Of a DNA stretch of 64,000 nt, positions 1 through 64,000 are shown piece by piece. Source of the DNA: Acinetobacter suaedae (GTDB lineage Bacteria > Pseudomonadota > Gammaproteobacteria > Pseudomonadales > Moraxellaceae). Numbering within the stretch: position 1 is the stretch's first letter; each line of letters starts with the position of its first letter. The notes under the pieces are model-generated. The model had not been told where the DNA came from. It searched no databases and saw nothing but the letters and a program-made list of their open reading frames with translations. Made by a program: the position numbers and the translations under genes. The stretch covers positions 1,178,001-1,242,000 of the forward strand of contig NZ_CP043909.1 in assembly GCF_008630915.1 (NCBI RefSeq), read 5' to 3'.

Positions 1-291
1 GTCATCCAAAGTGACTTTGTGTAGAGGACTGCTGTCTCCGCCAGCATAGGGAAGTTTATCAATACTATGTTCAGGACCAAAGTCACCCATCATAAAGGTT
101 CCACCTTTGACCAAGATGAGATTCTTTTTGGTTTTTTCTAACAGTTGTTGTAATTGTTTTTGTTGTTCAGCAGATAGATTTGCTTTGGTGGTTGGTGTTT
201 GTGCGTTTTGATTTGGATTTGAAGTGGGTTTGGCACAAGCGGATAGCGCCACACTAGAAAGTAAAATGATGGCAAGATTTTGTTTAATCAT
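1..291 (-). CDS. SUMF1-like lipoprotein, copy 1 (partial)
   Basis: This is the N-terminal 97 codons of a second copy of the gene at 553-1527. The C-terminal part lies beyond the left edge of the window. It begins with a lipoprotein signal ending in the lipobox LSAC, then a Gln-rich helix, then GGTFMMGD, which opens the formylglycine-generating-enzyme (SUMF1) fold. An earlier in-frame ATG is followed at once by TAA, so the start at 291 is forced. It differs from copy 2 at only a few positions in the overlap. Family membership is clear; the substrate is not known, and no sulfatase gene is nearby. Confidence 0.8.
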   Translation of the reverse strand, partial: MIKQNLAIILLSSVALSACAKPTSNPNQNAQTPTTKANLSAEQQKQLQQLLEKTKKNLILVKGGTFMMGDFGPEHSIDKLPYAGGDSSPLHKVTLDD

Positions 292-515
292 CTTTTTTTA
301 AATCATTAGGTTGCAGATATTGTCTAAATTTTAAGGGAGTTTGCTGGGATTGAAAAGAAACATTGTGTTAAGTATTCCAAACGGAATGTTATCTGTGCAC
401 CCGAGGTGTAATTTAAAATACGGCAAGGCATATCGAGAGGGTTTGAGGAGCAGGCGTTGATGGCGAGTAACCTTGAAATATTAGCGCCTTTTGAACAGGA
501 TAAATCTGAGGAGTC

Positions 516-546
516 TAAGGTGTACCATGTTTAAAGGTACACCTTA
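516..546. other. Perfect hairpin downstream of SUMF1-like gene
   Basis: An 11-bp perfect inverted repeat (TAAGGTGTACC and its complement) with a 9-base loop lies just past the stop codon at 553. No T-run follows on either strand, so it is a weak terminator candidate. The rest of 370-552 holds no convincing gene. Confidence 0.5.
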
Positions 547-552
547 ATAGGA

Positions 553-1527
553 TTAGGAGTTGGCTGCACAACGTACTGAATTATTTTGATTATAATAAAA
601 AGGATAGTCTTTTTTTGAGTAATATTCTACAAATTTAGGGTCAGCGACAGGATGTATGGCATGACGCTGCATGGTTAAGCCCTTTCCAGCCATGTGCATA
701 TTTTGTCCATCATCAGGTTCTGAACTTCGTACTACTTTTAAGGTACCTGTTGCAGGACCTTGTGGATTTTTTTCAGGCGATTTACTGTAGTACTCAGGGT
801 CGTACCAGTCCAGCATCCATTCATAGTTATCGGTTAACATATCATAGAAGCCTAAAGGACTTGGGGGAAACTTCTGCAATATTGATATATTCTTTCTCGC
901 CTTATATTCTCTATTAGATGCTTTTTTTTGTTCAAAGCTCCAAATATTACGACCAATATCGATTTTACCATTATCGGTTGCATATAGGACGTATTGCCCA
1001 CGATTACGAGCAGCATATTCCCATTGCGCCTCGGTCGGTAAATCCATGTTTAAGTTGAGCTGTTGACCGAGCCATTGGCAATAATCACGTGCTTGCTGCC
1101 AATTGATGCCTGCTGCAGAGGTAGGAATACGGTATTTAATTGAAAACTCATCAAAGACCCCAACTTTTTTTTGTCCAGTGACATCGGTATAGACATCAAA
1201 ATCTGCATATGTGGCTTTGGTGGCACTGAGATGAAAGTCATCCAAAGTGACTTTGTGTAGAGGACTGCTGTCTCCACCAGCATAGGGAAGTTTATCAATA
1301 CTATGTTCAGGACCAAAGTCACCCATCATAAAGGTTCCACCTTTGACTAAGATGAGATTCTTTTTGGTTTTTTCTAACAATTGTTGCAATTGTTTTTGTT
1401 GCTCAGGGGATAGATTTGCTTTGGTGGTTGGTGCTTGTGCGTTTTGATTTGGATTTGAAGTAGATTTGGCGCAAGCGGATAGCGCCATACTAGAAAGTAG
1501 AATGATCGCAAGATTTTGTTTAATCAT
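553..1527 (-). CDS. SUMF1-like lipoprotein, copy 2
   Basis: A 324-residue formylglycine-generating-enzyme-family (FGE-sulfatase, SUMF1) protein. A lipoprotein signal with lipobox LSAC predicts anchoring to a membrane facing the periplasm or surface. Typical family blocks are GGTFMMGD near residue 63, WEYAARNRG in the middle, YEWMLDWYD and the closing NNSVRCA. The start at 1527 is preferred over the in-frame ATG at 1542 because the neighbouring copy has a stop right after the upstream ATG. Known family members convert Cys to formylglycine or have lost catalysis and act as binding folds. No substrate is evident here, so the role is open. Confidence 0.8.
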   Translation of the reverse strand: MIKQNLAIILLSSMALSACAKSTSNPNQNAQAPTTKANLSPEQQKQLQQLLEKTKKNLILVKGGTFMMGDFGPEHSIDKLPYAGGDSSPLHKVTLDDFHLSATKATYADFDVYTDVTGQKKVGVFDEFSIKYRIPTSAAGINWQQARDYCQWLGQQLNLNMDLPTEAQWEYAARNRGQYVLYATDNGKIDIGRNIWSFEQKKASNREYKARKNISILQKFPPSPLGFYDMLTDNYEWMLDWYDPEYYSKSPEKNPQGPATGTLKVVRSSEPDDGQNMHMAGKGLTMQRHAIHPVADPKFVEYYSKKDYPFYYNQNNSVRCAANS

Positions 1528-1686
1528 CTTTTTTAAAATCATTAGGTTGCAGATATTGCCTAAATTTTAAGGGAGTTTGTTGGGATTGAAAAGAAATGTT
1601 GTGTTAGCAGGATTTTACCATGAGGGGGATATCGTTGATTTGACTGTATAAGCGCTTTGTTAAATGTGAAACTCCTGCCAAATATG

Positions 1687-1715
1687 AAAGGAACTTTTTT
1701 AAAGTTCCTTTTTTT
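1687..1715 (+). terminator. Rho-independent terminator-like hairpin
   Basis: AAAGGAACTTT, a TTT loop, AAAGTTCCTTT and a T-run form a clear plus-strand terminator. No plus-strand gene lies upstream within the window, so it may end an unrecognised transcript or be a relic. The rest of 1543-1789 shows no gene. Confidence 0.6.
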
Positions 1716-1789
1716 ATTTTTGTATTTTTTCATTTGTATATGAAAAAAGCATTAGCCTTGAGAAGCATAGTTTTTTTATAAAAAAGGAC

Positions 1790-1818
1790 TTGTCAGCAGA
1801 AAGGTTTATCACTAATAT
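1790..1818 (+). promoter_or_regulatory. tRNA-Leu promoter
   Basis: TTGTCA and TAATAT are separated by 17 bases, with the -10 box 12 bases before the mature tRNA 5' end. This fits a sigma70 promoter for the tRNA gene. Confidence 0.65.
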
Positions 1819-1829
1819 ACACATCCATC

Positions 1830-1914
1830 GGGGGCGTGGCGAAATTGGTAGACGCACTGGATTTAGGTTCCAGCGCCGCAAGGTGTAAGAGTTCGAGTCT
1901 CTTCGCCCCCACCA
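1830..1914 (+). tRNA. tRNA-Leu (UAG)
   Basis: An 85-base class II tRNA with encoded CCA. The acceptor stem pairs GGGGGCG with CGCCCCC. The anticodon stem CTGGA/TCCAG encloses loop TTTAGGT, giving anticodon UAG. A long variable arm and the TTCGAGT T-loop are present. It reads CUA-type leucine codons. Confidence 0.95.
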
Positions 1915-1923
1915 AATTTAAAG

Positions 1924-1946
1924 AGCAAGCGTATCTTGCTTTTTTT
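1924..1946 (+). terminator. Terminator after tRNA-Leu
   Basis: AGCAAG, a 5-base loop, CTTGCT and seven Ts follow the tRNA directly. A TATGAT box at 1961-1966 downstream suggests that tRNA-Trp has its own promoter. Confidence 0.7.
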
Positions 1947-1983
1947 ATGGTTAAGTCTGATATGATTTAATCATGCATGTTCT

Positions 1984-2057
1984 AGAGGATTGGTGTAATG
2001 GTAGCATGACGGTCTCCAAAACCGTTCGTCAAGGTTCGAGTCCTTGATCCTCTGCCA
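1984..2057 (+). tRNA. tRNA-Trp (CCA), unusual D arm
   Basis: A 74-base cloverleaf with encoded CCA. The acceptor AGAGGAT pairs with ATCCTCT. The anticodon stem ACGGT/ACCGT encloses CTCCAAA, giving anticodon CCA. A1-U72 and discriminator G73 agree with tryptophan identity. The D arm is short and gives only a weak three-pair stem, unlike the usual bacterial tRNA-Trp. A hairpin with a T-run follows at about 2071-2096. Confidence 0.85.
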
Positions 2058-2566
2058 AATATAAAAAAAAACTTGTATTGCAACAAGGGTTTTTTATTGC
2101 TTAAATTTTATTTTGTATAAGATATAGCTACTGTCTTGAGAAATTTTATTGGTTTTTCTGAGCTTATTTTTATATTAAAATGCGATATCTGTTAACAATA
2201 ACGATCAACATATTCATATGCATCAATAGCTAAGAACTATATTCAGGTTGAATAATAAAAACATAAAATATGTGTAATGATTGATGATAATTTATAAAGT
2301 GTTATTAAGTAAGATTTTAAAAAGACTAATTTAGAATATCGTAGAGGTAAGTTTGTATTATGGGATAGGGTTTGATTTTCCAATGAAGTGCAATTTTTTC
2401 CTATTAAAAAAAATGGCTACTCCTACGTGCTGGAAGGAGAGGAATAGCCATGAATGGAATTTATCTATCACTCAGCATATGCTAGGCATGTGCTTGAATA
2501 GATAAATTACCTACTTTTTTCTTATTGTTATTTTGCAGAATTTTAATGAGTGGAAATTCAATGAAA
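2058..2566. other. Gene-poor gap with hairpins
   Basis: After a tRNA terminator-like hairpin, about 2100-2400 is AT-rich with no supported gene. Two hairpins follow: 2406-2451, and a 10-bp perfect arm pair at 2459-2468 and 2498-2507. Confidence 0.5.
2406..2451 (-). terminator. Strong minus-strand terminator or structured RNA
   Basis: ATGGCTA (2413-2419) pairs with TAGCCAT (2445-2451), with an inner CTCCT/AGGAG stem. On the minus strand a run of Ts follows (the A-run at 2406-2412). It would end transcripts coming from the gene at 2567-3001. The elaborate internal stem also allows a small RNA. Confidence 0.6.
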
Positions 2567-3001
2567 CTATGACATTAAGGGAATGTCTAATTTGATTAAG
2601 TATGGATTTGTATTGTTTCGAGATTTTCCTATCTCTATAAGAATCGTATCAGAAAGGATTTTTTTATTAAGATTTAATATATTGAGGTCGATTGTTAATC
2701 TTACATCCCATATATCTAGCGTACATATACCATCCTGTAGCCATATTTTGTAATACATTTTTTTTGTTAAGACTTTGTTTACAAATAGGTTAAATGGAAC
2801 ATAATGAATTTTTGAATAAAATGAGTTTGAATAATGAAATAGAAGACCCAATAGGTCAGAGGTTAGAGTGAGTTCATAATTTGCAAAGCATAAAATAATG
2901 CCACAGCCACCTGTTTTATATAGAGTAAACTTATATTGATCTAGATCGAAAAGTACATCGTACTGGTCAATTTCGATAGAAAGTCTATTTGTAAAATCCA
3001 T
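2567..3001 (-). CDS. Hypothetical protein downstream of autotransporter
   Basis: A 144-residue protein that I do not recognise. It is very AT-rich in codon use and rich in Leu, Ile, Tyr and Asp, with alternating patterns that suggest beta strands. It has no signal peptide or clear membrane helix, so it is probably cytoplasmic. It lies 91 bases downstream of the trimeric autotransporter gene on the same strand, but a strong hairpin sits in the gap, so expression may depend on read-through or on its own promoter. It is unlike the peptidoglycan-binding TpgA partner known beside Ata. The low GC suggests recent acquisition. Confidence 0.55.
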   Translation of the reverse strand: MDFTNRLSIEIDQYDVLFDLDQYKFTLYKTGGCGIILCFANYELTLTSDLLGLLFHYSNSFYSKIHYVPFNLFVNKVLTKKMYYKIWLQDGICTLDIWDVRLTIDLNILNLNKKILSDTILIEIGKSRNNTNPYLIKLDIPLMS

Positions 3002-3034
3002 TTTGAACTCAAATTACAGGTGGAAGTAGCGAAT

Positions 3035-3072
3035 AAAAAGAGTTGTTCTTATACTGTGTAATAAGAACAACT
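3035..3072 (-). terminator. Terminator after autotransporter 1
   Basis: A perfect 12-bp stem (AGTTGTTCTTAT and its complement) with an 8-base loop, followed on the minus strand by a short T-run. It lies just past the stop of the autotransporter gene. Confidence 0.7.
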
Positions 3073-3092
3073 AAAGAGGGCAGGTTTAAGCG

Positions 3093-5351
3093 TTATTTTC
3101 CACCAAAGACATAAGCAACGCCGACACGACCACCAAACTCATTACCACCAGCAAAGCCAAAAGCCCCACTTGCAGATAGTCTGTTTGTAAATGATGTTAC
3201 AACACCAACTGATCCAGCAGTTTCACCTTCATAGTGGCCAACACCACCAAATACTGCAACTTGACCAGGTGCAACATTTGGAACAGCTTGTTGAGCAGCC
3301 AAGGCAATCGCAACACCACGATATGCTGTTTTCTGTACATCATCTATACGACGATTTAATTGACTTGCACGCGTGTCTGTATAGGCATTTGCTGCTTGTA
3401 ATGTTGCCGCATCACCTTCAATCATTTCTTGGCGAATTTTTGCACGATCTGCAGTTGCATAATTAAACTCAGCTTCAACATCACGACCATTTACAACGAC
3501 TTTATCAGCGATAACATCTTTAGCAGTTACTTTATCTGCGTTAACATCTTTTGCGTTTAATACATCTGTATTAATATTTTTTGCATTTACAGTTGTTGTA
3601 TTTAAACCTTCAGCCGTCAACTCTGTCGTTGATGTTTCACCGTCAACGGATTTACTAAGTTTTAATGCGCTACTTGTTAATAGAGCATCTTCTTCCATAC
3701 CTGATTCAAGTTCACCGTTAGCATTGTATTGCGCATTTTTTTGGCTAACGCGAACACCATATGCTCCATTTCCATCTGCATTAGTACCAGAAACAAATTC
3801 TTTGCTTTCTTCTGTACGTTCAAGTGAGTCAACGACTGAAACATCTTGATGTGAAACTGCATTACCATTTTGATCAGTTGTAGCAACGTTAGCAGTGAAA
3901 GAAGGTTTAGTTACAGTTGAGTCTTTATAGGTTAAGTTCTCATCGGTTAATTCTTTTACAACATTTGTGGTGATAGCATCGACACGTTGGTAATCTGCTG
4001 CTGTGCCACCATGTACAAATTCAGCTCCTTCTGTAGAACCTGTATAGCGTTTAAAATCACCATTATCTAAGACATATAAAGATGCAGAATCTTTATCGCC
4101 ATTTGAATTGTTACCTAATCCATCTTCAATACGATAGTATTCTGTACCATCAGCTGCTTTGAATTTTTCAACAAGCTTAGTTTGAGTATCATTACTGATA
4201 GGGCTGTAAGTCGTTGATGGATTTTGAGGGAGATTACGTCCTTCACCACCATATGTGAGATCAACACGGTTAGTTTTTACATCACCATCTGCCCAAACAT
4301 GTTCTTTAGCCCAAACGTCATTTTCAGCAATTACATCACGCCCTGCAGTTACATCACGTCCTGCATTCATGTCACGCCCAGCATTGACATCAATACCTGC
4401 GTTTACATGCTCAGTTGCATTCACGTTTCGACCGGCATTAACATCTTGATTGGCATCAACATTTCGAAGTGCTCTTACATCACGCCCTGCAAGTACATCG
4501 GTACCAGCAGTAACTGCATTACCAGCTGAAACATTATTACCAGCCATGATGTTTTCAGTTGCATTCACATTCCGCCCAGCATTGACGTCACGACCAGCAC
4601 TGATATCTAGATCTACTTCTAGATTTGTAGTACTCAATGTTCCATCAACACGTGCATTACCTGTGATATGAGTGTTTCCATTGACTTGTAGTTCATTGGT
4701 CTCAACACGTTGTGTTATTTCAGCACGAATTTGGTTATCACCATCAATATGATGTTGGTGTTCTTCAGCTATTTTTTGATCTATATACGTGGTATTTGCT
4801 GCACCTAAATTGTTGACCTGTGTTTGTAATGTATGCAACTGTGAGCCATTAACAGCTTCTGTCGAATTTGCATTGATTGCACCTGCATTGACACCACTTA
4901 AAGTTTGGCTATTAAAATTTACACCTGTTTGTGAAAAATGAGTCGCTTTGTCTCCAGCATAAACACCAGCACCTAAATGGTTGACTAAGACGCGAGTTCC
5001 TGTTTGGTTATTAACATCAAAGTCAGATGAGTGCAAAGCAGTACCCTCCTGATCTATAAGAAGCTTAGACCCTTGATTGTTTTGGATCATACTAGAATTT
5101 CTGCCAAAATCGACTACTTGAATTTGATTTACGCCAGCCTCACCAACAAATCCTTTAATCGTATTGTATGGTCCTGTGCCACCTCCAACACCGTCATTAT
5201 CCGCAAACAATGAAATATTGCCACTACCAGAGACGCAAGTTGTCCACTGACTATTACAATCCTGATTGGTAGGTGAGGCTGGGGCAGCAAAAGTACTTCC
5301 AGCAGCAACTAAAGCAATTGTTAATGTTGAAAGTTGAAATTTAATTCTCAT
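3093..5351 (-). CDS. YadA-type trimeric autotransporter adhesin 1
   Basis: A 752-residue type Vc autotransporter. Residues 1-22 are a Sec signal. Residues 23-100 form an N-terminal domain shared with the adhesin at 5922-7925 (ISLFADNDGVGG, IKGFVG, IQNN). A neck-like segment (AVNGSQL, about 166) follows. Residues 249-362 are about nineteen hexapeptides of pattern [D/N]-V-x-A-G-R. A less repetitive region then leads to a coiled-coil stalk (DRAKIRQEM, about 635) and a C-terminal YadA anchor barrel of about 70 residues. It should trimerise in the outer membrane and mediate adhesion. Two 19-bp palindromes bracket its predicted promoter. Confidence 0.9.
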   Translation of the reverse strand: MRIKFQLSTLTIALVAAGSTFAAPASPTNQDCNSQWTTCVSGSGNISLFADNDGVGGGTGPYNTIKGFVGEAGVNQIQVVDFGRNSSMIQNNQGSKLLIDQEGTALHSSDFDVNNQTGTRVLVNHLGAGVYAGDKATHFSQTGVNFNSQTLSGVNAGAINANSTEAVNGSQLHTLQTQVNNLGAANTTYIDQKIAEEHQHHIDGDNQIRAEITQRVETNELQVNGNTHITGNARVDGTLSTTNLEVDLDISAGRDVNAGRNVNATENIMAGNNVSAGNAVTAGTDVLAGRDVRALRNVDANQDVNAGRNVNATEHVNAGIDVNAGRDMNAGRDVTAGRDVIAENDVWAKEHVWADGDVKTNRVDLTYGGEGRNLPQNPSTTYSPISNDTQTKLVEKFKAADGTEYYRIEDGLGNNSNGDKDSASLYVLDNGDFKRYTGSTEGAEFVHGGTAADYQRVDAITTNVVKELTDENLTYKDSTVTKPSFTANVATTDQNGNAVSHQDVSVVDSLERTEESKEFVSGTNADGNGAYGVRVSQKNAQYNANGELESGMEEDALLTSSALKLSKSVDGETSTTELTAEGLNTTTVNAKNINTDVLNAKDVNADKVTAKDVIADKVVVNGRDVEAEFNYATADRAKIRQEMIEGDAATLQAANAYTDTRASQLNRRIDDVQKTAYRGVAIALAAQQAVPNVAPGQVAVFGGVGHYEGETAGSVGVVTSFTNRLSASGAFGFAGGNEFGGRVGVAYVFGGK
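4266..4607 (-). repeat. Hexapeptide-coding repeats in adhesin 1
   Basis: About nineteen degenerate 18-base units encode [D/N]-V-x-A-G-[R/N/T]. The regular six-residue period suggests a solenoid or beta-roll rather than a coiled coil. Confidence 0.85.
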
Positions 5352-5402
5352 GAAGTTTTCCCTTTTTTAAGTCTGTGATAGATGTAAAATTTGGTTGACA
5401 TA

Positions 5403-5421
5403 AATGTGCTTATAGCGCATT
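5403..5421. promoter_or_regulatory. 19-bp palindrome A (adhesin 1 promoter)
   Basis: AATGTGC-TTATA-GCGCATT lies just downstream of the predicted -10 box of the adhesin 1 promoter. Its arms are identical to those of the pgaA site at 10432-10450. Confidence 0.7.
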
Positions 5422-5427
5422 CAATTG

Positions 5428-5456
5428 ATCTTACGATATGTTGCTTTAATGTGCAA
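5428..5456 (-). promoter_or_regulatory. Predicted adhesin 1 promoter
   Basis: On the minus strand, TTGCAC (5456-5451) and TAAGAT (5433-5428) are 17 bases apart, about 80 bases before the adhesin start codon. Palindrome B covers the -35 box and palindrome A lies just past the -10 box. Confidence 0.6.
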
Positions 5457-5592
5457 TATGCGCACTATTTTTTATTTGCGCACATAGTTCTGAGTTCTTT
5501 TTGATAAGTGAGGACTCTGTCAGTAAAGAGGCTAAAATACAAAGTAGTAGTAAGATCATAAATGAAATTGCCATAATCGATTCTGTTTTCAT
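5446..5592 (-). CDS. Small single-helix membrane protein
   Basis: A 48-residue frame starting MKTESIMAIS, followed by a hydrophobic stretch (FMILLLLCILASLL) and a polar C-terminus ending SAHIAH. GAGG lies 6 bases before the ATG, a good ribosome binding site. A strong promoter (TTTACA-N16-TATAAT on the minus strand, 5727-5700) with a palindrome over its -10 box lies about 110 bases upstream. The gene is on the same strand as adhesin 1 and ends 94 bases before it. I infer a small inner-membrane protein co-regulated with the adhesin; the function is unknown. Confidence 0.55.
   Translation of the reverse strand: MKTESIMAISFMILLLLCILASLLTESSLIKKNSELCAQIKNSAHIAH
5448..5466. promoter_or_regulatory. 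19-bp palindrome B (adhesin 1 -35 region)
   Basis: AATGTGC-AATAT-GCGCACT overlaps the predicted -35 box of the adhesin 1 promoter and the last codons of the small gene. Confidence 0.65.
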
Positions 5593-5692
5593 TGGTTACC
5601 TCAATTATTTGATATTTATATTTCACCGGATATCGTTTAAGACTCGAGCTTTGTCCGTGAGACTATTTTTAGAAAATAGGTAATTTGCATAA

Positions 5693-5711
5693 TATGTGTA
5701 TTATACACATA
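5693..5711. promoter_or_regulatory. Perfect 19-bp palindrome C over a -10 box
   Basis: TATGTGT-ATTAT-ACACATA is a perfect palindrome that extends by two more pairs on each side. Its centre coincides with the TATAAT box of a minus-strand promoter (TTTACA at 5727-5722, 16-base spacer) that would serve the small gene at 5446-5592. Confidence 0.75.
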
Positions 5712-5843
5712 TTTTTTGTTTTGTAAATTTGCATTTATAGATGCTTTTCTCTGAGTCGTAATAGACTTAATTGGATACTTACTGAGGTTAAGTTAGGTGA
5801 AATTGATACTTTGTAATAGGTGTTGTTTTATGGCTTTTAATTA

Positions 5844-5888
5844 TATAAAGGCCGTTATAGGGTAGCTAAACCTAAAACAGCCTTTATA
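5844..5888 (-). terminator. Hairpin downstream of adhesin 2
   Basis: TATAAAGGC (5844-5852) pairs with GCCTTTATA (5880-5888) just past the stop of the gene at 5922. The following minus-strand bases are A/T-rich but hold no clean T-run, so it is a probable rather than certain terminator. Confidence 0.5.
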
Positions 5889-5921
5889 AATTACAGTAAA
5901 ATTATTTTATGAAACTTCTTG

Positions 5922-7925
5922 CTATTTCCATTGAAAACCTACTGATACACCGCCGCCCCAATTACCACGACTGTTTCCAGTTCCTGCAGCTTTGTATACC
6001 CATTTATTATTTTCTGTCACGCCACTAACGCCAATAGCATAACCCGTTTCACTTTCCCATTGACCTAAACCTGCACTTACCATACTACCTCCAGCTTCTG
6101 TGGGTTGTGGTAATGATGCAATTGCGATGCTTGAAGCTACTGCTGCTTGATAACGATTTTCTAGTTTGTTAATGCGTTGATCAGTATAGGCTTTAGATGA
6201 TGCCAGTGTTTGAGCATCACCTTGAGCCATTTCTGTTCGAATCGCAGCGCGGTCAGCAGTTGCTGCATTATCAGCTGCAATACGTTCGGATTTTTCTTTA
6301 GCATCTGCGGCAGCAAACTCATCACGAATTTTTGTGCGGTCAGCAGTTGCTGCGTTGTCAGCTGCTATACGTTCAGCTTTTTCCTTCGCATCTGCATCTG
6401 CTCGAATAACAGCTTCGGCATCTATATTTGCTTGTAGTACTGCATCTGCGGCAGCAAATTCATCACGGATTTTTGCACGATCTGCTGTTGCTGCATTGTC
6501 AGCAGCTACACGTTCTGCCTTTTCTTTGGCATCTGCTGCTGCAAATTCAGTACGGATTTTTTCACGGTCTGTAGTTGCAGCATTATCAGCAGCAATACGT
6601 TCAGCCTTTTCTGTATCAATACGAGCATTTAATGCTGTATCCGCAGCTTCTCGTGCTTCTGTTTCTTTAGCAATCTGGGAGTCTGTATAATCTTTGGCTT
6701 CTTGAGTGCTATTTGCTATATCTGTTGCAATATGATCTATACGGCCATCAAGTCGTATAATATCTCCTTTAACTGCTGTCATATCTGTTTTAAGTGTATT
6801 TACGTCGCCTTCAATATTTGTGACACGTGTATCCAGCGTATCAATTCGAGTATGCGCATCATTAGCCCGAGTGAGTGCCTGATTTGCTGTTGTTTGCGCT
6901 GCGCCTGCTATTGTAGAAGCTTGGTTTGCTGTATTTTGTGCATCATCAGCTTTAGTCTCTACTGTCTTTAACTGAGCAAAATTCACCGCATCAGTATCTT
7001 CTATACCTGCTTTGACATTGGTAATTTGGCGTTCAGCACCAGTTGAGCCGACAGAAATAGTATTTGTGCGGTCTGCGATTGAACCTGACCCCAGTGCAAC
7101 AGAGTTATCTTCTTGTGCTTTTGAAGCGTGTCCTAGTGCAAGTGCGGATTGACCTGATGCTTCTGCCATAAAACCGATGGCACTAGCATAATCAGCTAAA
7201 GCTTTTGATTGATCTCCTAGTGCTGTTCCAGCGACACCTTGTGTTTGTGAAAGAAAACCAGTTGCGACACCATATTGATCTGCAATAGCGCCATGTCCTG
7301 TCGCCACAGCTCCTGGACCATTTGTCGTTGCGGTTGTACCCAATGCCCAAGATTCGTGTTCAGCATTTGGGGTGCCATTGCTGCCAACAGGGTTACTTGT
7401 CCCTAAAACTTTATCGCCTGAACCAACACTTATATTGGAAATTGCTTCATTTAACTGCCCTAAATTCACCGCATCAGTATCTTCTGTGCCATTAGCAACC
7501 CCCATTAATTGCTGATCATTAAAGTGAACGCCATCTGCCATAAATCTAGTAAAGTGATTAGGCGCAACAATTGTTACACCAGAGTCCTCTACCCACATGC
7601 TTCCAAGACCTGAAGATCTTAACTTTGTAAATCCACCATTAATCTCAAGTTGAGCTCCTGTATTATTTTGAATAGTTGTTTTATCTCGATTAAATTGGAA
7701 TACTCTTACTTGATCAACGCCTGGTTTTCCTACAAATCCTTTTATACTATTTAACTCTAATCCACCTACACCATCATTGTCAGCGAAAATAGCTGCGGAA
7801 CCATCTTGACCATCTAAACATGCCTTAGTCCAATAAGTTGTGCAGGCTTGATTCTCTACAGGTGCAGGTGCGGCAAAAGCGCCCCCAGAAGCTAAAGCAA
7901 TTGCTAATGTTGAAATGTTTTTCAT
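5922..7925 (-). CDS. YadA-type trimeric autotransporter adhesin 2
   Basis: A 667-residue type Vc autotransporter. It has a short Sec signal (residues 1-19) and the N-terminal domain shared with adhesin 1 (ADNDGVGG, IKGFVG, IQNN). Residues 190-290 form a classic YadA/Hia head of left-handed beta-roll repeats (AVATGHGAIA, SALALGHASK, SVALGSGS). A neck (DTDAVNFAQL) leads to a long coiled-coil stalk, then a C-terminal anchor. Residues 437-565 are four near-identical copies of an AERIAADNAATADR module. Surface adhesion is expected from the family. Different heads and stalks behind one shared N-terminal domain suggest domain shuffling. Confidence 0.92.
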   Translation of the reverse strand: MKNISTLAIALASGGAFAAPAPVENQACTTYWTKACLDGQDGSAAIFADNDGVGGLELNSIKGFVGKPGVDQVRVFQFNRDKTTIQNNTGAQLEINGGFTKLRSSGLGSMWVEDSGVTIVAPNHFTRFMADGVHFNDQQLMGVANGTEDTDAVNLGQLNEAISNISVGSGDKVLGTSNPVGSNGTPNAEHESWALGTTATTNGPGAVATGHGAIADQYGVATGFLSQTQGVAGTALGDQSKALADYASAIGFMAEASGQSALALGHASKAQEDNSVALGSGSIADRTNTISVGSTGAERQITNVKAGIEDTDAVNFAQLKTVETKADDAQNTANQASTIAGAAQTTANQALTRANDAHTRIDTLDTRVTNIEGDVNTLKTDMTAVKGDIIRLDGRIDHIATDIANSTQEAKDYTDSQIAKETEAREAADTALNARIDTEKAERIAADNAATTDREKIRTEFAAADAKEKAERVAADNAATADRAKIRDEFAAADAVLQANIDAEAVIRADADAKEKAERIAADNAATADRTKIRDEFAAADAKEKSERIAADNAATADRAAIRTEMAQGDAQTLASSKAYTDQRINKLENRYQAAVASSIAIASLPQPTEAGGSMVSAGLGQWESETGYAIGVSGVTENNKWVYKAAGTGNSRGNWGGGVSVGFQWK
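6231..6617 (-). repeat. Stalk repeats in adhesin 2
   Basis: About four copies of a 28- to 40-residue coiled-coil module (AERIAADNAATADR plus KIRDEFAAADAKE) are encoded by near-identical DNA. This is a likely site of length variation by recombination. Confidence 0.85.
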
Positions 7926-7961
7926 GAAATACGTCCTAGAAATTTAAGATTATTGATTTTA

Positions 7962-7980
7962 AATGTTTGTTTAACACATT
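7962..7980. promoter_or_regulatory. 19-bp palindrome D (adhesin 2)
   Basis: AATGTTT-GTTTA-ACACATT sits 37 bases before the adhesin 2 start codon. An outer TTTAAATGT/ACATTTAAA pairing extends it by two bases. Confidence 0.5.
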
Positions 7981-8099
7981 TAAATTTATATTTAAATGTT
8001 GCTTCTCACAATAGTTTTGTATATTTTTTTATATTAATTTTTTTATGTTATTGATTTTTATTAATGTATTTAAATTTATTTTTTGTTGCTGCTTCTCGT

Positions 8100-8118
8100 T
8101 ATGTGTATTGTGTGCATT
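8100..8118. promoter_or_regulatory. 19-bp palindrome E
   Basis: TATGTGT-ATTGT-GTGCATT, a weaker match to the common motif. The 12 bases CTCGTTATGTGT at its left are repeated exactly at 9261-9272. Confidence 0.4.
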
Positions 8119-8357
8119 TGGTATATATAGTGTGATATCCGATGCAATATTGAAAATATTGATTCTAAACATTATTGACCATGAGAAATATTCATAGTCG
8201 ACAATATTTTGATGTTTCTTTCGTGAAAGTATCCAACCATCAGGCTTTTTAATTTTCCAAGTGATAAAATAGTAATATGAAATTTACACATTTTTATGAT
8301 TTAGAAATGTTAAAGTAATCAACGTATGTATTTTATATAGTCTTTGCTGGAGAGATT

Positions 8358-9257
8358 ATGCAAAAACACGTTTTAGCAAGTAAAAATATGGAGTTATCAG
8401 TTACTACACAGCTATCTCATAATACAGAAACGACTTTGGAACATGTGCTTGATATTATGCCAGAATTGATTCGTTGGCTTGTAAAATCGGGCATTGGTTA
8501 TAGTGAGTTTTCTGCGGCTTTGCGACCTTTATTTTATAATGAAGCGATTAAGGAGCTTGATAGGATTGCGCAAAAGAAAACTGATTCTTCAATTAGCATA
8601 TTGTCTGGTCTCACTCGGCGTGAAGTAAATGCTTTTCGCCCACCAGATTCAAAACAACATGTTTGTATAGACATGCAGCAGTTTTTAATGCCTGTCAGTG
8701 TACCTGCAAGAGTTGTTGGGCTGTGGATTCATCAAAGATTGCCTTTTCGTATTCCAATCACGGGCAGTGAGGAAAGCTTTGAATCGCTTGTTCAACAAAT
8801 ATCATCTGAAAAACATCCGCGTTCTATTTTACTCGAACTCAAACGACTTGGTGTTGTAGTTGAGATCAATGATGATGTGATATTGCAGACAGGAAGTTTT
8901 ACACCTTCACCACATGCTGATGAAAGTAAGAAGCTATTTGCTGAAAGTATTGTGGATCATTTAGCTGCAGGTATTCATAACATTACGGAAGGAGATGATG
9001 CTTTTCTAGAGCAGGCGATTTTTGCAGATGAATTGACTTATGAATCTGTTGTAGAGCTTAAAAAACTATGTGTAGACCAATGGCAAACCATGGCAAAAAC
9101 GGTTTTAGCTCGAACGATGGAGCTGTGCCGGAAGGACGAAGGAAAGTTAGATGCAAGTTATCGCTTTAGACTAGGAGTCTTTCAATATGAGGCAATGGAA
9201 CAGCATATTGTAGGAATAAACAGTAGCCGTAATTCTTGTAAGGAAAGTGGTAGTTAA
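8358..9257 (+). CDS. DUF6502-type protein, candidate regulator
   Basis: A 299-residue soluble protein with no signal or membrane helix. The N-terminal half resembles DUF6502 proteins: an RWLVKSGIGYSEFSAAL helix pair, then SILSGLTRREV, which looks like a helix-turn-helix recognition segment. The C-terminal half is helical, with no catalytic motif that I recognise. It is divergent from adhesin 2 and is followed by a lipoprotein gene whose promoter starts right after its stop codon. Location among operator-bearing surface genes makes a DNA-binding role attractive, but this is inference. Start chosen for the GGAG ribosome binding site. Confidence 0.65.
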   Translation: MQKHVLASKNMELSVTTQLSHNTETTLEHVLDIMPELIRWLVKSGIGYSEFSAALRPLFYNEAIKELDRIAQKKTDSSISILSGLTRREVNAFRPPDSKQHVCIDMQQFLMPVSVPARVVGLWIHQRLPFRIPITGSEESFESLVQQISSEKHPRSILLELKRLGVVVEINDDVILQTGSFTPSPHADESKKLFAESIVDHLAAGIHNITEGDDAFLEQAIFADELTYESVVELKKLCVDQWQTMAKTVLARTMELCRKDEGKLDASYRFRLGVFQYEAMEQHIVGINSSRNSCKESGS

Positions 9258-9286
9258 TTGCTCGTTATGTGTGTTATGTTTATAAT
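9258..9286 (+). promoter_or_regulatory. Predicted promoter of lipoprotein gene
   Basis: TTGCTC and a perfect TATAAT are 17 bases apart, starting at the first base after the DUF6502 stop codon. Palindrome F overlaps the -10 box. Confidence 0.65.
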
Positions 9287-9293
9287 GCACATA
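9275..9293. promoter_or_regulatory. 19-bp palindrome F over a -10 box
   Basis: TATGTTT-ATAAT-GCACATA covers the TATAAT box of the lipoprotein promoter. An extra TATGTGT half-site lies at 9266-9272. Confidence 0.55.
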
Positions 9294-9402
9294 AATTTCT
9301 TTTGGAGATACTTTATTCAATCATTTATTTGTTCGGCTGAGATTTTTCTTAGAAGAGAAATATTCGTCCCACAAATGGAATTGTATGAATAAAGAGGGTG
9401 AT

Positions 9403-10191
9403 ATGGAATTACGTACTTTTTTACTTATGGGTGGTATTCTCCTGACAGGATGTGGAGGGGATGATTTTAGTGCTGGGGTCAGTTTAGGAGGGACAGGTAA
9501 TGGATCGGGGATAGGTGTAAATAACCCTCAACCTCCGACAACCAATCCTCCTATTATTGGTGAGCCTGATGAAACACCAATTCCTGAACTTGAAGAGGTT
9601 GATACTAGTATTTTAAAAGAACAAGTGTATTCAGGAAAAAAAGAACAAAGTTGTGGTGGATTACATCGTTCAATGTATTTTAAAGGATTGGTTAATGGAC
9701 AATATGATGAAATTGTCGAGGAGTTACGTACCCCAATTTCGCAATATGATCGGACTGTAGGTGCAATTCTACATGTAAAGGTATGTAATACAACTTCTAG
9801 TCCAGTTTATGAATATATTCCAAGTTGCCGATCTCCGATTTCATTGTTGAATCAGAATGGAACACCTATTTTGCCGCATAACTGGATGAGTTGTATTAAC
9901 TCGGAATTTATTCATGTTTATCAACCTAACCAGTGCCATACATATGATTTTCGTTATACATTTGCCAATGTGATCAAACAATGGAAGTTCAGATATCAGA
10001 CTGAATATGCTTTTAATTTGATTGGAAATGATAATCGAATTCAGTGTGAACCATTAGAGACATCGTTGAAAATTGTTGCAATGGATCAGGAGGAAGAAGT
10101 AACGTCACCTGATATTGATCAGCAACCTCCATTGGTTGGTGGGGGTTTTCCATCTAATGGTGGGCTTGTTGGAGTTGCACCACCACCATGA
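9403..10191 (+). CDS. Hypothetical lipoprotein
   Basis: A 262-residue predicted lipoprotein: a short hydrophobic signal ends in lipobox LTGC, then a Gly-rich and Pro-rich linker (NNPQPPTTNPP) leads to a Cys-containing domain (about residues 85-220) and a second Gly/Pro-rich tail. Several cysteines (SCGG, KVCN, PSCRS, MSCIN, NQCH, IQCE) suggest disulfides in the periplasm or at the surface. The start at 9403 is preferred over the ATG at 9385 because GAGGG lies just before it. I do not recognise the domain. Its promoter carries the same palindrome as the adhesin and pga promoters. Confidence 0.7.
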   Translation: MELRTFLLMGGILLTGCGGDDFSAGVSLGGTGNGSGIGVNNPQPPTTNPPIIGEPDETPIPELEEVDTSILKEQVYSGKKEQSCGGLHRSMYFKGLVNGQYDEIVEELRTPISQYDRTVGAILHVKVCNTTSSPVYEYIPSCRSPISLLNQNGTPILPHNWMSCINSEFIHVYQPNQCHTYDFRYTFANVIKQWKFRYQTEYAFNLIGNDNRIQCEPLETSLKIVAMDQEEEVTSPDIDQQPPLVGGGFPSNGGLVGVAPPP

Positions 10192-10260
10192 TTGGATTGT
10201 CAAACATATGCTAATTTGATTCAGATGTTTAGCCAACATGCAGAATCTAAATAAATCTTA

Positions 10261-10296
10261 AAAAACGCCACAATATATTTATATTGTGGCGTTTTT
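10261..10296. terminator. Bidirectional terminator
   Basis: A perfect 16-bp stem (AAAAACGCCACAATAT and its complement) with a 4-base loop, flanked by A and T runs. It separates the lipoprotein gene from the pga operon. Confidence 0.85.
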
Positions 10297-10431
10297 AACT
10301 TTGCTTTTAAAAAATCAATACCTTGTATGTCTTTGATAGATTAACTTTGGTCATATTTGGATGCTGATTTCGTAGATTTGATTAAATATAGGCTAATAAA
10401 AATAGTGATAAAGGGCAAATAATTCTAAAAA

Positions 10432-10450
10432 AATGTGCAATTAGCGCATT
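10432..10450. promoter_or_regulatory. 19-bp palindrome G (pgaA promoter)
   Basis: AATGTGC-AATTA-GCGCATT has the same arms as palindrome A. A plausible -10 box TATAGT at 10458-10463, with a 17-base spacer, would put the -35 region (10435-10440) inside the palindrome. Confidence 0.7.
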
Positions 10451-10503
10451 TTTAATGTATAGTCCTCAACCAATTTAATGTCGACTGTTTATATTTTGTT
10501 CAG

Positions 10504-12984
10504 ATGAAGCATATTAACTTAATCTCCATTTCTTTAGGCATAGGTTATTGCTTGTTATCCACTCATGTTGATGCTGCTAACTCAGTAATTGATCAAGAGA
10601 GAGAACAGGCAGTACAGTCCATTCGTCAAGGTAATACTGAGCAGGGAGTGGCACAACTTGCTCAATTAAGGAGCAAGTATCCAGAGGATCAGAAAATACT
10701 AGCGGATTATTTATTGGTCGAGTTACAAGCGGGGAGATTTAACGATTCAACGCTTTCACAGTTGCAGGAAATTAATGTGCATTTGTTTCCTCAATATGCA
10801 CAAATGTCTTTACTCTATGCGTTGAGAGATTTAAAAAGGTTTAAGCTCGCATTGGAGCTTGCTGAAAAGTTTTATACTTATAAGTCATCTAATGATTTAG
10901 GTTTAATGCTAGGGGGGCTTTATGCAGAGGATCAACAGATCGGACCTGCAAAGTTATATTTAGATCTAGTCAGCGTTCAAGAGTTAAACGTTAGTCAACT
11001 GGTACAGGGGGCTTATGCTTATCGGCGTATTGGTGATTTAATCCAAGCATTAGATTGGGCAACAATGGCTAGGTTATTACAACCTCATTCTGATGAAGTA
11101 CTACAACAATATTATCCTACACTTTTAGCTTTAGAAAGCAGTAAAAAAGCTTTAGCAGATGCAGAACAGGATCTGCTTAAAGTAAAAAACACCAAACTCT
11201 ATCATCAGATTAAACAGGCCTATTTTGCTCAAAATATACGTTATGCCATTGATTATTTAAGGTATAAAAAAAATTGGACTGAGCAGCAACCTTATTTGAA
11301 ACTTGATCAGGTTCTTGCTGAAATGTCAGCTTATGCACAAGATATTGATCTAAATGATAAAATGTTTAACACATTTTATTATGACTATATTTATGCTTTA
11401 AGTGTAAGAGGACATAGTCAAGAGGCGATTGATTGGTTAAATAAAACGAATAAAAATGTTGGGGAAGGATATTTCTCTGATAGAGATATTCCCAATTATA
11501 CCCGTCATGCGATAGCTGATGCCTATTTAGCTTTACGAAAACCAAAACATGCTGAGCAATGGTATAAAAGTTTATTAGATGATCAGAAATATTTAAATTT
11601 TGAAGTTTATACCGGGCTTTATTATTCTTATATTGAACAAGAAGAATATTTTCTAGCTGAAAAGCTTCTCAGTGATCTTGATCATCAATTACCACGATTA
11701 CAGTACAGTGATGCTAAAGGTTCTAATCCATGGGTACATCCTGATCGTGCAAGCTATATAGAATTACTGGGATTAAATCAAGCTTACAGCAATCGTCTTA
11801 AACAAGCTGAGCAATATTATCAAGACTTGTTAACTATTGCGCCAAATAATGATAGTTATATCAATCAATTGGCAATGATTCAGCGCTGGCGTGACAAACC
11901 ACTACAAGCAAATAAAACTCTAGCTCGCTTAAATGGATTACAGCCTGTTTCAAAAAGTCAAAAACTTAACCATATGCAAAATGCTCAGGCATTAGGTGAT
12001 GTCAAAACTTGGCGTAATGCATTGCACGAATTGAAGCAAATTGATCCAGAAGATACTGGTGTGATGAAGTCTGCCATTGAGCTTCAAGAACGAGATCGAC
12101 CTAGTATTGTTCATCATAGTGAATTTGGTCGCAGTCGCACGAAACAGGGTGACTCTGTTCATGGCATACAAGGTTTAAGTGATCGTAACTCAAAAACACA
12201 GTTGTATTCACCTTGGTTTTTATCAGATCAGTTTCGTATCTTAGCTCAGTATACTACACGATGGTCCGAGTATCGTGATGGAGTCATCCATGAGAATCGT
12301 TATGCTCTAGGTGGTGAATGGTCAGCATATCGTAAAACATTGACAGCTTTATTATCAGAAAATGAATTAGGACAACGTGCTGGTGTGAATATCCAATGGT
12401 CGCATTGGTTGAATGATCATTGGAGCTATCGTTTTGGTTTTGATAGTGCGGCTGATATTCCTTTACAAGCAATTCAACAAAATCATAATGGTCAGTCTTA
12501 CAGTGCTGGTTTGACATGGAAACAAGACTCATCTCGTAGAGCCAGTGCAGATTATCAGTGGGTTGATATTAATGATGGTAACACCCGTCAAGAATTGCAG
12601 CTGAACTTTAATCAAGGTTTGTGGTACACCCCTCATCAGACCTCGCAGGTCAATATTTCTGCCTATTACGGCAAGAATAACTTACCTCATGCCACTTATT
12701 TTAACCCTAGAAACCACTATAGCCTAGATTTTAATTGGTCACATGATTGGCTTACATGGCGTAATTATGAACGCTTATTTAACCAGCATTTTGAGTTGGG
12801 TATCGGAATATATAGTCAACGAGACTATACCACCTTGCCGACTTATGCCGCTTTATATCGTCATGAATGGCAGGTAACAAAAGCTTGGAAACTTCATTAT
12901 GGCATCGGTTGGCAGCGGCATCCGTATGATGGTCAACAGGAACAACGTACACATGGTGTGATTGGTTTTGAGGGGAAATTTTAA
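10504..12984 (+). CDS. pgaA: PNAG export outer-membrane porin PgaA
   Basis: An 826-residue PgaA homologue that exports partially deacetylated poly-beta-1,6-N-acetylglucosamine across the outer membrane. It has an N-terminal signal (to about residue 24), a helical TPR superhelix to about residue 530, then aromatic-rich alternating strands forming the C-terminal 16-stranded barrel (WRNYERLFNQHFELGIGIYS near the end), closing in GFEGKF. It is the first gene of a tight pgaABCD operon; pgaB begins at the next base after its stop. No good Shine-Dalgarno precedes the ATG. The promoter carries a palindrome also found at the adhesin genes. Confidence 0.92.
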   Translation: MKHINLISISLGIGYCLLSTHVDAANSVIDQEREQAVQSIRQGNTEQGVAQLAQLRSKYPEDQKILADYLLVELQAGRFNDSTLSQLQEINVHLFPQYAQMSLLYALRDLKRFKLALELAEKFYTYKSSNDLGLMLGGLYAEDQQIGPAKLYLDLVSVQELNVSQLVQGAYAYRRIGDLIQALDWATMARLLQPHSDEVLQQYYPTLLALESSKKALADAEQDLLKVKNTKLYHQIKQAYFAQNIRYAIDYLRYKKNWTEQQPYLKLDQVLAEMSAYAQDIDLNDKMFNTFYYDYIYALSVRGHSQEAIDWLNKTNKNVGEGYFSDRDIPNYTRHAIADAYLALRKPKHAEQWYKSLLDDQKYLNFEVYTGLYYSYIEQEEYFLAEKLLSDLDHQLPRLQYSDAKGSNPWVHPDRASYIELLGLNQAYSNRLKQAEQYYQDLLTIAPNNDSYINQLAMIQRWRDKPLQANKTLARLNGLQPVSKSQKLNHMQNAQALGDVKTWRNALHELKQIDPEDTGVMKSAIELQERDRPSIVHHSEFGRSRTKQGDSVHGIQGLSDRNSKTQLYSPWFLSDQFRILAQYTTRWSEYRDGVIHENRYALGGEWSAYRKTLTALLSENELGQRAGVNIQWSHWLNDHWSYRFGFDSAADIPLQAIQQNHNGQSYSAGLTWKQDSSRRASADYQWVDINDGNTRQELQLNFNQGLWYTPHQTSQVNISAYYGKNNLPHATYFNPRNHYSLDFNWSHDWLTWRNYERLFNQHFELGIGIYSQRDYTTLPTYAALYRHEWQVTKAWKLHYGIGWQRHPYDGQQEQRTHGVIGFEGKF

Positions 12985-14802
12985 ATGAAAACTTTAACTT
13001 TGAGAAAGATCTTACTATCAGTTGTTATCACAGCAAGTTTGACCCCACATTTAATCCAGCCAACAAGAGCACAAAATCAATTTGTCGCACTGACTTTCCA
13101 CGATGTGCGAGATGATGTGAAAAAGCAAGGTGACCATGATGTTTATGCAATTAGCACAAGAAATTTATCCAGTTTTTTCGATTGGATGAAGGCAAATGAT
13201 TGGACACCTATCACTTTGAAACAGATACAGCAAGCAAAAAAGTTGGGTAATCCACTGCCTAAAAATGCTGTATTGCTATGTTTCGATGATGGTGCTTTGA
13301 GTAGTTATCTTAAAGTATTTCCTTTACTCAAACATTATAACGTACCCGCTGTTTTTGCGATTCCAACAAGTTGGATAAATGGCAATACCCAAGCTGCTTA
13401 TGAAGCATATGGTGAAGGGAACTTAATGACTTGGTCGCAAATGAGAGAAATGCAGGCATCAGGGCTAGCTGAATTTGCATCGCACTCTCATGATTTGCAT
13501 CATGGCATCTTGGCAAATCCGCAACAAAATCAAAAACCAGCTGCTATTAGTTACCAGTATTTTCCTGAACAACACCGTTATGAAACAGATAATGAGTTTA
13601 AACAGAGAATTTACCATGATCTTCAACAGTCAAAACAAGTTCTGGATAAAGAACTAGGTGGAGATTCGCAAGCGATAATTTGGCCTTATGGTGCCGTTAC
13701 TACTGAAGTAGCAGAGGTAGCCAAGCAGGCTGGATTTTCAATGTCATTTAGTTTAGGACAGGCATTTACAAATACCAATCAACAAACTGGAACTTATCAA
13801 CGTGCACTGATTATGGGAAACCCAACACCAGAGCAAATTGCTGGGAGTGTGCGTAGTGCGGGCAAATATGTGAGTGAGCCCTTATATCCGCCTTTTCGAA
13901 TGATTCATTTTGATTTGATGAAGTTGGAAACTGATCTACAGGACGAGAGTGAACCAAGTTTAGGCAGGCTGTTGCAGCAGCTTGAAGTGCTAAAAAGTAA
14001 TGTCCTCTTGATAGATGGTTTAGCAAAGCCTGATCATCAAGGTCCTTATCAAAAAGCCTATTTCCCAACATTTCATCTACCACAGTCAGTAGATATGCTT
14101 TCGCGAATTGCATGGCAGGCACGAACACGTGTAGGGCAATTAGTAATTGTGAATCTACCAATTTTTCCAAATGTTTATAAACCTGATCAAGTGGTTGATT
14201 TAGCTCGTGATGCTGCCAGATTTAATCCAAGTATAAATAGTATTAGTTTAGATTCTGAGCAATTTCTAGATTGTTTGTGGACTGATCAAATAACGACTTT
14301 TGAGTGTCAAAACAATGTAAAAACAGTTTTACATTTACAGCAACGAATACAGGAAGCAATTCGACCATATTTGGATATGAGTAGTCGTTATTTCCCTAGT
14401 TTAAAAGTGTCGGTTGGACAGGCACAAGCCAGAGCAATATCTCAAGCTATTCATCAATTACAGTTAGAAGATAGTCTCTTAATTTTAGAGATAGATGTAT
14501 TAAAACAACCTCAAGTTTTGCACGATTTGTTGTGGGCAATTGATCAGTTAACCGATCAAAAAAAGAAACATATCGCTATTCATTTAACTACACCAGAAAC
14601 TTTAAATGATGTTCAAGGCCAAATTTTAAGACAGTCATTTTTACTTTTACGTGAACATGGCATACAAAAATTAGGTATTACACCTCACCATCTTTATTCA
14701 GGAGAGGCGATTCATCGACAACTCTATTCAGTATTAAGTTTGAATGATAGTCCCATGACTTATAAGAATTTTAATCATGATAGTAATGGAGCTGCGCAAT
14801 GA
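12985..14802 (+). CDS. pgaB: PNAG N-deacetylase PgaB with degenerate C-terminal domain
   Basis: A 605-residue periplasmic PgaB. The N-terminal CE4 deacetylase domain (about 32-290) keeps FDD at 100-102 and the metal-binding SHSHDLHH at 166-173. The C-terminal part (about 303-605) aligns with the PgaB glycoside-hydrolase domain (MIHFDL, LSRIAWQARTR), but the catalytic FHDD block reads SLDSEQ near 421-426, so hydrolysis is probably lost. The signal peptide has no lipobox cysteine, unlike the lipoprotein PgaB of E. coli. It overlaps pgaC by 4 bases (ATGA). An intact copy of the missing activity is encoded at 16551-17732. Confidence 0.9.
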   Translation: MKTLTLRKILLSVVITASLTPHLIQPTRAQNQFVALTFHDVRDDVKKQGDHDVYAISTRNLSSFFDWMKANDWTPITLKQIQQAKKLGNPLPKNAVLLCFDDGALSSYLKVFPLLKHYNVPAVFAIPTSWINGNTQAAYEAYGEGNLMTWSQMREMQASGLAEFASHSHDLHHGILANPQQNQKPAAISYQYFPEQHRYETDNEFKQRIYHDLQQSKQVLDKELGGDSQAIIWPYGAVTTEVAEVAKQAGFSMSFSLGQAFTNTNQQTGTYQRALIMGNPTPEQIAGSVRSAGKYVSEPLYPPFRMIHFDLMKLETDLQDESEPSLGRLLQQLEVLKSNVLLIDGLAKPDHQGPYQKAYFPTFHLPQSVDMLSRIAWQARTRVGQLVIVNLPIFPNVYKPDQVVDLARDAARFNPSINSISLDSEQFLDCLWTDQITTFECQNNVKTVLHLQQRIQEAIRPYLDMSSRYFPSLKVSVGQAQARAISQAIHQLQLEDSLLILEIDVLKQPQVLHDLLWAIDQLTDQKKKHIAIHLTTPETLNDVQGQILRQSFLLLREHGIQKLGITPHHLYSGEAIHRQLYSVLSLNDSPMTYKNFNHDSNGAAQ

Positions 14803-16070
14803 TGAATTGGTTTTTAGGACTCCCTTGGATTGATATCTTATTTGGCTTTGCTTTCTTTTATCCATTAGCAATGGCTTGGGTATGGGTTGTTGGTGGATTG
14901 TGGTTCTTTTGGAAAAGAGAGCGAAAAGCCCAACCTTTTCCTCAACTTTTTGATGAGGGGTGTAGCATTATTATCCCTTGTTTCAATGAGGAGGCACAGG
15001 TACGTGAAACTATTCGTTACGCAATGCAAAGCCAATATCCAAAGTTTGAAGTTATTGCAGTGAACGATGGAAGCACGGATATGACTGCTGAAATTTTAAA
15101 TGAGTTAGCTGAACAATATGTGAAATTACGCGTAGTACATTTAGCAGAAAATCAAGGGAAGGCTTATGCCTTGCGCTCTGGTGCTTTGGTTAGTCAGTAC
15201 GAATATTTATTATGTATTGATGGCGATGCTTTACTACATCCACATACAGCGTTATGGATGATGCAGCCTTTAGTCCAGCATCCTCGTGTAGGAGCTGTGA
15301 CTGGAAATCCGCGTATTCTTAATCGTTCAGGTATGTTGGGCAAGTTACAGGTTGGTGAATTCTCATCCATTATCGGTATTGTGAAAAGAGCACAGCGTAC
15401 TTATGGCCGTTTATTTACTGTTTCAGGGGTAATAGCTGGTTTTCGTAAAACCGCTCTACATCGTGTTGGTTTTTGGTCGGAAGACATGATTACAGAGGAT
15501 ATTGATATTTCATGGAAGTTGCAGTTTGACCATTGGGATATTCAGTATGTTCCACAAGCACTTTGCTACATATATATGCCAGAAACTTTTCGAGGTTTAT
15601 GGAAACAGCGCTTGCGATGGGCTCAAGGTGGGCTAGAAGTATTATTTCACTATGTACCCAAAATGTTTAAGTGGCGATTACGGCGTATGTGGCCTGTAAT
15701 GCTAGAAACCTTAACAAGTATTGTATGGGCCTACGTCATTTTATTGATCATCGTATTATTTTTTGCTGGCCTGTTCGTACCAATACCAGCTCAATGGTAC
15801 ATCCATACGTTGCTACCGCAATGGTACGGCGCACTGCTAGGTATTACATGCATTGTACAGTTTGGTGTCAGTTTATATATAGACAAACGTTATGACGGTG
15901 ATCGTTTCATCCGTAACTATATTTGGATTATTTGGTATCCAATATTTTTTTGGCTATTGAGTGTTTTTACTACGGTTTTCGCTTTGCCGAAAACATTATT
16001 CAAAAAACCTAAACAGCGTGCGCGGTGGATTAGTCCAGACCGTGGTTTCAGGGGAGGAAATGAAAAATGA
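14799..16070 (+). CDS. pgaC: PNAG synthase glycosyltransferase PgaC
   Basis: A 423-residue family 2 processive N-acetylglucosaminyltransferase of the inner membrane that polymerises UDP-GlcNAc into PNAG. Visible motifs are IIPCFNEE and NDGSTD at the nucleotide site, DGDALL (DxD), TEDIDISW (catalytic ED) and QRLRWAQGG (QxxRW). One or two N-terminal helices and several C-terminal membrane helices are present. Its ATG overlaps the pgaB stop by 4 bases, and its own stop overlaps the pgaD start by 4, which indicates translational coupling. Confidence 0.95.
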   Translation: MMNWFLGLPWIDILFGFAFFYPLAMAWVWVVGGLWFFWKRERKAQPFPQLFDEGCSIIIPCFNEEAQVRETIRYAMQSQYPKFEVIAVNDGSTDMTAEILNELAEQYVKLRVVHLAENQGKAYALRSGALVSQYEYLLCIDGDALLHPHTALWMMQPLVQHPRVGAVTGNPRILNRSGMLGKLQVGEFSSIIGIVKRAQRTYGRLFTVSGVIAGFRKTALHRVGFWSEDMITEDIDISWKLQFDHWDIQYVPQALCYIYMPETFRGLWKQRLRWAQGGLEVLFHYVPKMFKWRLRRMWPVMLETLTSIVWAYVILLIIVLFFAGLFVPIPAQWYIHTLLPQWYGALLGITCIVQFGVSLYIDKRYDGDRFIRNYIWIIWYPIFFWLLSVFTTVFALPKTLFKKPKQRARWISPDRGFRGGNEK

Positions 16071-16579
16071 ATCAGCAATTTATTCGTACTATTGTGACGA
16101 ACATTGAACATGATGTAAGTAAGTTAGATATTCCCAAATATATAGATAAACCTGAATATGTGACTAATCGTAAAGCTGGCTATAGTTTGCAGATGATCGG
16201 ATGGTTATTGTGGATATGGTTATTATTACCTTTGTTCACAATTGTACTTTGGATGTATGAATTTTGGGTTGTTCATCAGTATGTCATGATCCCACCAATA
16301 ATTGCACAAGTTTATAATTTACGTTTTATTGTATTGGGTATATCACTTCTTGTGGTGACATTGTTGTTATGGGCAAGTTATAACTGGTATCGGTTTAAAG
16401 ATAATGAACGTAGGTTGAAAATGGAAAATACACCATTAGAAGAGTTTGTTCATTTCTTCGGCGTAACTTTGGCAGATCAGCAAAAGATGCAATCTGCCAA
16501 AACACTCATTTTACATTATGATGTTCAAGGGCAGTTATGTGATTTCGATATCATTGGTAGTCAAAAGCTTGTTTTATAG
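16067..16579 (+). CDS. pgaD: PNAG synthase accessory protein PgaD
   Basis: A 170-residue inner-membrane protein with two membrane helices (about 45-70 and 85-110) and a cytoplasmic C-terminal segment, typical of PgaD. In E. coli, PgaD supports PgaC and binding of cyclic di-GMP activates the pair. It is the last gene of the pga operon. Its final 29 bases overlap the end of the convergent glycosidase gene, so no intergenic terminator separates the two. Confidence 0.88.
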   Translation: MNQQFIRTIVTNIEHDVSKLDIPKYIDKPEYVTNRKAGYSLQMIGWLLWIWLLLPLFTIVLWMYEFWVVHQYVMIPPIIAQVYNLRFIVLGISLLVVTLLLWASYNWYRFKDNERRLKMENTPLEEFVHFFGVTLADQQKMQSAKTLILHYDVQGQLCDFDIIGSQKLVL

Positions 16580-17732
16580 CATTAGCATTTGGATGCTGTT
16601 GTACAAAGTCCTCAGGATAATAGCCAATATGTTTAGCATTAAGATCTTTAAGCAATATAATATCTGCTTTAATTTTTAGGCTATTAATCGCTATATTTTT
16701 ATGCCAATCGAAGGTTTGTAGTTCAAATACAGTGCGTTCTAAATTAGGATCGTACTGTTTTGAATTCTTCACAAGCTGTTGGTAGAACATTTGATGGTCT
16801 GGTGCTTGTTCCATATAAGGCATCGCCATAATGGCATTATAATCATAGTATTTAAATGTACTTTTTAACGATTGGGCAAACCATTTCTCACTTTCAGGAT
16901 TAAGTGTAATTGGTGCATATGAGTTACGAGCGGTCTTTATATTGGGTTGTTTACATTTGACAATTTTTGAAACCCCATAAGCGAGTTGATCTAAATATTC
17001 TGTTTTATGTTTTGCAAAAAGGATCTGTTGTGGTTGCCACGGCTTGAAGACATAATGCTTATTAAAGCCCCATGAGTTAAAAGTGGCTAGGGCTAGGTGT
17101 TGTGTGTCCTCAAAGTCATTGAGTGTTATATCATCATGAAATAGTATGCCGTCTACTGGATTATTCGCAGCGAAGTCCTGATAAATTTCTGCAATGATTT
17201 TGATATTATTTGTATCAAACGGAGATAGACGAATATAGCCATCTCTGTTGTTTTTTGCGTGTTCAACATAAGTTAAGTTTGGTGTAGTTGGCTCCCATGC
17301 TATTAGAGGTAGCCAAGCAAAAATAGCTTGTACATCAGTAAACTGCTTTATTTGTTGAGAAACCGTATTAAAAATATTATCTCTAGTTGGTATATGGCGA
17401 TTTTTAAAATAAACCGTACTCGCAGATCCATTGGCATCGGGATCTGCAAAAGCTTGTAAAAAAATAGTATTAGGGCGGATTTGGTTGATACGTGAAATCA
17501 GTGCGAGGATGTTACGTTGTTGTTGGACTTTATCTGTATCGAATACATAGTCCAAATCAACATGCATGATATTCATATTACTGGGTACTTTACTCGGCGT
17601 TGTGTTGAATTCACATTGTGTCGAAAGAGGAATATAAGACTGTATTGGATGTTTTTTAAAGTCTAAATATTCTGCAAATGTTGATGTTGAATGTAACAAT
17701 GATGCTATAAATATTAGTAGTAAGTTTTTCAT
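16551..17732 (-). CDS. Free-standing PgaB C-terminal-type glycosidase (GH153-like)
   Basis: A 393-residue exported protein: signal peptide (cleavage near STFA-EY), then one domain matching the C-terminal glycoside-hydrolase half of PgaB. It keeps the signature blocks MHVDLDYVFD, TIFLQAFADPD, IRLSPFD, DGILFHDD (FHDD at 198-201), IKTARN, ESEKWFAQ and AIMAMPY. In PgaB of E. coli and Bordetella this domain cleaves partially deacetylated PNAG. There is no deacetylase domain. It converges on pgaD with a 29-base overlap. I infer that it supplies the hydrolase function lost from the PgaB of the operon, acting in the periplasm or outside. A palindrome of the shared motif lies 79 bases upstream. Confidence 0.88.
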   Translation of the reverse strand: MKNLLLIFIASLLHSTSTFAEYLDFKKHPIQSYIPLSTQCEFNTTPSKVPSNMNIMHVDLDYVFDTDKVQQQRNILALISRINQIRPNTIFLQAFADPDANGSASTVYFKNRHIPTRDNIFNTVSQQIKQFTDVQAIFAWLPLIAWEPTTPNLTYVEHAKNNRDGYIRLSPFDTNNIKIIAEIYQDFAANNPVDGILFHDDITLNDFEDTQHLALATFNSWGFNKHYVFKPWQPQQILFAKHKTEYLDQLAYGVSKIVKCKQPNIKTARNSYAPITLNPESEKWFAQSLKSTFKYYDYNAIMAMPYMEQAPDHQMFYQQLVKNSKQYDPNLERTVFELQTFDWHKNIAINSLKIKADIILLKDLNAKHIGYYPEDFVQQHPNANAIKQAFDYQ

Positions 17733-17810
17733 TAATATACACTTTATTTTTTGTTAAGGCAAAATTAACTTATCATAGATAAAGCAGAGTAAATAAAAAA
17801 TAATTGTTTT

Positions 17811-17829
17811 AATGTGTAAGCTGAACATT
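17811..17829. promoter_or_regulatory. 19-bp palindrome H (glycosidase gene)
   Basis: AATGTGT-AAGCT-GAACATT has the same spacing and AATGT cores as the other copies. It lies 79 bases before the start of the GH153-like gene. The rest of 17733-17979 holds no gene; a weak hairpin (17932-17957) lies past the IclR stop. Confidence 0.45.
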
Positions 17830-17979
17830 TTTATTGTGAGGCAAAATAATATAAATAAGATTCTTAAGAAATTGAATGCTCTATGAGGCAGAGCATCGAA
17901 AAACGAACCTATAGCTATCACTTAAGTTCTATCTCAACTATCATAAAAATAGCTGAGACAAACAGTTTTATATTCAACT

Positions 17980-18792
17980 TTAATAAATAAATTTAGAAAT
18001 TTTATCCGCTGTTTGGATAACCATCTCTGCAATTTCATTTCTAAAATAATCTTCCTCATACGTACCTAATGGGCAGCTGACGGATAATACGGCTGTTACT
18101 TTACCCGTGGATTGTTTAAAAATGGGCACAGCACAGGCGGCCATATCATGATTGTAATGCCCCCAGCTCACCATAGATCGCTGTGTTTTGACAAAGCTTA
18201 AACGCTGCAAAAGTGTTTTAAGATTTTTGGGGGTTAATTCGGAAAAAGTATCCCATTGATTGAAATTTTTATAGCGGTCACGAATTTCCGTTTCGGGTAA
18301 ATCTGCGAGTAACATTTGCCCTATCACAGTTGCATGAGCCGGCCAGCGAGTTCCTAAACCAATGTTACTGGTGAATGTTCCATTGGATTGCACATTGTTG
18401 ATAAAGACGATATGCGTACCTTCTAAAATGGATAAATGTACCGCAAGTTTGGTTTGATCACGCAGTTCTTTCATCAAAGGAGTGGCGAGATCTAATAAAG
18501 ATTGTTTCGACAAGCTATTAAAGCCAAGCTCCATCACTTTTGAATCAAGCGCATAGGTTTTTTGAGAAGCTTTTCTCAGGAAGCCACATGATTCTAATGT
18601 GTAAATCAGACGGAAAGCACTAGAACGGTTTACATCTAAAATTTCGGCGATTTCCGTGATGGTCATTTCTTGGGTTTGCTGATTAAAAGCTTGCAAAATT
18701 GCCAAGCCACGTACCAAACCGGGTACTAAATAACGGTCGTCATTTTTTATGAGTTCAGATTCTTGAGAGTCTGTTTCAACACTTAAATTCAT
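17980..18792 (-). CDS. IclR-family transcriptional regulator
   Basis: A 270-residue IclR regulator. The winged helix lies at about 25-80 (GLAILQAFN, MTITEIAEILDVNRSSAFRLI), with an effector-binding domain after about residue 100 (VVFINN-type strand, GTRWPAHATVIGQMLL, CAVPIF). It is divergent from the 13-gene catabolic cluster and should control it in response to a pathway substrate or intermediate. Two identical 16-bp palindromes in the shared gap are candidate operators. It may act as repressor or activator; the position of one palindrome past the operon promoter favours repression of the operon. Confidence 0.9.
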   Translation of the reverse strand: MNLSVETDSQESELIKNDDRYLVPGLVRGLAILQAFNQQTQEMTITEIAEILDVNRSSAFRLIYTLESCGFLRKASQKTYALDSKVMELGFNSLSKQSLLDLATPLMKELRDQTKLAVHLSILEGTHIVFINNVQSNGTFTSNIGLGTRWPAHATVIGQMLLADLPETEIRDRYKNFNQWDTFSELTPKNLKTLLQRLSFVKTQRSMVSWGHYNHDMAACAVPIFKQSTGKVTAVLSVSCPLGTYEEDYFRNEIAEMVIQTADKISKFIY

Positions 18793-18880
18793 CGAATAAA
18801 TATTCCTGTAAAAAAGGCTAATTACTAAATTTCATTTTCTTAATAAGCCTATTGTAACTGCAAAACAGATGTAGATGATA

Positions 18881-18896
18881 GTTTTATATATAAAAC
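18881..18896. promoter_or_regulatory. IclR operator candidate 1
   Basis: GTTTTATATATAAAAC, a perfect 16-bp palindrome, identical to the one at 19027-19042 and 146 bases away from it. It lies about 88 bases before the IclR start codon. Confidence 0.65.
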
Positions 18897-18969
18897 TTAA
18901 TTTTTTAAGTAAAACGTAAAATAATGTGTAATAAAAATCAAGTTGCTGAAATTTAATGATTTATATAGT

Positions 18970-18999
18970 TTGACAAAAAAATAAGCATAGGAGTATTCT
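18970..18999 (+). promoter_or_regulatory. Predicted catabolic operon promoter
   Basis: TTGACA at 18970-18975 and TATTCT at 18994-18999, 18 bases apart. The predicted start near 19006 would put the second palindrome just downstream. Confidence 0.5.
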
Positions 19000-19026
19000 T
19001 AATTAAAGTTTGTTATATCAAATAAT

Positions 19027-19042
19027 GTTTTATATATAAAAC
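19027..19042. promoter_or_regulatory. IclR operator candidate 2
   Basis: A second exact copy of GTTTTATATATAAAAC, placed between the predicted transcription start and the first gene of the operon. Confidence 0.7.
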
Positions 19043-19058
19043 AAATGAGGATGCAAGG

Positions 19059-19364
19059 ATGAGTTGGATCTCAGTTTGTCAGCAAGATGACGTAACCGAA
19101 GACGAGCCAAAAGCCATAGAAGTTGACGGTAAGAAAATTGGCGTATTTTTCATCGATGAAAAATATTTTGCTATCGAGAATGTTTGCCCACATGCCTACG
19201 CATTATTAACAGAAGGCTTTATTGAAGATCAGACCGTTGAATGTCCTTTGCATGAGGCGATTTTTGATATTCAAACAGGTGAGCTAAAGAGTGGACCAGG
19301 ATGTCGTGATCTATGCACTTATCCTGTACGTGTTGAAGGGCAAGAAGTTCAAATTCAACTCTAG
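19059..19364 (+). CDS. Rieske [2Fe-2S] ferredoxin
   Basis: A 101-residue Rieske-type ferredoxin with CPH (Cys43, His45) and CPLH (Cys62, His65) as cluster ligands. It should carry electrons from the reductase at 22503-23714 to the oxygenase at 19707-20774, making a three-component system. It is the first gene of the operon, right behind the predicted operator. The length is normal for NDO/BphF-type ferredoxins. Confidence 0.92.
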   Translation: MSWISVCQQDDVTEDEPKAIEVDGKKIGVFFIDEKYFAIENVCPHAYALLTEGFIEDQTVECPLHEAIFDIQTGELKSGPGCRDLCTYPVRVEGQEVQIQL

Positions 19365-19389
19365 GTCTTAATGAGAAGGAAGGAATCGC

Positions 19390-19689
19390 GTGAAAACATT
19401 TAATGAGAAGCTAGCTAACTGGATCCATGCAGTGCCAGCAACCGAAGCAGGAATTAACAATATCCAAGTTCCAGGACAGCCAGAATTATTAATTTGGCAA
19501 ACTCGTTATAAAGAACCAACGGTTTATGAGCAAGACTTTGTACAACATTTAATCAAAGCATTTTCAGCGGGTGTAACTGAGCTGAATGATCTCGTACAGA
19601 CTTTAAATCAGCAAGGTTTCCGTTGTGAGTCTGGTGAGCTTTGGACTTCTGAAAGTTTTTCAGAAGAAATGCAACGTTTAGGTTATTGA
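19390..19689 (+). CDS. Small protein, recombinase-like HTH type
   Basis: A 99-residue soluble protein with a GTG start behind a good AAGGAA ribosome binding site. The C-terminal half (LNDLVQTLNQQGFRCESGELW) reads like the winged segment of serine-recombinase helix-turn-helix domains; databases name similar proteins recombinase-like HTH proteins. It sits between the Rieske ferredoxin and oxygenase genes, and its stop comes 17 bases before the oxygenase start. That position suggests a role in the oxygenase system, as a regulator or small subunit, rather than recombination. Function unknown. Confidence 0.65.
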   Translation: MKTFNEKLANWIHAVPATEAGINNIQVPGQPELLIWQTRYKEPTVYEQDFVQHLIKAFSAGVTELNDLVQTLNQQGFRCESGELWTSESFSEEMQRLGY

Positions 19690-19706
19690 TTCAAGGAAGA
19701 ACGATT

Positions 19707-20774
19707 ATGAACGCAGCAGTATCAGCTACGCCGAGTGTCGAAGAATATTTAGATTTAGGTTTACGTGATCAATGGCATCCAGTGCTTGCAAGCTGGGAAG
19801 TCGCCGCAAATCCAGTGGGTATCACTCGTTTGGGTGAGAATATTGTGGTTTGGCGTGATGACCAAGGTCAAGTTCATGCTTTAGAAGATCGTTGTCCGCA
19901 TCGTGGTGCACGTCTTTCTTTAGGTTGGAATCTTGGAAATCGTGTGGCTTGTTGGTATCACGGTGTTGAGGTTCGCCATGACGGTGTGGTTGAAGATGTA
20001 CCAGCGGTACATGAATGTCCAATGAAAGGCACAAAATGTATTAAAAGCTATCCAGTGATCGAAGCACATGGTGCAATTTTCCTTTGGTTTGGGATCGACC
20101 CAAATGAAGAACCGAAAGCACTCGATTTTCCTGAACAACTTGCGAGTGAAGAGTGGAGTGCATTTCTTTGCCAAGCAGATTGGAAAGTGAATCATCAATA
20201 TGCGATTGATAATGTCATGGACCCAATGCATGGTAGCTATTTGCATTGTACTTCGCACTCAATGGCTGAAGGGGACCGCACTGCAGAAATGAAGCACCGT
20301 TCAACTGAACATGGTTTTGTTTTTGAGAAAGAAGGTCAAATTGGTGTTAATTTCGACTGGGTTGAATATGCCAATACAGGTGCAAGCTGGTTAAGACTTT
20401 CCATTCCTTATCGCAAAGATTTTGGGCCGGGTGGTGAGTTCTGGATCGTGGGCTATGCAACACCAATTGATGCTAAGAATACCCGTGTATTCTTCTGGCG
20501 TTGTCGTAAAGTTAGTGGTTGGCAACGTAATGTGTGGCGCTTCCTTTACCGCAATCATTTAGAAAAATTGCATTGGGACGTATTGGAACAAGATCGCATT
20601 ATTTTAGAAAACCTTGCACCGAATGCTCGTCAACAAGAATTCCTCTATCAACATGATGTCGGTTTGTCTCGTTTACGCCGTTTAATGAAAAAAGAAGCAG
20701 AAAAGCAGTTAAAGAAAATTGCAGCTTTGAATACCTCAAACCGTATTGAAATGCAGGAAGAAGCGCATGGCTAA
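19707..20774 (+). CDS. Rieske non-heme iron aromatic-ring oxygenase
   Basis: A 355-residue terminal oxygenase. The Rieske domain has CPHRG (Cys63, His65) and CWYHG (Cys82, His85); the catalytic domain has DNVMDPMHGSYLH, giving iron ligands His175 and His180. There is no gene for a small beta subunit, so it belongs to the alpha-only oxygenases (vanillate/dicamba/carbazole-type architecture). It should hydroxylate or demethylate an aromatic or related substrate using the ferredoxin and reductase of the same operon. The start is at 19707 because AAGGAAGA lies 6 bases upstream. It overlaps the next gene by 8 bases. Confidence 0.9.
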   Translation: MNAAVSATPSVEEYLDLGLRDQWHPVLASWEVAANPVGITRLGENIVVWRDDQGQVHALEDRCPHRGARLSLGWNLGNRVACWYHGVEVRHDGVVEDVPAVHECPMKGTKCIKSYPVIEAHGAIFLWFGIDPNEEPKALDFPEQLASEEWSAFLCQADWKVNHQYAIDNVMDPMHGSYLHCTSHSMAEGDRTAEMKHRSTEHGFVFEKEGQIGVNFDWVEYANTGASWLRLSIPYRKDFGPGGEFWIVGYATPIDAKNTRVFFWRCRKVSGWQRNVWRFLYRNHLEKLHWDVLEQDRIILENLAPNARQQEFLYQHDVGLSRLRRLMKKEAEKQLKKIAALNTSNRIEMQEEAHG

Positions 20775-21531
20775 TGTTGCATTGTTACAAGGCAAAAAAG
20801 TCCTTGTCACAGGCGCGGCAAGAGGCTTGGGACGCGACTTTGCACAAGCAATTGCTGAAGCAGGTGCTCAAGTTGTCATGGCGGATATTTTAGATGAACT
20901 TGTTCAGAAAGAAGCGATTGAACTTCAACAACGAGGTTTAAAAGTTGAGGCTGTAAAAATTGATTTGTCTGATGCTGTTTCAATTCAGCAGGCTGTAGAA
21001 CAGGCTGTTGAATATTTAGGTGGAGTAGACGGTTTAGTCAATTGTGCTGCACTTGCAACCAATGTGGGCGGTAAAAGTTTGATGGACTATGACGCTGATC
21101 TTTGGGATCGGGTCATGAACATTAATGTCAAAGGTACATGGTTGGTCACTAAGGCATGTGTTCCATATCTCAAACAGGCGAATGCTGGAAAAGTGATTAA
21201 TGTCGCCTCTGATACAGCGTTGTGGGGTGCACCAAATCTGATGGCTTATGTTGCGAGTAAAGGTGCATTGGTTGCCATGACACGCTCGATGGCGAGAGAG
21301 CTTGGGCAATTCAATATTTGTATCAATACGCTTTCACCGGGTTTAACACTGGTAGAGGCGACTGAATATGTACCGCAAGAACGTCATGATTTATATGTGA
21401 ATGGTCGTGCGATTCAGCGTCAGCAACTACCACAGGATTTAAACGGAACAGCACTGTATTTACTGTCGGATTTGTCTTCATTTGTGACAGGTCAAAATAT
21501 TCCAGTGAATGGCGGTTTTGTCTTTAATTAA
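20767..21531 (+). CDS. SDR dehydrogenase
   Basis: A 254-residue classical short-chain dehydrogenase: TGAARGLG cofactor motif, NAA-like NCAA, catalytic Ser (NVASDTA) and YVASK. Its place right behind the oxygenase suggests that it oxidises the hydroxylated product (for example a cis-dihydrodiol or alcohol) with NAD(P)+. The start at 20767 has AGGAAG 6 bases upstream and overlaps the oxygenase stop by 8 bases, so the two are probably translationally coupled. Confidence 0.88.
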   Translation: MANVALLQGKKVLVTGAARGLGRDFAQAIAEAGAQVVMADILDELVQKEAIELQQRGLKVEAVKIDLSDAVSIQQAVEQAVEYLGGVDGLVNCAALATNVGGKSLMDYDADLWDRVMNINVKGTWLVTKACVPYLKQANAGKVINVASDTALWGAPNLMAYVASKGALVAMTRSMARELGQFNICINTLSPGLTLVEATEYVPQERHDLYVNGRAIQRQQLPQDLNGTALYLLSDLSSFVTGQNIPVNGGFVFN

Positions 21532-21543
21532 GGAGTTTATCTC

Positions 21544-22476
21544 ATGATTACAGGGATTGAGATTTTAAAGTTTGGTGTTGAGGACAGGGCTGCTTCCAAT
21601 AAGTTTTTGGCAGACTTTGGATTAACTCAGAGAAGTTCAGATATTGAAGGTACTGATCTTTATCAAACCCAAAATGGTAGCAAGATTTATTTGTTTGATT
21701 GTGATGATACACGTCTACCTCAGGCCATTGAATCAGGCTCTACCTTACGTGAAGTGACGTGGGGGCTTGATGACGCCGAACAAGATTTAGCAGATTTAGC
21801 AGATCGTTTGGCTGATGTGGATGGATACCAAGCCACCACTGATCTGGTGCAATGTATAGATCCAAATGGAATGACGATTCGTTTTCAACAAAGTTTCACG
21901 CATGAGTTACCTGCACTAAGAACTGAAGGGATCAATCAATATGGCAGTGTAAATCGTATTAATGCTGCCAGTCCTGTATACGAGAAAGGTCAACCTGTGG
22001 CGGTTGGTCATGTAGTGTTCTTTACTCCAGATTTAGAAAAAACTGAGAAATTCTATATTGAAAAACTGGGTTTCTATCTATCTGATGCCTATCGTAATCG
22101 TGGTGCATTCTTACGCTGTCGTGGCAAGGGTTTTCATCATGACCTGTTTTTATTGTCGATCCCAAATAAACCTGCTGGTCTAAACCATGTTGCTTTTGTG
22201 GTACGTGATATTCACGAAGTGATTGGTGGCGGTTTGAATATGAACCGTTCTGAGTGGTCAACTTTTATAGGTCCTGGTCGGCATCCAATTTCTTCGGCTT
22301 ATTTCTGGTATGTCAATTCACCATTGGGGGGTGCATTTGAGTATTACACCAATGATGATTATTTGACTGAAGAATGGCAGCCGCGTGTTGAAGAGCATCG
22401 TTTGGAACTATTCACTGAATGGGCGATCGAGGGTGGTTTAGATGACCATACCCGCCGTCAGGTTAAACCTGCATAA
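21544..22476 (+). CDS. VOC-family extradiol-type ring-cleavage dioxygenase
   Basis: A 310-residue two-domain type I extradiol dioxygenase-like protein. The C-terminal module carries the metal triad His156 (VGHVVFF), His215 (LNHVAF) and Glu266 (AFEYYT), as in BphC and catechol 2,3-dioxygenases. Conserved FHHD at about 197-200 and FGL-type strands also fit. It should open a catechol-like ring next to one hydroxyl (meta-cleavage), feeding the alpha/beta hydrolase of the cluster. The exact ring substrate is unknown. Confidence 0.88.
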   Translation: MITGIEILKFGVEDRAASNKFLADFGLTQRSSDIEGTDLYQTQNGSKIYLFDCDDTRLPQAIESGSTLREVTWGLDDAEQDLADLADRLADVDGYQATTDLVQCIDPNGMTIRFQQSFTHELPALRTEGINQYGSVNRINAASPVYEKGQPVAVGHVVFFTPDLEKTEKFYIEKLGFYLSDAYRNRGAFLRCRGKGFHHDLFLLSIPNKPAGLNHVAFVVRDIHEVIGGGLNMNRSEWSTFIGPGRHPISSAYFWYVNSPLGGAFEYYTNDDYLTEEWQPRVEEHRLELFTEWAIEGGLDDHTRRQVKPA

Positions 22477-22502
22477 AACGCGATGAAGCAGGGAGAAATG
22501 CT

Positions 22503-23714
22503 ATGGAAAGAATCGTGATCGTTGGGGCGGGACAAGCCGCAGGTTGGGCTGTTAGTACGCTGCGTCAAAATGGTTTCTTAGGTGAAATCCATGTGGTTTC
22601 CAATGAGGATCAGGTGTTTTACGAACGTCCGCCACTTTCAAAACAAGTACTTTCGAAAGAGGCGAGTTATGAAAGCTTAAATTTGTTTTCAACAGAGCAG
22701 GTGCAAGAATTTAATATTCAATGGCATAAGCCTGATGTGGCAACCCAAGTCGACCGTCAGCAGAAGCAAGTGGTTTTAGAAAGTGGCCAAATATTGCCTT
22801 ATGACAAGTTATTGATTGCAACGGGAAGTCGTGCTCGTGTGCCAGTTAACACATGGCAGTTTATTCCAAATGTTGTCACGCTTCGCAATGTACAAGACTG
22901 TGAACGCCTTGCAGAAATTTTACAACATGCTCAAAAGTTGGCAGTTGTTGGTGGTGGTTGGATCGGTTTAGAAATTGCAGCGACTGCTCGTAAACAGGGC
23001 AAAGAGGTTCATATTTTTGAATATGGCGATCGTCTTTGTGCTCGAAGTGTCAGTCCTGATGTATCTGATTTTTTGAAAGCGATGCATGAGCAACAAGGTA
23101 CGCAAATTCATTTGAATAGTAAAAACTTACATTTGATTGAAGCAGGTCATCACAAAGTAGAAGTGGTGAATCACCCCAATACGACTGAACTATTTGATTG
23201 TGTGGTGGTTGGTGCAGGTGCTGATATTGCAAAAGAGCTGGGTGTCAATGCCGGCTTGGATGTCAAAGACGGTATCGTAGTGAATTGTTTTGGTCAAACC
23301 TCTGATCAAGATATTTATGCTGCAGGTGATGTGGCGATCCATCCTAGTTTAGGTTATTGCATTCAGTCATGGGCAAATGCGCAGAACCAAGCAATTGCAG
23401 CCGCTAAATCGATGCTGGGTATTGAAACTGAATATACCGATATTCCATGGTTATGGTCGGATCAATATCACTTCAATATTCAGATATTAGGGACTTATCA
23501 ACCAGAAAGAACCAAGCAGACAGTGGTACGTAGAAGTACGGATGATCAATGTAGTTATCTGTATCTGGATGATCAAAATTGTTTAATCAATATGATCGCA
23601 ATCAATGACTCAAAATTGGTCAAATTGGCAAAACGTTGGATGCAGTCCAATACCGTATTAGACCCAAAACTATTAGCAGACCCTGAATTTAATGTCATGA
23701 AATTAAAACCATAA
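22503..23714 (+). CDS. FAD-dependent ferredoxin reductase
   Basis: A 403-residue NAD(P)H:ferredoxin reductase of the BphA4/rubredoxin-reductase type. The FAD dinucleotide fold is VIVGAGQAAGWA at the N-terminus; the NAD fold is VVGGGWIGLEIA at about 155; the C-terminal FAD block is DIYAAGDVA. It should reduce the Rieske ferredoxin of the same operon, completing the oxygenase electron chain. Confidence 0.9.
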   Translation: MERIVIVGAGQAAGWAVSTLRQNGFLGEIHVVSNEDQVFYERPPLSKQVLSKEASYESLNLFSTEQVQEFNIQWHKPDVATQVDRQQKQVVLESGQILPYDKLLIATGSRARVPVNTWQFIPNVVTLRNVQDCERLAEILQHAQKLAVVGGGWIGLEIAATARKQGKEVHIFEYGDRLCARSVSPDVSDFLKAMHEQQGTQIHLNSKNLHLIEAGHHKVEVVNHPNTTELFDCVVVGAGADIAKELGVNAGLDVKDGIVVNCFGQTSDQDIYAAGDVAIHPSLGYCIQSWANAQNQAIAAAKSMLGIETEYTDIPWLWSDQYHFNIQILGTYQPERTKQTVVRRSTDDQCSYLYLDDQNCLINMIAINDSKLVKLAKRWMQSNTVLDPKLLADPEFNVMKLKP

Positions 23715-23755
23715 ACATTAAATTCTGGTTCATGACTCAATCGAAGGAATGAAGT

Positions 23756-24979
23756 ATGAGTAATGAAGAAAAAAGTGGATTTAAGCATTGGGTGCCAGCT
23801 TTTGTCCTAATGGTGTGCGTTGTACTTGCATTTTTTGACAAGATTAGTATTGCGGTTTTATTTGCTGATCCACATTTCCAAGATGCAATGCAGATTGCGG
23901 AGAATAAAGCCAAGTTAGGATGGTTAATGACCAGTTTCTTGCTGGCATATGGCTTTTCATCTGTATTTCTCAGTTTCCTGGGGGATATTTTCGACCCTAA
24001 GAAAATGCTGTTTTGGAGTGTCGCGTCGTGGGGTGTGCTTATGCTGTGCATGGGCTTTACCACGAGCTATGCAGGCATGTTGTTCTTACGTATTTTGCTT
24101 GGATTGGCTGAAGGTCCGTTATTCGCCTTGGCTTATACCATTGTGAAACAGACTTATACTGATCGTCAGCAAGCCCGTGCTTCGACCATGTTTTTGCTGG
24201 GAACACCAATTGGTGCTTTCCTGGGCTTTCCGATCACCGCAGCAGTCTTGGCCAAATACGATTGGCATACCACCTTCTTTGTGATGGCCGCGCTCACACT
24301 TGTTGCCTTAGTCGCCATTGTCATTGGTTTACGTGGTCTACAACTTAAGAAAACCATTGATCTGGAATCGACCAGCAAACGCGTCAATTTCAAAGGTCAT
24401 ATCCTGAATACCAAGGTTTTATTGCAGAACCGTTCATTTTGGTTGGTGTGTATTTTCAATATCGCCTTGATGACCTATTTGTGGGGATTAAACAGTTGGG
24501 TGCCATCTTATTTAATCCAAGACAAAGGCTTCAATCTTAAAGAGTTTGGTATTTATTCAAGTTTCCCATTCATTGCGATGTTAATTGGTGAAATTGTCGG
24601 TGCATTTTTGTCTGACAAGACCGGACGCCGCGCGATCCAAGTTTTTGGTGGCTTATTGGTGGCAGGTATTTTCATGTACGTCATGGTGATTATGACCAAT
24701 CCATTTTTAGTCATCGCAGCGATGTCTTTGAGTGCAATGGCATGGGGTTTTGGTGTCGCAGCAGTCTTTGCATTACTTGCACGAGTGACGACAGCTGATG
24801 TCGGTGCAACAGCAGGCGGGATTTTCAATGGAATGGGCAATTTTGCCAGTGCAATTGCCCCAGTTCTTATCGGTTACATCGTGATGCAAACAAACAGTTT
24901 TAATTTAGGAATTACCTTCTTAGCAGCAGTCGCCGTTATTGGGTCATTCTTCTTGGTTCCTTTATTGAAACGTTATTAA
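23756..24979 (+). CDS. MFS transporter (ACS-type)
   Basis: A 407-residue major-facilitator permease with about 12 membrane helices. Family motifs are FDKISIAVLF in helix 1, GDIFDPKKML in the loop after helix 2 and LGLAEGP in helix 4. The closest known relatives are anion:cation symporters for aromatic and sugar acids (such as 4-hydroxyphenylacetate permeases). Within this operon it is the probable inner-membrane uptake system for the substrate, paired with the porin at 31306-32499. Confidence 0.88.
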   Translation: MSNEEKSGFKHWVPAFVLMVCVVLAFFDKISIAVLFADPHFQDAMQIAENKAKLGWLMTSFLLAYGFSSVFLSFLGDIFDPKKMLFWSVASWGVLMLCMGFTTSYAGMLFLRILLGLAEGPLFALAYTIVKQTYTDRQQARASTMFLLGTPIGAFLGFPITAAVLAKYDWHTTFFVMAALTLVALVAIVIGLRGLQLKKTIDLESTSKRVNFKGHILNTKVLLQNRSFWLVCIFNIALMTYLWGLNSWVPSYLIQDKGFNLKEFGIYSSFPFIAMLIGEIVGAFLSDKTGRRAIQVFGGLLVAGIFMYVMVIMTNPFLVIAAMSLSAMAWGFGVAAVFALLARVTTADVGATAGGIFNGMGNFASAIAPVLIGYIVMQTNSFNLGITFLAAVAVIGSFFLVPLLKRY

Positions 24980-25012
24980 TCAAACTATTCATCAAAAACT
25001 TAGGAGTTAAAC

Positions 25013-25534
25013 ATGTCTACTCAACAATTTGAATCATGGAAACAGCCTGAAGGCGCTAGTTTAGAAGATTGGTTAAACACACGTATCGCACGTTTCGAAA
25101 CACGTAAATATGATTTCGATGCGTTGAAATTCCAAGCGGATTACGACCCGAAATATCGCCGTGCGCAAATGCGTTATATGGGGACAGGTGCAACAGGTGT
25201 GGTTAATGATGGCAACACGGTTCCAGCTGAAAACTTTACCTTTTCAACCATGGTATTACCTGCTCAATGTGAAGGTCCATTGCATATCCACCACGATGTG
25301 GAAGAAGTGTTCTTCATGTTACGTGGCGAGATTGACCTGTTCATCGAGCATAACGGTGAAAAATTTCAAACCAAATTGAAAGAGCGTGATCTGATTTCAA
25401 TTCCACCGGGTATTTATCGTGGTTTGTTTAACCCTGGCCAAGAAGATGCTTTGATGTGTGTGATGTTGGGTGCTGGGAAACCAACTATTCCAAACTATCC
25501 ACCTGAGCATCCATTATCTCAAATCAAACGTTAA
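25013..25534 (+). CDS. Cupin-domain protein
   Basis: A 173-residue protein with one cupin barrel. The first cupin motif is GPLHIHHDVEEVFFMLRGE (His, His, Glu metal ligands); the second is DLISIPPGIYRGLFNP, where the usual His is replaced. It may be an isomerase, a dioxygenase or a ligand-binding protein of the pathway. It has a good ribosome binding site (AGGAG). No specific activity can be assigned from sequence. Confidence 0.75.
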   Translation: MSTQQFESWKQPEGASLEDWLNTRIARFETRKYDFDALKFQADYDPKYRRAQMRYMGTGATGVVNDGNTVPAENFTFSTMVLPAQCEGPLHIHHDVEEVFFMLRGEIDLFIEHNGEKFQTKLKERDLISIPPGIYRGLFNPGQEDALMCVMLGAGKPTIPNYPPEHPLSQIKR

Positions 25535-25568
25535 TCAACACGATTAATTGTAAAAAAGGAATGAAGTG

Positions 25569-26381
25569 ATGACTTTGATTGACACATTAGCCAAATACCC
25601 AGTGAAAACCATTGAGATCGATGGTCAGCTGCAAGCCTATCGCGAAGCTGGACAAGGCCAAACGCTGATTCTTTTACATGGTATTAGCTCTGGTTCTGCA
25701 TCATGGGTCAATCAGCTTAATGTCCTTAGTCATCACTTTCATGTCATTGCTTGGGATGCACCGGGTTATGGCTTATCTGAGGGTTTAAATACGGAACAGC
25801 CAAATGCAACCGATTATGCTCAGCGTGTGCTGGCGATCATAGATGCATTGGCGATTTCTAAAGCCATCATTGTAGGTCATTCATTAGGTGCATTACAGGC
25901 AAGTGCTTTTGCCCATCTATATCCTGAACGTGTTGAAACCTTAATCATTGCCAATGCAGCGCAGGGTTATCAACGATCGGATGAAGACACCAAAGCACAG
26001 GTTTATCAGAAACGCCCAAATCTATTGAAAAGTTTGGGCAATGCGGGGATGGCGGCAAGCCGTGGTCCACATTTAATTTATAAACAAGACCCTCAAGCAC
26101 TGGCATTGGTTGGTGAAGTGATGGGGCAGCTCACTTTAGACGGTTTTACGCGAGCATCGTATTTGTTGGCGTATGACGAGATTAGAAATTATTTAACAGA
26201 TATCAAAGTTCCATGTGTGGTGATTGCTGGTGACAAGGATGAAATCACGCCCGCTCAAGCCATCATGGAGCTGGCGATGGAAATGCAATTGAGCCGATGT
26301 CATCTCATTACAGATGCAGGTCATCTGAGTTATGTCGATCAACCTGATCAGTTTAACGACATTGTTTTATCGGCAAATTAA
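25569..26381 (+). CDS. Alpha/beta hydrolase
   Basis: A 270-residue alpha/beta-fold hydrolase: oxyanion-hole LLHGISSG, nucleophile elbow GHSLGA, acid AGDKDE and catalytic His in DAGHLS. It resembles meta-cleavage-product hydrolases such as MhpC and XylF, and sits in a cluster with an extradiol dioxygenase. I infer that it hydrolyses the C-C bond of the ring-cleavage product into a 2-oxo acid and a second carboxylate. The ATG at 25569 is preferred over the GTG one codon earlier. Confidence 0.85.
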   Translation: MTLIDTLAKYPVKTIEIDGQLQAYREAGQGQTLILLHGISSGSASWVNQLNVLSHHFHVIAWDAPGYGLSEGLNTEQPNATDYAQRVLAIIDALAISKAIIVGHSLGALQASAFAHLYPERVETLIIANAAQGYQRSDEDTKAQVYQKRPNLLKSLGNAGMAASRGPHLIYKQDPQALALVGEVMGQLTLDGFTRASYLLAYDEIRNYLTDIKVPCVVIAGDKDEITPAQAIMELAMEMQLSRCHLITDAGHLSYVDQPDQFNDIVLSAN

Positions 26382-26394
26382 TTAAACGAGAGAT

Positions 26395-27195
26395 ATGGAT
26401 ATGAGCTTCCAAGTTGAAGGAAAAGTAGCAGTTGTAACAGGTGGCTCGTCAGGCATTGGTTTGGCTGCTGTAGAAATTTTAGTTGCAGAAGGTGCAAAGG
26501 TCGCATGGTGTGGTCGAGATGAAGCCCGTTTAGCGGCATCAAAACTTTATATTTTAGAGAAATATCCACATGCCAATATTTACACCAGTATCTGCAATGT
26601 TTTGGACAAAGAAGACGTAAAACGATTTGCACGAGATGTAAAACAAAACTTAGGCAATGTCGACATGTTGATCAATAACGCGGGTCAAGGTCGTGTGTCG
26701 AATTTTGAAAATACCCAAGACGAAGATTGGATGAAAGAGATTGAGCTGAAGTATTTCAGTGTATTACATCCCGTTCGCGCATTTTTAGACGATTTAAAAC
26801 AGTCTGCATCTGGCTCAATCACCAATGTGAACTCATTGTTAGCCCTGCAACCTGAACCGCACATGATCGCAACCTCATCTGCACGTGCGGCATTGCTGAA
26901 TCTCACTCATTCACTGGCACATGAATTTACTCAATATGGTGTCCGTGTGAACTCAATCCTTTTGGGTATGGTGGAGTCGGCACAGTGGAAACGCCGTTTT
27001 GAAACACGTTCTGATCCGAATGCAACATGGGAACAGTGGACAGGCAATATTGCTAAAAATCGTGGAATCCCGATGCAACGTTTAGGTAAGCCAGAAGAAC
27101 CTGCACGTGCCTTGGTATTTCTCGCATCGCCTTTAGCTTCCTATACCACAGGTTCAACACTCGATGTCTCTGGTGGATTTAATAAACATTTATAA
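26395..27195 (+). CDS. SDR-fold protein with atypical active site
   Basis: A 266-residue short-chain dehydrogenase fold: TGGSSGIG cofactor motif, NNAG at about 90 and a C-terminal DVSGGFN. The canonical YxxxK is absent: the segment aligned with it reads ATSSARAAL, putting Thr and Arg where Tyr and Lys are expected, although the catalytic-region Ser (NVNSLL) remains. It may use other residues, act on an unusual substrate, or be non-catalytic. Starts at 26395 or 26401 are both possible. It is fully embedded in the catabolic operon. Confidence 0.8.
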   Translation: MDMSFQVEGKVAVVTGGSSGIGLAAVEILVAEGAKVAWCGRDEARLAASKLYILEKYPHANIYTSICNVLDKEDVKRFARDVKQNLGNVDMLINNAGQGRVSNFENTQDEDWMKEIELKYFSVLHPVRAFLDDLKQSASGSITNVNSLLALQPEPHMIATSSARAALLNLTHSLAHEFTQYGVRVNSILLGMVESAQWKRRFETRSDPNATWEQWTGNIAKNRGIPMQRLGKPEEPARALVFLASPLASYTTGSTLDVSGGFNKHL

Positions 27196-27204
27196 GGTGT
27201 GCAC

Positions 27205-27996
27205 ATGAAACAGTTGATGATGATTGGTTTTGGCGCAATGGCAGCAGAAGTGTATACCCATATGCCGCAAGACTTACAACTTAAATGGATTGTGGTACCA
27301 GCACGGAGTGTTGAAAAAGTTCAGGCGCAAGTTGCTCCTGACGTGCAAGTGATTAGCTCGATTGATGAATGTCAGGGTACACCTGATTACGTGATTGAAG
27401 TTGCGGGTCAAGCTGCGGTGAAAGAGCATGCGCAAAAGGTTTTGGAAAAGGGTTGGACCATCGGGTTGATCTCGGTTGGAACTTTGGCGGATAACGAGTT
27501 TTTGATTCAGTTAAAAAATACCGCGGAGCAACATGATGCCCATTTACATCTTTTGGCAGGGGCGATAGCCGGAATTGATGGAATCTCAGCGGCGAAAGAA
27601 GGTGGCTTGGAAAAGGTCACATACAAAGGATGCAAGAGTCCAAGAAGTTGGCGTGGTAGCTATGCAGAGCAATTGGTTGATTTAGATCAGGTGAGTGAAG
27701 CAACCGTTTTTTTTCGTGGTACAGCGCGTGAGGCCGCATTGAAGTTTCCTGCCAATGCCAATGTTGCAGCGACGATTGCACTTGCAGGTTTAGGTATGGA
27801 TGAAACCATGGTGGAACTCACGGTTGATCCAAACATCAATAAAAACAAGCACACCATCGTGGCAGAAGGTGTATTTGGTGAAATGACGATTGAATTGGTC
27901 GGTGTACCTTTGGCGAGTAACCCGAAAACCTCGACATTGGCTGCACTCAGTGTGATTCGTGCCTGTCGCAATAGTGTTCAAGCAATTCAGATTTAA
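27205..27996 (+). CDS. L-aspartate-dehydrogenase-like protein
   Basis: A 263-residue NAD(P)-binding protein of the NadX/DUF108 family: N-terminal Rossmann motif GFGAMAAE, and family blocks LLAGAIAGIDG, FRGTAREAALKFPANANVAAT and VELTVDPN. Characterised relatives oxidise L-aspartate to iminoaspartate. No NAD-synthesis genes are near; its setting is a catabolic operon, so it may handle an amino or imino intermediate here. The start at 27205 follows AAGG with a 7-base gap. Confidence 0.82.
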   Translation: MKQLMMIGFGAMAAEVYTHMPQDLQLKWIVVPARSVEKVQAQVAPDVQVISSIDECQGTPDYVIEVAGQAAVKEHAQKVLEKGWTIGLISVGTLADNEFLIQLKNTAEQHDAHLHLLAGAIAGIDGISAAKEGGLEKVTYKGCKSPRSWRGSYAEQLVDLDQVSEATVFFRGTAREAALKFPANANVAATIALAGLGMDETMVELTVDPNINKNKHTIVAEGVFGEMTIELVGVPLASNPKTSTLAALSVIRACRNSVQAIQI

Positions 27997-28007
27997 AGGA
28001 TTTGATC

Positions 28008-29474
28008 ATGGTAAAGGAAATTTATATCGCTGGTGAATGGCGATTAGGTCGAGGCGACACGATTCAAAGTCTGTTTCCAGCAGATCAATCTGTGAATGCT
28101 GAGATTTCAACGGCAAGTTTAGATGATGTCAATGAAGCGATTGAAAAGGCTGATTTGGCATGGCGCAAGGCGGAGTGGCGCAACAGCATGCCACACGAGC
28201 GTGCGCGCATTTTGTATAAAGTAGCCGACATTATTGAAGCGCGTGTGGATGAGCTATCAAAGCTGCAAACTCGTGATAACGGTAAACCATTGGCTGAAAC
28301 GCGTGCTTTAACCTTGAGTGCAGCGGCAACAGCACGTTATGTGGCAGCAGCTTGCGAGACACTAAATGATGAATTAACCACACAACGTGCGCCAGATTTT
28401 ATGACCATGAGTGTGCATGAACCTGTGGGTGTTGTGGCAGCGATTACACCGTGGAACTCACCGATTGCCAGCGAAGTACAGAAGCTAGCACCTGCACTAG
28501 CAGGCGGTAATGCAGTCATTCTAAAACCAGCAGAAGTGACTTCTTTGATCGCACTGGAATTAGCGAAAATCTTTGAAGAAGCTGGTTTGCCTAAAGGTTT
28601 ATTGAGCGTGCTCGTTGGACGTGGCTCAGTCATTGGTGACGCAATCGTAAAACACCCATTGGTACGCAAAATTTCATTTACAGGTGGAACCAGTACAGGA
28701 CGTCATTTGGCACATATCGCCGCTGACAAGTTGATCACCACATCTTTAGAACTTGGCGGAAAATCACCAACGATCGTCATGCAAGATGCCGATATTGAGC
28801 TTGCAGCAAAAGGTGTGGCTTATGGCATTTTTAGTTCAGCAGGACAGGCATGTATTGCTGGATCACGCTTATTTGTGCATCGCAGTATTTATGATCAATT
28901 CTTAACGCGTCTAGTTGAAATTACCAAAGGCTTGCGCGTAGGACATCCTGAAACCGCAGGCGTGCATTTGGGTTCTTTGATCAATCCGAAGCATTTAGCC
29001 TCAGTAGATGCTTATGTTCAGTTAGCAAAAAAAGAAGGTGGTCAAGTTTTGGTTGGTGGTCAGGCATTGACTGAAGGTGATTTAGCAAAAGGCAGCTTCT
29101 ATTTACCGACCATTATCACAGGTCTCAATAATTCAGCACAAACCTGTCAGGAAGAAATCTTTGGTCCTGTATTGGTAGTCATGAAATATGACGATGAAGC
29201 GGATCTGATTGCCCAAGCCAATGACAGTTGTTTTGGTTTGGCCGCAGGGATTTGGACTGAAAACTATCGTAAAGCTTGGCAACTTGCACGTGCTTTGGAA
29301 GTGGGAACAGTCTGGATCAATACCTACAAAAAATTCTCAATTTCTGCACCTTTTGGTGGTTTCAAAGAAAGTGGAATTGGGCGTGAAAAAGGTCGTTTAG
29401 GCATCTTGGCGTATATGCAACAAAAAAGCATTTATATGGGATTAAGCGAACAGCCAAATCCTTGGTGCGATTAA
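28008..29474 (+). CDS. Aldehyde dehydrogenase
   Basis: A 488-residue NAD(P)+-dependent aldehyde dehydrogenase. It shows the cofactor segment ITPWNSP, FTGGTSTGR, catalytic Glu in LELGGKSP, nucleophile Cys in GQACIAGS and the EEIFGPVL block. It should oxidise the aldehyde made by the ThDP enzyme encoded next. The ATG at 28008 is chosen because AAAGGA lies 7 bases upstream. Confidence 0.9.
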   Translation: MVKEIYIAGEWRLGRGDTIQSLFPADQSVNAEISTASLDDVNEAIEKADLAWRKAEWRNSMPHERARILYKVADIIEARVDELSKLQTRDNGKPLAETRALTLSAAATARYVAAACETLNDELTTQRAPDFMTMSVHEPVGVVAAITPWNSPIASEVQKLAPALAGGNAVILKPAEVTSLIALELAKIFEEAGLPKGLLSVLVGRGSVIGDAIVKHPLVRKISFTGGTSTGRHLAHIAADKLITTSLELGGKSPTIVMQDADIELAAKGVAYGIFSSAGQACIAGSRLFVHRSIYDQFLTRLVEITKGLRVGHPETAGVHLGSLINPKHLASVDAYVQLAKKEGGQVLVGGQALTEGDLAKGSFYLPTIITGLNNSAQTCQEEIFGPVLVVMKYDDEADLIAQANDSCFGLAAGIWTENYRKAWQLARALEVGTVWINTYKKFSISAPFGGFKESGIGREKGRLGILAYMQQKSIYMGLSEQPNPWCD

Positions 29475-29515
29475 TAAATTCATGGAATGAAATAAAATTT
29501 TTGAGGAATACAGTA

Positions 29516-31156
29516 ATGACAGAACGTGTAAATGTAGGCGAAGCAATCGCTCGTGTTTTAGAGGCGCACCAAGTTGATAGTATCTACGGCGTTATTTCAA
29601 TTCACAACTTGCCAATTGCTGATGCAGTCGGTCGTCGTGAAAAAATTCGTTTCGTCGCAGCACGTGGTGAAGCAGGTGCGGTGACGATGGCAGATGGTCA
29701 TTCACGCTTTAAAGGTTTAGGTGTCGCCTTGACCAGTACTGGTGCAGGTGCAGGGAATGCTGTGGGTTCATTGATTGAAGCAATGAATGCGGGCAGTCCA
29801 GTATTGCATTTAACAGGTCAAGTTGAGCGTGAATATTTAGATCGTGATGCAAGTTTTATCCATGAAACCAAAGATCAACTGACTTTCTTACGTGCATCGA
29901 GCAAAGCTGCTTTTCGTATTACCAGCCCTGATAATGCAGTTGGCGTGATTCGTGAAGCGATTCGTGTCGCAACGACTGTGCCTATGGGGCCAGTCAGTGT
30001 TGAGCTACCGATTGATGTGCAAGCAGCAGAAATTGATTTACCACTGAATCTAGGTCCAGTCAAAGCGATGGAATTACCTCAAGCAGATCAAGTTGAAGTT
30101 GATTTGATCATTGATGAAATCAAAAAAGCCAAACGTCCAATTTTTTGGATCGGTGGTGGAACGCTCAATAGTGTGGATGAAGTCAAAGCGATTGCTGACT
30201 TGGGTATTCCAGTGGTGTCTTCAACCCATGCGCGTGGTGTGCTAGCAGATGACCATCCACGTAGCCTAGGTGCATTCCATAACTCAGCAGGCGTTGAACA
30301 ACTTTTAAAAGATGCCGATTTATTGGTTGTTGTTGGTTCTCGCTTACGTAGTAACGAAACCAAAACCTATTCAGTGCAGTTCCCTGAAAATATTATTCAA
30401 GTTGATGCTAATCCTGTTGCACAACAACGTAATTACAAAATTCGTAATTTCATTTGTGGTGATGCCAAAGATGTGTTGCAACGTGTTCTCACAGGTTTAG
30501 CAGGCGTATCTAAAATAGATGCTGATTATGATGCAGCAGTTGTTGATTCAAAACAGGCAGCAATCAATGCTTTACGTACACAGCTTGATCAATATGCTTT
30601 GATCTGTGATCACCTTCGTGCAGCACTGCCACAAGATGGCATTTTTGTTCGTGATATTACGATGTCAGGCAGTACCTGGGGCAGTCGTTTATTCCCAGTA
30701 CAAGCACCAAACCAAAATATTCACTCTTTAGCAGGGGCGATTGGTCTAGGTCTGGCAACCGCAATTGGTGCCTCAGTTGCCAATCCTGACAAAAAAGTGA
30801 TTGGTTTAGTCGGTGATGGTGGTTTGATGCTCGGGATTGGTGAGATTGCGACGATGGCGCAAGAAAATACCAATATGGTACTGATGATCATGAATGATGG
30901 TGGTTATGGGGTTATGCGCGGTATTCAAAATAATTACTTCGGTGGTCGTCAGTATTTTAACGAATTACACACACCTGATTACCAAGCATTGGGTGAGGCG
31001 ATGGGCGTGAAAAGCTGGAAAGTCGGCAGTGCAGATGAGTTTAAAACGGTGATTCAGCAAGCAGTTGATTTCCAAGGACCAAGCGTCATTGAACTAGATA
31101 TGCATTCAATTGGACCACTCAACTTTGCAGGTCCTCCACAGAAGAAATTGTATTAA
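29516..31156 (+). CDS. ThDP-dependent 2-oxo-acid enzyme
   Basis: A 546-residue thiamine-diphosphate enzyme of the acetolactate synthase/benzoylformate decarboxylase group: N-terminal Pyr domain with the activating Glu (ARGEAGAV), a central domain, and a C-terminal PP domain with GDGGLMLGIGE...MNDGGYG binding ThDP and Mg2+. With the aldehyde dehydrogenase gene just upstream it most simply decarboxylates a 2-oxo acid released by the hydrolase to an aldehyde. The start is at 29516, after GAGGAA. It is the last gene before a break in the operon. Confidence 0.88.
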   Translation: MTERVNVGEAIARVLEAHQVDSIYGVISIHNLPIADAVGRREKIRFVAARGEAGAVTMADGHSRFKGLGVALTSTGAGAGNAVGSLIEAMNAGSPVLHLTGQVEREYLDRDASFIHETKDQLTFLRASSKAAFRITSPDNAVGVIREAIRVATTVPMGPVSVELPIDVQAAEIDLPLNLGPVKAMELPQADQVEVDLIIDEIKKAKRPIFWIGGGTLNSVDEVKAIADLGIPVVSSTHARGVLADDHPRSLGAFHNSAGVEQLLKDADLLVVVGSRLRSNETKTYSVQFPENIIQVDANPVAQQRNYKIRNFICGDAKDVLQRVLTGLAGVSKIDADYDAAVVDSKQAAINALRTQLDQYALICDHLRAALPQDGIFVRDITMSGSTWGSRLFPVQAPNQNIHSLAGAIGLGLATAIGASVANPDKKVIGLVGDGGLMLGIGEIATMAQENTNMVLMIMNDGGYGVMRGIQNNYFGGRQYFNELHTPDYQALGEAMGVKSWKVGSADEFKTVIQQAVDFQGPSVIELDMHSIGPLNFAGPPQKKLY

Positions 31157-31162
31157 TCCATC

Positions 31163-31227
31163 TCAGCATTGCTAGGTAGTAGCACTGCTGAAGAATGATT
31201 TGTAGGCAAAAATTTTTGTCTACAAAT
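31163..31227. other. Two hairpins between ThDP gene and porin gene
   Basis: Hairpin 1 (31163-31191): TCAGCATTGCTA with a near-complement, 5-base loop. Hairpin 2 (31198-31227): a 15-bp palindromic stem with one G-T pair and no loop. They may end or attenuate the operon transcript before the separately controlled porin gene. Confidence 0.5.
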
Positions 31228-31240
31228 CGATAAAAACTAT

Positions 31241-31256
31241 GTTTTACAGGTAAAAC
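31241..31256. promoter_or_regulatory. IclR operator candidate 3 (porin gene)
   Basis: GTTTTA-CAGG-TAAAAC keeps both six-base arms and the spacing of the two operator candidates at the start of the cluster. It lies 50 bases before the porin start codon. Confidence 0.65.
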
Positions 31257-31305
31257 AAAAAACAGAACCAACAGGATGGTTGGTATCAAAGCGAAGGAAC
31301 ATGAT

Positions 31306-32499
31306 ATGAAAAAGACAATGATGGTCGCGATGCTTACTGCATGTTATTTGGGTACAGCATCTCATGCATTTGCACAAAGTTCGGCACTAGAATGGAAAAG
31401 TGAAGATGGGACGGATTCTGTCAAACTGGGTGGTGTAGTGCGTTTAAATCAACGTTACGAAAATTGGGAGGGGCCAAATGGTGGTTTTGGAAAACTCTAT
31501 TTTGATATTTTCCGAGTTGATTTGAAAGGCAAGTTTGATGATGCCTATTTTAATGCCAGTTACCTCTTTCAAGATCAAGGTAAGCGCTCGATAGAAAAAG
31601 CTTATGTGGGTTATCATTTGGATGAAAATAACAGCATAGAAGCTGGTTTTGTCTATAAACCTTTTGCAATTTATCCTTATCCACAAAATGGTTGGACTTA
31701 TCACATTCCATTTTTCTTGGGTTATGGTAATAACATTGCTCCAGGCTTGAATTGGAATTTTCAGAATAAAGAATGGGACATGAAGCTAGGCTATTATCCT
31801 GAGATGCTCGCAACCAATCTTCGTTATTCTCCTGAAAGTGCGACCTATGATGATTTAGCTGAAAATGCATTCCCAACACAACAAGGCTATCAAAATGAAA
31901 AACGTCACCAAGTGAATACACGGATTGTTCGTAAGTTAGAAACTGAATTTGGCAAGCAAGAGTTTGGTGTATCAGGTGCTATTGCTCAGCTACACAACAA
32001 GATCACAGATAAAAATGGTAAGTACTATGCTGTGGGACTGCATACAGATAATAATTACAAGCGTTTTAATTTACAAAGCTCAGTGATTCATTATCAATAT
32101 GATGCAAAAAATCCTGATGGTGTAAACAATGATATGACACTGATGGGGGCGAATGGTTTAACGCCAGCATATTTCATTGCTTCTGAAGGAACCATTGCGA
32201 GTTTAAACCTCGCATATACATTACCTGTACAAGACATGGGGAAACTCAAAGCAATCCGTTTCTACAATGATTATAGTTATTTCGATAAAAAACGAGAGGA
32301 CTGGTCAGCCTCACAAATGAATACCACAGGCATGATGTTTATTGCTTCACCTTTCATGGTGTGGGCGGATTATACATGGGGTAAAAACTCTAACCTTATT
32401 GGTGGTGCAACCAATGCAACGGGCTTTACTTCTACTGTTTCACCAAATAGTGATAAATGGCTTTATCGTATCAACTTAAATATTGGTTTTAGTTTTTAA
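31306..32499 (+). CDS. Outer-membrane porin of the catabolic cluster
   Basis: A 397-residue outer-membrane protein: signal peptide ending SHAFA, then alternating amphipathic strands rich in Tyr, Trp and Gly (GGVVRLNQRYENW, VWADYTWG), ending NLNIGFSF with the terminal Phe typical of barrels. The subfamily is uncertain (substrate-specific porin, OprO/OprP-like or similar). It probably lets the pathway substrate cross the outer membrane. The start at 31306 follows AAGGAA. Its own operator candidate suggests a separate transcript under the same regulator. Confidence 0.82.
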   Translation: MKKTMMVAMLTACYLGTASHAFAQSSALEWKSEDGTDSVKLGGVVRLNQRYENWEGPNGGFGKLYFDIFRVDLKGKFDDAYFNASYLFQDQGKRSIEKAYVGYHLDENNSIEAGFVYKPFAIYPYPQNGWTYHIPFFLGYGNNIAPGLNWNFQNKEWDMKLGYYPEMLATNLRYSPESATYDDLAENAFPTQQGYQNEKRHQVNTRIVRKLETEFGKQEFGVSGAIAQLHNKITDKNGKYYAVGLHTDNNYKRFNLQSSVIHYQYDAKNPDGVNNDMTLMGANGLTPAYFIASEGTIASLNLAYTLPVQDMGKLKAIRFYNDYSYFDKKREDWSASQMNTTGMMFIASPFMVWADYTWGKNSNLIGGATNATGFTSTVSPNSDKWLYRINLNIGFSF

Positions 32500-32520
32500 A
32501 CATCTTTCTTTAAGAAAAAT

Positions 32521-32550
32521 AAAAAGCAAAGCCGGGGCTTTGCTTTTTTT
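32521..32550. terminator. Bidirectional terminator, porin/purB
   Basis: AAAAAGCAAAGCC, a GG loop, GGCTTTGC and a T-run: a 13-bp stem serving both convergent genes. Confidence 0.88.
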
Positions 32551-32567
32551 ATGATTGAATTTTCGGC

Positions 32568-33965
<1,398 letters not shown>

Positions 33966-34010
33966 TTAATCTTGGAATAAACATAAAAATAAATTCGTTG
34001 AAGCATCGGT

Positions 34011-34742
34011 TTAAACCACCTGATACTGCAAACGAGCGAGAGCTTGAATATCGTTCAACAACTTACGTTTTCTGAAAACCATCGTCCATGAACTACCACC
34101 GAGTTGTCGCCATAAATGCGCCAATTGTATGCCCGTAAATAAACATGCTCGGATTCGATTGGTATGATTAATATCTTTAAATGCTTCAGCATTACCACGA
34201 ACGAGAATACGTGGATTGATTTGCCCAGCAGTTTCAACATATGTTTGTGCCAAACTGGCAATCACACTTGGATGCAAATAGTTGTTATCGAAAAAAGACA
34301 ACTGTTTGAGGATTTTTTGTTGAGATTTTTCAATAATTTTAACGTATTCGGGGTTGCTATAAACCTTTTTTTCCAACTGCAACAATGCCATTGCATAAGA
34401 CATTGGCAGTTTGGTGTTACTGAGTTTAGGGATTCTGGATTTTGGAGCAGTATTGAAAGGCTGGGTAATACAGCCTTCTAATGTTTTTAATCCTAAAGAA
34501 ATATCTGCAAGCTGGTTAAAAAAATCTAAGGTCTGTTTTGCATTATTATTTGTTGGACGGATATTTAGGCTGGCTTTGACGAGGAGTTCAAAATAGAAGT
34601 TACCACTTTCCCCAATACTTTGTTGACCAGACATGGCTGTCATATGTGTCAACTGGGTTGCCTGAAAAACTGCAGCCAATGCCAAAGCACGGTTTTGTTG
34701 AACATTCAACGCTTGGTTGGGCTGAAATGGGAACTCCGCCAT
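34011..34742 (-). CDS. hflD: HflD, high-frequency lysogenisation protein
   Basis: A 243-residue HflD homologue. In E. coli it is a peripheral inner-membrane protein that lowers phage lambda CII levels; its host role is unclear. It has an all-helical sequence with [18 protein letters not shown] near the N-terminus and [22 protein letters not shown] near the C-terminus. It lies between mnmA (18-base gap) and purB (54-base gap), as in many gamma-proteobacteria. Confidence 0.92.
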
Positions 34743-34760
34743 GCTACGCTTCCAATATCC

Positions 34761-35894
34761 TTAGATAAAATCGGGTTGAGGTGCATTGGTGTGGTGAATC
34801 ACGCCACCACCTAAACAGACCTCTCCTGAGTAAAACACCACACTTTGCCCAGGAGTAACGGCTCTTTGTGGTTCGTCAAATTCAACACGAATACCATTTT
34901 CGTTATGATCATCACGATAAATTGTACACGCTTGATCAGGTTGTCGATAACGCGTTTTGGCAGTGCATCGGAAACCTGATGTTGGAATTTCCTGTTCACC
35001 TGCAACCCAGTCAATCGACTCGCTCCAAAGTTGCGTACTTTGCATCAATGGATGTTCATGGCCTTGACCAATCACTAGTCGGTTATTGGCAACATCTTTA
35101 TGTAGTACGAACCATGCACCTTCTTGTGCACCTTTCATACCACCGATACCAATCCCACCACGTTGACCCAGCGTATAGTACATTAAGCCGTGATGTTCAC
35201 CAACTTCTTTGCCGTTGTCTAAGACAATTTTTCCAGCTTGGGCAGGGAGGTATTGTTTTAAGAAATCACTAAAACGACGCTCACCAATAAAACAGATCCC
35301 CGTTGAATCTTTTTTCTTGGCTGTTGCTAAATCTAGTTCTTCAGCGATTTTTCGAACTTGAGGTTTTTCAATTTCACCAACAGGGAACAGCGTCTTGTTG
35401 ATTTCACGGCCATGCACTGCATGTAAGAAATAGGTTTGATCTTTATTATTATCAACGCCGCGTAGTAATGGCGCGTAAGTTTCACCACGTGAATTTTGCG
35501 TACTCGCACCACGACGTGCGTAATGACCGGTTGCAATGAAGTCAGCACCCAATGTTATCGCATGATCAAGGAATGCGCGGAATTTGATTTCTTTATTACA
35601 GAGAATATCAGGGTTAGGCGTGCGACCAGCGGCATATTCTGCTAAGAAATGCTCGAATACACGATCCCAGTATTCCATTGCAAAATTTGCTGTATGCAGT
35701 TTGATCCCGATTTTATCTGCTACGGCTTGTGCATCCGCCAAGTCTTCAAGTGCTGTGCAGTATTCCGTACCATCATCTTCTTCCCAGTTTTTCATGAAAA
35801 GACCTTCAACTTGATATCCTTGTTGAAGTAAAAGCGCGGCAGAAACAGAGGAGTCTACACCACCAGACATACCGACGATGACACGTTGTTGCAT
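34761..35894 (-). CDS. mnmA: tRNA-specific 2-thiouridylase MnmA
   Basis: A 377-residue enzyme that inserts sulfur at U34 of tRNAs for Lys, Glu and Gln, using ATP and the TusE relay. It has the PP-loop SGGVDSS at the N-terminus, the catalytic Cys pair in [13 protein letters not shown] and [23 protein letters not shown], and the C-terminal tRNA-binding barrel. It starts 4 bases after the nudJ stop. Confidence 0.97.
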
Positions 35895-35898
35895 CTAA

Positions 35899-36399
35899 TT
35901 AAGCATCCAAATGAGAAGTTAATGAGGGAGAAAAAGGGTGCTCATAAATAAGCGATAAAGGATATTTCTTGCCAGCGAGGGCATCTTGAACAGCTTTTAA
36001 AACCAATGGGCTACGTGCACGAGCTGTTTCTTGTAGCTCATCCAAGTTCATCCATACTGCACTGACAATACCTGTATCCAGTTGCGCATTTTCTTCAACT
36101 GAAGTGACATGCGCTAAAAAGCAAAAACGGTAATAGGTACGATCTGGAAACATTGGAGGTGTATAGGTATAGATACCGAGCAAGTGATCTATTTCTACAT
36201 GATGACCTGTTTCTTCTAAGGTCTCACGGATCGCTGCCTCGATAATGGTTTCACCGCATTCGACATGACCAGCAGGTTGGTTAAACACAGTATGTACATA
36301 GCCCTCACTGTGTTCTTCGACAAACAAAAAACGTCCGTCTTTTTCGACAACAGTGGCGACTGTGACATGAGGTGTCCAAGCGGTCATAGAAAGCACCAT
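35899..36399 (-). CDS. nudJ: Nudix hydrolase, NudJ-like
   Basis: A 166-residue Nudix protein with a complete Nudix box running from GHVECGE to RETLEETGH (about residues 44-66). Its position directly ahead of mnmA matches nudJ (ymfB), a phosphatase of nucleoside tri- and diphosphates and of HMP-PP. PHVTVATVV and NQPAGHVE near the N-terminus also match. An alternative start lies four codons in (36387). Confidence 0.85.
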   Translation of the reverse strand: MVLSMTAWTPHVTVATVVEKDGRFLFVEEHSEGYVHTVFNQPAGHVECGETIIEAAIRETLEETGHHVEIDHLLGIYTYTPPMFPDRTYYRFCFLAHVTSVEENAQLDTGIVSAVWMNLDELQETARARSPLVLKAVQDALAGKKYPLSLIYEHPFSPSLTSHLDA

Positions 36400-36440
36400 G
36401 ATTTTAAAAAACGTATTCTACAAAATTTGGGGCAAGATGG

Positions 36441-36962
36441 CTAGGTTAAAGCCTTTTCTTGTGACTTGTATGCTTTTAATAAAAAATAACCTGAAAACAG
36501 ACCTATTACGAACCCAAAACCAAATACGGGACCAAGCATGATTAAAATTTCATTATTATAAATATTTGAAGAATCACTTGTTCCATATAAAGCAGAATAA
36601 AAACAAAGGAACAATACTGGTAGAGTTGTTGATAGCCCACCGAGTACACCACTGATTAACACTATTCTAAAATGACTTTTTACTTTGGGGAAAATGATAT
36701 AGTTCATCAAAAAAGAATAGATGATGGATTGAGTGCCACAAAACAGAAGTATGAAGAATAAGTACATACCTATTGCACTGGTGATGATAAACCATATTGC
36801 TTCTAATACAGTGATACTGAAAATATACCGAGTAATAACATGTTCGCCAGAGTATATTTCACTAATAGTAGAAAATAATATGATGACTAAAAATATGAGT
36901 TAAACAACAAGCGAAGGTAAAATAAAACCCAAATATAAGAGTTTTTTAGATACTTTGACCAT
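36441..36962 (-). pseudogene. Membrane-protein gene broken by a nonsense codon
   Basis: Read from the ATG at 36962 (AGAG ribosome binding site 6-8 bases upstream), the frame gives MVKVSKKLLYLGFILPSLVV, then TAA at 36902-36900, then continues open in the same frame for 152 more codons to 36441. A shorter frame starts at the internal ATG 36767. The full product would have about five membrane helices. I do not recognise the family. The stop falls inside the first helix. A real nonsense mutation, a sequencing error or translation restart at 36767 are all possible. Confidence 0.65.
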
Positions 36963-36975
36963 TATTATCTCTTAA

Positions 36976-37521
36976 TTATGCGGTTACTTGATTTTTATAA
37001 TCATTCTTCACTTTCACATAATTACGCGCCGAATAAGGTAAAAATGCTTTTTCTTTATCTGTGAGAGGGCGGACTTGCTGTACTGGACTACCCACATACA
37101 GATAACCACTTTTTAAGACTTTACGGGGAGGAACAAGACTACCTGCACCGATCATCACATCATCTTCAATAATCACGTCATCTAAAATGACAGTATTAAT
37201 GCCGATCAGGACACGATTACCAATGGTACAACCATGTAAAGTCACATGATGCCCAACAGTCACATCTTCACCAATCACTAAAGGTGAACCGTTTGGTTTA
37301 GATTGATTTTTATGGCTGACATGCAACATACAATGATCCTGTACATTACTATTTTTGCCAATCTGAATTGAGTTTACGTCGCCACGAATGACCGCAAAGG
37401 GCCAAACCGAAACATTCTCAGCTAATTTGACATCACCAATCACGACTGACATATCGTCAATATAACAGCTTGCATCAATATCAGGTGTTTGGTCTAAATA
37501 AGAGCGAATGTTTTTAGTCAT
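36976..37521 (-). CDS. Gamma-carbonic-anhydrase-like hexapeptide protein (YrdA-like)
   Basis: A 181-residue left-handed beta-helix protein with hexapeptide repeats throughout (VVIGDVKLAENVSVWP, TVGHHVTLHGCTIGNRVLIG, DDVMIGAGSLVP). The three zinc-site histidines are in HVSH and GHHVTLHG. It closely resembles E. coli YrdA, of the gamma carbonic anhydrase/CaiE group; catalysis in this branch is not firmly established. The start at 37521 (MTKNIRSYL) is preferred over a longer frame whose extra 16 residues are unlike the family. Confidence 0.88.
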   Translation of the reverse strand: MTKNIRSYLDQTPDIDASCYIDDMSVVIGDVKLAENVSVWPFAVIRGDVNSIQIGKNSNVQDHCMLHVSHKNQSKPNGSPLVIGEDVTVGHHVTLHGCTIGNRVLIGINTVILDDVIIEDDVMIGAGSLVPPRKVLKSGYLYVGSPVQQVRPLTDKEKAFLPYSARNYVKVKNDYKNQVTA

Positions 37522-37618
37522 GGGATCAACCAAGATAAACGATAGTGGAATTATAAAGTAAAAAAGCATTCAGACTAAACAGCCTGAATGCTTAAATTAA
37601 CTATTCAAAAGTCAGGGC

Positions 37619-38767
37619 TTAGAAAAAGCTGCTAAAGAATAGCTTGATACGATCAATCATACGCGCGAAGAAGCCAGCTTCTTCAACAGGTTTGAGTGCA
37701 ACCAAAGGTTTTTCAGCGATGACTTTACCATCAAGACTTGCAACTAATTTCCCAACGACTTGACCTTGAGCCAAAGGTGCGTTGAGCTGTGGTTGAACCA
37801 CAAGTTGTGTTTTGATTTTATCAGCTTGACCTTTCGGCATCGTCACATTGAAGTTTTCAGCTAGACCAATTTGTACTTCATCTTGCTTACCAAACCAGAC
37901 TTTTGCTTTGGCAATTGCTTGGTTTGCAGGTTGGACATTTGCGGTTTCAAAGTTTGCAAAGCCCCAAGCTAACAACGCACGTGTTTGATTTGCACGTTCG
38001 TTCATGCTTGGTGTACCAAAGATCACCGAGATCAAACGCATCGGACCACGTTTGCTTGAGGTTGTTAAGCAGAAGCCTGCTTCACTGGTGTGACCTGTTT
38101 TTAAACCATCAACACTTGGGTCTGTATAGAGCAAAGCGTTACGGTTACCTTGTTTGATCCCATTAAAGGTAAATTCTTTTTCAGAATAAATTGGGTAATA
38201 TTTCGAACTATCTTTAATAATATGCTGAGCCAAGATCGCCATATCTTTAGCAGTCGAATAATGACCTTCAGCAGGCATACCCGTTGAGTTCACGAAGTTG
38301 GTATTGGTCATACCAAGACGTTTGGCTTCTTGGTTCATCATGTGAGCAAATGTACCTTCATTGCCCGCAATGTGTTCAGCCATTGCTTTTGATGCATCAT
38401 TACCCGATTGAACGATAATGCCGCGTAGCATTTCCAATACAGTCGCAGTGCCATTTAACGGAACATACATACAAGATTCAGCGCTGCTGCCACGGCACCA
38501 AGCTGATTCATTCATACGCACATGTTCATCTTCAGTTAATTTGCCTTGTAATAATTTTTGTTCAATGATGAAACTTGTCATCATTTTCGTCATAGATGCG
38601 GGTGCAAGTTTTTCATTTTCATTTTTTGCAGCGAGAATCTGTCCAGTTTCATAATCCATTAATACATAGGATTTATTATTTAATTCTGGTGGAGCAGATA
38701 GGACAGTCGCTGCATATGAAAAGCTTGGCAAAAGTAATAATGCAGCAAGAGCGCTTTTTCGAGTCAT
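37619..38767 (-). CDS. dacC: D-alanyl-D-alanine carboxypeptidase (PBP5/6 type)
   Basis: A 382-residue low-molecular-weight penicillin-binding protein that trims the terminal D-Ala of peptidoglycan stem peptides. It has a signal peptide ending SYAA, active-site motifs SMTK, SGN and KTGHT, a C-terminal beta domain and a terminal amphipathic helix (FFARMIDRIKLFFSSFF) that anchors it to the inner membrane. The start at 38767 gives the length usual for Acinetobacter DacC; the longer frame begins with TTG. Confidence 0.94.
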   Translation of the reverse strand: MTRKSALAALLLLPSFSYAATVLSAPPELNNKSYVLMDYETGQILAAKNENEKLAPASMTKMMTSFIIEQKLLQGKLTEDEHVRMNESAWCRGSSAESCMYVPLNGTATVLEMLRGIIVQSGNDASKAMAEHIAGNEGTFAHMMNQEAKRLGMTNTNFVNSTGMPAEGHYSTAKDMAILAQHIIKDSSKYYPIYSEKEFTFNGIKQGNRNALLYTDPSVDGLKTGHTSEAGFCLTTSSKRGPMRLISVIFGTPSMNERANQTRALLAWGFANFETANVQPANQAIAKAKVWFGKQDEVQIGLAENFNVTMPKGQADKIKTQLVVQPQLNAPLAQGQVVGKLVASLDGKVIAEKPLVALKPVEEAGFFARMIDRIKLFFSSFF

Positions 38768-38826
38768 TCTAGGTAGTTCCAATATCTTAATATGGTGCAG
38801 ATGAGCCTAGCATTTTAGGACAAAGC

Positions 38827-38859
38827 AAAGCCGACTTCTATGGGGGAAATCGGCTTTTT
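38827..38859. terminator. Terminator hairpin before dacC
   Basis: AAAGCCGA (38827-38834) pairs with TCGGCTTT (38850-38857), T-rich on the plus side. It lies past the stop of the minus-strand gene at 38921 and so probably ends that transcript. Confidence 0.5.
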
Positions 38860-38920
38860 CACACAGTATTGTAACCAGGACTTATGAAAGACAAATTCTT
38901 GCTAAGTTCTTATGAATATT

Positions 38921-39316
38921 TCATTTATAATTTCGAACATCTTCACAAATTTGACGATTTTGCGCTTGAGATGCTGCGCTTGCATCTTTACGTGCTTCAA
39001 CGAGGAATTTTTGGAAATCTTTAGCTTTTGCGCGTGTATTCAATACATTTACAGCTTTGGATTCTTTAGGTAAGTATTCTTTGACTAAGCGTTCGTAACC
39101 TTGATCGAACTTTTTATCTTGCTCAATTAAACTTGGGCAAATTTCTGAGAGTACATAGATTGCCGCAAGCTCTTCCTGAGTAGTACTTTGTACGGTTGCG
39201 GTGACATCAATATTTTCTGATTCCTGTTTCGCATTAGCGGCAAAAACAGTAGATGCCAGTGCACTTGAAGCAATCAACAAAGACAAACTTAGTGTTTTAA
39301 AAACATTTTTCTTCAT
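38921..39316 (-). CDS. Small secreted protein, MCR_0457-like (1)
   Basis: A 131-residue exported protein: signal peptide (to about TVFAA, residue 27), then a helical domain with two conserved cysteines (LSEICPSLIEQDKKFDQ and RQICEDV). It is a paralogue of 39981-40352, with the same Cys spacing and the CPxLI, KFDQ and CEDV blocks. The two flank a small VOC gene. This looks like the Moraxellaceae MCR_0457 family; function unknown, probably periplasmic. Confidence 0.75.
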   Translation of the reverse strand: MKKNVFKTLSLSLLIASSALASTVFAANAKQESENIDVTATVQSTTQEELAAIYVLSEICPSLIEQDKKFDQGYERLVKEYLPKESKAVNVLNTRAKAKDFQKFLVEARKDASAASQAQNRQICEDVRNYK

Positions 39317-39498
39317 AACAAGCTAAACTCAAATCAGACCTTACATAATTTGCATAACTTAGCATAGCCGAAAAATAAAATTGTATACTTGCTGTAGGAA
39401 CAATGGAGGAAATGTGATTTTAAATCTGAGCTTGGAATTAAATCTTGTCCATAAATACCAGTAAAACAAAAACAGACTCATATACAAGGAGTTGAATA

Positions 39499-39861
39499 AT
39501 GAAAACTAAATTTAGTGGTGGAGTTGATATTGCACTGAAACTTCCACCACACCAATTTGAAGCAACTGTTGCTTTTTATCGTGATGTGCTTGGTCTTAAA
39601 CAAATTACGGATAAAGGATCAGAGATTGGTTTTGAATTTGGTCCAGTAAAATTATGGATCGATACTGCACCTAAAATAAGTCAGGCAGAGCTTTGGTTAG
39701 AACTATTTACTGATAATTTCTCTGAGGCAGCGAAATATCTTAGTGAGGCAGGCATTGTACGTTGTGATGAAATTGAACCCTTGCCAGAAGGATTTAAAGG
39801 AGGGTGGATTAGCAGTCCAGCCAATATTGTTCACATGGTTAGAGAACCTGATGCTTGGTAA
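39499..39861 (+). CDS. VOC-family protein (glyoxalase fold)
   Basis: A 120-residue single vicinal-oxygen-chelate module: KLPPHQFEATVAFYRDVLGL then two beta-alpha-beta units ending VHMVREPDAW. AAGGAG precedes the ATG. Some metal-ligand positions look replaced (no clear first His). It is flanked by two minus-strand MCR_0457-like genes. It may be a small binding protein or isomerase; no specific role can be given. Confidence 0.75.
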   Translation: MKTKFSGGVDIALKLPPHQFEATVAFYRDVLGLKQITDKGSEIGFEFGPVKLWIDTAPKISQAELWLELFTDNFSEAAKYLSEAGIVRCDEIEPLPEGFKGGWISSPANIVHMVREPDAW

Positions 39862-39929
39862 TTGATGACGTTAGAGAATAAGATTTGGATTCAATATTTT
39901 GAATTAAATATGACTTTATAGTTATAAGT

Positions 39930-39963
39930 TGGTAGCTTGGTTTTAGCTTAAACTAAGCTACCA
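39930..39963. terminator. Hairpin between convergent genes
   Basis: TGGTAGCTT (39930-39938) pairs perfectly with AAGCTACCA (39955-39963), midway between the VOC stop and the MCR_0457-like stop. There is no T-run, so termination is only likely by position. Confidence 0.5.
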
Positions 39964-39980
39964 CATTCATTAAAATTTAA

Positions 39981-40352
39981 TTAACCTTCAAAATTGAGTA
40001 CATCTTCACAGACCGATTTTTGCTCAGCTTGATCAATCTCTTTTGCTGCTGCACGAGCCTCTTTTAATGATATTTTAAAATCACTATCTGTTTGTAGACT
40101 TTGCAATGATGCTGATTGGTTTGAATAACCTTCTAAATATGATGCAATAATTTGATTGATATTTTGATCAAATTTAGCATTTTTCCCAATCAGTTTTGGG
40201 CACATTTCGATGAGAACTTGAGCATTGGCAATATCGTCTTTAATCAGTGCATCTGCTTCTTGAACCGAAATTGCTTCTGCAAAAATTGCTTGAGCCGTAA
40301 AAAGTGAGAAGCTAACCCCAATAATACGAATAAATTTAGATAAATGTCTCAT
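39981..40352 (-). CDS. Small secreted protein, MCR_0457-like (2)
   Basis: A 123-residue exported paralogue of 38921-39316. It has a signal peptide ending near IFAEA, then a helical domain with MCPKLIGKNAKFDQ and KSVCEDV. Paired cysteines suggest one disulfide in the periplasm. Function unknown. The gene is divergent from surE. Confidence 0.75.
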   Translation of the reverse strand: MRHLSKFIRIIGVSFSLFTAQAIFAEAISVQEADALIKDDIANAQVLIEMCPKLIGKNAKFDQNINQIIASYLEGYSNQSASLQSLQTDSDFKISLKEARAAAKEIDQAEQKSVCEDVLNFEG

Positions 40353-40504
40353 GGCTGTATAAATTTCTAATACTATGAAGTGGTAAATATATATAATTGA
40401 AGGAATAATTCAATTATGAAAACTGAGTAGTAAAAGGGCTATTGACATATTTTACCGATAGGGGTGAAGTAGCAATCGCTCGAAATTGAAGAGATGAGAA
40501 CGTA

Positions 40505-41278
40505 GTGAATATTTTAATAGCAAATGATGATGGTGTTTTTGCACCAGGGCTACAAGCTTTGGCTCAGGCATTAAAATCGTTAGGTCGTGTTGTTGTGGTT
40601 GCACCTGAAAGTGAGCGAAGTGGTTATTCAAGTGCATTAACATTAGATCGTCCTTTGCGACCTGTCCAGATTTCTAAGGATGTATGGGCGGTAAATGGCA
40701 CACCTGCCGATTGTGTCTATTTGTCGATGAATGGTTTATTTGATTTTGAGTTTGATCTTGTCGTAAGCGGTATCAATTGCGGTGCGAATTTAGGGGATGA
40801 TGTACTTTATTCGGGTACTGTGGGGGCAGCATTTGAGGGGCGTTTGATGAAACATCCAGCAATTGCAGTGTCACTTGCAGGATCGAATGTGCGCTCCTAT
40901 GAGCAGCCGCAAGATTATGCCCGAGCTGCACAATGGGTGCATGATTTTATTGCTCAAGGTTTACCAATTTTACCGCCTCGTCATATTTTTAATATTAATA
41001 TTCCTGATGTAGAACACATCAAAGGGACTAAAGTAACCTATCAAGGACGCCGAGGCCAATCGAAACCGATTAGTAGTCATGTTGATCCTCGCGGCCGCCA
41101 AGTGTTTTGGATTGGTTTGGCAGGAGAGGCTGTACTTGAGCGACAACCTGCATCGAGAAGTCATATTCAATCTGACTTTTTTGCGGTGTCAAATGGTTAT
41201 GTAAGCATTACACCAATTCAAATGGATGCGACTAACTATGAGGTGTTAGATAATTTGCATAATCATGTGAATGGTTAG
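40505..41278 (+). CDS. surE: 5'/3'-nucleotidase SurE
   Basis: A 257-residue survival protein E, a metal-dependent phosphatase of nucleoside monophosphates. It begins at a GTG with the diagnostic [14 protein letters not shown], followed by [48 protein letters not shown] and NINIPD. The Asp-Asp pair and Asn are metal ligands. It is followed by nlpD; no pcm gene lies between. Confidence 0.96.
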
Positions 41279-41376
41279 AGACTTGAATGTTATAACTTTG
41301 TGAATTTCGTGCGTGAATACTCGTTTTTTCTCACTTTTTTGGTACTCTAAGGCGAAAATAGATTAAGGATTTTTCG

Positions 41377-42216
41377 ATGAGGACGAAGATGCACTTAAAC
41401 CACGTCTCGATTTTTCAGTCAAAAAAATTGATCAAAACAATCGTATTGTCTACAGCGGTTGTTACGGCGGCTGTTATTAGCGGTTGTGCATCTAAACCTC
41501 AAGTCGCTGGAGGGGCAAGTTATGCAAATGCCCCGAATTATTATACGGTTCGTTCTGGTGATACATTGAGTGGCATTGCAAATCGTTATGGTATGAATTA
41601 CCTCGATATTGCAGCTCTAAATGGTATTGCTCCACCATATCGGATTTACGTAAATCAATCTTTGCGTTTAAAAGGCTCGGCTGCTCAGCGTACAACTTCA
41701 ACACAAGCGATGAATCAGGCTGCACCTATTCAGCGTCAAAGCATTAATTTGCCAACACAACAACAAGTTGCGCCACCCGTTAAACCTGTCACTCCAGTAC
41801 AGCCGCAACGACCAGTTGTTCCTGTCAACCCACCGTCAACTTTAGCGAGCGGTCTACGTTGGGTAAAACCATCAAATGGTCCTGTGATTGAAGGATTTAA
41901 TTTGGCGAGTAATGTGAAGGGTACTCGTTATGGTGGTAATGTTGGTGATCCAGTATTCGCAGCTGCAAATGGTCAAGTGGTTTATGCTGCTGATGGTTTA
42001 AAAGAATATGGCAATTTGGTCTTAGTGAAGCATGTGGATGGTTATATCACGGCGTATGCACATAATAGTAAAATGTTGGTGAAGAGCGGTGATAATGTGA
42101 CTGCAGGACAAAAAATTGCAGAAATGGGATCATCTGGGGCTTCACGTGTGATGCTTGAGTTCCAAGTTCGTTTGGATGGTAAACCGGTTAATCCAACGAC
42201 GGTTGTACCGAACTAG
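41377..42216 (+). CDS. nlpD: NlpD-type LytM lipoprotein (amidase activator)
   Basis: A 279-residue lipoprotein: signal with lipobox ISGC, a LysM domain (YTVRSGDTLSGIANRYGM, about 55-98), a Gln/Pro-rich linker and a C-terminal LytM (M23) domain. The LytM zinc site is degenerate: the usual HxH block reads MLEFQVR and the first His/Asp motif is missing. This is typical of NlpD, which activates amidase AmiC in septal wall splitting rather than cutting peptidoglycan. The ATG at 41389 has a better ribosome binding site (GAGGA) and may be the true start. No rpoS follows. Confidence 0.9.
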   Translation: MRTKMHLNHVSIFQSKKLIKTIVLSTAVVTAAVISGCASKPQVAGGASYANAPNYYTVRSGDTLSGIANRYGMNYLDIAALNGIAPPYRIYVNQSLRLKGSAAQRTTSTQAMNQAAPIQRQSINLPTQQQVAPPVKPVTPVQPQRPVVPVNPPSTLASGLRWVKPSNGPVIEGFNLASNVKGTRYGGNVGDPVFAAANGQVVYAADGLKEYGNLVLVKHVDGYITAYAHNSKMLVKSGDNVTAGQKIAEMGSSGASRVMLEFQVRLDGKPVNPTTVVPN

Positions 42217-42226
42217 TTTTTTGCGG

Positions 42227-42250
42227 TTAGGGTCTATTAATAGGCCCTAA
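42227..42250 (+). terminator. Hairpin after nlpD
   Basis: TTAGGG(T)CTATTAATAG(G)CCCTAA forms a compact palindromic hairpin 11 bases after the nlpD stop. No strong T-run follows, so it is a weak terminator. Confidence 0.45.
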
Positions 42251-42280
42251 TAAACTTTCAACAAATTGTTAATAATCACT

Positions 42281-42296
42281 AGTCTATCAATAGACT
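42281..42296. promoter_or_regulatory. Palindrome before LysR gene
   Basis: AGTCTATCAATAGACT has perfect 7-base arms and a 2-base centre, 70 bases before the LysR start codon. It may be an autoregulatory site. Confidence 0.5.
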
Positions 42297-42365
42297 TCTC
42301 TGTATACTCAATGTGTTTGCTTTTATTAGAACAATAAGCATATTAATAAATTGAGAGGGAAGCAT

Positions 42366-43295
42366 ATGTTAGATCAATTGCGTGCAATGGGGGTTTTTGC
42401 TTGCGTTGTAGAAAAGAGTTCATTCAGTGGGGCTGCTAGAGACTTAGGCATAACAACGAGCGCAGTGAGCCAGCAGATTCGCTCATTAGAGCAAGAAATG
42501 GATGTTACTTTACTCCACCGTTCCACCCGAAAATTAAGTTTGACTGAGGCTGGGCAAGCATTCTTTTTAAGTTGTCAGGAAATGTTAGCTGCAGCAGAAC
42601 GAGGGAAGATTAGGATCAATGAGCTGCGTGATGATCTTGTAGGTGATTTACGTATTGCGACAACACCAGAATTAGGTGCATTACATATAGTTCCAGCCTT
42701 ATCTCATTGGATGTCCGCGCACAAAGGTTTAGCTATTCATTTTGAAGCTGATCATCGCTATATTGATTTGATTGCAGAGCGGATTGATATTGCAATTCGA
42801 ATGAGCTTAAAGGTGGATGATCCACAATTAACAATTGTTCCCTTAGCGCGTGTGGATCAGATTTTAGTTGCGTCCCCAAGTTATTTAAATCAATCTTCTC
42901 CAATTACTAGACCAGAGGATTTAATTCATCATGAATTGCTTCCTGTGACATTAATGCAAAATTTTCAGCATTTTACCTTTCGCCATGGACTCAGCGGTGA
43001 GGTGGTGAACGTGGATATGCAGACACGTTTGGGGACAAATAATGTTTTTGTGGCTAAATCTTTATGCCAACAAGGGCTTGGGATCGCACGTATTTTGTAT
43101 ATGGATGTGCAAAAAGAATTAGTAAACGGTTCTTTAGTTGAGGTTTTACCTGATTGGCAATTGCCGACTTATACGTTACAAGCATTAACTTCAAAGCGTG
43201 AACAGTACCCAGTCAAAGTTCATCGTTGTATTGATGCGCTGAAGCAGTATTTTGCCCAACTCCCAGGAGGGCGTTCCTTGCAAGGTGTCGCTTAG
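42366..43295 (+). CDS. LysR-family transcriptional regulator
   Basis: A 309-residue LysR-type regulator. The N-terminal winged helix (MLDQLRAMGVFACVVEKSSF, then SAVSQQIRSLEQ) is followed by a substrate-binding domain from about residue 90. It belongs to the CrgA/DsdC-like branch with EGRIDIAIRMS-type blocks. The ATG at 42366 (GAGGGAA upstream) is preferred over a TTG five codons earlier. No divergent target gene is adjacent; its regulon cannot be predicted. Confidence 0.88.
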   Translation: MLDQLRAMGVFACVVEKSSFSGAARDLGITTSAVSQQIRSLEQEMDVTLLHRSTRKLSLTEAGQAFFLSCQEMLAAAERGKIRINELRDDLVGDLRIATTPELGALHIVPALSHWMSAHKGLAIHFEADHRYIDLIAERIDIAIRMSLKVDDPQLTIVPLARVDQILVASPSYLNQSSPITRPEDLIHHELLPVTLMQNFQHFTFRHGLSGEVVNVDMQTRLGTNNVFVAKSLCQQGLGIARILYMDVQKELVNGSLVEVLPDWQLPTYTLQALTSKREQYPVKVHRCIDALKQYFAQLPGGRSLQGVA

Positions 43296-43313
43296 CAATC
43301 ATTGAAATTTGAG

Positions 43314-43349
43314 AAAAAAGCCATGTTTCTTTAGAAACATGGCTTTTTT
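43314..43349. terminator. Bidirectional terminator
   Basis: A perfect 17-bp stem with a TT loop (AAAAAAGCCATGTTTCT and its complement) between the convergent LysR and Lon-like genes. Confidence 0.9.
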
Positions 43350-43351
43350 AC

Positions 43352-45985
43352 TTATTTACGTTTAGCTTTCACTTTGGTCTGTGGTTTGAGTGATTTTACT
43401 TCAACTGTCTCATCCACAGTTTTAGACTCGGCTTGTTCTTTTTTAGACTTTTTGCGCTTTTTCTTTTTCTTTGGTTCATCGTCCTCGACAGCATCACCGT
43501 CTTCAATAGCTTGCCAATATTCTAATTGTTCCATAACCGCTGCATAAATGGAGTCTTTACTGTATCGACCTTTTTTATCCAGTGTTCCTACTGGTCGAGC
43601 CATCAGAATCTCTAATGCTTGATCAATTGTATCAATCGCATGTACATGGAACTGTCCAGCCTCAACAGCTTCAATCACATCTTGGCGTAACATTAAATGT
43701 TGCATATTTTGACGAGGAATAATGACACCCTGTTTACCTGTTAATCCTTGAAGTTTACAAGCATCATAGAAACCTTCAATTTTAGCATTAACACCACCAA
43801 TTGGCTGAACTTGACCAAGTTGGTTCATTGACCCTGTAATTGCCCAAGATTGGTCAATCGGGATTTGGCAAATAGCCGAAATCAATGCAGATAATTCAGC
43901 AACCGTAGCACTGTCGCCATCAACTTGCCCGTAACTTTGTTCAAAAGCAAGGGCGGCAGAGAAGTGAAGGATTTGTTCACGTCCGAAGTGTGCTTTAAGG
44001 AAGCTCGACATCAATAACACACCTTTTGCGTGTAAGGAGCCACCAAGTTCAACACTTCGTTCGATATCGAGAATATCTCCACCACCTTGATATACGGACG
44101 CTGTTAAACGTGAAGGGAGACCGAATTCCACATCTGCATAATGGATGACAGAAAGAGCATTGATCTGTCCTAAGCGATGTCCAGACGTTTCAATCAACTG
44201 TGTGCCGCGAGATAGATCTTGCCAATACAATTCACGTAAATAACCTAAGCGATATTGACGATGGTGTAATGCTTGATTGACATGATCATGCGTAACAATT
44301 TTATCGTCTGCTTTAAATGCATGGTGATGTGCTTCACGAATCAAATCACCCAATGTAGAAGCATGTAAGGATAGGGAGCTTTGATCCTCAGCTTGACGAC
44401 TCGAGTCAGTTAATAAAGCAGCAAGTGCTGAACGATCAAATGGCAACAGTTTATCTGCTTGTACATAGTCAGCAATCAGTTGCATATATGCTTGTTCATT
44501 GCTGTCATTACGTTGTAATGTATCAGTGAAATCGGCACGGATTTTAAAGACGCTACCTAATTCTGGTTCTACTTCTAAAATTTCATAATAAATTTCAGGT
44601 TCTGCAAGTAAAACGACCTTGATTTCTAGAGGTACTGATGCTGGTTCAATTGAAATACTGCCCGTGAGGGTTAGCATGTGTTCTAGAGATGACAGTTTTA
44701 GGTGACCAGATTTTAATGCGCGTTTTAAGCCCTGCCATGCATAAGGTTGTTCGAGTAGTTGTTCTGCTTCGAGCATCAAAAACCCCCCATTCGCGCGATG
44801 TAATGAACCAGGGCGGATTAAGGTGAAATCAGTCGTGATCGTTCCGTTATGCGTGAGTTGTTCAACATGCCCGAGTAAATTGTAGTGGGTTGGAAAATCT
44901 TCAAAAATGACAGGTGCGCCACTATTGGGTTTATTTGAAATGATCACATTGGCTTGATAACGAGCAGGTACTCGGTTAAATAAGGCAGGAGTAAAGTCAT
45001 CCTCTTCTTGTTCGAGAATTAACTCTACATTTTCAATAATGTCTTCAGCATATTGTTTTAAATATAAATCTAGACCTTTGACCTCTTTATTCTTATTTAA
45101 AATAGATTCTACGCGTGGCATCACAACTTGGGTTGCGATATCACGATTTAAACTGGAGACTTGATCACGTGCATCATCTTCTAAATCACCGAGATGGAGA
45201 CCTAAACGTTCGAGTTTTTTCTCCATATAGCGAATATTAGAAGAGATATCAGCTCTTTCTTTATTACTTAAATTATTCAGATCGTTTTGGGTTAACTCAT
45301 GATATTCATCATCTTTGAGTAACATCGGGATAAAAACATGTTTATCGTTACGAGAAACCAGTTTTAAGTCCAGTTCTTCTCCTTCTTTAGTTAGCTCTGC
45401 TAAAGCTTGTTGCTGTACCTCGCCTGTAGCCTGTCGTATACGTTCAATACGATTGTGATAACTTTCTGCACTAAAGCGCCGTTCGAGTTGCTTTAAAATG
45501 ATTTGCCAAGTTTGTTGTAATGCATTTTGGAACTTTGAACCTTGTCCTGCAGGAAAGCGCAATGCAAGCGGTTGTCTAGGGTTTTTAAAATTATTGACGT
45601 ACACCCAATCATCAGGTGTTGGCATCATTTTAGCGTGTTGTTGTAATAGGCGTTTGATCATGGTGCGTTTGCCCAATCCAGCTGTGCCTACTGCGAAAAT
45701 GTTATAACCTGAATAAGGTAATGAGATGCCTGCCTCTACTGAAGCACGTGCGCGATCTTGCCCTAAAAAGTTATTTAGCGGTTTAATCCGTTTGGTTGAA
45801 CTTGGAATTTTGGCCAAGTCGGGAATATGAGTTAGTTGATTTGGTTTTAAAGCAGTTTTGGTTAGAGTTTCTTGTATATCCGTCTGTTCAAAAGCACTTG
45901 GAATGGAGTTGAGCGTTACTGTAATCGTGTTTGTTGGTGTTAAAGATAAAGTTGTTGCAGTCATTTGATCAAGTTTTTGGGTCAC
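43352..45985 (-). CDS. Lon-like ATP-dependent protease (YcbZ/LonB type)
   Basis: An 877-residue AAA+ protease. Walker A is GTAGLGKRTM (about 107-116); a long inserted helical domain follows; the C-terminal S16 protease domain has catalytic Ser in DGDSAT and Lys in GGVNAKIEGF. This resembles E. coli YcbZ. It should be a cytoplasmic protease whose targets are unknown. The last ~45 residues are an unusual tail with a run of Lys and Arg (KKKKKRKKSKK), probably disordered and possibly nucleic-acid binding. Confidence 0.9.
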   Translation of the reverse strand: MTQKLDQMTATTLSLTPTNTITVTLNSIPSAFEQTDIQETLTKTALKPNQLTHIPDLAKIPSSTKRIKPLNNFLGQDRARASVEAGISLPYSGYNIFAVGTAGLGKRTMIKRLLQQHAKMMPTPDDWVYVNNFKNPRQPLALRFPAGQGSKFQNALQQTWQIILKQLERRFSAESYHNRIERIRQATGEVQQQALAELTKEGEELDLKLVSRNDKHVFIPMLLKDDEYHELTQNDLNNLSNKERADISSNIRYMEKKLERLGLHLGDLEDDARDQVSSLNRDIATQVVMPRVESILNKNKEVKGLDLYLKQYAEDIIENVELILEQEEDDFTPALFNRVPARYQANVIISNKPNSGAPVIFEDFPTHYNLLGHVEQLTHNGTITTDFTLIRPGSLHRANGGFLMLEAEQLLEQPYAWQGLKRALKSGHLKLSSLEHMLTLTGSISIEPASVPLEIKVVLLAEPEIYYEILEVEPELGSVFKIRADFTDTLQRNDSNEQAYMQLIADYVQADKLLPFDRSALAALLTDSSRQAEDQSSLSLHASTLGDLIREAHHHAFKADDKIVTHDHVNQALHHRQYRLGYLRELYWQDLSRGTQLIETSGHRLGQINALSVIHYADVEFGLPSRLTASVYQGGGDILDIERSVELGGSLHAKGVLLMSSFLKAHFGREQILHFSAALAFEQSYGQVDGDSATVAELSALISAICQIPIDQSWAITGSMNQLGQVQPIGGVNAKIEGFYDACKLQGLTGKQGVIIPRQNMQHLMLRQDVIEAVEAGQFHVHAIDTIDQALEILMARPVGTLDKKGRYSKDSIYAAVMEQLEYWQAIEDGDAVEDDEPKKKKKRKKSKKEQAESKTVDETVEVKSLKPQTKVKAKRK

Positions 45986-46171
45986 TGTTGCTATCCAACA
46001 AATAAAACGAAATTTAATTAATTAAAGGTATACAGTTTTAGACCTAAAGATCAAGCGAACTTGTGTTTTTTATCGACAAAACAAAACAATGATTGCATAA
46101 AGCAACTTGCAAGCAGATGCAAGAAACGATTGAATAGGCAGATTCTCGAATATTCAGGAAAATAATAAGCA

Positions 46172-48349
46172 ATGACGACACAAGCCTCTGGGTGGGCATC
46201 TGCATTTAAAGCATTTTTAGACCGCCGTGCTCTGATTATGTTATTTCTTGGTTTCTCAGCAGGGATACCCATTTTACTTATCTTTTCGAGCTTATCTTTA
46301 TGGTTAGGTGAAGCAGGGATTGATAAGACCGCAGTCACTTTTTTTAGTTGGGCTGCTTTGGGATATTCCTTCAAGTTTGTATGGGCGCCGTTGATTGATG
46401 AGCTACCTGTACCATTTCTAACCAGGACTTTAGGACGTCGTCGAGCGTGGTTGTTAATCGCTCAATGTTTGATTATCTGTGCAATCTGTATTATGGCATT
46501 TTCGGACCCATCATTGGGGCGGAGCTATTTAGTACAAATGGCTGCTGGTGCAGTTTTATTAGGCTTTTCTGCCGCAACTCAAGATATCGTTATTGATGCT
46601 TATCGTATTGAGTTGGCAGAAACTGAGATGCAAACCATTTTAGCGTCAACTTACAATGCTGGTTATCGCATTGGGATGATTGTTGCGGGTGCTGGGGCCT
46701 TGTTCTTAGCTGCCTATCTAGGTACAGCAAAAGGCAATTATATTTACGAAGCATGGAAATATACTTATTTGACCATGGCGGCTGTTATGGTCGTCGGGAT
46801 TATTACCACACTGATTGTGCGTGAGCCTAAAGTAGATCGTGTTTATAAAGATTATAAGAAGACTGATTACTATCGTTTAGTATTGGTATTTTTTCTAGCG
46901 GTCACAACTTTTGTCGTGACATATATTTATTCTGGTCAGCTTACACAAGCATTGATCCAAGCAACTGCGATCAAAGATACCGCAGCGCTTTTTGGTTTGG
47001 AAGCATTACGATTTTTGACAGCGACAGCAACCGCTATTTTTATTGGTTTTAGTCTTGTTAAAATGGGTGTTGTAAATAAACAAATGGCGCATGAAACATG
47101 GGTCGCACCTATTCTAGATTTTTTTAAGCGTTATGGTGTAAAGCTCGCATTAGTTTTATTGCTGTTGATCGGTTTCTTCCGCGTATCCGATATCATTGCT
47201 GGTGTGATTTCCAATGTGTTCTATCAGGACTTGAACTTCAGTAAAGAGCAAATAGCGGAAGCCGTGAAAGTATATGGTGTTCTGTTTAGCCTATTAGGTG
47301 GTTTTCTTGGTGGTTTGCTTGCACAACGGATGAACATTATGAAATTAATGTTTATCGGTGCAGTGCTTGCAAGTTCGACAAATCTGATTTTTATTGGTTT
47401 GGTTAAATCTGGTAAGCCATTGGATCAAGTTCAGGTTCAGGTTGGAAATCATTCTTATCAAGCAACAACAGATGAAGTTGGTTATTGGAAAGTTCAGGTC
47501 CCAACCCAAATACTAAAACAGGCAGATTCGGTGCAGGTAGCTGCACAATTCAAAAACCAAGCTGAGTCTAAAATTCAATTAGAGTTGCCATACTTAATTG
47601 CAACACAACAGCCCCAGATTCAATTATTACCGATTAGTAATGATGATCAACTCAATGTTAATGAGTTAAAGCAGAGTCTAGTCATTAAAGGGCAATTGGC
47701 GGGTATTCATGTTGACCAACTAGACATTGAGCGACCTATCGTATTGAAACTAGACGAGCAAGAGTTTATTGCGAAAGTTGATCCACATGGTCTATTTAGT
47801 GGTGTGATTAATGGGCAAATATTACAAGCTTCAGCGAGTAAAAAAATTACTGCAATTGCAAATTTGAAAAATGCTGGTGAACAAAGTCTCATAGCAACGC
47901 GACAATATCATGTTGTACCAGAGGCTTCCGTAGCGACAACTTTAGATATGGATATTCAGCCAGTGGTACCAATTGATCCAAACCGACAAGGTAATACAGA
48001 GTTATCGGGTAAAGTGATCAAGCAATACAGTTCGTTATGGTTATATTTCGCGATTATCGTGGATAATCTTGCAGCTGGTTTGGCTGGTGCTGCATTTATT
48101 GCATTTTTATCGAGCTTAACTAGCGTTTCTTTTACAGCGGTTCAATATGCTATTTTTAGTTCCTTAATGACTTTAACTCCCAAATTATTAGGTGGTTATT
48201 CGGGTACGATGGTGAGTAACATGGGCTATCCGAATTTCTTTTTAATGACAACTTTAATCGGTATTCCGATTTTAGTTTTAGTGGTGTGGGTCGCGAAATT
48301 ATTACGTGACCATGAACGCCAAACAACACAGCAACAGACAGGTGAATAG
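46172..48349 (+). CDS. ampG: AmpG-family muropeptide permease with inserted Ig-like region
   Basis: A 725-residue MFS protein of the AmpG family, which imports GlcNAc-anhydroMurNAc peptides for wall recycling and beta-lactamase induction. The N-terminal helices carry [32 protein letters not shown] and [10 protein letters not shown], typical of AmpG. Residues about 413-618 are an insertion of beta-rich soluble sequence ([35 protein letters not shown]), like bacterial Ig-like folds, between late membrane helices. E. coli AmpG is about 490 residues. It ends 2 bases before the gloA ATG. Confidence 0.85.
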
Positions 48350-48351
48350 TG

Positions 48352-48753
48352 ATGCGCATGTTACATACGATGTTACGAGTAGGTAATTTAGAACAGTCTT
48401 TAAAGTTCTACACTGAGGTACTTGGTATGAAATTGCTACGTCAACGTGATTATGAAGAGGGGCGTTTTACCCTTGCTTTTGTTGGCTATGGTGATGAAGA
48501 AAACAATACAGTACTTGAGTTAACCCATAACTGGGATACTAGCAGTTATGATCTAGGTAATGGCTATGGCCATATCGCGATTGGTGTAGAGGATGCTTAT
48601 AAAGCATGTGAAGAGATCAAGGCACGTGGTGGTAAAGTTGTGCGTGAAGCTGGACCAATGAAAGGTGGCGTGACCGTAATCGCTTTTGTTGAAGACCCTG
48701 ATGGTTATAAGGTGGAGTTGATTCAACAGGATCAAAATGCTCGTAATAACTAA
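48352..48753 (+). CDS. gloA: Lactoylglutathione lyase (glyoxalase I)
   Basis: A 133-residue glyoxalase I, which converts the methylglyoxal-glutathione hemithioacetal to S-lactoylglutathione. It has [10 protein letters not shown] at the start (metal His), [20 protein letters not shown] (Glu), GHIAIGV (His) and [11 protein letters not shown] (Glu), the complete ligand set of the Ni/Co type. The ATG at 48352 matches the E. coli start; the ampG stop is 2 bases upstream. Confidence 0.95.
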
Positions 48754-48810
48754 TTTGAATTCATCTTAAGCTGAAGATTTCTCATTTAAAAGCGCTAGTA
48801 TTATTTATAC

Positions 48811-48862
48811 AGCCCAGTATGATGTGTCGATCAAATGGTCAACAATATCATATTGGGCTTTA
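48811..48862 (+). terminator. Terminator after gloA
   Basis: AGCCCAGTATGAT (48811-48823) pairs with ATCATATTGGGCT (48847-48859) over 13 positions with one G-T pair, followed by TTT. Confidence 0.6.
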
Positions 48863-48892
48863 TCATAATTAGTGGGTGAATAGGAATAAGTT

Positions 48893-49861
48893 ATGTTCAA
48901 AATTTTGGCATTGGATCGCTTTACACTTCTCTTGGTGGCAATGGTTGTACTCGCAACATTTTTACCAGTTTCAGGTCAAATTGCATCTTATTTCAATATC
49001 CTAACCACAGTCGCTATCGCAATACTTTTCTTTTTACATGGTGCAAAATTATCACGTGAAGCTGTGATGGAGGGGATGCTACATTGGAAAATGCATGCTT
49101 TGGTCTTTGCATTTACCTTCTTGATTTTCCCTGTACTTGGTTTGATGGCTAAACCTGTTTTAGAACCATTATTGGGGCAACAATTGTATTGGGGCTTTTT
49201 GTTTATGTGCTTCTTGCCATCAACAGTACAGTCCTCAATCGCCTTTACTTCAATGGCTAAAGGTAATGTTGCTGGTGCGGTGTGTAGTGCATCTTTTTCT
49301 AATATTATTGGTATGTTTATTACCCCGATTCTGGTTAGTTTTTTTATTCTAGGGCAGAGTCAACATGGTTTTGATCCTACCAAGTCGATTCTACAAATTA
49401 CCTTGCTATTATTAGTCCCATTTATTCTAGGGCAGATATTACGTCCTTATATTTATCCATATATGGTCAAAGTGCCGAGTATAGTTAAAGCATTTGATCA
49501 AGGGTCGATCTTAATGGTGGTCTATGGCGCATTTAGTAGTGCTGTCGTTGCAGGATTATGGCAGCAGGTCAGTGGTATAACTTTACTTTACCTTATCATT
49601 GCTTGCTCAATGTTATTAACCATTGTGATGCTACTGGCATTTTATATTCCGAAATGGTTCGGATTTAATCGAGCTGATCAGGTTACGATTTTCTTTTGTA
49701 GTTCAAAGAAAACCTTGGCGAGCGGTGTGCCTATGGCGCAGATTTTATTTATTGGGCAACCTTTGGGGATGATTGTTTTACCAATTATGATTTTTCATCA
49801 GATCCAATTAATGGTGTGTGGTGTCATTGCAAATCGTTGGTCAAAATCAACACAAGAATAA
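48893..49861 (+). CDS. Bile-acid:sodium symporter family protein (YfeH-like)
   Basis: A 322-residue membrane protein with about 9-10 helices of the BASS/SBF-like fold, closest in appearance to E. coli YfeH. Blocks include FFLHGAKLSREA, CFLPSTVQSSIAFTSMAKGN and the C-terminal FCSSKKTLASGVPMAQILF, which resemble the two crossover motifs of sodium symporters. Substrate unknown, probably an organic anion. Confidence 0.85.
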   Translation: MFKILALDRFTLLLVAMVVLATFLPVSGQIASYFNILTTVAIAILFFLHGAKLSREAVMEGMLHWKMHALVFAFTFLIFPVLGLMAKPVLEPLLGQQLYWGFLFMCFLPSTVQSSIAFTSMAKGNVAGAVCSASFSNIIGMFITPILVSFFILGQSQHGFDPTKSILQITLLLLVPFILGQILRPYIYPYMVKVPSIVKAFDQGSILMVVYGAFSSAVVAGLWQQVSGITLLYLIIACSMLLTIVMLLAFYIPKWFGFNRADQVTIFFCSSKKTLASGVPMAQILFIGQPLGMIVLPIMIFHQIQLMVCGVIANRWSKSTQE

Positions 49862-50059
49862 TTCGCTAAATTTGATTTATTGGCGTATAATGCTCGCCAC
49901 TTGTTGGCTTTGCTCTGACTTTTAGGGTCTCGGTGGGTCAAAAGAAATGGTCTGTTGTCGTGTTGGTCTGCAAGTTTAGAATACTTTGCCTTCCTCATAT
50001 TTGAGAGTGATCAATTGCGATAACAGCTTAAGCCTTTCTTACTATTAGGAGCATCGAGC

Positions 50060-50284
50060 ATGCGCGCCGATATTCATCCAAAATACGAAACTTTAGTTGC
50101 TACTTGTTCATGTGGTAACGTTATCGAAACTAAATCTGCTTTAGGTAAAGAAACACTTTATCTAGATGTATGTTCTGCTTGCCACCCATTCTATACTGGT
50201 AAACAAAAGAATGTGGATACTGGCGGTCGTATCGACAAATTCAAACAACGTTTCTCTGGTATGTCACGTTCTATCAAACGTTAA
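50060..50284 (+). CDS. rpmE: Ribosomal protein L31 (zinc type)
   Basis: A 74-residue L31 of the large ribosomal subunit with the zinc-binding cysteines (CSCGNV and [10 protein letters not shown]). TTAGGAG precedes the start. A TATAAT box at 49886-49891 could be its promoter; the long leader (49892-50059) contains no gene that I can support. Confidence 0.96.
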
Positions 50285-50296
50285 TATCAAGAAAAC

Positions 50297-50324
50297 AAAA
50301 AACGGGCTTTATGCCCGTTTTTTT
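50297..50324 (+). terminator. Terminator after rpmE
   Basis: AAAAAACGGGC, a 5-base loop, GCCCG and a T-run. A second hairpin at 50337-50365 (perfect 12-bp arms, no T-run) lies between it and the next, convergent, gene. Confidence 0.88.
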
Positions 50325-50371
50325 ATGCTTTTTTTATACCTCACCTTTATCAAAAAGGTGAGGTACGAGTG

Positions 50372-52465
50372 TTATTGGTCTTGCACATCTGTTAGACGAT
50401 CAAGCTTTTTCTGGAAATAATTTCCTTGAAGAAAGCGTGTTTCAACATTCCATGCATTGGCAAATAAATTCATATCGTTCAATTCGGTTAAGAATATTTC
50501 AATTGGTTTTTGCGCAATGAAATGTAGAACTTTTTCTTGTAAATTGGCCATCTCTTTCTCTGATGAGAGCATCTTTGAAAGGTTGGGGTGAAAGGTAATA
50601 TATTGTGTATCAATTTGCTGTAGGATCGTATCGCTATATAGTGAGTTACCAAAACCACGAATAGCTACTTCCGCACCATGCTGACGTAGCAATGCGATTT
50701 GCGGTTGAGCTTGGGATAGATTCTGTTGGAGTGCCTGTTCAGAGAACTGTAAGATGATTGGATGTGCTTGTTTACTACCAATGATGGTGAGTAGTTTTGC
50801 AACCAATTCAGGTAGCTTCTTATCGTTCAGTAAAATGTGGTGGTTCAGATTGATGATTAATTTTGCTTTTGGATACTGAGTAATAAAGTTATGCAGTTGT
50901 TTACATGCCTCGACTAAAATCCATCGATCTAATTGAACTGACAACTCTGGGTCATCCTTCAAATCTTGCAGATCACTGATTTCTTGCCATTGGTTGTTAT
51001 GTATAAAGCCACTAGAGACTTCATAAGTATGGGTGTATTGATCTTGTTTGTCATAGGTTTGCTGATATTTTAAATGAATATCGCCGGCATCCAGTTTTTG
51101 TTTAAGATCTTGTAGCAGCGTGAGCTGAACAGTCTTTGGAATATGCTCTGTTGTTATACCAATATTGGTATCAATTTTTGGTGTATTAAAAACAGGAAGT
51201 GTTTTTAAGAATGCTTTAGAGACTATTTGTTCGAAATGAGCTTCATCAGGAATTTGTTTGTTGAGTTCACAATAACCTAGCTTTAAATGTAATGGGAACG
51301 TAAATTGAGCCGTAGATAATAATTGTGGTTTCTGTAGGTTATTTAAACTGATTAAAAGTGAATTTAAAACGGCTTTTGATTCAGCTTGAAATAAACCGGC
51401 ATAAACACCTGTATCAATTTGATAGATAGGGACGCTAACTTGTTCTTTGAGGAAGTTTGGAATGTTAGCAAAATATGTTTTTGCACCACGCCAATCCTTT
51501 TGGAAAACCTCATTTGGACAGTTATTCAAGCTAAAGAGTACTAATGCATTTGCATTGGCAGGATGATTTACCATCTGGCGATTAATTTGCTGTAATGCAT
51601 TAAATAAGTTTGAATTTTTTTCTACGGCATTTGATGTTGTATTGGTCGTAGCTGTAGATTGAGTTGTGGATCCACACTCAATATTAAGTTGAATTTCATC
51701 TTCATTGCCTGAAGGTAAGAATTCAATCTGTAAAGGATTATTCTTAATCGTTGGATTTTGAGTACGAAGTTCAAATCGAGCTTGATCAAACTGACCTTGT
51801 GAAATCTTTTTAAATCGTGATTTGAACTGTGCCAAATCTTCAGGTTGTAATACATCAAGAATGGGAAGACCAACAAGATCATCTGCATTTTCAAAGCCAA
51901 AAAGGTTTGCATATTCGGTATTTACATTGATATGAATACCTTCTTGAAGCATAGCAACAGCTTTATGGCTTTCTGCAACAAGTGATTGAGCTTGAGATTG
52001 AGCTGCTTCTAACTCACTAAGTAAACGATGTTCACCTTGAACCAAACGACTATAAGAAAGTGCTCGAACAATATGAATATAAAACTTTTCTGATGATTCT
52101 AGGTTTAATACATCATAAATTCCTTTGTGAATATATGATTGATATTGATCGGGTTTGTAATCATCGGATTCAAGTAATAAAACAGGAAGACTGGGTTGAG
52201 TTGAAGCTTGAATTAGAGAGAGGGTTTGTTCAATTTTTAGATCATATGCACGACCAAAAATGACAATATCCCAAGGTAAATTGAGCTGCTTCTCAAATGT
52301 CTTGAGGTCATCGAGTAAAGTTGCGTGAACTTGATGATCTTGAGTTGCAAATAAAGCTAAAATTCGATTATAGCGCAGCTGGTTATCATCAATAATAAGT
52401 AAACGTGTTTCAGTCCGTTTTAGTTTTTTAGAGAGTAAAGAATTTCTCACTTCAATGCTTCCCAT
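50372..52465 (-). CDS. FimX-like protein with degenerate GGDEF-EAL
   Basis: A 697-residue cytoplasmic protein with an N-terminal receiver-like domain (LLIIDDNQLRYNR, about 20-130), a PAS domain (HKAVAMLQEGIHI, about 165-260), a diverged GGDEF-like part (about 285-420) and a C-terminal EAL fold (about 445-690). The EAL signature reads YEVSSGF, so it is probably a cyclic di-GMP receptor rather than a phosphodiesterase. The layout matches FimX, which controls type IV pilus assembly in Pseudomonas and Xanthomonas. It overlaps the end of the PilZ-like gene by 19 bases, indicating coupling. Confidence 0.78.
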   Translation of the reverse strand: MGSIEVRNSLLSKKLKRTETRLLIIDDNQLRYNRILALFATQDHQVHATLLDDLKTFEKQLNLPWDIVIFGRAYDLKIEQTLSLIQASTQPSLPVLLLESDDYKPDQYQSYIHKGIYDVLNLESSEKFYIHIVRALSYSRLVQGEHRLLSELEAAQSQAQSLVAESHKAVAMLQEGIHINVNTEYANLFGFENADDLVGLPILDVLQPEDLAQFKSRFKKISQGQFDQARFELRTQNPTIKNNPLQIEFLPSGNEDEIQLNIECGSTTQSTATTNTTSNAVEKNSNLFNALQQINRQMVNHPANANALVLFSLNNCPNEVFQKDWRGAKTYFANIPNFLKEQVSVPIYQIDTGVYAGLFQAESKAVLNSLLISLNNLQKPQLLSTAQFTFPLHLKLGYCELNKQIPDEAHFEQIVSKAFLKTLPVFNTPKIDTNIGITTEHIPKTVQLTLLQDLKQKLDAGDIHLKYQQTYDKQDQYTHTYEVSSGFIHNNQWQEISDLQDLKDDPELSVQLDRWILVEACKQLHNFITQYPKAKLIINLNHHILLNDKKLPELVAKLLTIIGSKQAHPIILQFSEQALQQNLSQAQPQIALLRQHGAEVAIRGFGNSLYSDTILQQIDTQYITFHPNLSKMLSSEKEMANLQEKVLHFIAQKPIEIFLTELNDMNLFANAWNVETRFLQGNYFQKKLDRLTDVQDQ

Positions 52466-54201
52466 AAATCTTGATCAATTTTGTCCATATTTTTTTGTGC
52501 CATAAACTTGTGAAGAACAGGTAGCTCTTCATCATTCAGTAGTTCAAAGTCAAATTGAATAAAACTTTGGGTGATTAGTTGTGCGTTTAATAAGTACACT
52601 TTTACTTCCTCTTTCCCCAATCTTAAATGAACAGCTTGGTGTTCTCGAAAAATTTGTGAACCGGGTAATATTAAAGTCGTTTTGGTTTCATCCAGATTTT
52701 GATTTTTTAATAAAAGTGCTGGGTGATAATTGCTAATATGTCGATCTGCTTGAATGCGGACTGCACAAGGGAAGATCTCTTGTGCTAAAACTTCTAAACC
52801 AAGCTCCAAGCTTTTCTCGGTTGATTGTTTGAGCCAACGAATAACACCGCCACGCCAGTGTCCATGTGATGTTTCCTTGACTAAGATATATTCTCCTGTT
52901 CTTAGATTTTTAGGGGCTTCACCTGACCATTTAATACGATAACCATTGACACTAATGTCGAGTATATCAGCTTGATAAACGGTTTTACTTTCACGATTTA
53001 AGCGTTGAATGGCAGATTCTTGATTGTCAGTCGTATTTTTTCTATCCCATGAAGACATGAAGCGGGATTCATTTTGTAAACCATAACTATGATCTAGGAA
53101 CAATGTTTCAGCAAAGTTTTTTGCTTTGGATAAATAAAAATGTGCGGTCAGTAAACCAAAGCAAATATGTAATTGTGCATTGTATTCATAACGTTCATGT
53201 CGACGTTCAGCAATCGTTCCTAGAATAGTTTGTACATGAAATTTTAATGCGGGTGTTAAATAAATTTTTTCATTTTTAGACACATACTCAGCATTTTTAT
53301 GCAAAGTTGCAGTTACATGATCTAATAGGCTATGTGTACTGATAAATACATTTGGTAAAAAGCCAGAACTTTGTTTTTTATTATAAATAGGTGGGTGATC
53401 TTTACTGGTATCGATCACGTATTTGGTCTGCTCAGTTTCTTTTGATAAAACTTGAACCATTTTTGCCCAATCAAAACTACATTGAAATAACGCTTGTATC
53501 TCAGATTGACGTATTTGATTGGTATTAAAAATATCCATTAAAATCAATTGAGCATAGGCTTGAGCAATTGTGCTCAATGGATTTGGTGTGCCAAGAATTT
53601 GCTCTAGATTTGTGTGATGATATTTATAGGTTACGGCTGCATCATAGAGTTGATGAGCAATCAACCATTGTCCTGCAACAGGCTCACTATATAGCATGTG
53701 TTGCTGATAGAGCAGTTGGGTTAACTGTTGTAAGGCCTGAAAAGTGGCTAGTGTACGAGCCGTTTGCAAATTTTTCTTTTGATTCAGTGCAAAAATCGAA
53801 AATTTTTGCTGATCCAGTTGGTCGTTACTACGACGGACAATATTGATATAAACGGCTGCAAAATAGCAGCGTAACAACATTGCAAGTTCAATGATATGCT
53901 CGTTACGATCAGAACTAATCACTCCCTGATTAAAAAAGTTCTTTTCTAAGCTACCTAAGACATTCTCAATTGTTGGATGCAGGACTTGAACCAAGTCAAA
54001 ACGTAATGTTTCAGAGCACTCTAATTCACTCAATTCCAATAATGCTGCAAAAAGGGCTTTGGATGTATCACCTAATTGCATAATCGATAGATTAGAAATC
54101 CATTCATTCAAACTTTTGGTATTCGTATCACAAAAGCTGAGTTTATCCCGTCGTAACACGGTTGGAATTTGAAATATATCCGAAAAAGCATTATTCATCA
54201 T
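52447..54201 (-). CDS. PilZ-like domain protein, partner of FimX-like gene
   Basis: A 584-residue soluble protein. The N-terminal ~400 residues are helical with no motif that I can name; the C-terminal part (VYQADILDISVNGYRIKWSG, then GVIRWLKQ and LGLEVL) has the look of a PilZ-type barrel. The start is taken at 54201 (MMNNAF), 13 bases after the epmB stop, because the longer frame would run 50 bases into epmB. A similar gene lies next to fimX in Pseudomonas, which supports a shared role in cyclic di-GMP signalling or pilus control. A cyclic di-GMP-binding RxxxR motif is not evident. Confidence 0.65.
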   Translation of the reverse strand: MMNNAFSDIFQIPTVLRRDKLSFCDTNTKSLNEWISNLSIMQLGDTSKALFAALLELSELECSETLRFDLVQVLHPTIENVLGSLEKNFFNQGVISSDRNEHIIELAMLLRCYFAAVYINIVRRSNDQLDQQKFSIFALNQKKNLQTARTLATFQALQQLTQLLYQQHMLYSEPVAGQWLIAHQLYDAAVTYKYHHTNLEQILGTPNPLSTIAQAYAQLILMDIFNTNQIRQSEIQALFQCSFDWAKMVQVLSKETEQTKYVIDTSKDHPPIYNKKQSSGFLPNVFISTHSLLDHVTATLHKNAEYVSKNEKIYLTPALKFHVQTILGTIAERRHERYEYNAQLHICFGLLTAHFYLSKAKNFAETLFLDHSYGLQNESRFMSSWDRKNTTDNQESAIQRLNRESKTVYQADILDISVNGYRIKWSGEAPKNLRTGEYILVKETSHGHWRGGVIRWLKQSTEKSLELGLEVLAQEIFPCAVRIQADRHISNYHPALLLKNQNLDETKTTLILPGSQIFREHQAVHLRLGKEEVKVYLLNAQLITQSFIQFDFELLNDEELPVLHKFMAQKNMDKIDQDLWEALK

Positions 54202-54214
54202 TGTGTTATCAATC

Positions 54215-55231
54215 TCAGAATGTTTGAACCCCAAAAAGCGGTGTTTTATTTTTTTCGCCCGCAATTTCCCTCACAAGTTTAGGTACTAAATAGCCCGGTA
54301 AACTTGCTAATACATCATTGTATATATGGTCTATCTCTGAAGACCTTAAATCAAAATGTTGTGCACCTTTAACTTTATCTAACACGTGTAAGTAATATGG
54401 CATTACTCGCGCATCAAATAAACGGTTACTCAACTCAGTTAAAGTTTTTGCAGAATCATTCACACCTTTGAGCAAAACCGCCTGATTTAACACGGTAATA
54501 TGGTGTAGTGATAACTGTAATAACTTTGAGCAGGTGAAATCATCAAGCTCAGCTGCGTGATTTGAGTGTACCACTACTACAATGCGTAGCCTACTGTTTT
54601 TTAATATAGAAATTAGCTCTTCATCAATACGATTTGGGATTACAATCGGAACGCGTGAATGAATTCTCAATATTTTGATTTGAGGGAGAGATGCTAGACG
54701 TTCTAACCATAATGAAATTTTTCGATTGTTCAATGTTAGTGGATCGCCACCACTTAGAATGACTTCATTGATAAGGGGATTTTGTTCAATATATTGCTTG
54801 ATATTGTCCCAATCATCATTTCTGGGTAGGTTTTCTTGATAGGGAAAATGACGGCGAAAACAATAGCGACAATGAATCGCACATGCGCCTGTCAACGTCA
54901 GTAAGAAGCGAGATTGGTATTTATGCAAAACACCCGCCATTTGATTAGCTGCTTCTTCACCTAAAGGGTCGGTCACAAACTCTGGGTGTTCTTCCAGTTC
55001 GAGATGATGTGGTAAAACTTGTAGTAACAGGGGATCAAGTGGATCACCGATGTTCATTTTTCCGACGAATGCACGAGGAACACGCAATTTAAACTGTTCA
55101 GAAGCGAGGATTGCCCCTGATAATAGTTGATCGATAGATAACTCAAGTAGATTTAACAGCTCTAAAGGATCAGTAATTAGGTCACTGAGTTGCGATTGCC
55201 AGTTTTGCTCTTGATGTAAATAGTTTATCAT
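54215..55231 (-). CDS. epmB: EF-P beta-lysylation protein EpmB
   Basis: A 338-residue radical-SAM lysine 2,3-aminomutase of the EpmB type. It isomerises (S)-alpha-lysine to (R)-beta-lysine for attachment to EF-P by EpmA. The radical-SAM cluster motif is CAIHCRYCFR; LSGGDPL, RIHSRVPIV and a PLP-binding region near the C-terminus follow. It is divergent from efp, a functional pairing. The overall length is that of E. coli EpmB, shorter than clostridial aminomutases. Confidence 0.93.
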   Translation of the reverse strand: MINYLHQEQNWQSQLSDLITDPLELLNLLELSIDQLLSGAILASEQFKLRVPRAFVGKMNIGDPLDPLLLQVLPHHLELEEHPEFVTDPLGEEAANQMAGVLHKYQSRFLLTLTGACAIHCRYCFRRHFPYQENLPRNDDWDNIKQYIEQNPLINEVILSGGDPLTLNNRKISLWLERLASLPQIKILRIHSRVPIVIPNRIDEELISILKNSRLRIVVVVHSNHAAELDDFTCSKLLQLSLHHITVLNQAVLLKGVNDSAKTLTELSNRLFDARVMPYYLHVLDKVKGAQHFDLRSSEIDHIYNDVLASLPGYLVPKLVREIAGEKNKTPLFGVQTF

Positions 55232-55317
55232 GCCATACGTTAAAATAGTGTTAGCCGCAGCTGTTTGCTTAGTCTAGCATTAATAGATTCGAGTTTTAAG
55301 TTTGGAGTGCGCCTTTC

Positions 55318-55887
55318 ATGGCCTATTATTCTACAAATGATTTTAAAGCTGGCCTTAAGGTCATGCTTGATGGAAACCCATGTTCAATCATGGAAAATGA
55401 ATATGTAAAACCAGGTAAGGGTCAGGCATTTAACCGCGTAAAATTGCGTAACCTTCGCTCTGGTAAAGTATTAGAAAAAACTTTCAAATCAGGTGATTCT
55501 TTAGAAGCTGCTGATATTGTAGAAGTTGAAATGGATTACCTCTACAACGATGGTGAAATGTGGAACTTCATGGATCCAGTTACTTTTGAGCAAATCGCTG
55601 CTGATAAAACAGCAATGGGTGATGCTGCGAAATGGTTAAAAGATGATTCAAATGAAAAATGTACAATTATGTTGTTTAACGGCGTGCCATTAACAGTGAG
55701 TCCGCCAAACTTCGTTGTACTTAAAATCGTTGAAACTGATCCAGGCGTACGTGGTGATACTTCAGGCGGTGGCGGTAAGCCTGCGAAACTTGAAACAGGT
55801 GCAGTCGTACGTGTTCCATTATTTGTACAACAAGATGAAAGTGTTCGCGTAGATACCCGTACTGGTGATTATTTAGAACGTGCATAA
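55318..55887 (+). CDS. efp: Elongation factor P
   Basis: A 189-residue EF-P, which relieves ribosome stalling at polyproline. The KOW-like N-terminal domain has the loop VKPGKGQAF with Lys34, the site modified by EpmA and EpmB; the OB domains end GDYLERA. Presence of Lys34 and the adjacent epmB agree with the beta-lysyl pathway rather than rhamnosylation. Confidence 0.97.
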
Positions 55888-55911
55888 GCGATTCTAATTA
55901 TGCGATGATCG

Positions 55912-55940
55912 AAGGGATGATAAAAATCATCCCTTTTTTT
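55912..55940 (+). terminator. Terminator after efp
   Basis: AAGGGATGAT, a 4-base loop, ATCATCCC and seven Ts. Confidence 0.88.
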
Positions 55941-56067
55941 ATGCCAAAGTATTAGATAAATCAACCTTTAAAAACGATAGACTAACGAAGATATTTCCTT
56001 AGAGAAAATATAGGTATGGAAAGCCATGTAACAACTAACGAAAAGTTATGTATTTGAGAGGTTCTGA

Positions 56068-58182
56068 ATGGAAACAACACAAACAAAATCATCGCTTCCC
56101 TCCAAACTTTTATGGAGTTTGGTTGCCATTGTAGGTGCGATCTCATTTGGGATACTTGCAGTGAGTCGAGGTGAACATGTGAATGCAGTCTGGCTAGTGC
56201 TCGCTGCAGTCTGTGTGTATAGCATTGCTTATCGGTTCTACAGTTTATTTATTGCCAACAAGGTTTTTGAATTAAATCCCAAGCGATTGACCCCAGCGCA
56301 TCGCTTAAATGATGGTTTGGACTATGTCCCGACCAATAAATATGTGTTGTTTGGACACCATTTTGCTGCGATTGCTGGAGCTGGTCCTTTAGTCGGTCCA
56401 ATTTTAGCCGCCCAAATGGGTTACTTACCAGGAACGATATGGCTTTTGGTTGGTGTCGTACTTGCAGGTGCTGTACAAGATTTCTTAGTACTATTTATCT
56501 CTACTCGACGTGATGGTCGTTCTTTAGGGGAAATGGCAAAGCAAGAACTTGGGACCTTTGCTGGTGTAATCGTGATGTTGGGTACATTAGGTGTAATGGT
56601 CATTATCTTGGCCGTCCTTGCTTTAGTTGTGGTCAAGGCACTGGCGCATAGCCCTTGGGGCGTGTTTAGTATTGCTGCAACAATTCCGATTGCTTTGTTC
56701 ATGGGCATTTACATGCGTTATCTGCGCCCAGGAAAAATTGCAGAAGTCTCGATTATTGGTTTTGTGCTGATGATGGCTGCTATTGTGTTTGGTGGCAATG
56801 TCGCTCAGCATCCATATTGGGGCGAGTTTTTTACGTTGAGCGGAACTCAATTGACATGGGCATTAATTATCTATGGTTTTATTGCCTCTGTGTTGCCCGT
56901 TTGGTTGCTACTGGCGCCACGTGATTATTTATCAACCTTCTTGAAAATTGGTGTCATTCTTGGTTTGGCGGTCGGTATTGTATTTGCGATGCCTGAGCTG
57001 AAGATGCCTGCGGTAACGCATTTTATTGATGGTACAGGACCAGTCTTTTCAGGAAGTTTATTTCCTTTCTTATTTATTACGATTGCTTGTGGTGCGATTT
57101 CTGGATTCCATGCTTTGGTTTCTTCAGGAACAACGCCAAAATTGGTTGATAACGAAGTCAATATTCGCATGATTGGTTATGGCGGCATGTTGATGGAGTC
57201 TTTTGTTGGCATCATGGCAATGATTTGCGCCACAGTTTTAGATCCAGGTATCTATTTTGCAATTAATGCACCAGCTGCGGTATTGGGTACAAGTGTCGAA
57301 TCTGCTGCGGAGGCTGTACGCAATCTAGGCTTTGTGGTCACACCTGAAATGTTGACTGTTTTGGCCCAAGAAGTGGGTGAAAATTCTGTTTTATCTCGTA
57401 CGGGTGGTGCACCGACATTTGCAATTGGTATGGCGCACATTATTTCAGAGATTTTCAATAATCGCTCGATGATGGCATTTTGGTATCACTTCGCGATTTT
57501 ATTTGAAGCTTTATTCATTTTAACAGCAGTAGATGCTGGAACTCGTGCTTGTCGTTTCATGGTTCAAGATACAGTGGGTATCGTTGTCCCAGCAGTGAAA
57601 AACTCAAGTTCATTCTTTGGAAATCTGATCGGTACTTTTGTCGCTGTTGCAGGATGGGGGTATTTCGTTTACCAAGGCGTGGTTGATCCTCTTGGCGGTA
57701 TTAACTCCTTATGGCCATTGTTTGGTATCGGTAACCAAATTCTTGCTTCAATGGCATTGATTTTGGGTACGGTGATTTTGTTTAAGATGAAAAAGGAAAA
57801 ATATGTTTGGGTGACGATCATTCCAACGATTTTCCTTGTCATCACCTCAATGACTGCGGGTTGGCAAAAGATTTTTCACGATAATCCCAAAATTGGTTTC
57901 CTTGCTCAAGCCAATCGTTTTTCGGATGCGATCGCCCGTGGTGAAGTCCTCGCACCAGCAAAATCGATCGCTGAAATGCAAACCATTGTATTGTCGAATC
58001 AAATCAATGCTGCATTATGTGCCTTCTTTATGATTGTTGCTGTGGTTATGATTATTGCGTCAATTGGTGCAGTTCGTAGAGCCTTGGCAAGCCCAACGCC
58101 AACAGCAAAAGAAGCACCTGCGGTATTTACTGAAACCCCAATGACTGCAAATAGTCTGAAAGGAGGTCATGATGGAGTTTAA
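56068..58182 (+). CDS. cstA: Carbon starvation protein CstA (pyruvate/peptide transporter)
   Basis: A 704-residue inner-membrane protein with about 16-18 helices. Family blocks include FGHHFAAIAGAGPLVGPILAA, VQDFLVL, ISGFHALVSSGTTPK and GGAPTFAIGMAHI. CstA and its relative BtsT take up pyruvate or peptides. It overlaps the start of the YbdD-like gene by 11 bases, the usual pairing. Confidence 0.94.
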   Translation: METTQTKSSLPSKLLWSLVAIVGAISFGILAVSRGEHVNAVWLVLAAVCVYSIAYRFYSLFIANKVFELNPKRLTPAHRLNDGLDYVPTNKYVLFGHHFAAIAGAGPLVGPILAAQMGYLPGTIWLLVGVVLAGAVQDFLVLFISTRRDGRSLGEMAKQELGTFAGVIVMLGTLGVMVIILAVLALVVVKALAHSPWGVFSIAATIPIALFMGIYMRYLRPGKIAEVSIIGFVLMMAAIVFGGNVAQHPYWGEFFTLSGTQLTWALIIYGFIASVLPVWLLLAPRDYLSTFLKIGVILGLAVGIVFAMPELKMPAVTHFIDGTGPVFSGSLFPFLFITIACGAISGFHALVSSGTTPKLVDNEVNIRMIGYGGMLMESFVGIMAMICATVLDPGIYFAINAPAAVLGTSVESAAEAVRNLGFVVTPEMLTVLAQEVGENSVLSRTGGAPTFAIGMAHIISEIFNNRSMMAFWYHFAILFEALFILTAVDAGTRACRFMVQDTVGIVVPAVKNSSSFFGNLIGTFVAVAGWGYFVYQGVVDPLGGINSLWPLFGIGNQILASMALILGTVILFKMKKEKYVWVTIIPTIFLVITSMTAGWQKIFHDNPKIGFLAQANRFSDAIARGEVLAPAKSIAEMQTIVLSNQINAALCAFFMIVAVVMIIASIGAVRRALASPTPTAKEAPAVFTETPMTANSLKGGHDGV

Positions 58183-58471
58183 GATTGCGCGTAAAAGCGG
58201 TTCGATCATCGTAAAGATCATTAAATTTACGATCATGTCGCAAAAACAATTACTGTTATCCCCACGAAATTGGTCTCGTATTGCAGTGTTGTGGCAACGT
58301 TTGCAGCAAAGCTTTCGCTTGATGGTGGGTGTGCCTGACTATGAAACGTATTTGCAGCATATGAAAACACATCATCCAGATCTGACCCCTATGGATGCAA
58401 AAACGTTTTATCGTCATTGTGTCGATGCACGTTACCCAAGTTCGGGAAATATGAAAAAATGTCCTTGCTAG
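58172..58471 (+). CDS. YbdD/YjiX-family protein
   Basis: A 99-residue protein with the family core VGVPDYETYLQHMKTHHPD and a Cys-ending tail (KKCPC). It partners CstA-type transporters. A perfect AAGGAGG lies 5 bases before the ATG at 58172, which supports this start although it adds a basic N-terminal extension of about 30 residues to the usual ~65-residue family length; an internal ATG at 58235 would give the standard length. Confidence 0.82.
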   Translation: MEFKIARKSGSIIVKIIKFTIMSQKQLLLSPRNWSRIAVLWQRLQQSFRLMVGVPDYETYLQHMKTHHPDLTPMDAKTFYRHCVDARYPSSGNMKKCPC

Positions 58472-58500
58472 AAATTATTTGATTTCTTTGAAAAAATTAT

Positions 58501-58537
58501 AAAACAGTGTATGTTGAATCATGCACTGTTTTATTTT
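58501..58537 (+). terminator. Terminator hairpin after YbdD-like gene
   Basis: AAAACAGTG (58501-58509) pairs with CACTGTTTT (58524-58532), then ATTTTT. Confidence 0.55.
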
Positions 58538-58552
58538 TGGGGAGATAGAATA

Positions 58553-59512
58553 ATGTGGGGTCTGGAAAAAGTTTCAGCTCAAGATCATATGCAGCAACAT
58601 CAAAAAATAAAACAAGATATTCAGGGCTATGGCACTAAAATCGAACGTTTTTTAGTTGAAGTGAATCAACTGATTCTTGATAAGCCACAACAAACCAAAT
58701 TGGCACTGACTTGCTTATTGGCAGGTGGTCATGTGCTATTTGAAGATTTACCGGGATTGGGGAAGACCACATTGGCGAGTGCTTTAGCACGGCTAGCGGG
58801 TCTGCATTTTCAACGTATTCAATTTACCAATGACATGTTAGCCAGTGATGTGATTGGTATTAATATTTTTAATCAAAAAGAACACGTTTTTGAGTTTAAA
58901 AAAGGACCTGTTTTTACCCAGATATTGTTGGGTGATGAAATCAATCGTTGTAGTCCCAAAACGCAAAGTGCGCTGTTGGAAGCAATGGAAGAGGGCGCAG
59001 TCACGGTTGATGGTATCAATTACGAATTGCCACAACCTTTTTGGGTCTTGGCCACTCAAAATCCACTATTTCAAAGTGGGACTTATGCTTTGCCTGAATC
59101 GCAATTGGATCGTTTCCTGATGCGTTTATCTTTGGGTTATCCATCTCGTCAGGCTGAAAAATTGTTATTACAGCAAAGTTCAAGACAATTGCTGATTCAT
59201 CAATTAGATGCGGTTTTTGATCAAACCGATATTTTGCAGTTACGTGAACTGGCGCAGCAGGTTTATCTTAGTGAAGCTGTTTTAACTTATATTTTAGATC
59301 TTGCTGCTGAAACAAGAAAACAACCGCATGGACTGTCTACGCGTGGCGTACTGGCTTTGAAAGCTGCATCACAAGCATATGCATTAGTAGAGGGGCGTAG
59401 TTTTGTGAGTACAGACGATGTGCAGGCAGTATTTGTTGCTGTGGTAACGCATCGTTTAGGGGTATCAGAAGCAGAAGTGGAAAGGATTTTGCAATCGGTT
59501 AATGTGTTGTAG
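58553..59512 (+). CDS. MoxR-family AAA+ ATPase
   Basis: A 319-residue MoxR-type chaperone ATPase. Walker A is GLGKTT in EDLPGLGKTTLASALA, Walker B is LLGDEINR, and sensor 1 is ATQNP. MoxR proteins remodel metal- or VWA-domain partners. It heads a three-gene set with DUF58 and transglutaminase genes, a frequent arrangement. The start at 58553 follows GGGGAG; the frame extends further upstream, but through the terminator hairpin. Confidence 0.9.
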   Translation: MWGLEKVSAQDHMQQHQKIKQDIQGYGTKIERFLVEVNQLILDKPQQTKLALTCLLAGGHVLFEDLPGLGKTTLASALARLAGLHFQRIQFTNDMLASDVIGINIFNQKEHVFEFKKGPVFTQILLGDEINRCSPKTQSALLEAMEEGAVTVDGINYELPQPFWVLATQNPLFQSGTYALPESQLDRFLMRLSLGYPSRQAEKLLLQQSSRQLLIHQLDAVFDQTDILQLRELAQQVYLSEAVLTYILDLAAETRKQPHGLSTRGVLALKAASQAYALVEGRSFVSTDDVQAVFVAVVTHRLGVSEAEVERILQSVNVL

Positions 59513-59526
59513 TCGAGAATGAACAC

Positions 59527-60444
59527 ATGCAGAACAGATTAAAGCGCAGACTACAACAGTGGGTATCAAAGCGATTTCAGGTAGAACAAAGTAAAACCTT
59601 CTTGCAAAAGGATGTTTTGGTATTTATTCATACTCATGGTCTGCTATATATCGTTCTTATTCTGATTACCTTTATTGCAGGCATTAACTATGCAAATAAC
59701 CTGATTTTAGGTCTTTGTTTTTTAATGAGTGCAATTTTATGCATTAGTTTTTATCTCACTTTTAGACAATTACATGGTCTGCATGTTGAGCTAATAACGG
59801 CAGAGGTAGGGCAAGTCGGTCAGGTTTTAACACTGAAACTAAATTTTAAGCAGCCTGCAAAGACGAATCGATATTTACAAATCCAATGGCAACAACAGCA
59901 ACAGATTCTTTATTTAAATCAAACTCAGCAGAGTATTGAGTTGGCATTTTTTCCACAACAGCGCGGAATTTATCAGTTTGATGCAATTAAAATTTATTCG
60001 ACTTATCCTTTGGGACTGGTGCGTGCATGGACATATTTAAATTTAATGGAAAAAGTTTGGATTGCGCCCAAAGCTTATGAGTGGCAAAAAGAACATAAAA
60101 ATCAGCCGAGTGCTGCGCATGATCGTTTAGATGAATTTCGTGAGCTAAGAGCATTTCAGCATGGGGATTCTTACCAAAATGTTGCATGGAAACAGGTGGC
60201 TAGAGGGCAAGGATTTTTTATTAAAATGTTTGAGGCACAAGCAACACAACAGTATTTAGAAATTGATTATCAGCATATTCCAGCACAGAACCATGAAGAA
60301 AAGCTGAGCTTTATGATGGGGTTGATCGAACAGTGTGAGCAGTATGGTGATGATTATGCCGTGATTTTGCCGCATATACGTTTGGATAGAGGTCAGGGGA
60401 ATACGCAATTGATCCAAGCAAAACGCTTGTTGGCACAGGCGTAA
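59527..60444 (+). CDS. DUF58-domain membrane protein
   Basis: A 305-residue protein with two N-terminal membrane helices (about 40-85), a beta-rich middle and the DUF58 signature DEFRELRAFQHGDSYQNVAWKQVAR. It lies 14 bases after the moxR-type gene and 4 bases before the transglutaminase gene. DUF58 proteins often accompany MoxR ATPases; their biochemical role is not settled. Confidence 0.87.
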   Translation: MQNRLKRRLQQWVSKRFQVEQSKTFLQKDVLVFIHTHGLLYIVLILITFIAGINYANNLILGLCFLMSAILCISFYLTFRQLHGLHVELITAEVGQVGQVLTLKLNFKQPAKTNRYLQIQWQQQQQILYLNQTQQSIELAFFPQQRGIYQFDAIKIYSTYPLGLVRAWTYLNLMEKVWIAPKAYEWQKEHKNQPSAAHDRLDEFRELRAFQHGDSYQNVAWKQVARGQGFFIKMFEAQATQQYLEIDYQHIPAQNHEEKLSFMMGLIEQCEQYGDDYAVILPHIRLDRGQGNTQLIQAKRLLAQA

Positions 60445-60448
60445 TGAC

Positions 60449-62440
60449 ATGATGACAAAGCAAAATTATTTTTCTGTTTTGACCGCATTGATTTGTATCT
60501 TGATTGGACAGCTGGCTTTTATTCCTGTCACCTTGAGTGGTTTTTGGGGAATTGTATGGCTATTAATGTTGTGGCGTTATCACAAGCAGGATTTAACACC
60601 GATATCTAAACTTATCCTTCTTGGGTTTATCGCTATCTCATTTGGTCTAATCTATTTTCATTATAAAAGCTTGTTGGGGGTGGAACCCGGTGTAGCTCTA
60701 TTAAGTACGTGTTTATTTGCCAAAAGTCTGGAAGCGAAAACAACACGTGATTTATTGATTGTATTTAATTTTGCTTTATTTGTAGCTGCTAGCTTGCTGT
60801 TACATAGCCAAGCATTTTGGATGGCTTTGATTGTCCTGCTAACATTTGTTATGTGTTTGATGGGGTTATATCGTATTCAAACAGGTTTGTTTAACCAAAA
60901 TAGATTATCTTCAAATCAATTAAAGCAAGATGCTAAACAAATTTTTAAGTTCATTGGTATTGCCACGCCATTTTTTATTTTGTTATTCATTTTCTTTCCT
61001 CGACTTCCGCCACTTTGGGCGATTCCAATTCAAAATGACCAAGCAATAACAGGTATCAGTGATCGTATGTCACCTGGAGATATTGCACGTTTATCGCAGT
61101 CTACGGCGTTGGCTTTTCGGATTATTGCAAATATGCAGCAGTTTCCAACACGACAAGAATTGTATTGGCGTGCTTTGGTTCTGGATGAATATGATGGTGT
61201 AACTTGGACCAGTAGTTATGTTAATCAACAGATAAGAGGGATACCTAACAGTTCACGCCGTGTGGCATATCAATATTTACCCGCAGACGAGCAAAGTAAT
61301 TGGATTATGGGCTTGGAATATTCTATTCCGCAAGAAAGATATTTGCAGCTTTATCAAGATGATAGTATTCGTCCAATTAAATTGATCAAACGTAACCAAC
61401 CTATACAAATGCAATGGTTGGGTCGTACAAGTGCAGAGCGTCGCGTTTTATCAGCTCAACAATTTGAGTTAAATACTCGATTTAATGAGGATTTGGATAA
61501 AAAGGCGCAAGAATTAGCAAATGAATTGTTTGAACAGAGTCAGCGTCATCCTGAACGATACGTTCGAGCAGTATTGACGTGGTATAGGCAAAATGGCTTT
61601 GTTTATACTTTAACCCCCGGTACATTGAGCGGAAATCGCATCGACCAATTCTTATTTTCTAGTCGAACAGGTTTCTGTGAGCATTATGCATCAAGTTTCG
61701 TCATGTTAATGCGATATGTGGGTATTCCTGCGCGAGTCGTCACTGGCTACCAAGGCGGACAACGTGCTCTTGATGGAAAAAGTTGGGAAGTTCGTCAGTT
61801 AGATGCACATGCATGGAGTGAGGTGTATTTAGATGGGCGGTGGCAACGGGTAGACCCAACGGCAATCATCGCACCGCAACGATTCGATACTAGTATGCAA
61901 GATTATTTAACTCAGGATCAGCGGATCTGGGGAGATCAGCAGACCAAAGCTTGGCAGGTGCAACAATTTAAATTTTTGAAAAATGTCCGTATTTGGAGCG
62001 ATTATCTGGGTTATCAATGGCAGAGTAAGGTTGTCGGTTATGATGTTGATAAACAGAAAAGCTGGTTATCTAAAATAGGATTAGATACGACTTATGGTTA
62101 CGTTGTCATGTTGATTTGTGGCGTAGCAGGAATATTACTTCTTTATATATTTTTCTCATTATGGCATCGAAATCAACAGCAAGCACCATACCATAGAATG
62201 ATTTTAAAATTTCAAAAAACTGTTCCTAAGCATATGCAGAAAATGCCAGCTGAGACATTTCAGGCTTGGATGCAGCGTTTATCGGTTGATCTTGAAAATC
62301 AGGAAGCTTTTAAACAAGTGGTTGTGTTGTATCAGAAAATCGTATTTTTGGAGCAGGGCAATGCTAAAGAACTTGCTCAATTTAAGAAGTTGCTTAAAGA
62401 CTGTGCGATTGCAATCAAACAGGCTCAAAAAAACTTGTGA
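60449..62440 (+). CDS. Transglutaminase-like membrane protein (TgpA type)
   Basis: A 663-residue inner-membrane protein: about six N-terminal helices, a periplasmic transglutaminase core and one more helix at about 548-570 followed by a cytoplasmic tail. The catalytic triad is visible as Cys in GFCEHYASSF, His in DAHAWSEVY and Asp in RVDPTA. It resembles TgpA of Pseudomonas aeruginosa, an essential transglutaminase-fold protein. It ends the MoxR-DUF58 set and its 3' end holds the tRNA-Val promoter. Confidence 0.9.
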   Translation: MMTKQNYFSVLTALICILIGQLAFIPVTLSGFWGIVWLLMLWRYHKQDLTPISKLILLGFIAISFGLIYFHYKSLLGVEPGVALLSTCLFAKSLEAKTTRDLLIVFNFALFVAASLLLHSQAFWMALIVLLTFVMCLMGLYRIQTGLFNQNRLSSNQLKQDAKQIFKFIGIATPFFILLFIFFPRLPPLWAIPIQNDQAITGISDRMSPGDIARLSQSTALAFRIIANMQQFPTRQELYWRALVLDEYDGVTWTSSYVNQQIRGIPNSSRRVAYQYLPADEQSNWIMGLEYSIPQERYLQLYQDDSIRPIKLIKRNQPIQMQWLGRTSAERRVLSAQQFELNTRFNEDLDKKAQELANELFEQSQRHPERYVRAVLTWYRQNGFVYTLTPGTLSGNRIDQFLFSSRTGFCEHYASSFVMLMRYVGIPARVVTGYQGGQRALDGKSWEVRQLDAHAWSEVYLDGRWQRVDPTAIIAPQRFDTSMQDYLTQDQRIWGDQQTKAWQVQQFKFLKNVRIWSDYLGYQWQSKVVGYDVDKQKSWLSKIGLDTTYGYVVMLICGVAGILLLYIFFSLWHRNQQQAPYHRMILKFQKTVPKHMQKMPAETFQAWMQRLSVDLENQEAFKQVVVLYQKIVFLEQGNAKELAQFKKLLKDCAIAIKQAQKNL

Positions 62441-62463
62441 TCAGTCTGAAAAATGCATATCAT
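62435..62463 (+). promoter_or_regulatory. tRNA-Val promoter
   Basis: TTGTGA and TATCAT with a 17-base spacer, the -10 box 13 bases before the tRNA. Confidence 0.6.
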
Positions 62464-62475
62464 GCTTTTCATTCT

Positions 62476-62552
62476 AGGTGTATAGCTCAGTTGGTTAGAG
62501 CGCTACGTTGACATCGTAGAGGTCTCCAGTTCGAGTCTGGATATACCTACCA
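62476..62552 (+). tRNA. tRNA-Val (GAC)
   Basis: A 77-base cloverleaf with encoded CCA. The acceptor AGGTGTA pairs with TATACCT (one G-T). The anticodon stem CTACG/CGTAG encloses TTGACAT, giving GAC. Standard D loop (AGTTGGTTAGAG) and TTCGAGT T-loop. Confidence 0.95.
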
Positions 62553-62577
62553 GAATTCACTGTGAAAACAGTATATT

Positions 62578-62605
62578 AAAGCCCACTCAAAAAGTGGGCT
62601 TTTTT
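62578..62605 (+). terminator. Terminator after tRNA-Val
   Basis: AAAGCCCACT, a 5-base loop, AGTGGGCTTT and a T-run. Confidence 0.88.
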
Positions 62606-62666
62606 GTTTTTGGTGAGTTCAATTTATGTGAGGATGATCTGATGAGGGTTTTAGATAAAATGTGTA

Positions 62667-63080
62667 TTAGTCACAGGTAGATTTACTAGGGGCAATATAT
62701 TTAAGATTGAAATGACCATTGTCCTCAAAAATACAAATACTTCTATGATAGATTTTATTTGTTTCTAACGTTATTTCATAAGCAACATTTTTTTCAAAAA
62801 TAGTTAATGGTATTTTAGTACAGGTGTTTTCATTTATAGGTAACACTCCATTTTTATAGTGTTGCTCATAATTACTTTGAAATTCTTTTGTAAAATCTAT
62901 TTTACCTGTAGAGACTATAATAGTATTGTCGAATCCATAGTGAGTTTTTGGATTATTTGTGAATGCACACAAATGGTCATTTTTTAGCGTTACCTCTAAG
63001 TCTTTACTTTGGGGATTACATCCACTTATAAATATAAAAAAATTAAGTAGAAAAAATAGGCTGGGAAATTTAATTTTCAT
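62667..63080 (-). CDS. Putative T6SS-immunity-like lipoprotein
   Basis: A 137-residue lipoprotein with lipobox ISGC, then a small beta-rich domain with paired cysteines (DHLCAF, ENTCTK, RSICIF, KSTCD). The layout (V-x-L-x-N-x-x-x-C at the start, a Cys near a YEITLE strand and a closing C-containing strand) matches the two genes upstream. Similar Acinetobacter proteins are labelled putative T6SS immunity periplasmic lipoproteins. No effector gene is in the window, so the role is inferred. Confidence 0.65.
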   Translation of the reverse strand: MKIKFPSLFFLLNFFIFISGCNPQSKDLEVTLKNDHLCAFTNNPKTHYGFDNTIIVSTGKIDFTKEFQSNYEQHYKNGVLPINENTCTKIPLTIFEKNVAYEITLETNKIYHRSICIFEDNGHFNLKYIAPSKSTCD

Positions 63081-63185
63081 ATTCTATGATCTTGTTAACA
63101 TTGAAATAAAGAATCCTAAAATTCAAGGTTTATCCTCTATTTGGGTATGCTCAGGGGATATCTATAGGAAAGCATCCGAATAAAA

Positions 63186-63641
63186 CTATTTAAAAAAGTT
63201 CTTTATGTTTTCCCAAAAACTTGGCTTTATATCTGTGCACTTGGTCCCTTGGACATCTTGCAATACAAGTTTTCCTGAACTTTTCTTAACGCAAAAATCT
63301 TTGTTGTAAGCTTTTTTCACCCCACCCAATGTTGCACTATATGGTGTATTTTCTTTTAAACCTTTAAAGTTATTTAAATTTTTCTCTGTAAGAAGAATAC
63401 AATTGGTTTTTGTCGGATAGTTATTTTCAAAATGATTTTCATAAATCCAAGATTCCGTACTATCTTGAGATAAATTAAGTATGACGAGGTTAAATATACC
63501 TTTTTGCTGTGTATCATTAATATAAAAACATGGTTTATTATTTTTTAGTTCAATACTCACTTCACCACCTCTATATGGGGATGAAGTGGCCGACACATGG
63601 AATGGAAGAGATAAAAAGGCTAAGAATAAATATTTATGCAT
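63186..63641 (-). CDS. Exported immunity-like protein, paralogue
   Basis: A 151-residue protein with a cleavable signal (ending VSATS) rather than a lipobox. The same small-domain layout as 62667-63080 is visible: VSIELKNNKPCFYI at the start, TKTNCILLTEKNL, NTPYSATL and KDFCVKK. A basic, aromatic C-terminal tail (FWENIKNFFK) may touch the membrane. Function unknown; probably periplasmic and related to its neighbours. Confidence 0.62.
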   Translation of the reverse strand: MHKYLFLAFLSLPFHVSATSSPYRGGEVSIELKNNKPCFYINDTQQKGIFNLVILNLSQDSTESWIYENHFENNYPTKTNCILLTEKNLNNFKGLKENTPYSATLGGVKKAYNKDFCVKKSSGKLVLQDVQGTKCTDIKPSFWENIKNFFK

Positions 63642-63674
63642 GATTTAAATATAGGTCTATATAATTTATTTAGA

Positions 63675-64000
63675 TCATTTAATTAGCGAACTAAAAAAAC
63701 TCTTAATTTTATAAAGAATTTTTTTGATTTCTAATGAAATGCTAAAAGGATTTTTGTATTCAGATTGTTGACGCTGTAATTGGCTACCTAGTTTATGAAT
63801 AGATGTATTTTTCTTATCATCTACCACAAGACAGAAGTTTGCAGCATATGTCTTGTCCATATCTAAGATGAGCGAATATGGTCCTGATTCAGTAACATCC
63901 TTTAATGAAAATAGTAGGCAATCTGATTTGTGTCGAGGAGGGGCTTTTAGGTTATCAACCACAACTTCTGAAACAGATCGAGCATTACTGCCGGGTATAC
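63675..64000 (-). CDS. Immunity-like protein, C-terminal part (partial)
   Basis: The minus-strand frame stays open to the window edge, upstream of the first start-like codon (GSNARSVSEVVVDN precedes it), so the gene begins outside. The visible 108 residues repeat the pattern of the two downstream genes: SDCLLFSLKDV, GPYSLILDMDKTYAANFCLVV, then a basic amphipathic tail (KKILYKIKSFFSSLIK). It is the third member of the array. Confidence 0.6.
   Translation of the reverse strand, partial: IPGSNARSVSEVVVDNLKAPPRHKSDCLLFSLKDVTESGPYSLILDMDKTYAANFCLVVDDKKNTSIHKLGSQLQRQQSEYKNPFSISLEIKKILYKIKSFFSSLIK

Follow-up and report, generated by a model that had tools for sequence, protein, structure and literature searches.

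A palindromic site recurring in an adhesin and pgaABCD gene cluster of Acinetobacter suaedae, with a DUF6502 protein as its candidate reader

The 64-kb stretch of the Acinetobacter suaedae genome analyzed here (the window, to which all coordinates refer) contains a cluster of adhesin, lipoprotein and polysaccharide genes among which a 19-bp palindrome, WATGYGY-N5-RCRCATW, occurs repeatedly, and this raises the question of whether the palindrome is an operator and which protein reads it. A sequence-only reading had proposed eight sites, A to H, as the operator of a local surface and biofilm regulon, and named no regulator. From the sequence comparisons below, we suggest that the most likely reader is the DUF6502 protein encoded amid the sites.

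Palindromic sites in the cluster

The coordinates of all eight sites are confirmed in the sequence (Table 1), with the motif fitting exactly only in A, C and G, and the other five each departing from it at one position. A matrix trained on 17 loci of relatives, with no window sites among the training sequences, places sites A to H and a ninth, at 8274–8292, as the top nine of the 64 kb; its seed pattern was picked after viewing both the relatives' and the window sites, so that it owes nothing to the window in its sequences but is not fully independent of it in its seed. The half-site consensus is about WATGTKY-N5-RMACATW. The ninth site is missing from the earlier list. The top scores belong to F, C and G, and those of D and H are good; the earlier description of D, E, F and H as weaker is not borne out for F and H, and E has the lowest score of the eight. 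The consensus has its fifth exact match of the genome at 213660, with a score below 14 bits.

Table 1. Genes and palindromic sites of the cluster; bits are scores from the relatives' matrix and mismatches refer to WATGYGY-N5-RCRCATW.
Feature	Position	Strand	Sequence	Remarks
Adhesin 1, YadA-type trimeric autotransporter	3093..5351	-		752 aa; YadA_anchor, 8e-8
Site A	5403..5421		AATGTGCTTATAGCGCATT	52 bp upstream of adhesin 1; exact; 17.1 bits
48-codon ORF (small gene of the earlier reading)	5446..5592	-		One hydrophobic stretch
Site B	5448..5466		AATGTGCAATATGCGCACT	97 bp upstream of adhesin 1; 1 mismatch; 18.7 bits
Site C	5693..5711		TATGTGTATTATACACATA	101 bp upstream of small ORF; exact; 22.0 bits
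Adhesin 2, YadA-type	5922..7925	-		667 aa; YadA stalk, head, anchor
Site D	7962..7980		AATGTTTGTTTAACACATT	37 bp upstream of adhesin 2; 1 mismatch; 16.9 bits
Site E	8100..8118		TATGTGTATTGTGTGCATT	Between divergent adhesin 2 and DUF6502; 1 mismatch; 14.2 bits, lowest of nine
Ninth site	8274..8292		AATATGAAATTTACACATT	About 66 bp upstream of DUF6502 start codon; 14.8 bits
DUF6502 protein, candidate regulator	8358..9257	+		299 aa; PF20112, 39 bits (cut-off 27)
Site F	9275..9293		TATGTTTATAATGCACATA	92 bp upstream of lipoprotein gene; contains TATAAT; 1 mismatch; 22.1 bits, best of window
DUF6502-partner lipoprotein	9385..10191	+		268 aa; lipobox LLTGC
Site G	10432..10450		AATGTGCAATTAGCGCATT	54 bp upstream of pgaA; exact; 21.1 bits
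pgaABCD	10504..16579	+		pgaA 10504-12984, pgaB 12985-14802, pgaC 14799-16070, pgaD 16067-16579
Stand-alone GHL13 glycoside hydrolase	16551..17732	-		393 aa; GHL13, 1.8e-102
Site H	17811..17829		AATGTGTAAGCTGAACATT	79 bp upstream of GHL13 gene; 1 mismatch; 18.0 bits

One or more sites lie upstream of every one of the seven transcription units inferred for the cluster. Of the four sites proposed to overlap promoter boxes (those of adhesin 1, the small gene, the lipoprotein and pgaA), C and F have TATAAT within them and A has TATAAG; at G, a TATAGT begins 8 bases past the site. The TATAAT of site C is on the minus strand and belongs to the best promoter-like match in the region (11/12). The 48-codon ORF and site B overlap, at the 3′ end of the ORF. 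This ORF has no match in NCBIfam, nor does the partner lipoprotein in Pfam, and the pgaABCD genes have matches to PgaA_barrel, polysaccharide deacetylase, glycosyltransferase 2 and PgaD. The GHL13 protein is a putative PNAG hydrolase.

Genome-wide, exact copies of WATGYGY-N5-RCRCATW are confined to the cluster, with all three places in the 3.37-Mb genome located there. Allowing one mismatch gives 28 places, eight of which are sites A to H, and the reversed pattern gives 19 as a control, so that near-exact copies outside the cluster are at control level. From the other 20 places, 0.07 would be expected in the 12.4-kb interval (Poisson P about 2e-14, for an interval picked post hoc). There is no enrichment when three mismatches are allowed in a scan of the window (83 found, 99 expected), and the case therefore depends on the near-exact sites.

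Recurrence beside DUF6502 genes, and the pgaABCD link

The motif recurs beside DUF6502 genes across Acinetobacter species and in one other genus, where 23–26-bit sites lie upstream of a YadA gene adjoining DUF6502 in two genomes. When groups of relatives are left out of the matrix in turn, sites of at least 16 bits number 33 in the 108 kb within 3 kb of window-type DUF6502 genes and two in the 155 kb beyond, with 15 of 16 loci represented (L013 and L056 were dropped as near duplicates, and the divergent DUF6502 loci L069 and L076, which have no nearby site, are outside the count). These loci of relatives were gathered via DUF6502, and its constancy there follows from that selection. A search not selected by DUF6502 finds the strict pattern in 13 of the 18 genomes of the genus with a window-type DUF6502 and in 20 of the 157 others (Fisher P 2e-7, ignoring kinship). 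In the window-type genomes, DUF6502 lies within 3 kb of 18 of the 22 places. The strict pattern is absent from five of the 18 genomes, of which G068 has a looser site 6.3 kb from DUF6502 and the other four have such sites close to it. The palindromes beside DUF6502 are mostly upstream of YadA adhesins and of the partner lipoprotein, whose relatives adjoining DUF6502 have a common C...VSLGGxGxG start.

Among the places outside the window-type genomes, 15 of 21 are AATGTTCAATATG[AC]ACATA, which falls inside an ORF of roughly 520 aa in both loci opened (L179 and L181). A further set of sites is probably unrelated and was left aside: those at L170 (beside an RsmB-Fmt/IlvD locus according to Pfam), at L169 and L173 (assigned to the same setting from gene sizes alone) and at L172 (close to a histidine-biosynthesis gene).

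In the 27 clade 2 and 3 DUF6502 loci, matches of at least 14 bits occur at 26 per Mb, compared with 2.2 in reversed sequence (29 loci); this background consists in part of those loci's own related palindromes. The palindrome was not found at 30 distant class-level DUF6502 loci, where the matrix gives nothing above 4 bits. In a blind count of palindromes at 16 clade-1 loci including the window, ATGTG-N7-CACAT is fourth, with 10 sites in nine loci and 1.0 expected; palindromes of A/T runs outranked it, and such counts are noisy. A DUF6502 paralog in the same genome is accompanied by a variant palindrome with the same geometry, whose only two exact places, at genome positions 2886817 and 2888617, both adjoin the paralog.

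The proposal of a local surface and biofilm regulon is thus sustained by the sites before all seven units, the control level elsewhere and the recurrence in relatives, and its pgaABCD part looks lineage-specific. None of the 20 pga loci of other genomes (L118–L137; seven with a window-type DUF6502 and 13 without) has a site of at least 14 bits before pgaA, in a scan that reported matches of 9 bits or more, and none of the seven window-type genomes with a close pga operon has a site upstream of pgaA. Weak matches of 9–11 bits occur upstream of pgaA in three of the 13 loci without a window-type DUF6502; L118 has one 14-bit match, inside pgaA, and matches inside or at the GHL13 gene in L130, L132, L134 and L137 look like coding sequence. 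We have consequently dropped pgaA as a conserved target. Capture specific to the source lineage is the likely origin of the sites at pgaABCD and GHL13, which would make the cluster a case of regulon capture.

A DUF6502 protein as candidate regulator

PF20112 is a Pfam family with no assigned function, present in 80 of 272 gammaproteobacterial genera sampled, and the name DUF6502 was found in no paper in a literature search. The whole-protein score of the window's member exceeds the curated cut-off, and the exact protein from the locus is encoded on only one contig of the protein database. Its structure model has a mean pLDDT of 81.3, with ten-residue means of at least 88 across residues 21–180, and contains a winged helix at residues 113–183 that matches many DNA-binding domains in a structural search, an extra HTH-like unit at residues 76–93, and long C-terminal helices. 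Foldseek gave no whole-chain match with E below 0.2, and no family covers the whole chain convincingly. The protein is predicted to be a DNA-binding gene switch, a role to which the fold points without proving it.

From the sites and this model, we infer that the palindrome is probably the operator of the DUF6502 protein, acting as a dimeric, autoregulated switch that is more likely a repressor than an activator. A dimer would bind through the winged helix, and perhaps also the N-terminal HTH-like unit, with one subunit per half-site. Its targets would be its own promoter, the two YadA adhesins, the small ORF, the partner lipoprotein, pgaABCD and the GHL13 hydrolase, and a single signal would release the adhesin and polysaccharide genes together. 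The two sites upstream of its own gene, E and 8274–8292, are the two weakest of the nine. Repression of the targets is favored because the operators cover the −35 region or the −10, or follow closely on a predicted promoter.

The protein could instead bind the same sites as an activator, with the palindrome replacing the −35 box, and we regard this as unlikely. Of 29 oriented sites, 17 (a raw count) have a −10-like hexamer that starts 7–11 bases past the site, with no obvious −35 besides the palindrome, but offsets of 2, 14, 15 and 28 likewise peak through related sequences, the −10 falls inside the palindrome at sites C and F, and in L012–L018 a TATGTTA-TTTTT block, read as the −10, immediately precedes the site. 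Activators seldom tolerate such varied site positions.

It is somewhat more doubtful that another regulator, encoded elsewhere, reads the palindrome and that DUF6502 is a co-inherited neighbor. The genomes G038 and G120 have no DUF6502 match, yet carry 25–26-bit sites upstream of an OmpA-family gene; however, only three of 16 OmpA-family loci have a site, the third being in G059, where DUF6502 is adjacent. In 10 related loci an HTH_28-like gene adjoins DUF6502 or separates it from the adhesins, and several of these loci have the palindrome upstream of this gene, but it has no match in seven of 12 genomes searched (the source genome, G122, G104, G068, G067, G197 and G215), and G122, G104, G197 and G215 have palindromes beside DUF6502 all the same. 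Absence from the source genome and other palindrome-bearing genomes rejects this gene as the regulator, and sites throughout the genome would be expected of a global regulator, whereas away from the cluster the motif stays at control level.

A CRP/Vfr-like global regulator is very improbable. The TGTG...CACA half-sites resemble the CRP consensus, TGTGA-N6-TCACA, but the gap between them is seven bases here and eight in that consensus, position 7 is C or T rather than A in 59 of 60 training-set half-sites, and elsewhere in the genome the motif occurs at control level; a CRP site is ruled out on the spacing. Chance AT-rich palindromes or RNA hairpins with no regulatory role, with which the lack of enrichment at three mismatches and the terminator-like hairpin at site B would agree, are scarcely credible, as about 0.03 sites of at least 14 bits are expected in the 1,542 bp of modelled intergenic DNA and the cluster has nine, eight of them in those stretches, and the cross-species matrix scan and the recurrence across species and in a second genus contradict this reading.

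Returning to DUF6502 as the reader, we speculate, more tentatively, that this large, hitherto unassigned family may consist of transcription regulators and may serve in Acinetobacter and its kin as a portable adhesion switch, equipped with a palindrome of its own and a surface lipoprotein as partner. From one species to another, such a switch would have captured different means of adhesion, namely YadA adhesins, an OmpA-family/Bap-like operon, a chaperone-usher pilus operon and, in the present cluster, polysaccharide synthesis, and its paralogs would keep the half-site spacing with the inner letters shifted. A family without an assigned function gains a testable role, an operator sequence and a target list, and the switch, if real, would reveal the means by which some Acinetobacter species bring adhesins and biofilm polysaccharide under a single local control.

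Comparison with known systems

HetR of heterocystous cyanobacteria has half-site letters unlike those of the cluster, and kinship of DUF6502 with HetR has no support (Foldseek E 0.55; hhalign probability 2.3% with a shallow profile, Neff 1.2, made from a HetR sequence checked against the PDB and 24 aligned relatives of 120 listed). Local autoregulated regulators of the MarR, IclR, GntR and similar types likewise have palindromic operators at their own and neighboring promoters, and the modelled winged helix has the same fold as in these (e.g. 6az6, 2g7u and 2pex); DUF6502 differs from them in having no Pfam match to those families, the additional HTH-like unit and the long C-terminal helices. 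In Acinetobacter, AdeRS, LeuO and H-NS are reported to be linked to biofilm or adhesins. BfmRS is a known Acinetobacter biofilm and adhesin regulator, and all four are broad regulators, whereas the operator described here clusters at a single locus, next to a protein from a different family.

Palindromic sites in the window and the genome

The sequence-only reading placed eight 19-bp palindromes, of the form WATGYGY-N5-RCRCATW, in the adhesin and pga cluster, and all eight are found where it put them (sites A–H in the table), although the common form is exact in A, C and G only, with one mismatch in each of B, D, E, F and H. Measured to the start codon, window sites end 37–175 bp upstream of seven genes: adhesin 1, a 48-codon ORF, adhesin 2, the DUF6502 gene, the lipoprotein gene, pgaA and the GHL13 hydrolase gene. 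A whole-genome count is a fair test of the motif, and scanning the single contig (3,373,643 bases, with the window at 1178001–1242000) gives three exact matches, all in the cluster, and 28 with at most one mismatch, eight of which are sites A–H; the reversed pattern gives 19. From the 20 places outside these eight, 0.07 sites are expected per 12.4 kb. When three mismatches are allowed, the pattern is not enriched in the window (83 found versus 99 expected).

Between the lipoprotein gene and pgaA lies a terminator-like hairpin whose stem has 16 pairs, which makes a separate promoter for pgaA probable. PgaB has a weak GHL13 match (1.5e-9, over 75 residues), and the full GHL13 domain (1.8e-102) is encoded by a separate convergent gene whose end overlaps pgaD by 29 bp. 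Near the left end of the window, residues 1–102 of a 329-residue ORF recur with 95% identity in a tandem duplicate that the window truncates.

Positions of features in the window and at the paralogous locus
Feature	Position	Remark
Tandem duplicate	1-306	window
329-residue ORF	553-1542	window
Sites A, B, C	5403, 5448, 5693	window, starts
Sites D, E, F	7962, 8100, 9275	window, starts
Sites G, H	10432, 17811	window, starts
Ninth site	8274	window
DUF6502 gene	8358-9257	window, + strand
Partner lipoprotein	9385-10191	window
Hairpin	10261-10296	window
PgaB	12985-14802	window
GHL13 gene	16551-17732	window
Paralog DUF6502 gene	2888861-2889637	genome
Paralog's private palindromes	2886817 and 2888617	genome, region G000:C1:2881000-2897000 (L063); one near (PT)n-repeat lipoprotein gene

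Recurrence at related loci

Nine named Acinetobacter loci with a relative of the window's DUF6502 gene (L011–L019), plus further loci, were used for comparison. A matrix trained on 38 intergenic sites (30 distinct) from 17 related loci, matching WATGTKY-N5-RMACATW with at most one mismatch and excluding the window sites, ranks the reported eight and the ninth site as the nine best in the 64 kb (14.2 bits for the lowest of these nine versus 12.5 for the next match). At 14 bits the background is 2.2 matches per Mb when 29 other DUF6502 loci are scanned in reversed sequence; the clade 2 and 3 loci, read forward, have 26 per Mb, due in part to related palindromes of their own. For the intergenic DNA of the window cluster (1,542 bp) a first-order model predicts 0.03 sites of at least 14 bits. 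With groups of relatives omitted in turn, 33 sites of at least 16 bits are found in the 108 kb up to 3 kb from DUF6502 versus two elsewhere (155 kb), and 15 of 16 loci have such a site near DUF6502; 20 pga loci from other genomes hold one in 246 kb.

Relatives' sites mostly precede YadA-like adhesins and the partner lipoprotein. In genome G068 the site is upstream of a pilin-like ORF, in an operon with a PapD chaperone, an usher and a spore-coat-U protein that adjoins DUF6502. Genome G059 has two sites upstream of an OmpA-family gene (by Pfam), followed by a large protein that, from our reading of its start, appears to resemble Bap. G112 and G059 each have a site upstream of a YadA-type gene whose contig is not that of DUF6502, and the two short G059 contigs may be neighbours. 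No site of at least 14 bits is found upstream of pgaA in 7/7 other genomes with a close pga operon and a window-type DUF6502 (outside tree clades 2 and 3 and at least 51% identical, not a strict clade), or in 13 further genomes.

Candidate regulators

The gene in mid-cluster is a DUF6502 member and our candidate regulator. Because the related loci were gathered by this gene, finding it at them proves nothing on its own, and the independent test is a pattern search across 175 genomes of the genus. WATGTKYAWWWTRMACATW occurs at 43 places in 33 of these (reversed control, nine places), and the 33 comprise 13 of the 18 genomes that have a window-type DUF6502 and 20 of the 157 that do not. In the former, 18 of 22 places are at most 3 kb from DUF6502; in the latter, 15 of 21 are a single recurring sequence. 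Two genomes of another genus (G197 and G215) have a site upstream of a YadA-like gene adjoining DUF6502 and a lipoprotein. Counting against DUF6502 are the 25–26-bit palindromes before an OmpA-family gene in genomes G038 (L174) and G120 (L178), where a search for DUF6502 gave no match; among 16 OmpA-family loci G059 alone shares such a site. Nearby sites are also absent at two divergent DUF6502 loci, and no palindrome of the window kind was seen at distant DUF6502 genes.

The other candidate, an HTH_28/IS630-like gene of about 115–125 codons, lies beside DUF6502 at ten related loci (L011–L019 and L050), mostly between it and the adhesins and in several loci with a palindrome upstream. It may be a second regulator, or else a domesticated transposase fragment; it has no match in the window's genome, G122, G104, G068, G067, G197 or G215.

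DUF6502 is found in 99 of 369 sampled gammaproteobacterial genomes (80 of 272 genera), whereas 14 control genomes all lack it; a literature search under that name alone found no mention. Lipoproteins adjoining it (the window's and those of L011, L012, L015, L016, L018, L051, L052, L157, L158, L063, L060 and L067 were compared) commonly have a C...VSLGGxGxG-like start after the lipobox, possibly a surface-export or tether signal; that of L067 diverges (TKGGTGNG), and in two other genera the equivalent position of DUF6502-adjacent DUF5666 proteins reads GSGGTG.

Sign of control and a second DUF6502 type

Sites C and F both contain TATAAT. In raw counts over 29 oriented sites, nine of which are the window's, a -10-like hexamer (4 of 6 bases, with A2 and T6) starts 7–11 bases after the site at 17, among them four of the window (B, D, G and H); other offsets also peak. 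In L012–L018 a TATGTTA-TTTTT block, read as the -10, directly precedes the site. From the varied positions of the sites over the promoter we favour a repressor; an activator, which the repeated site-to-hexamer spacing would also fit, is less likely.

A second DUF6502 gene in the same genome, 50% identical, has its own lipoprotein partner. RTGTKAAAWTTTMACAY, a pattern derived from such sites and so informative in its absence elsewhere, has two exact matches in the whole genome, both at most 2.1 kb upstream of the paralog. One scores 15.9 bits with the first-type matrix, making cross-talk between the two DUF6502 types possible. Among clade 2 loci, 9/11 have a similar intergenic palindrome ahead of the operon.
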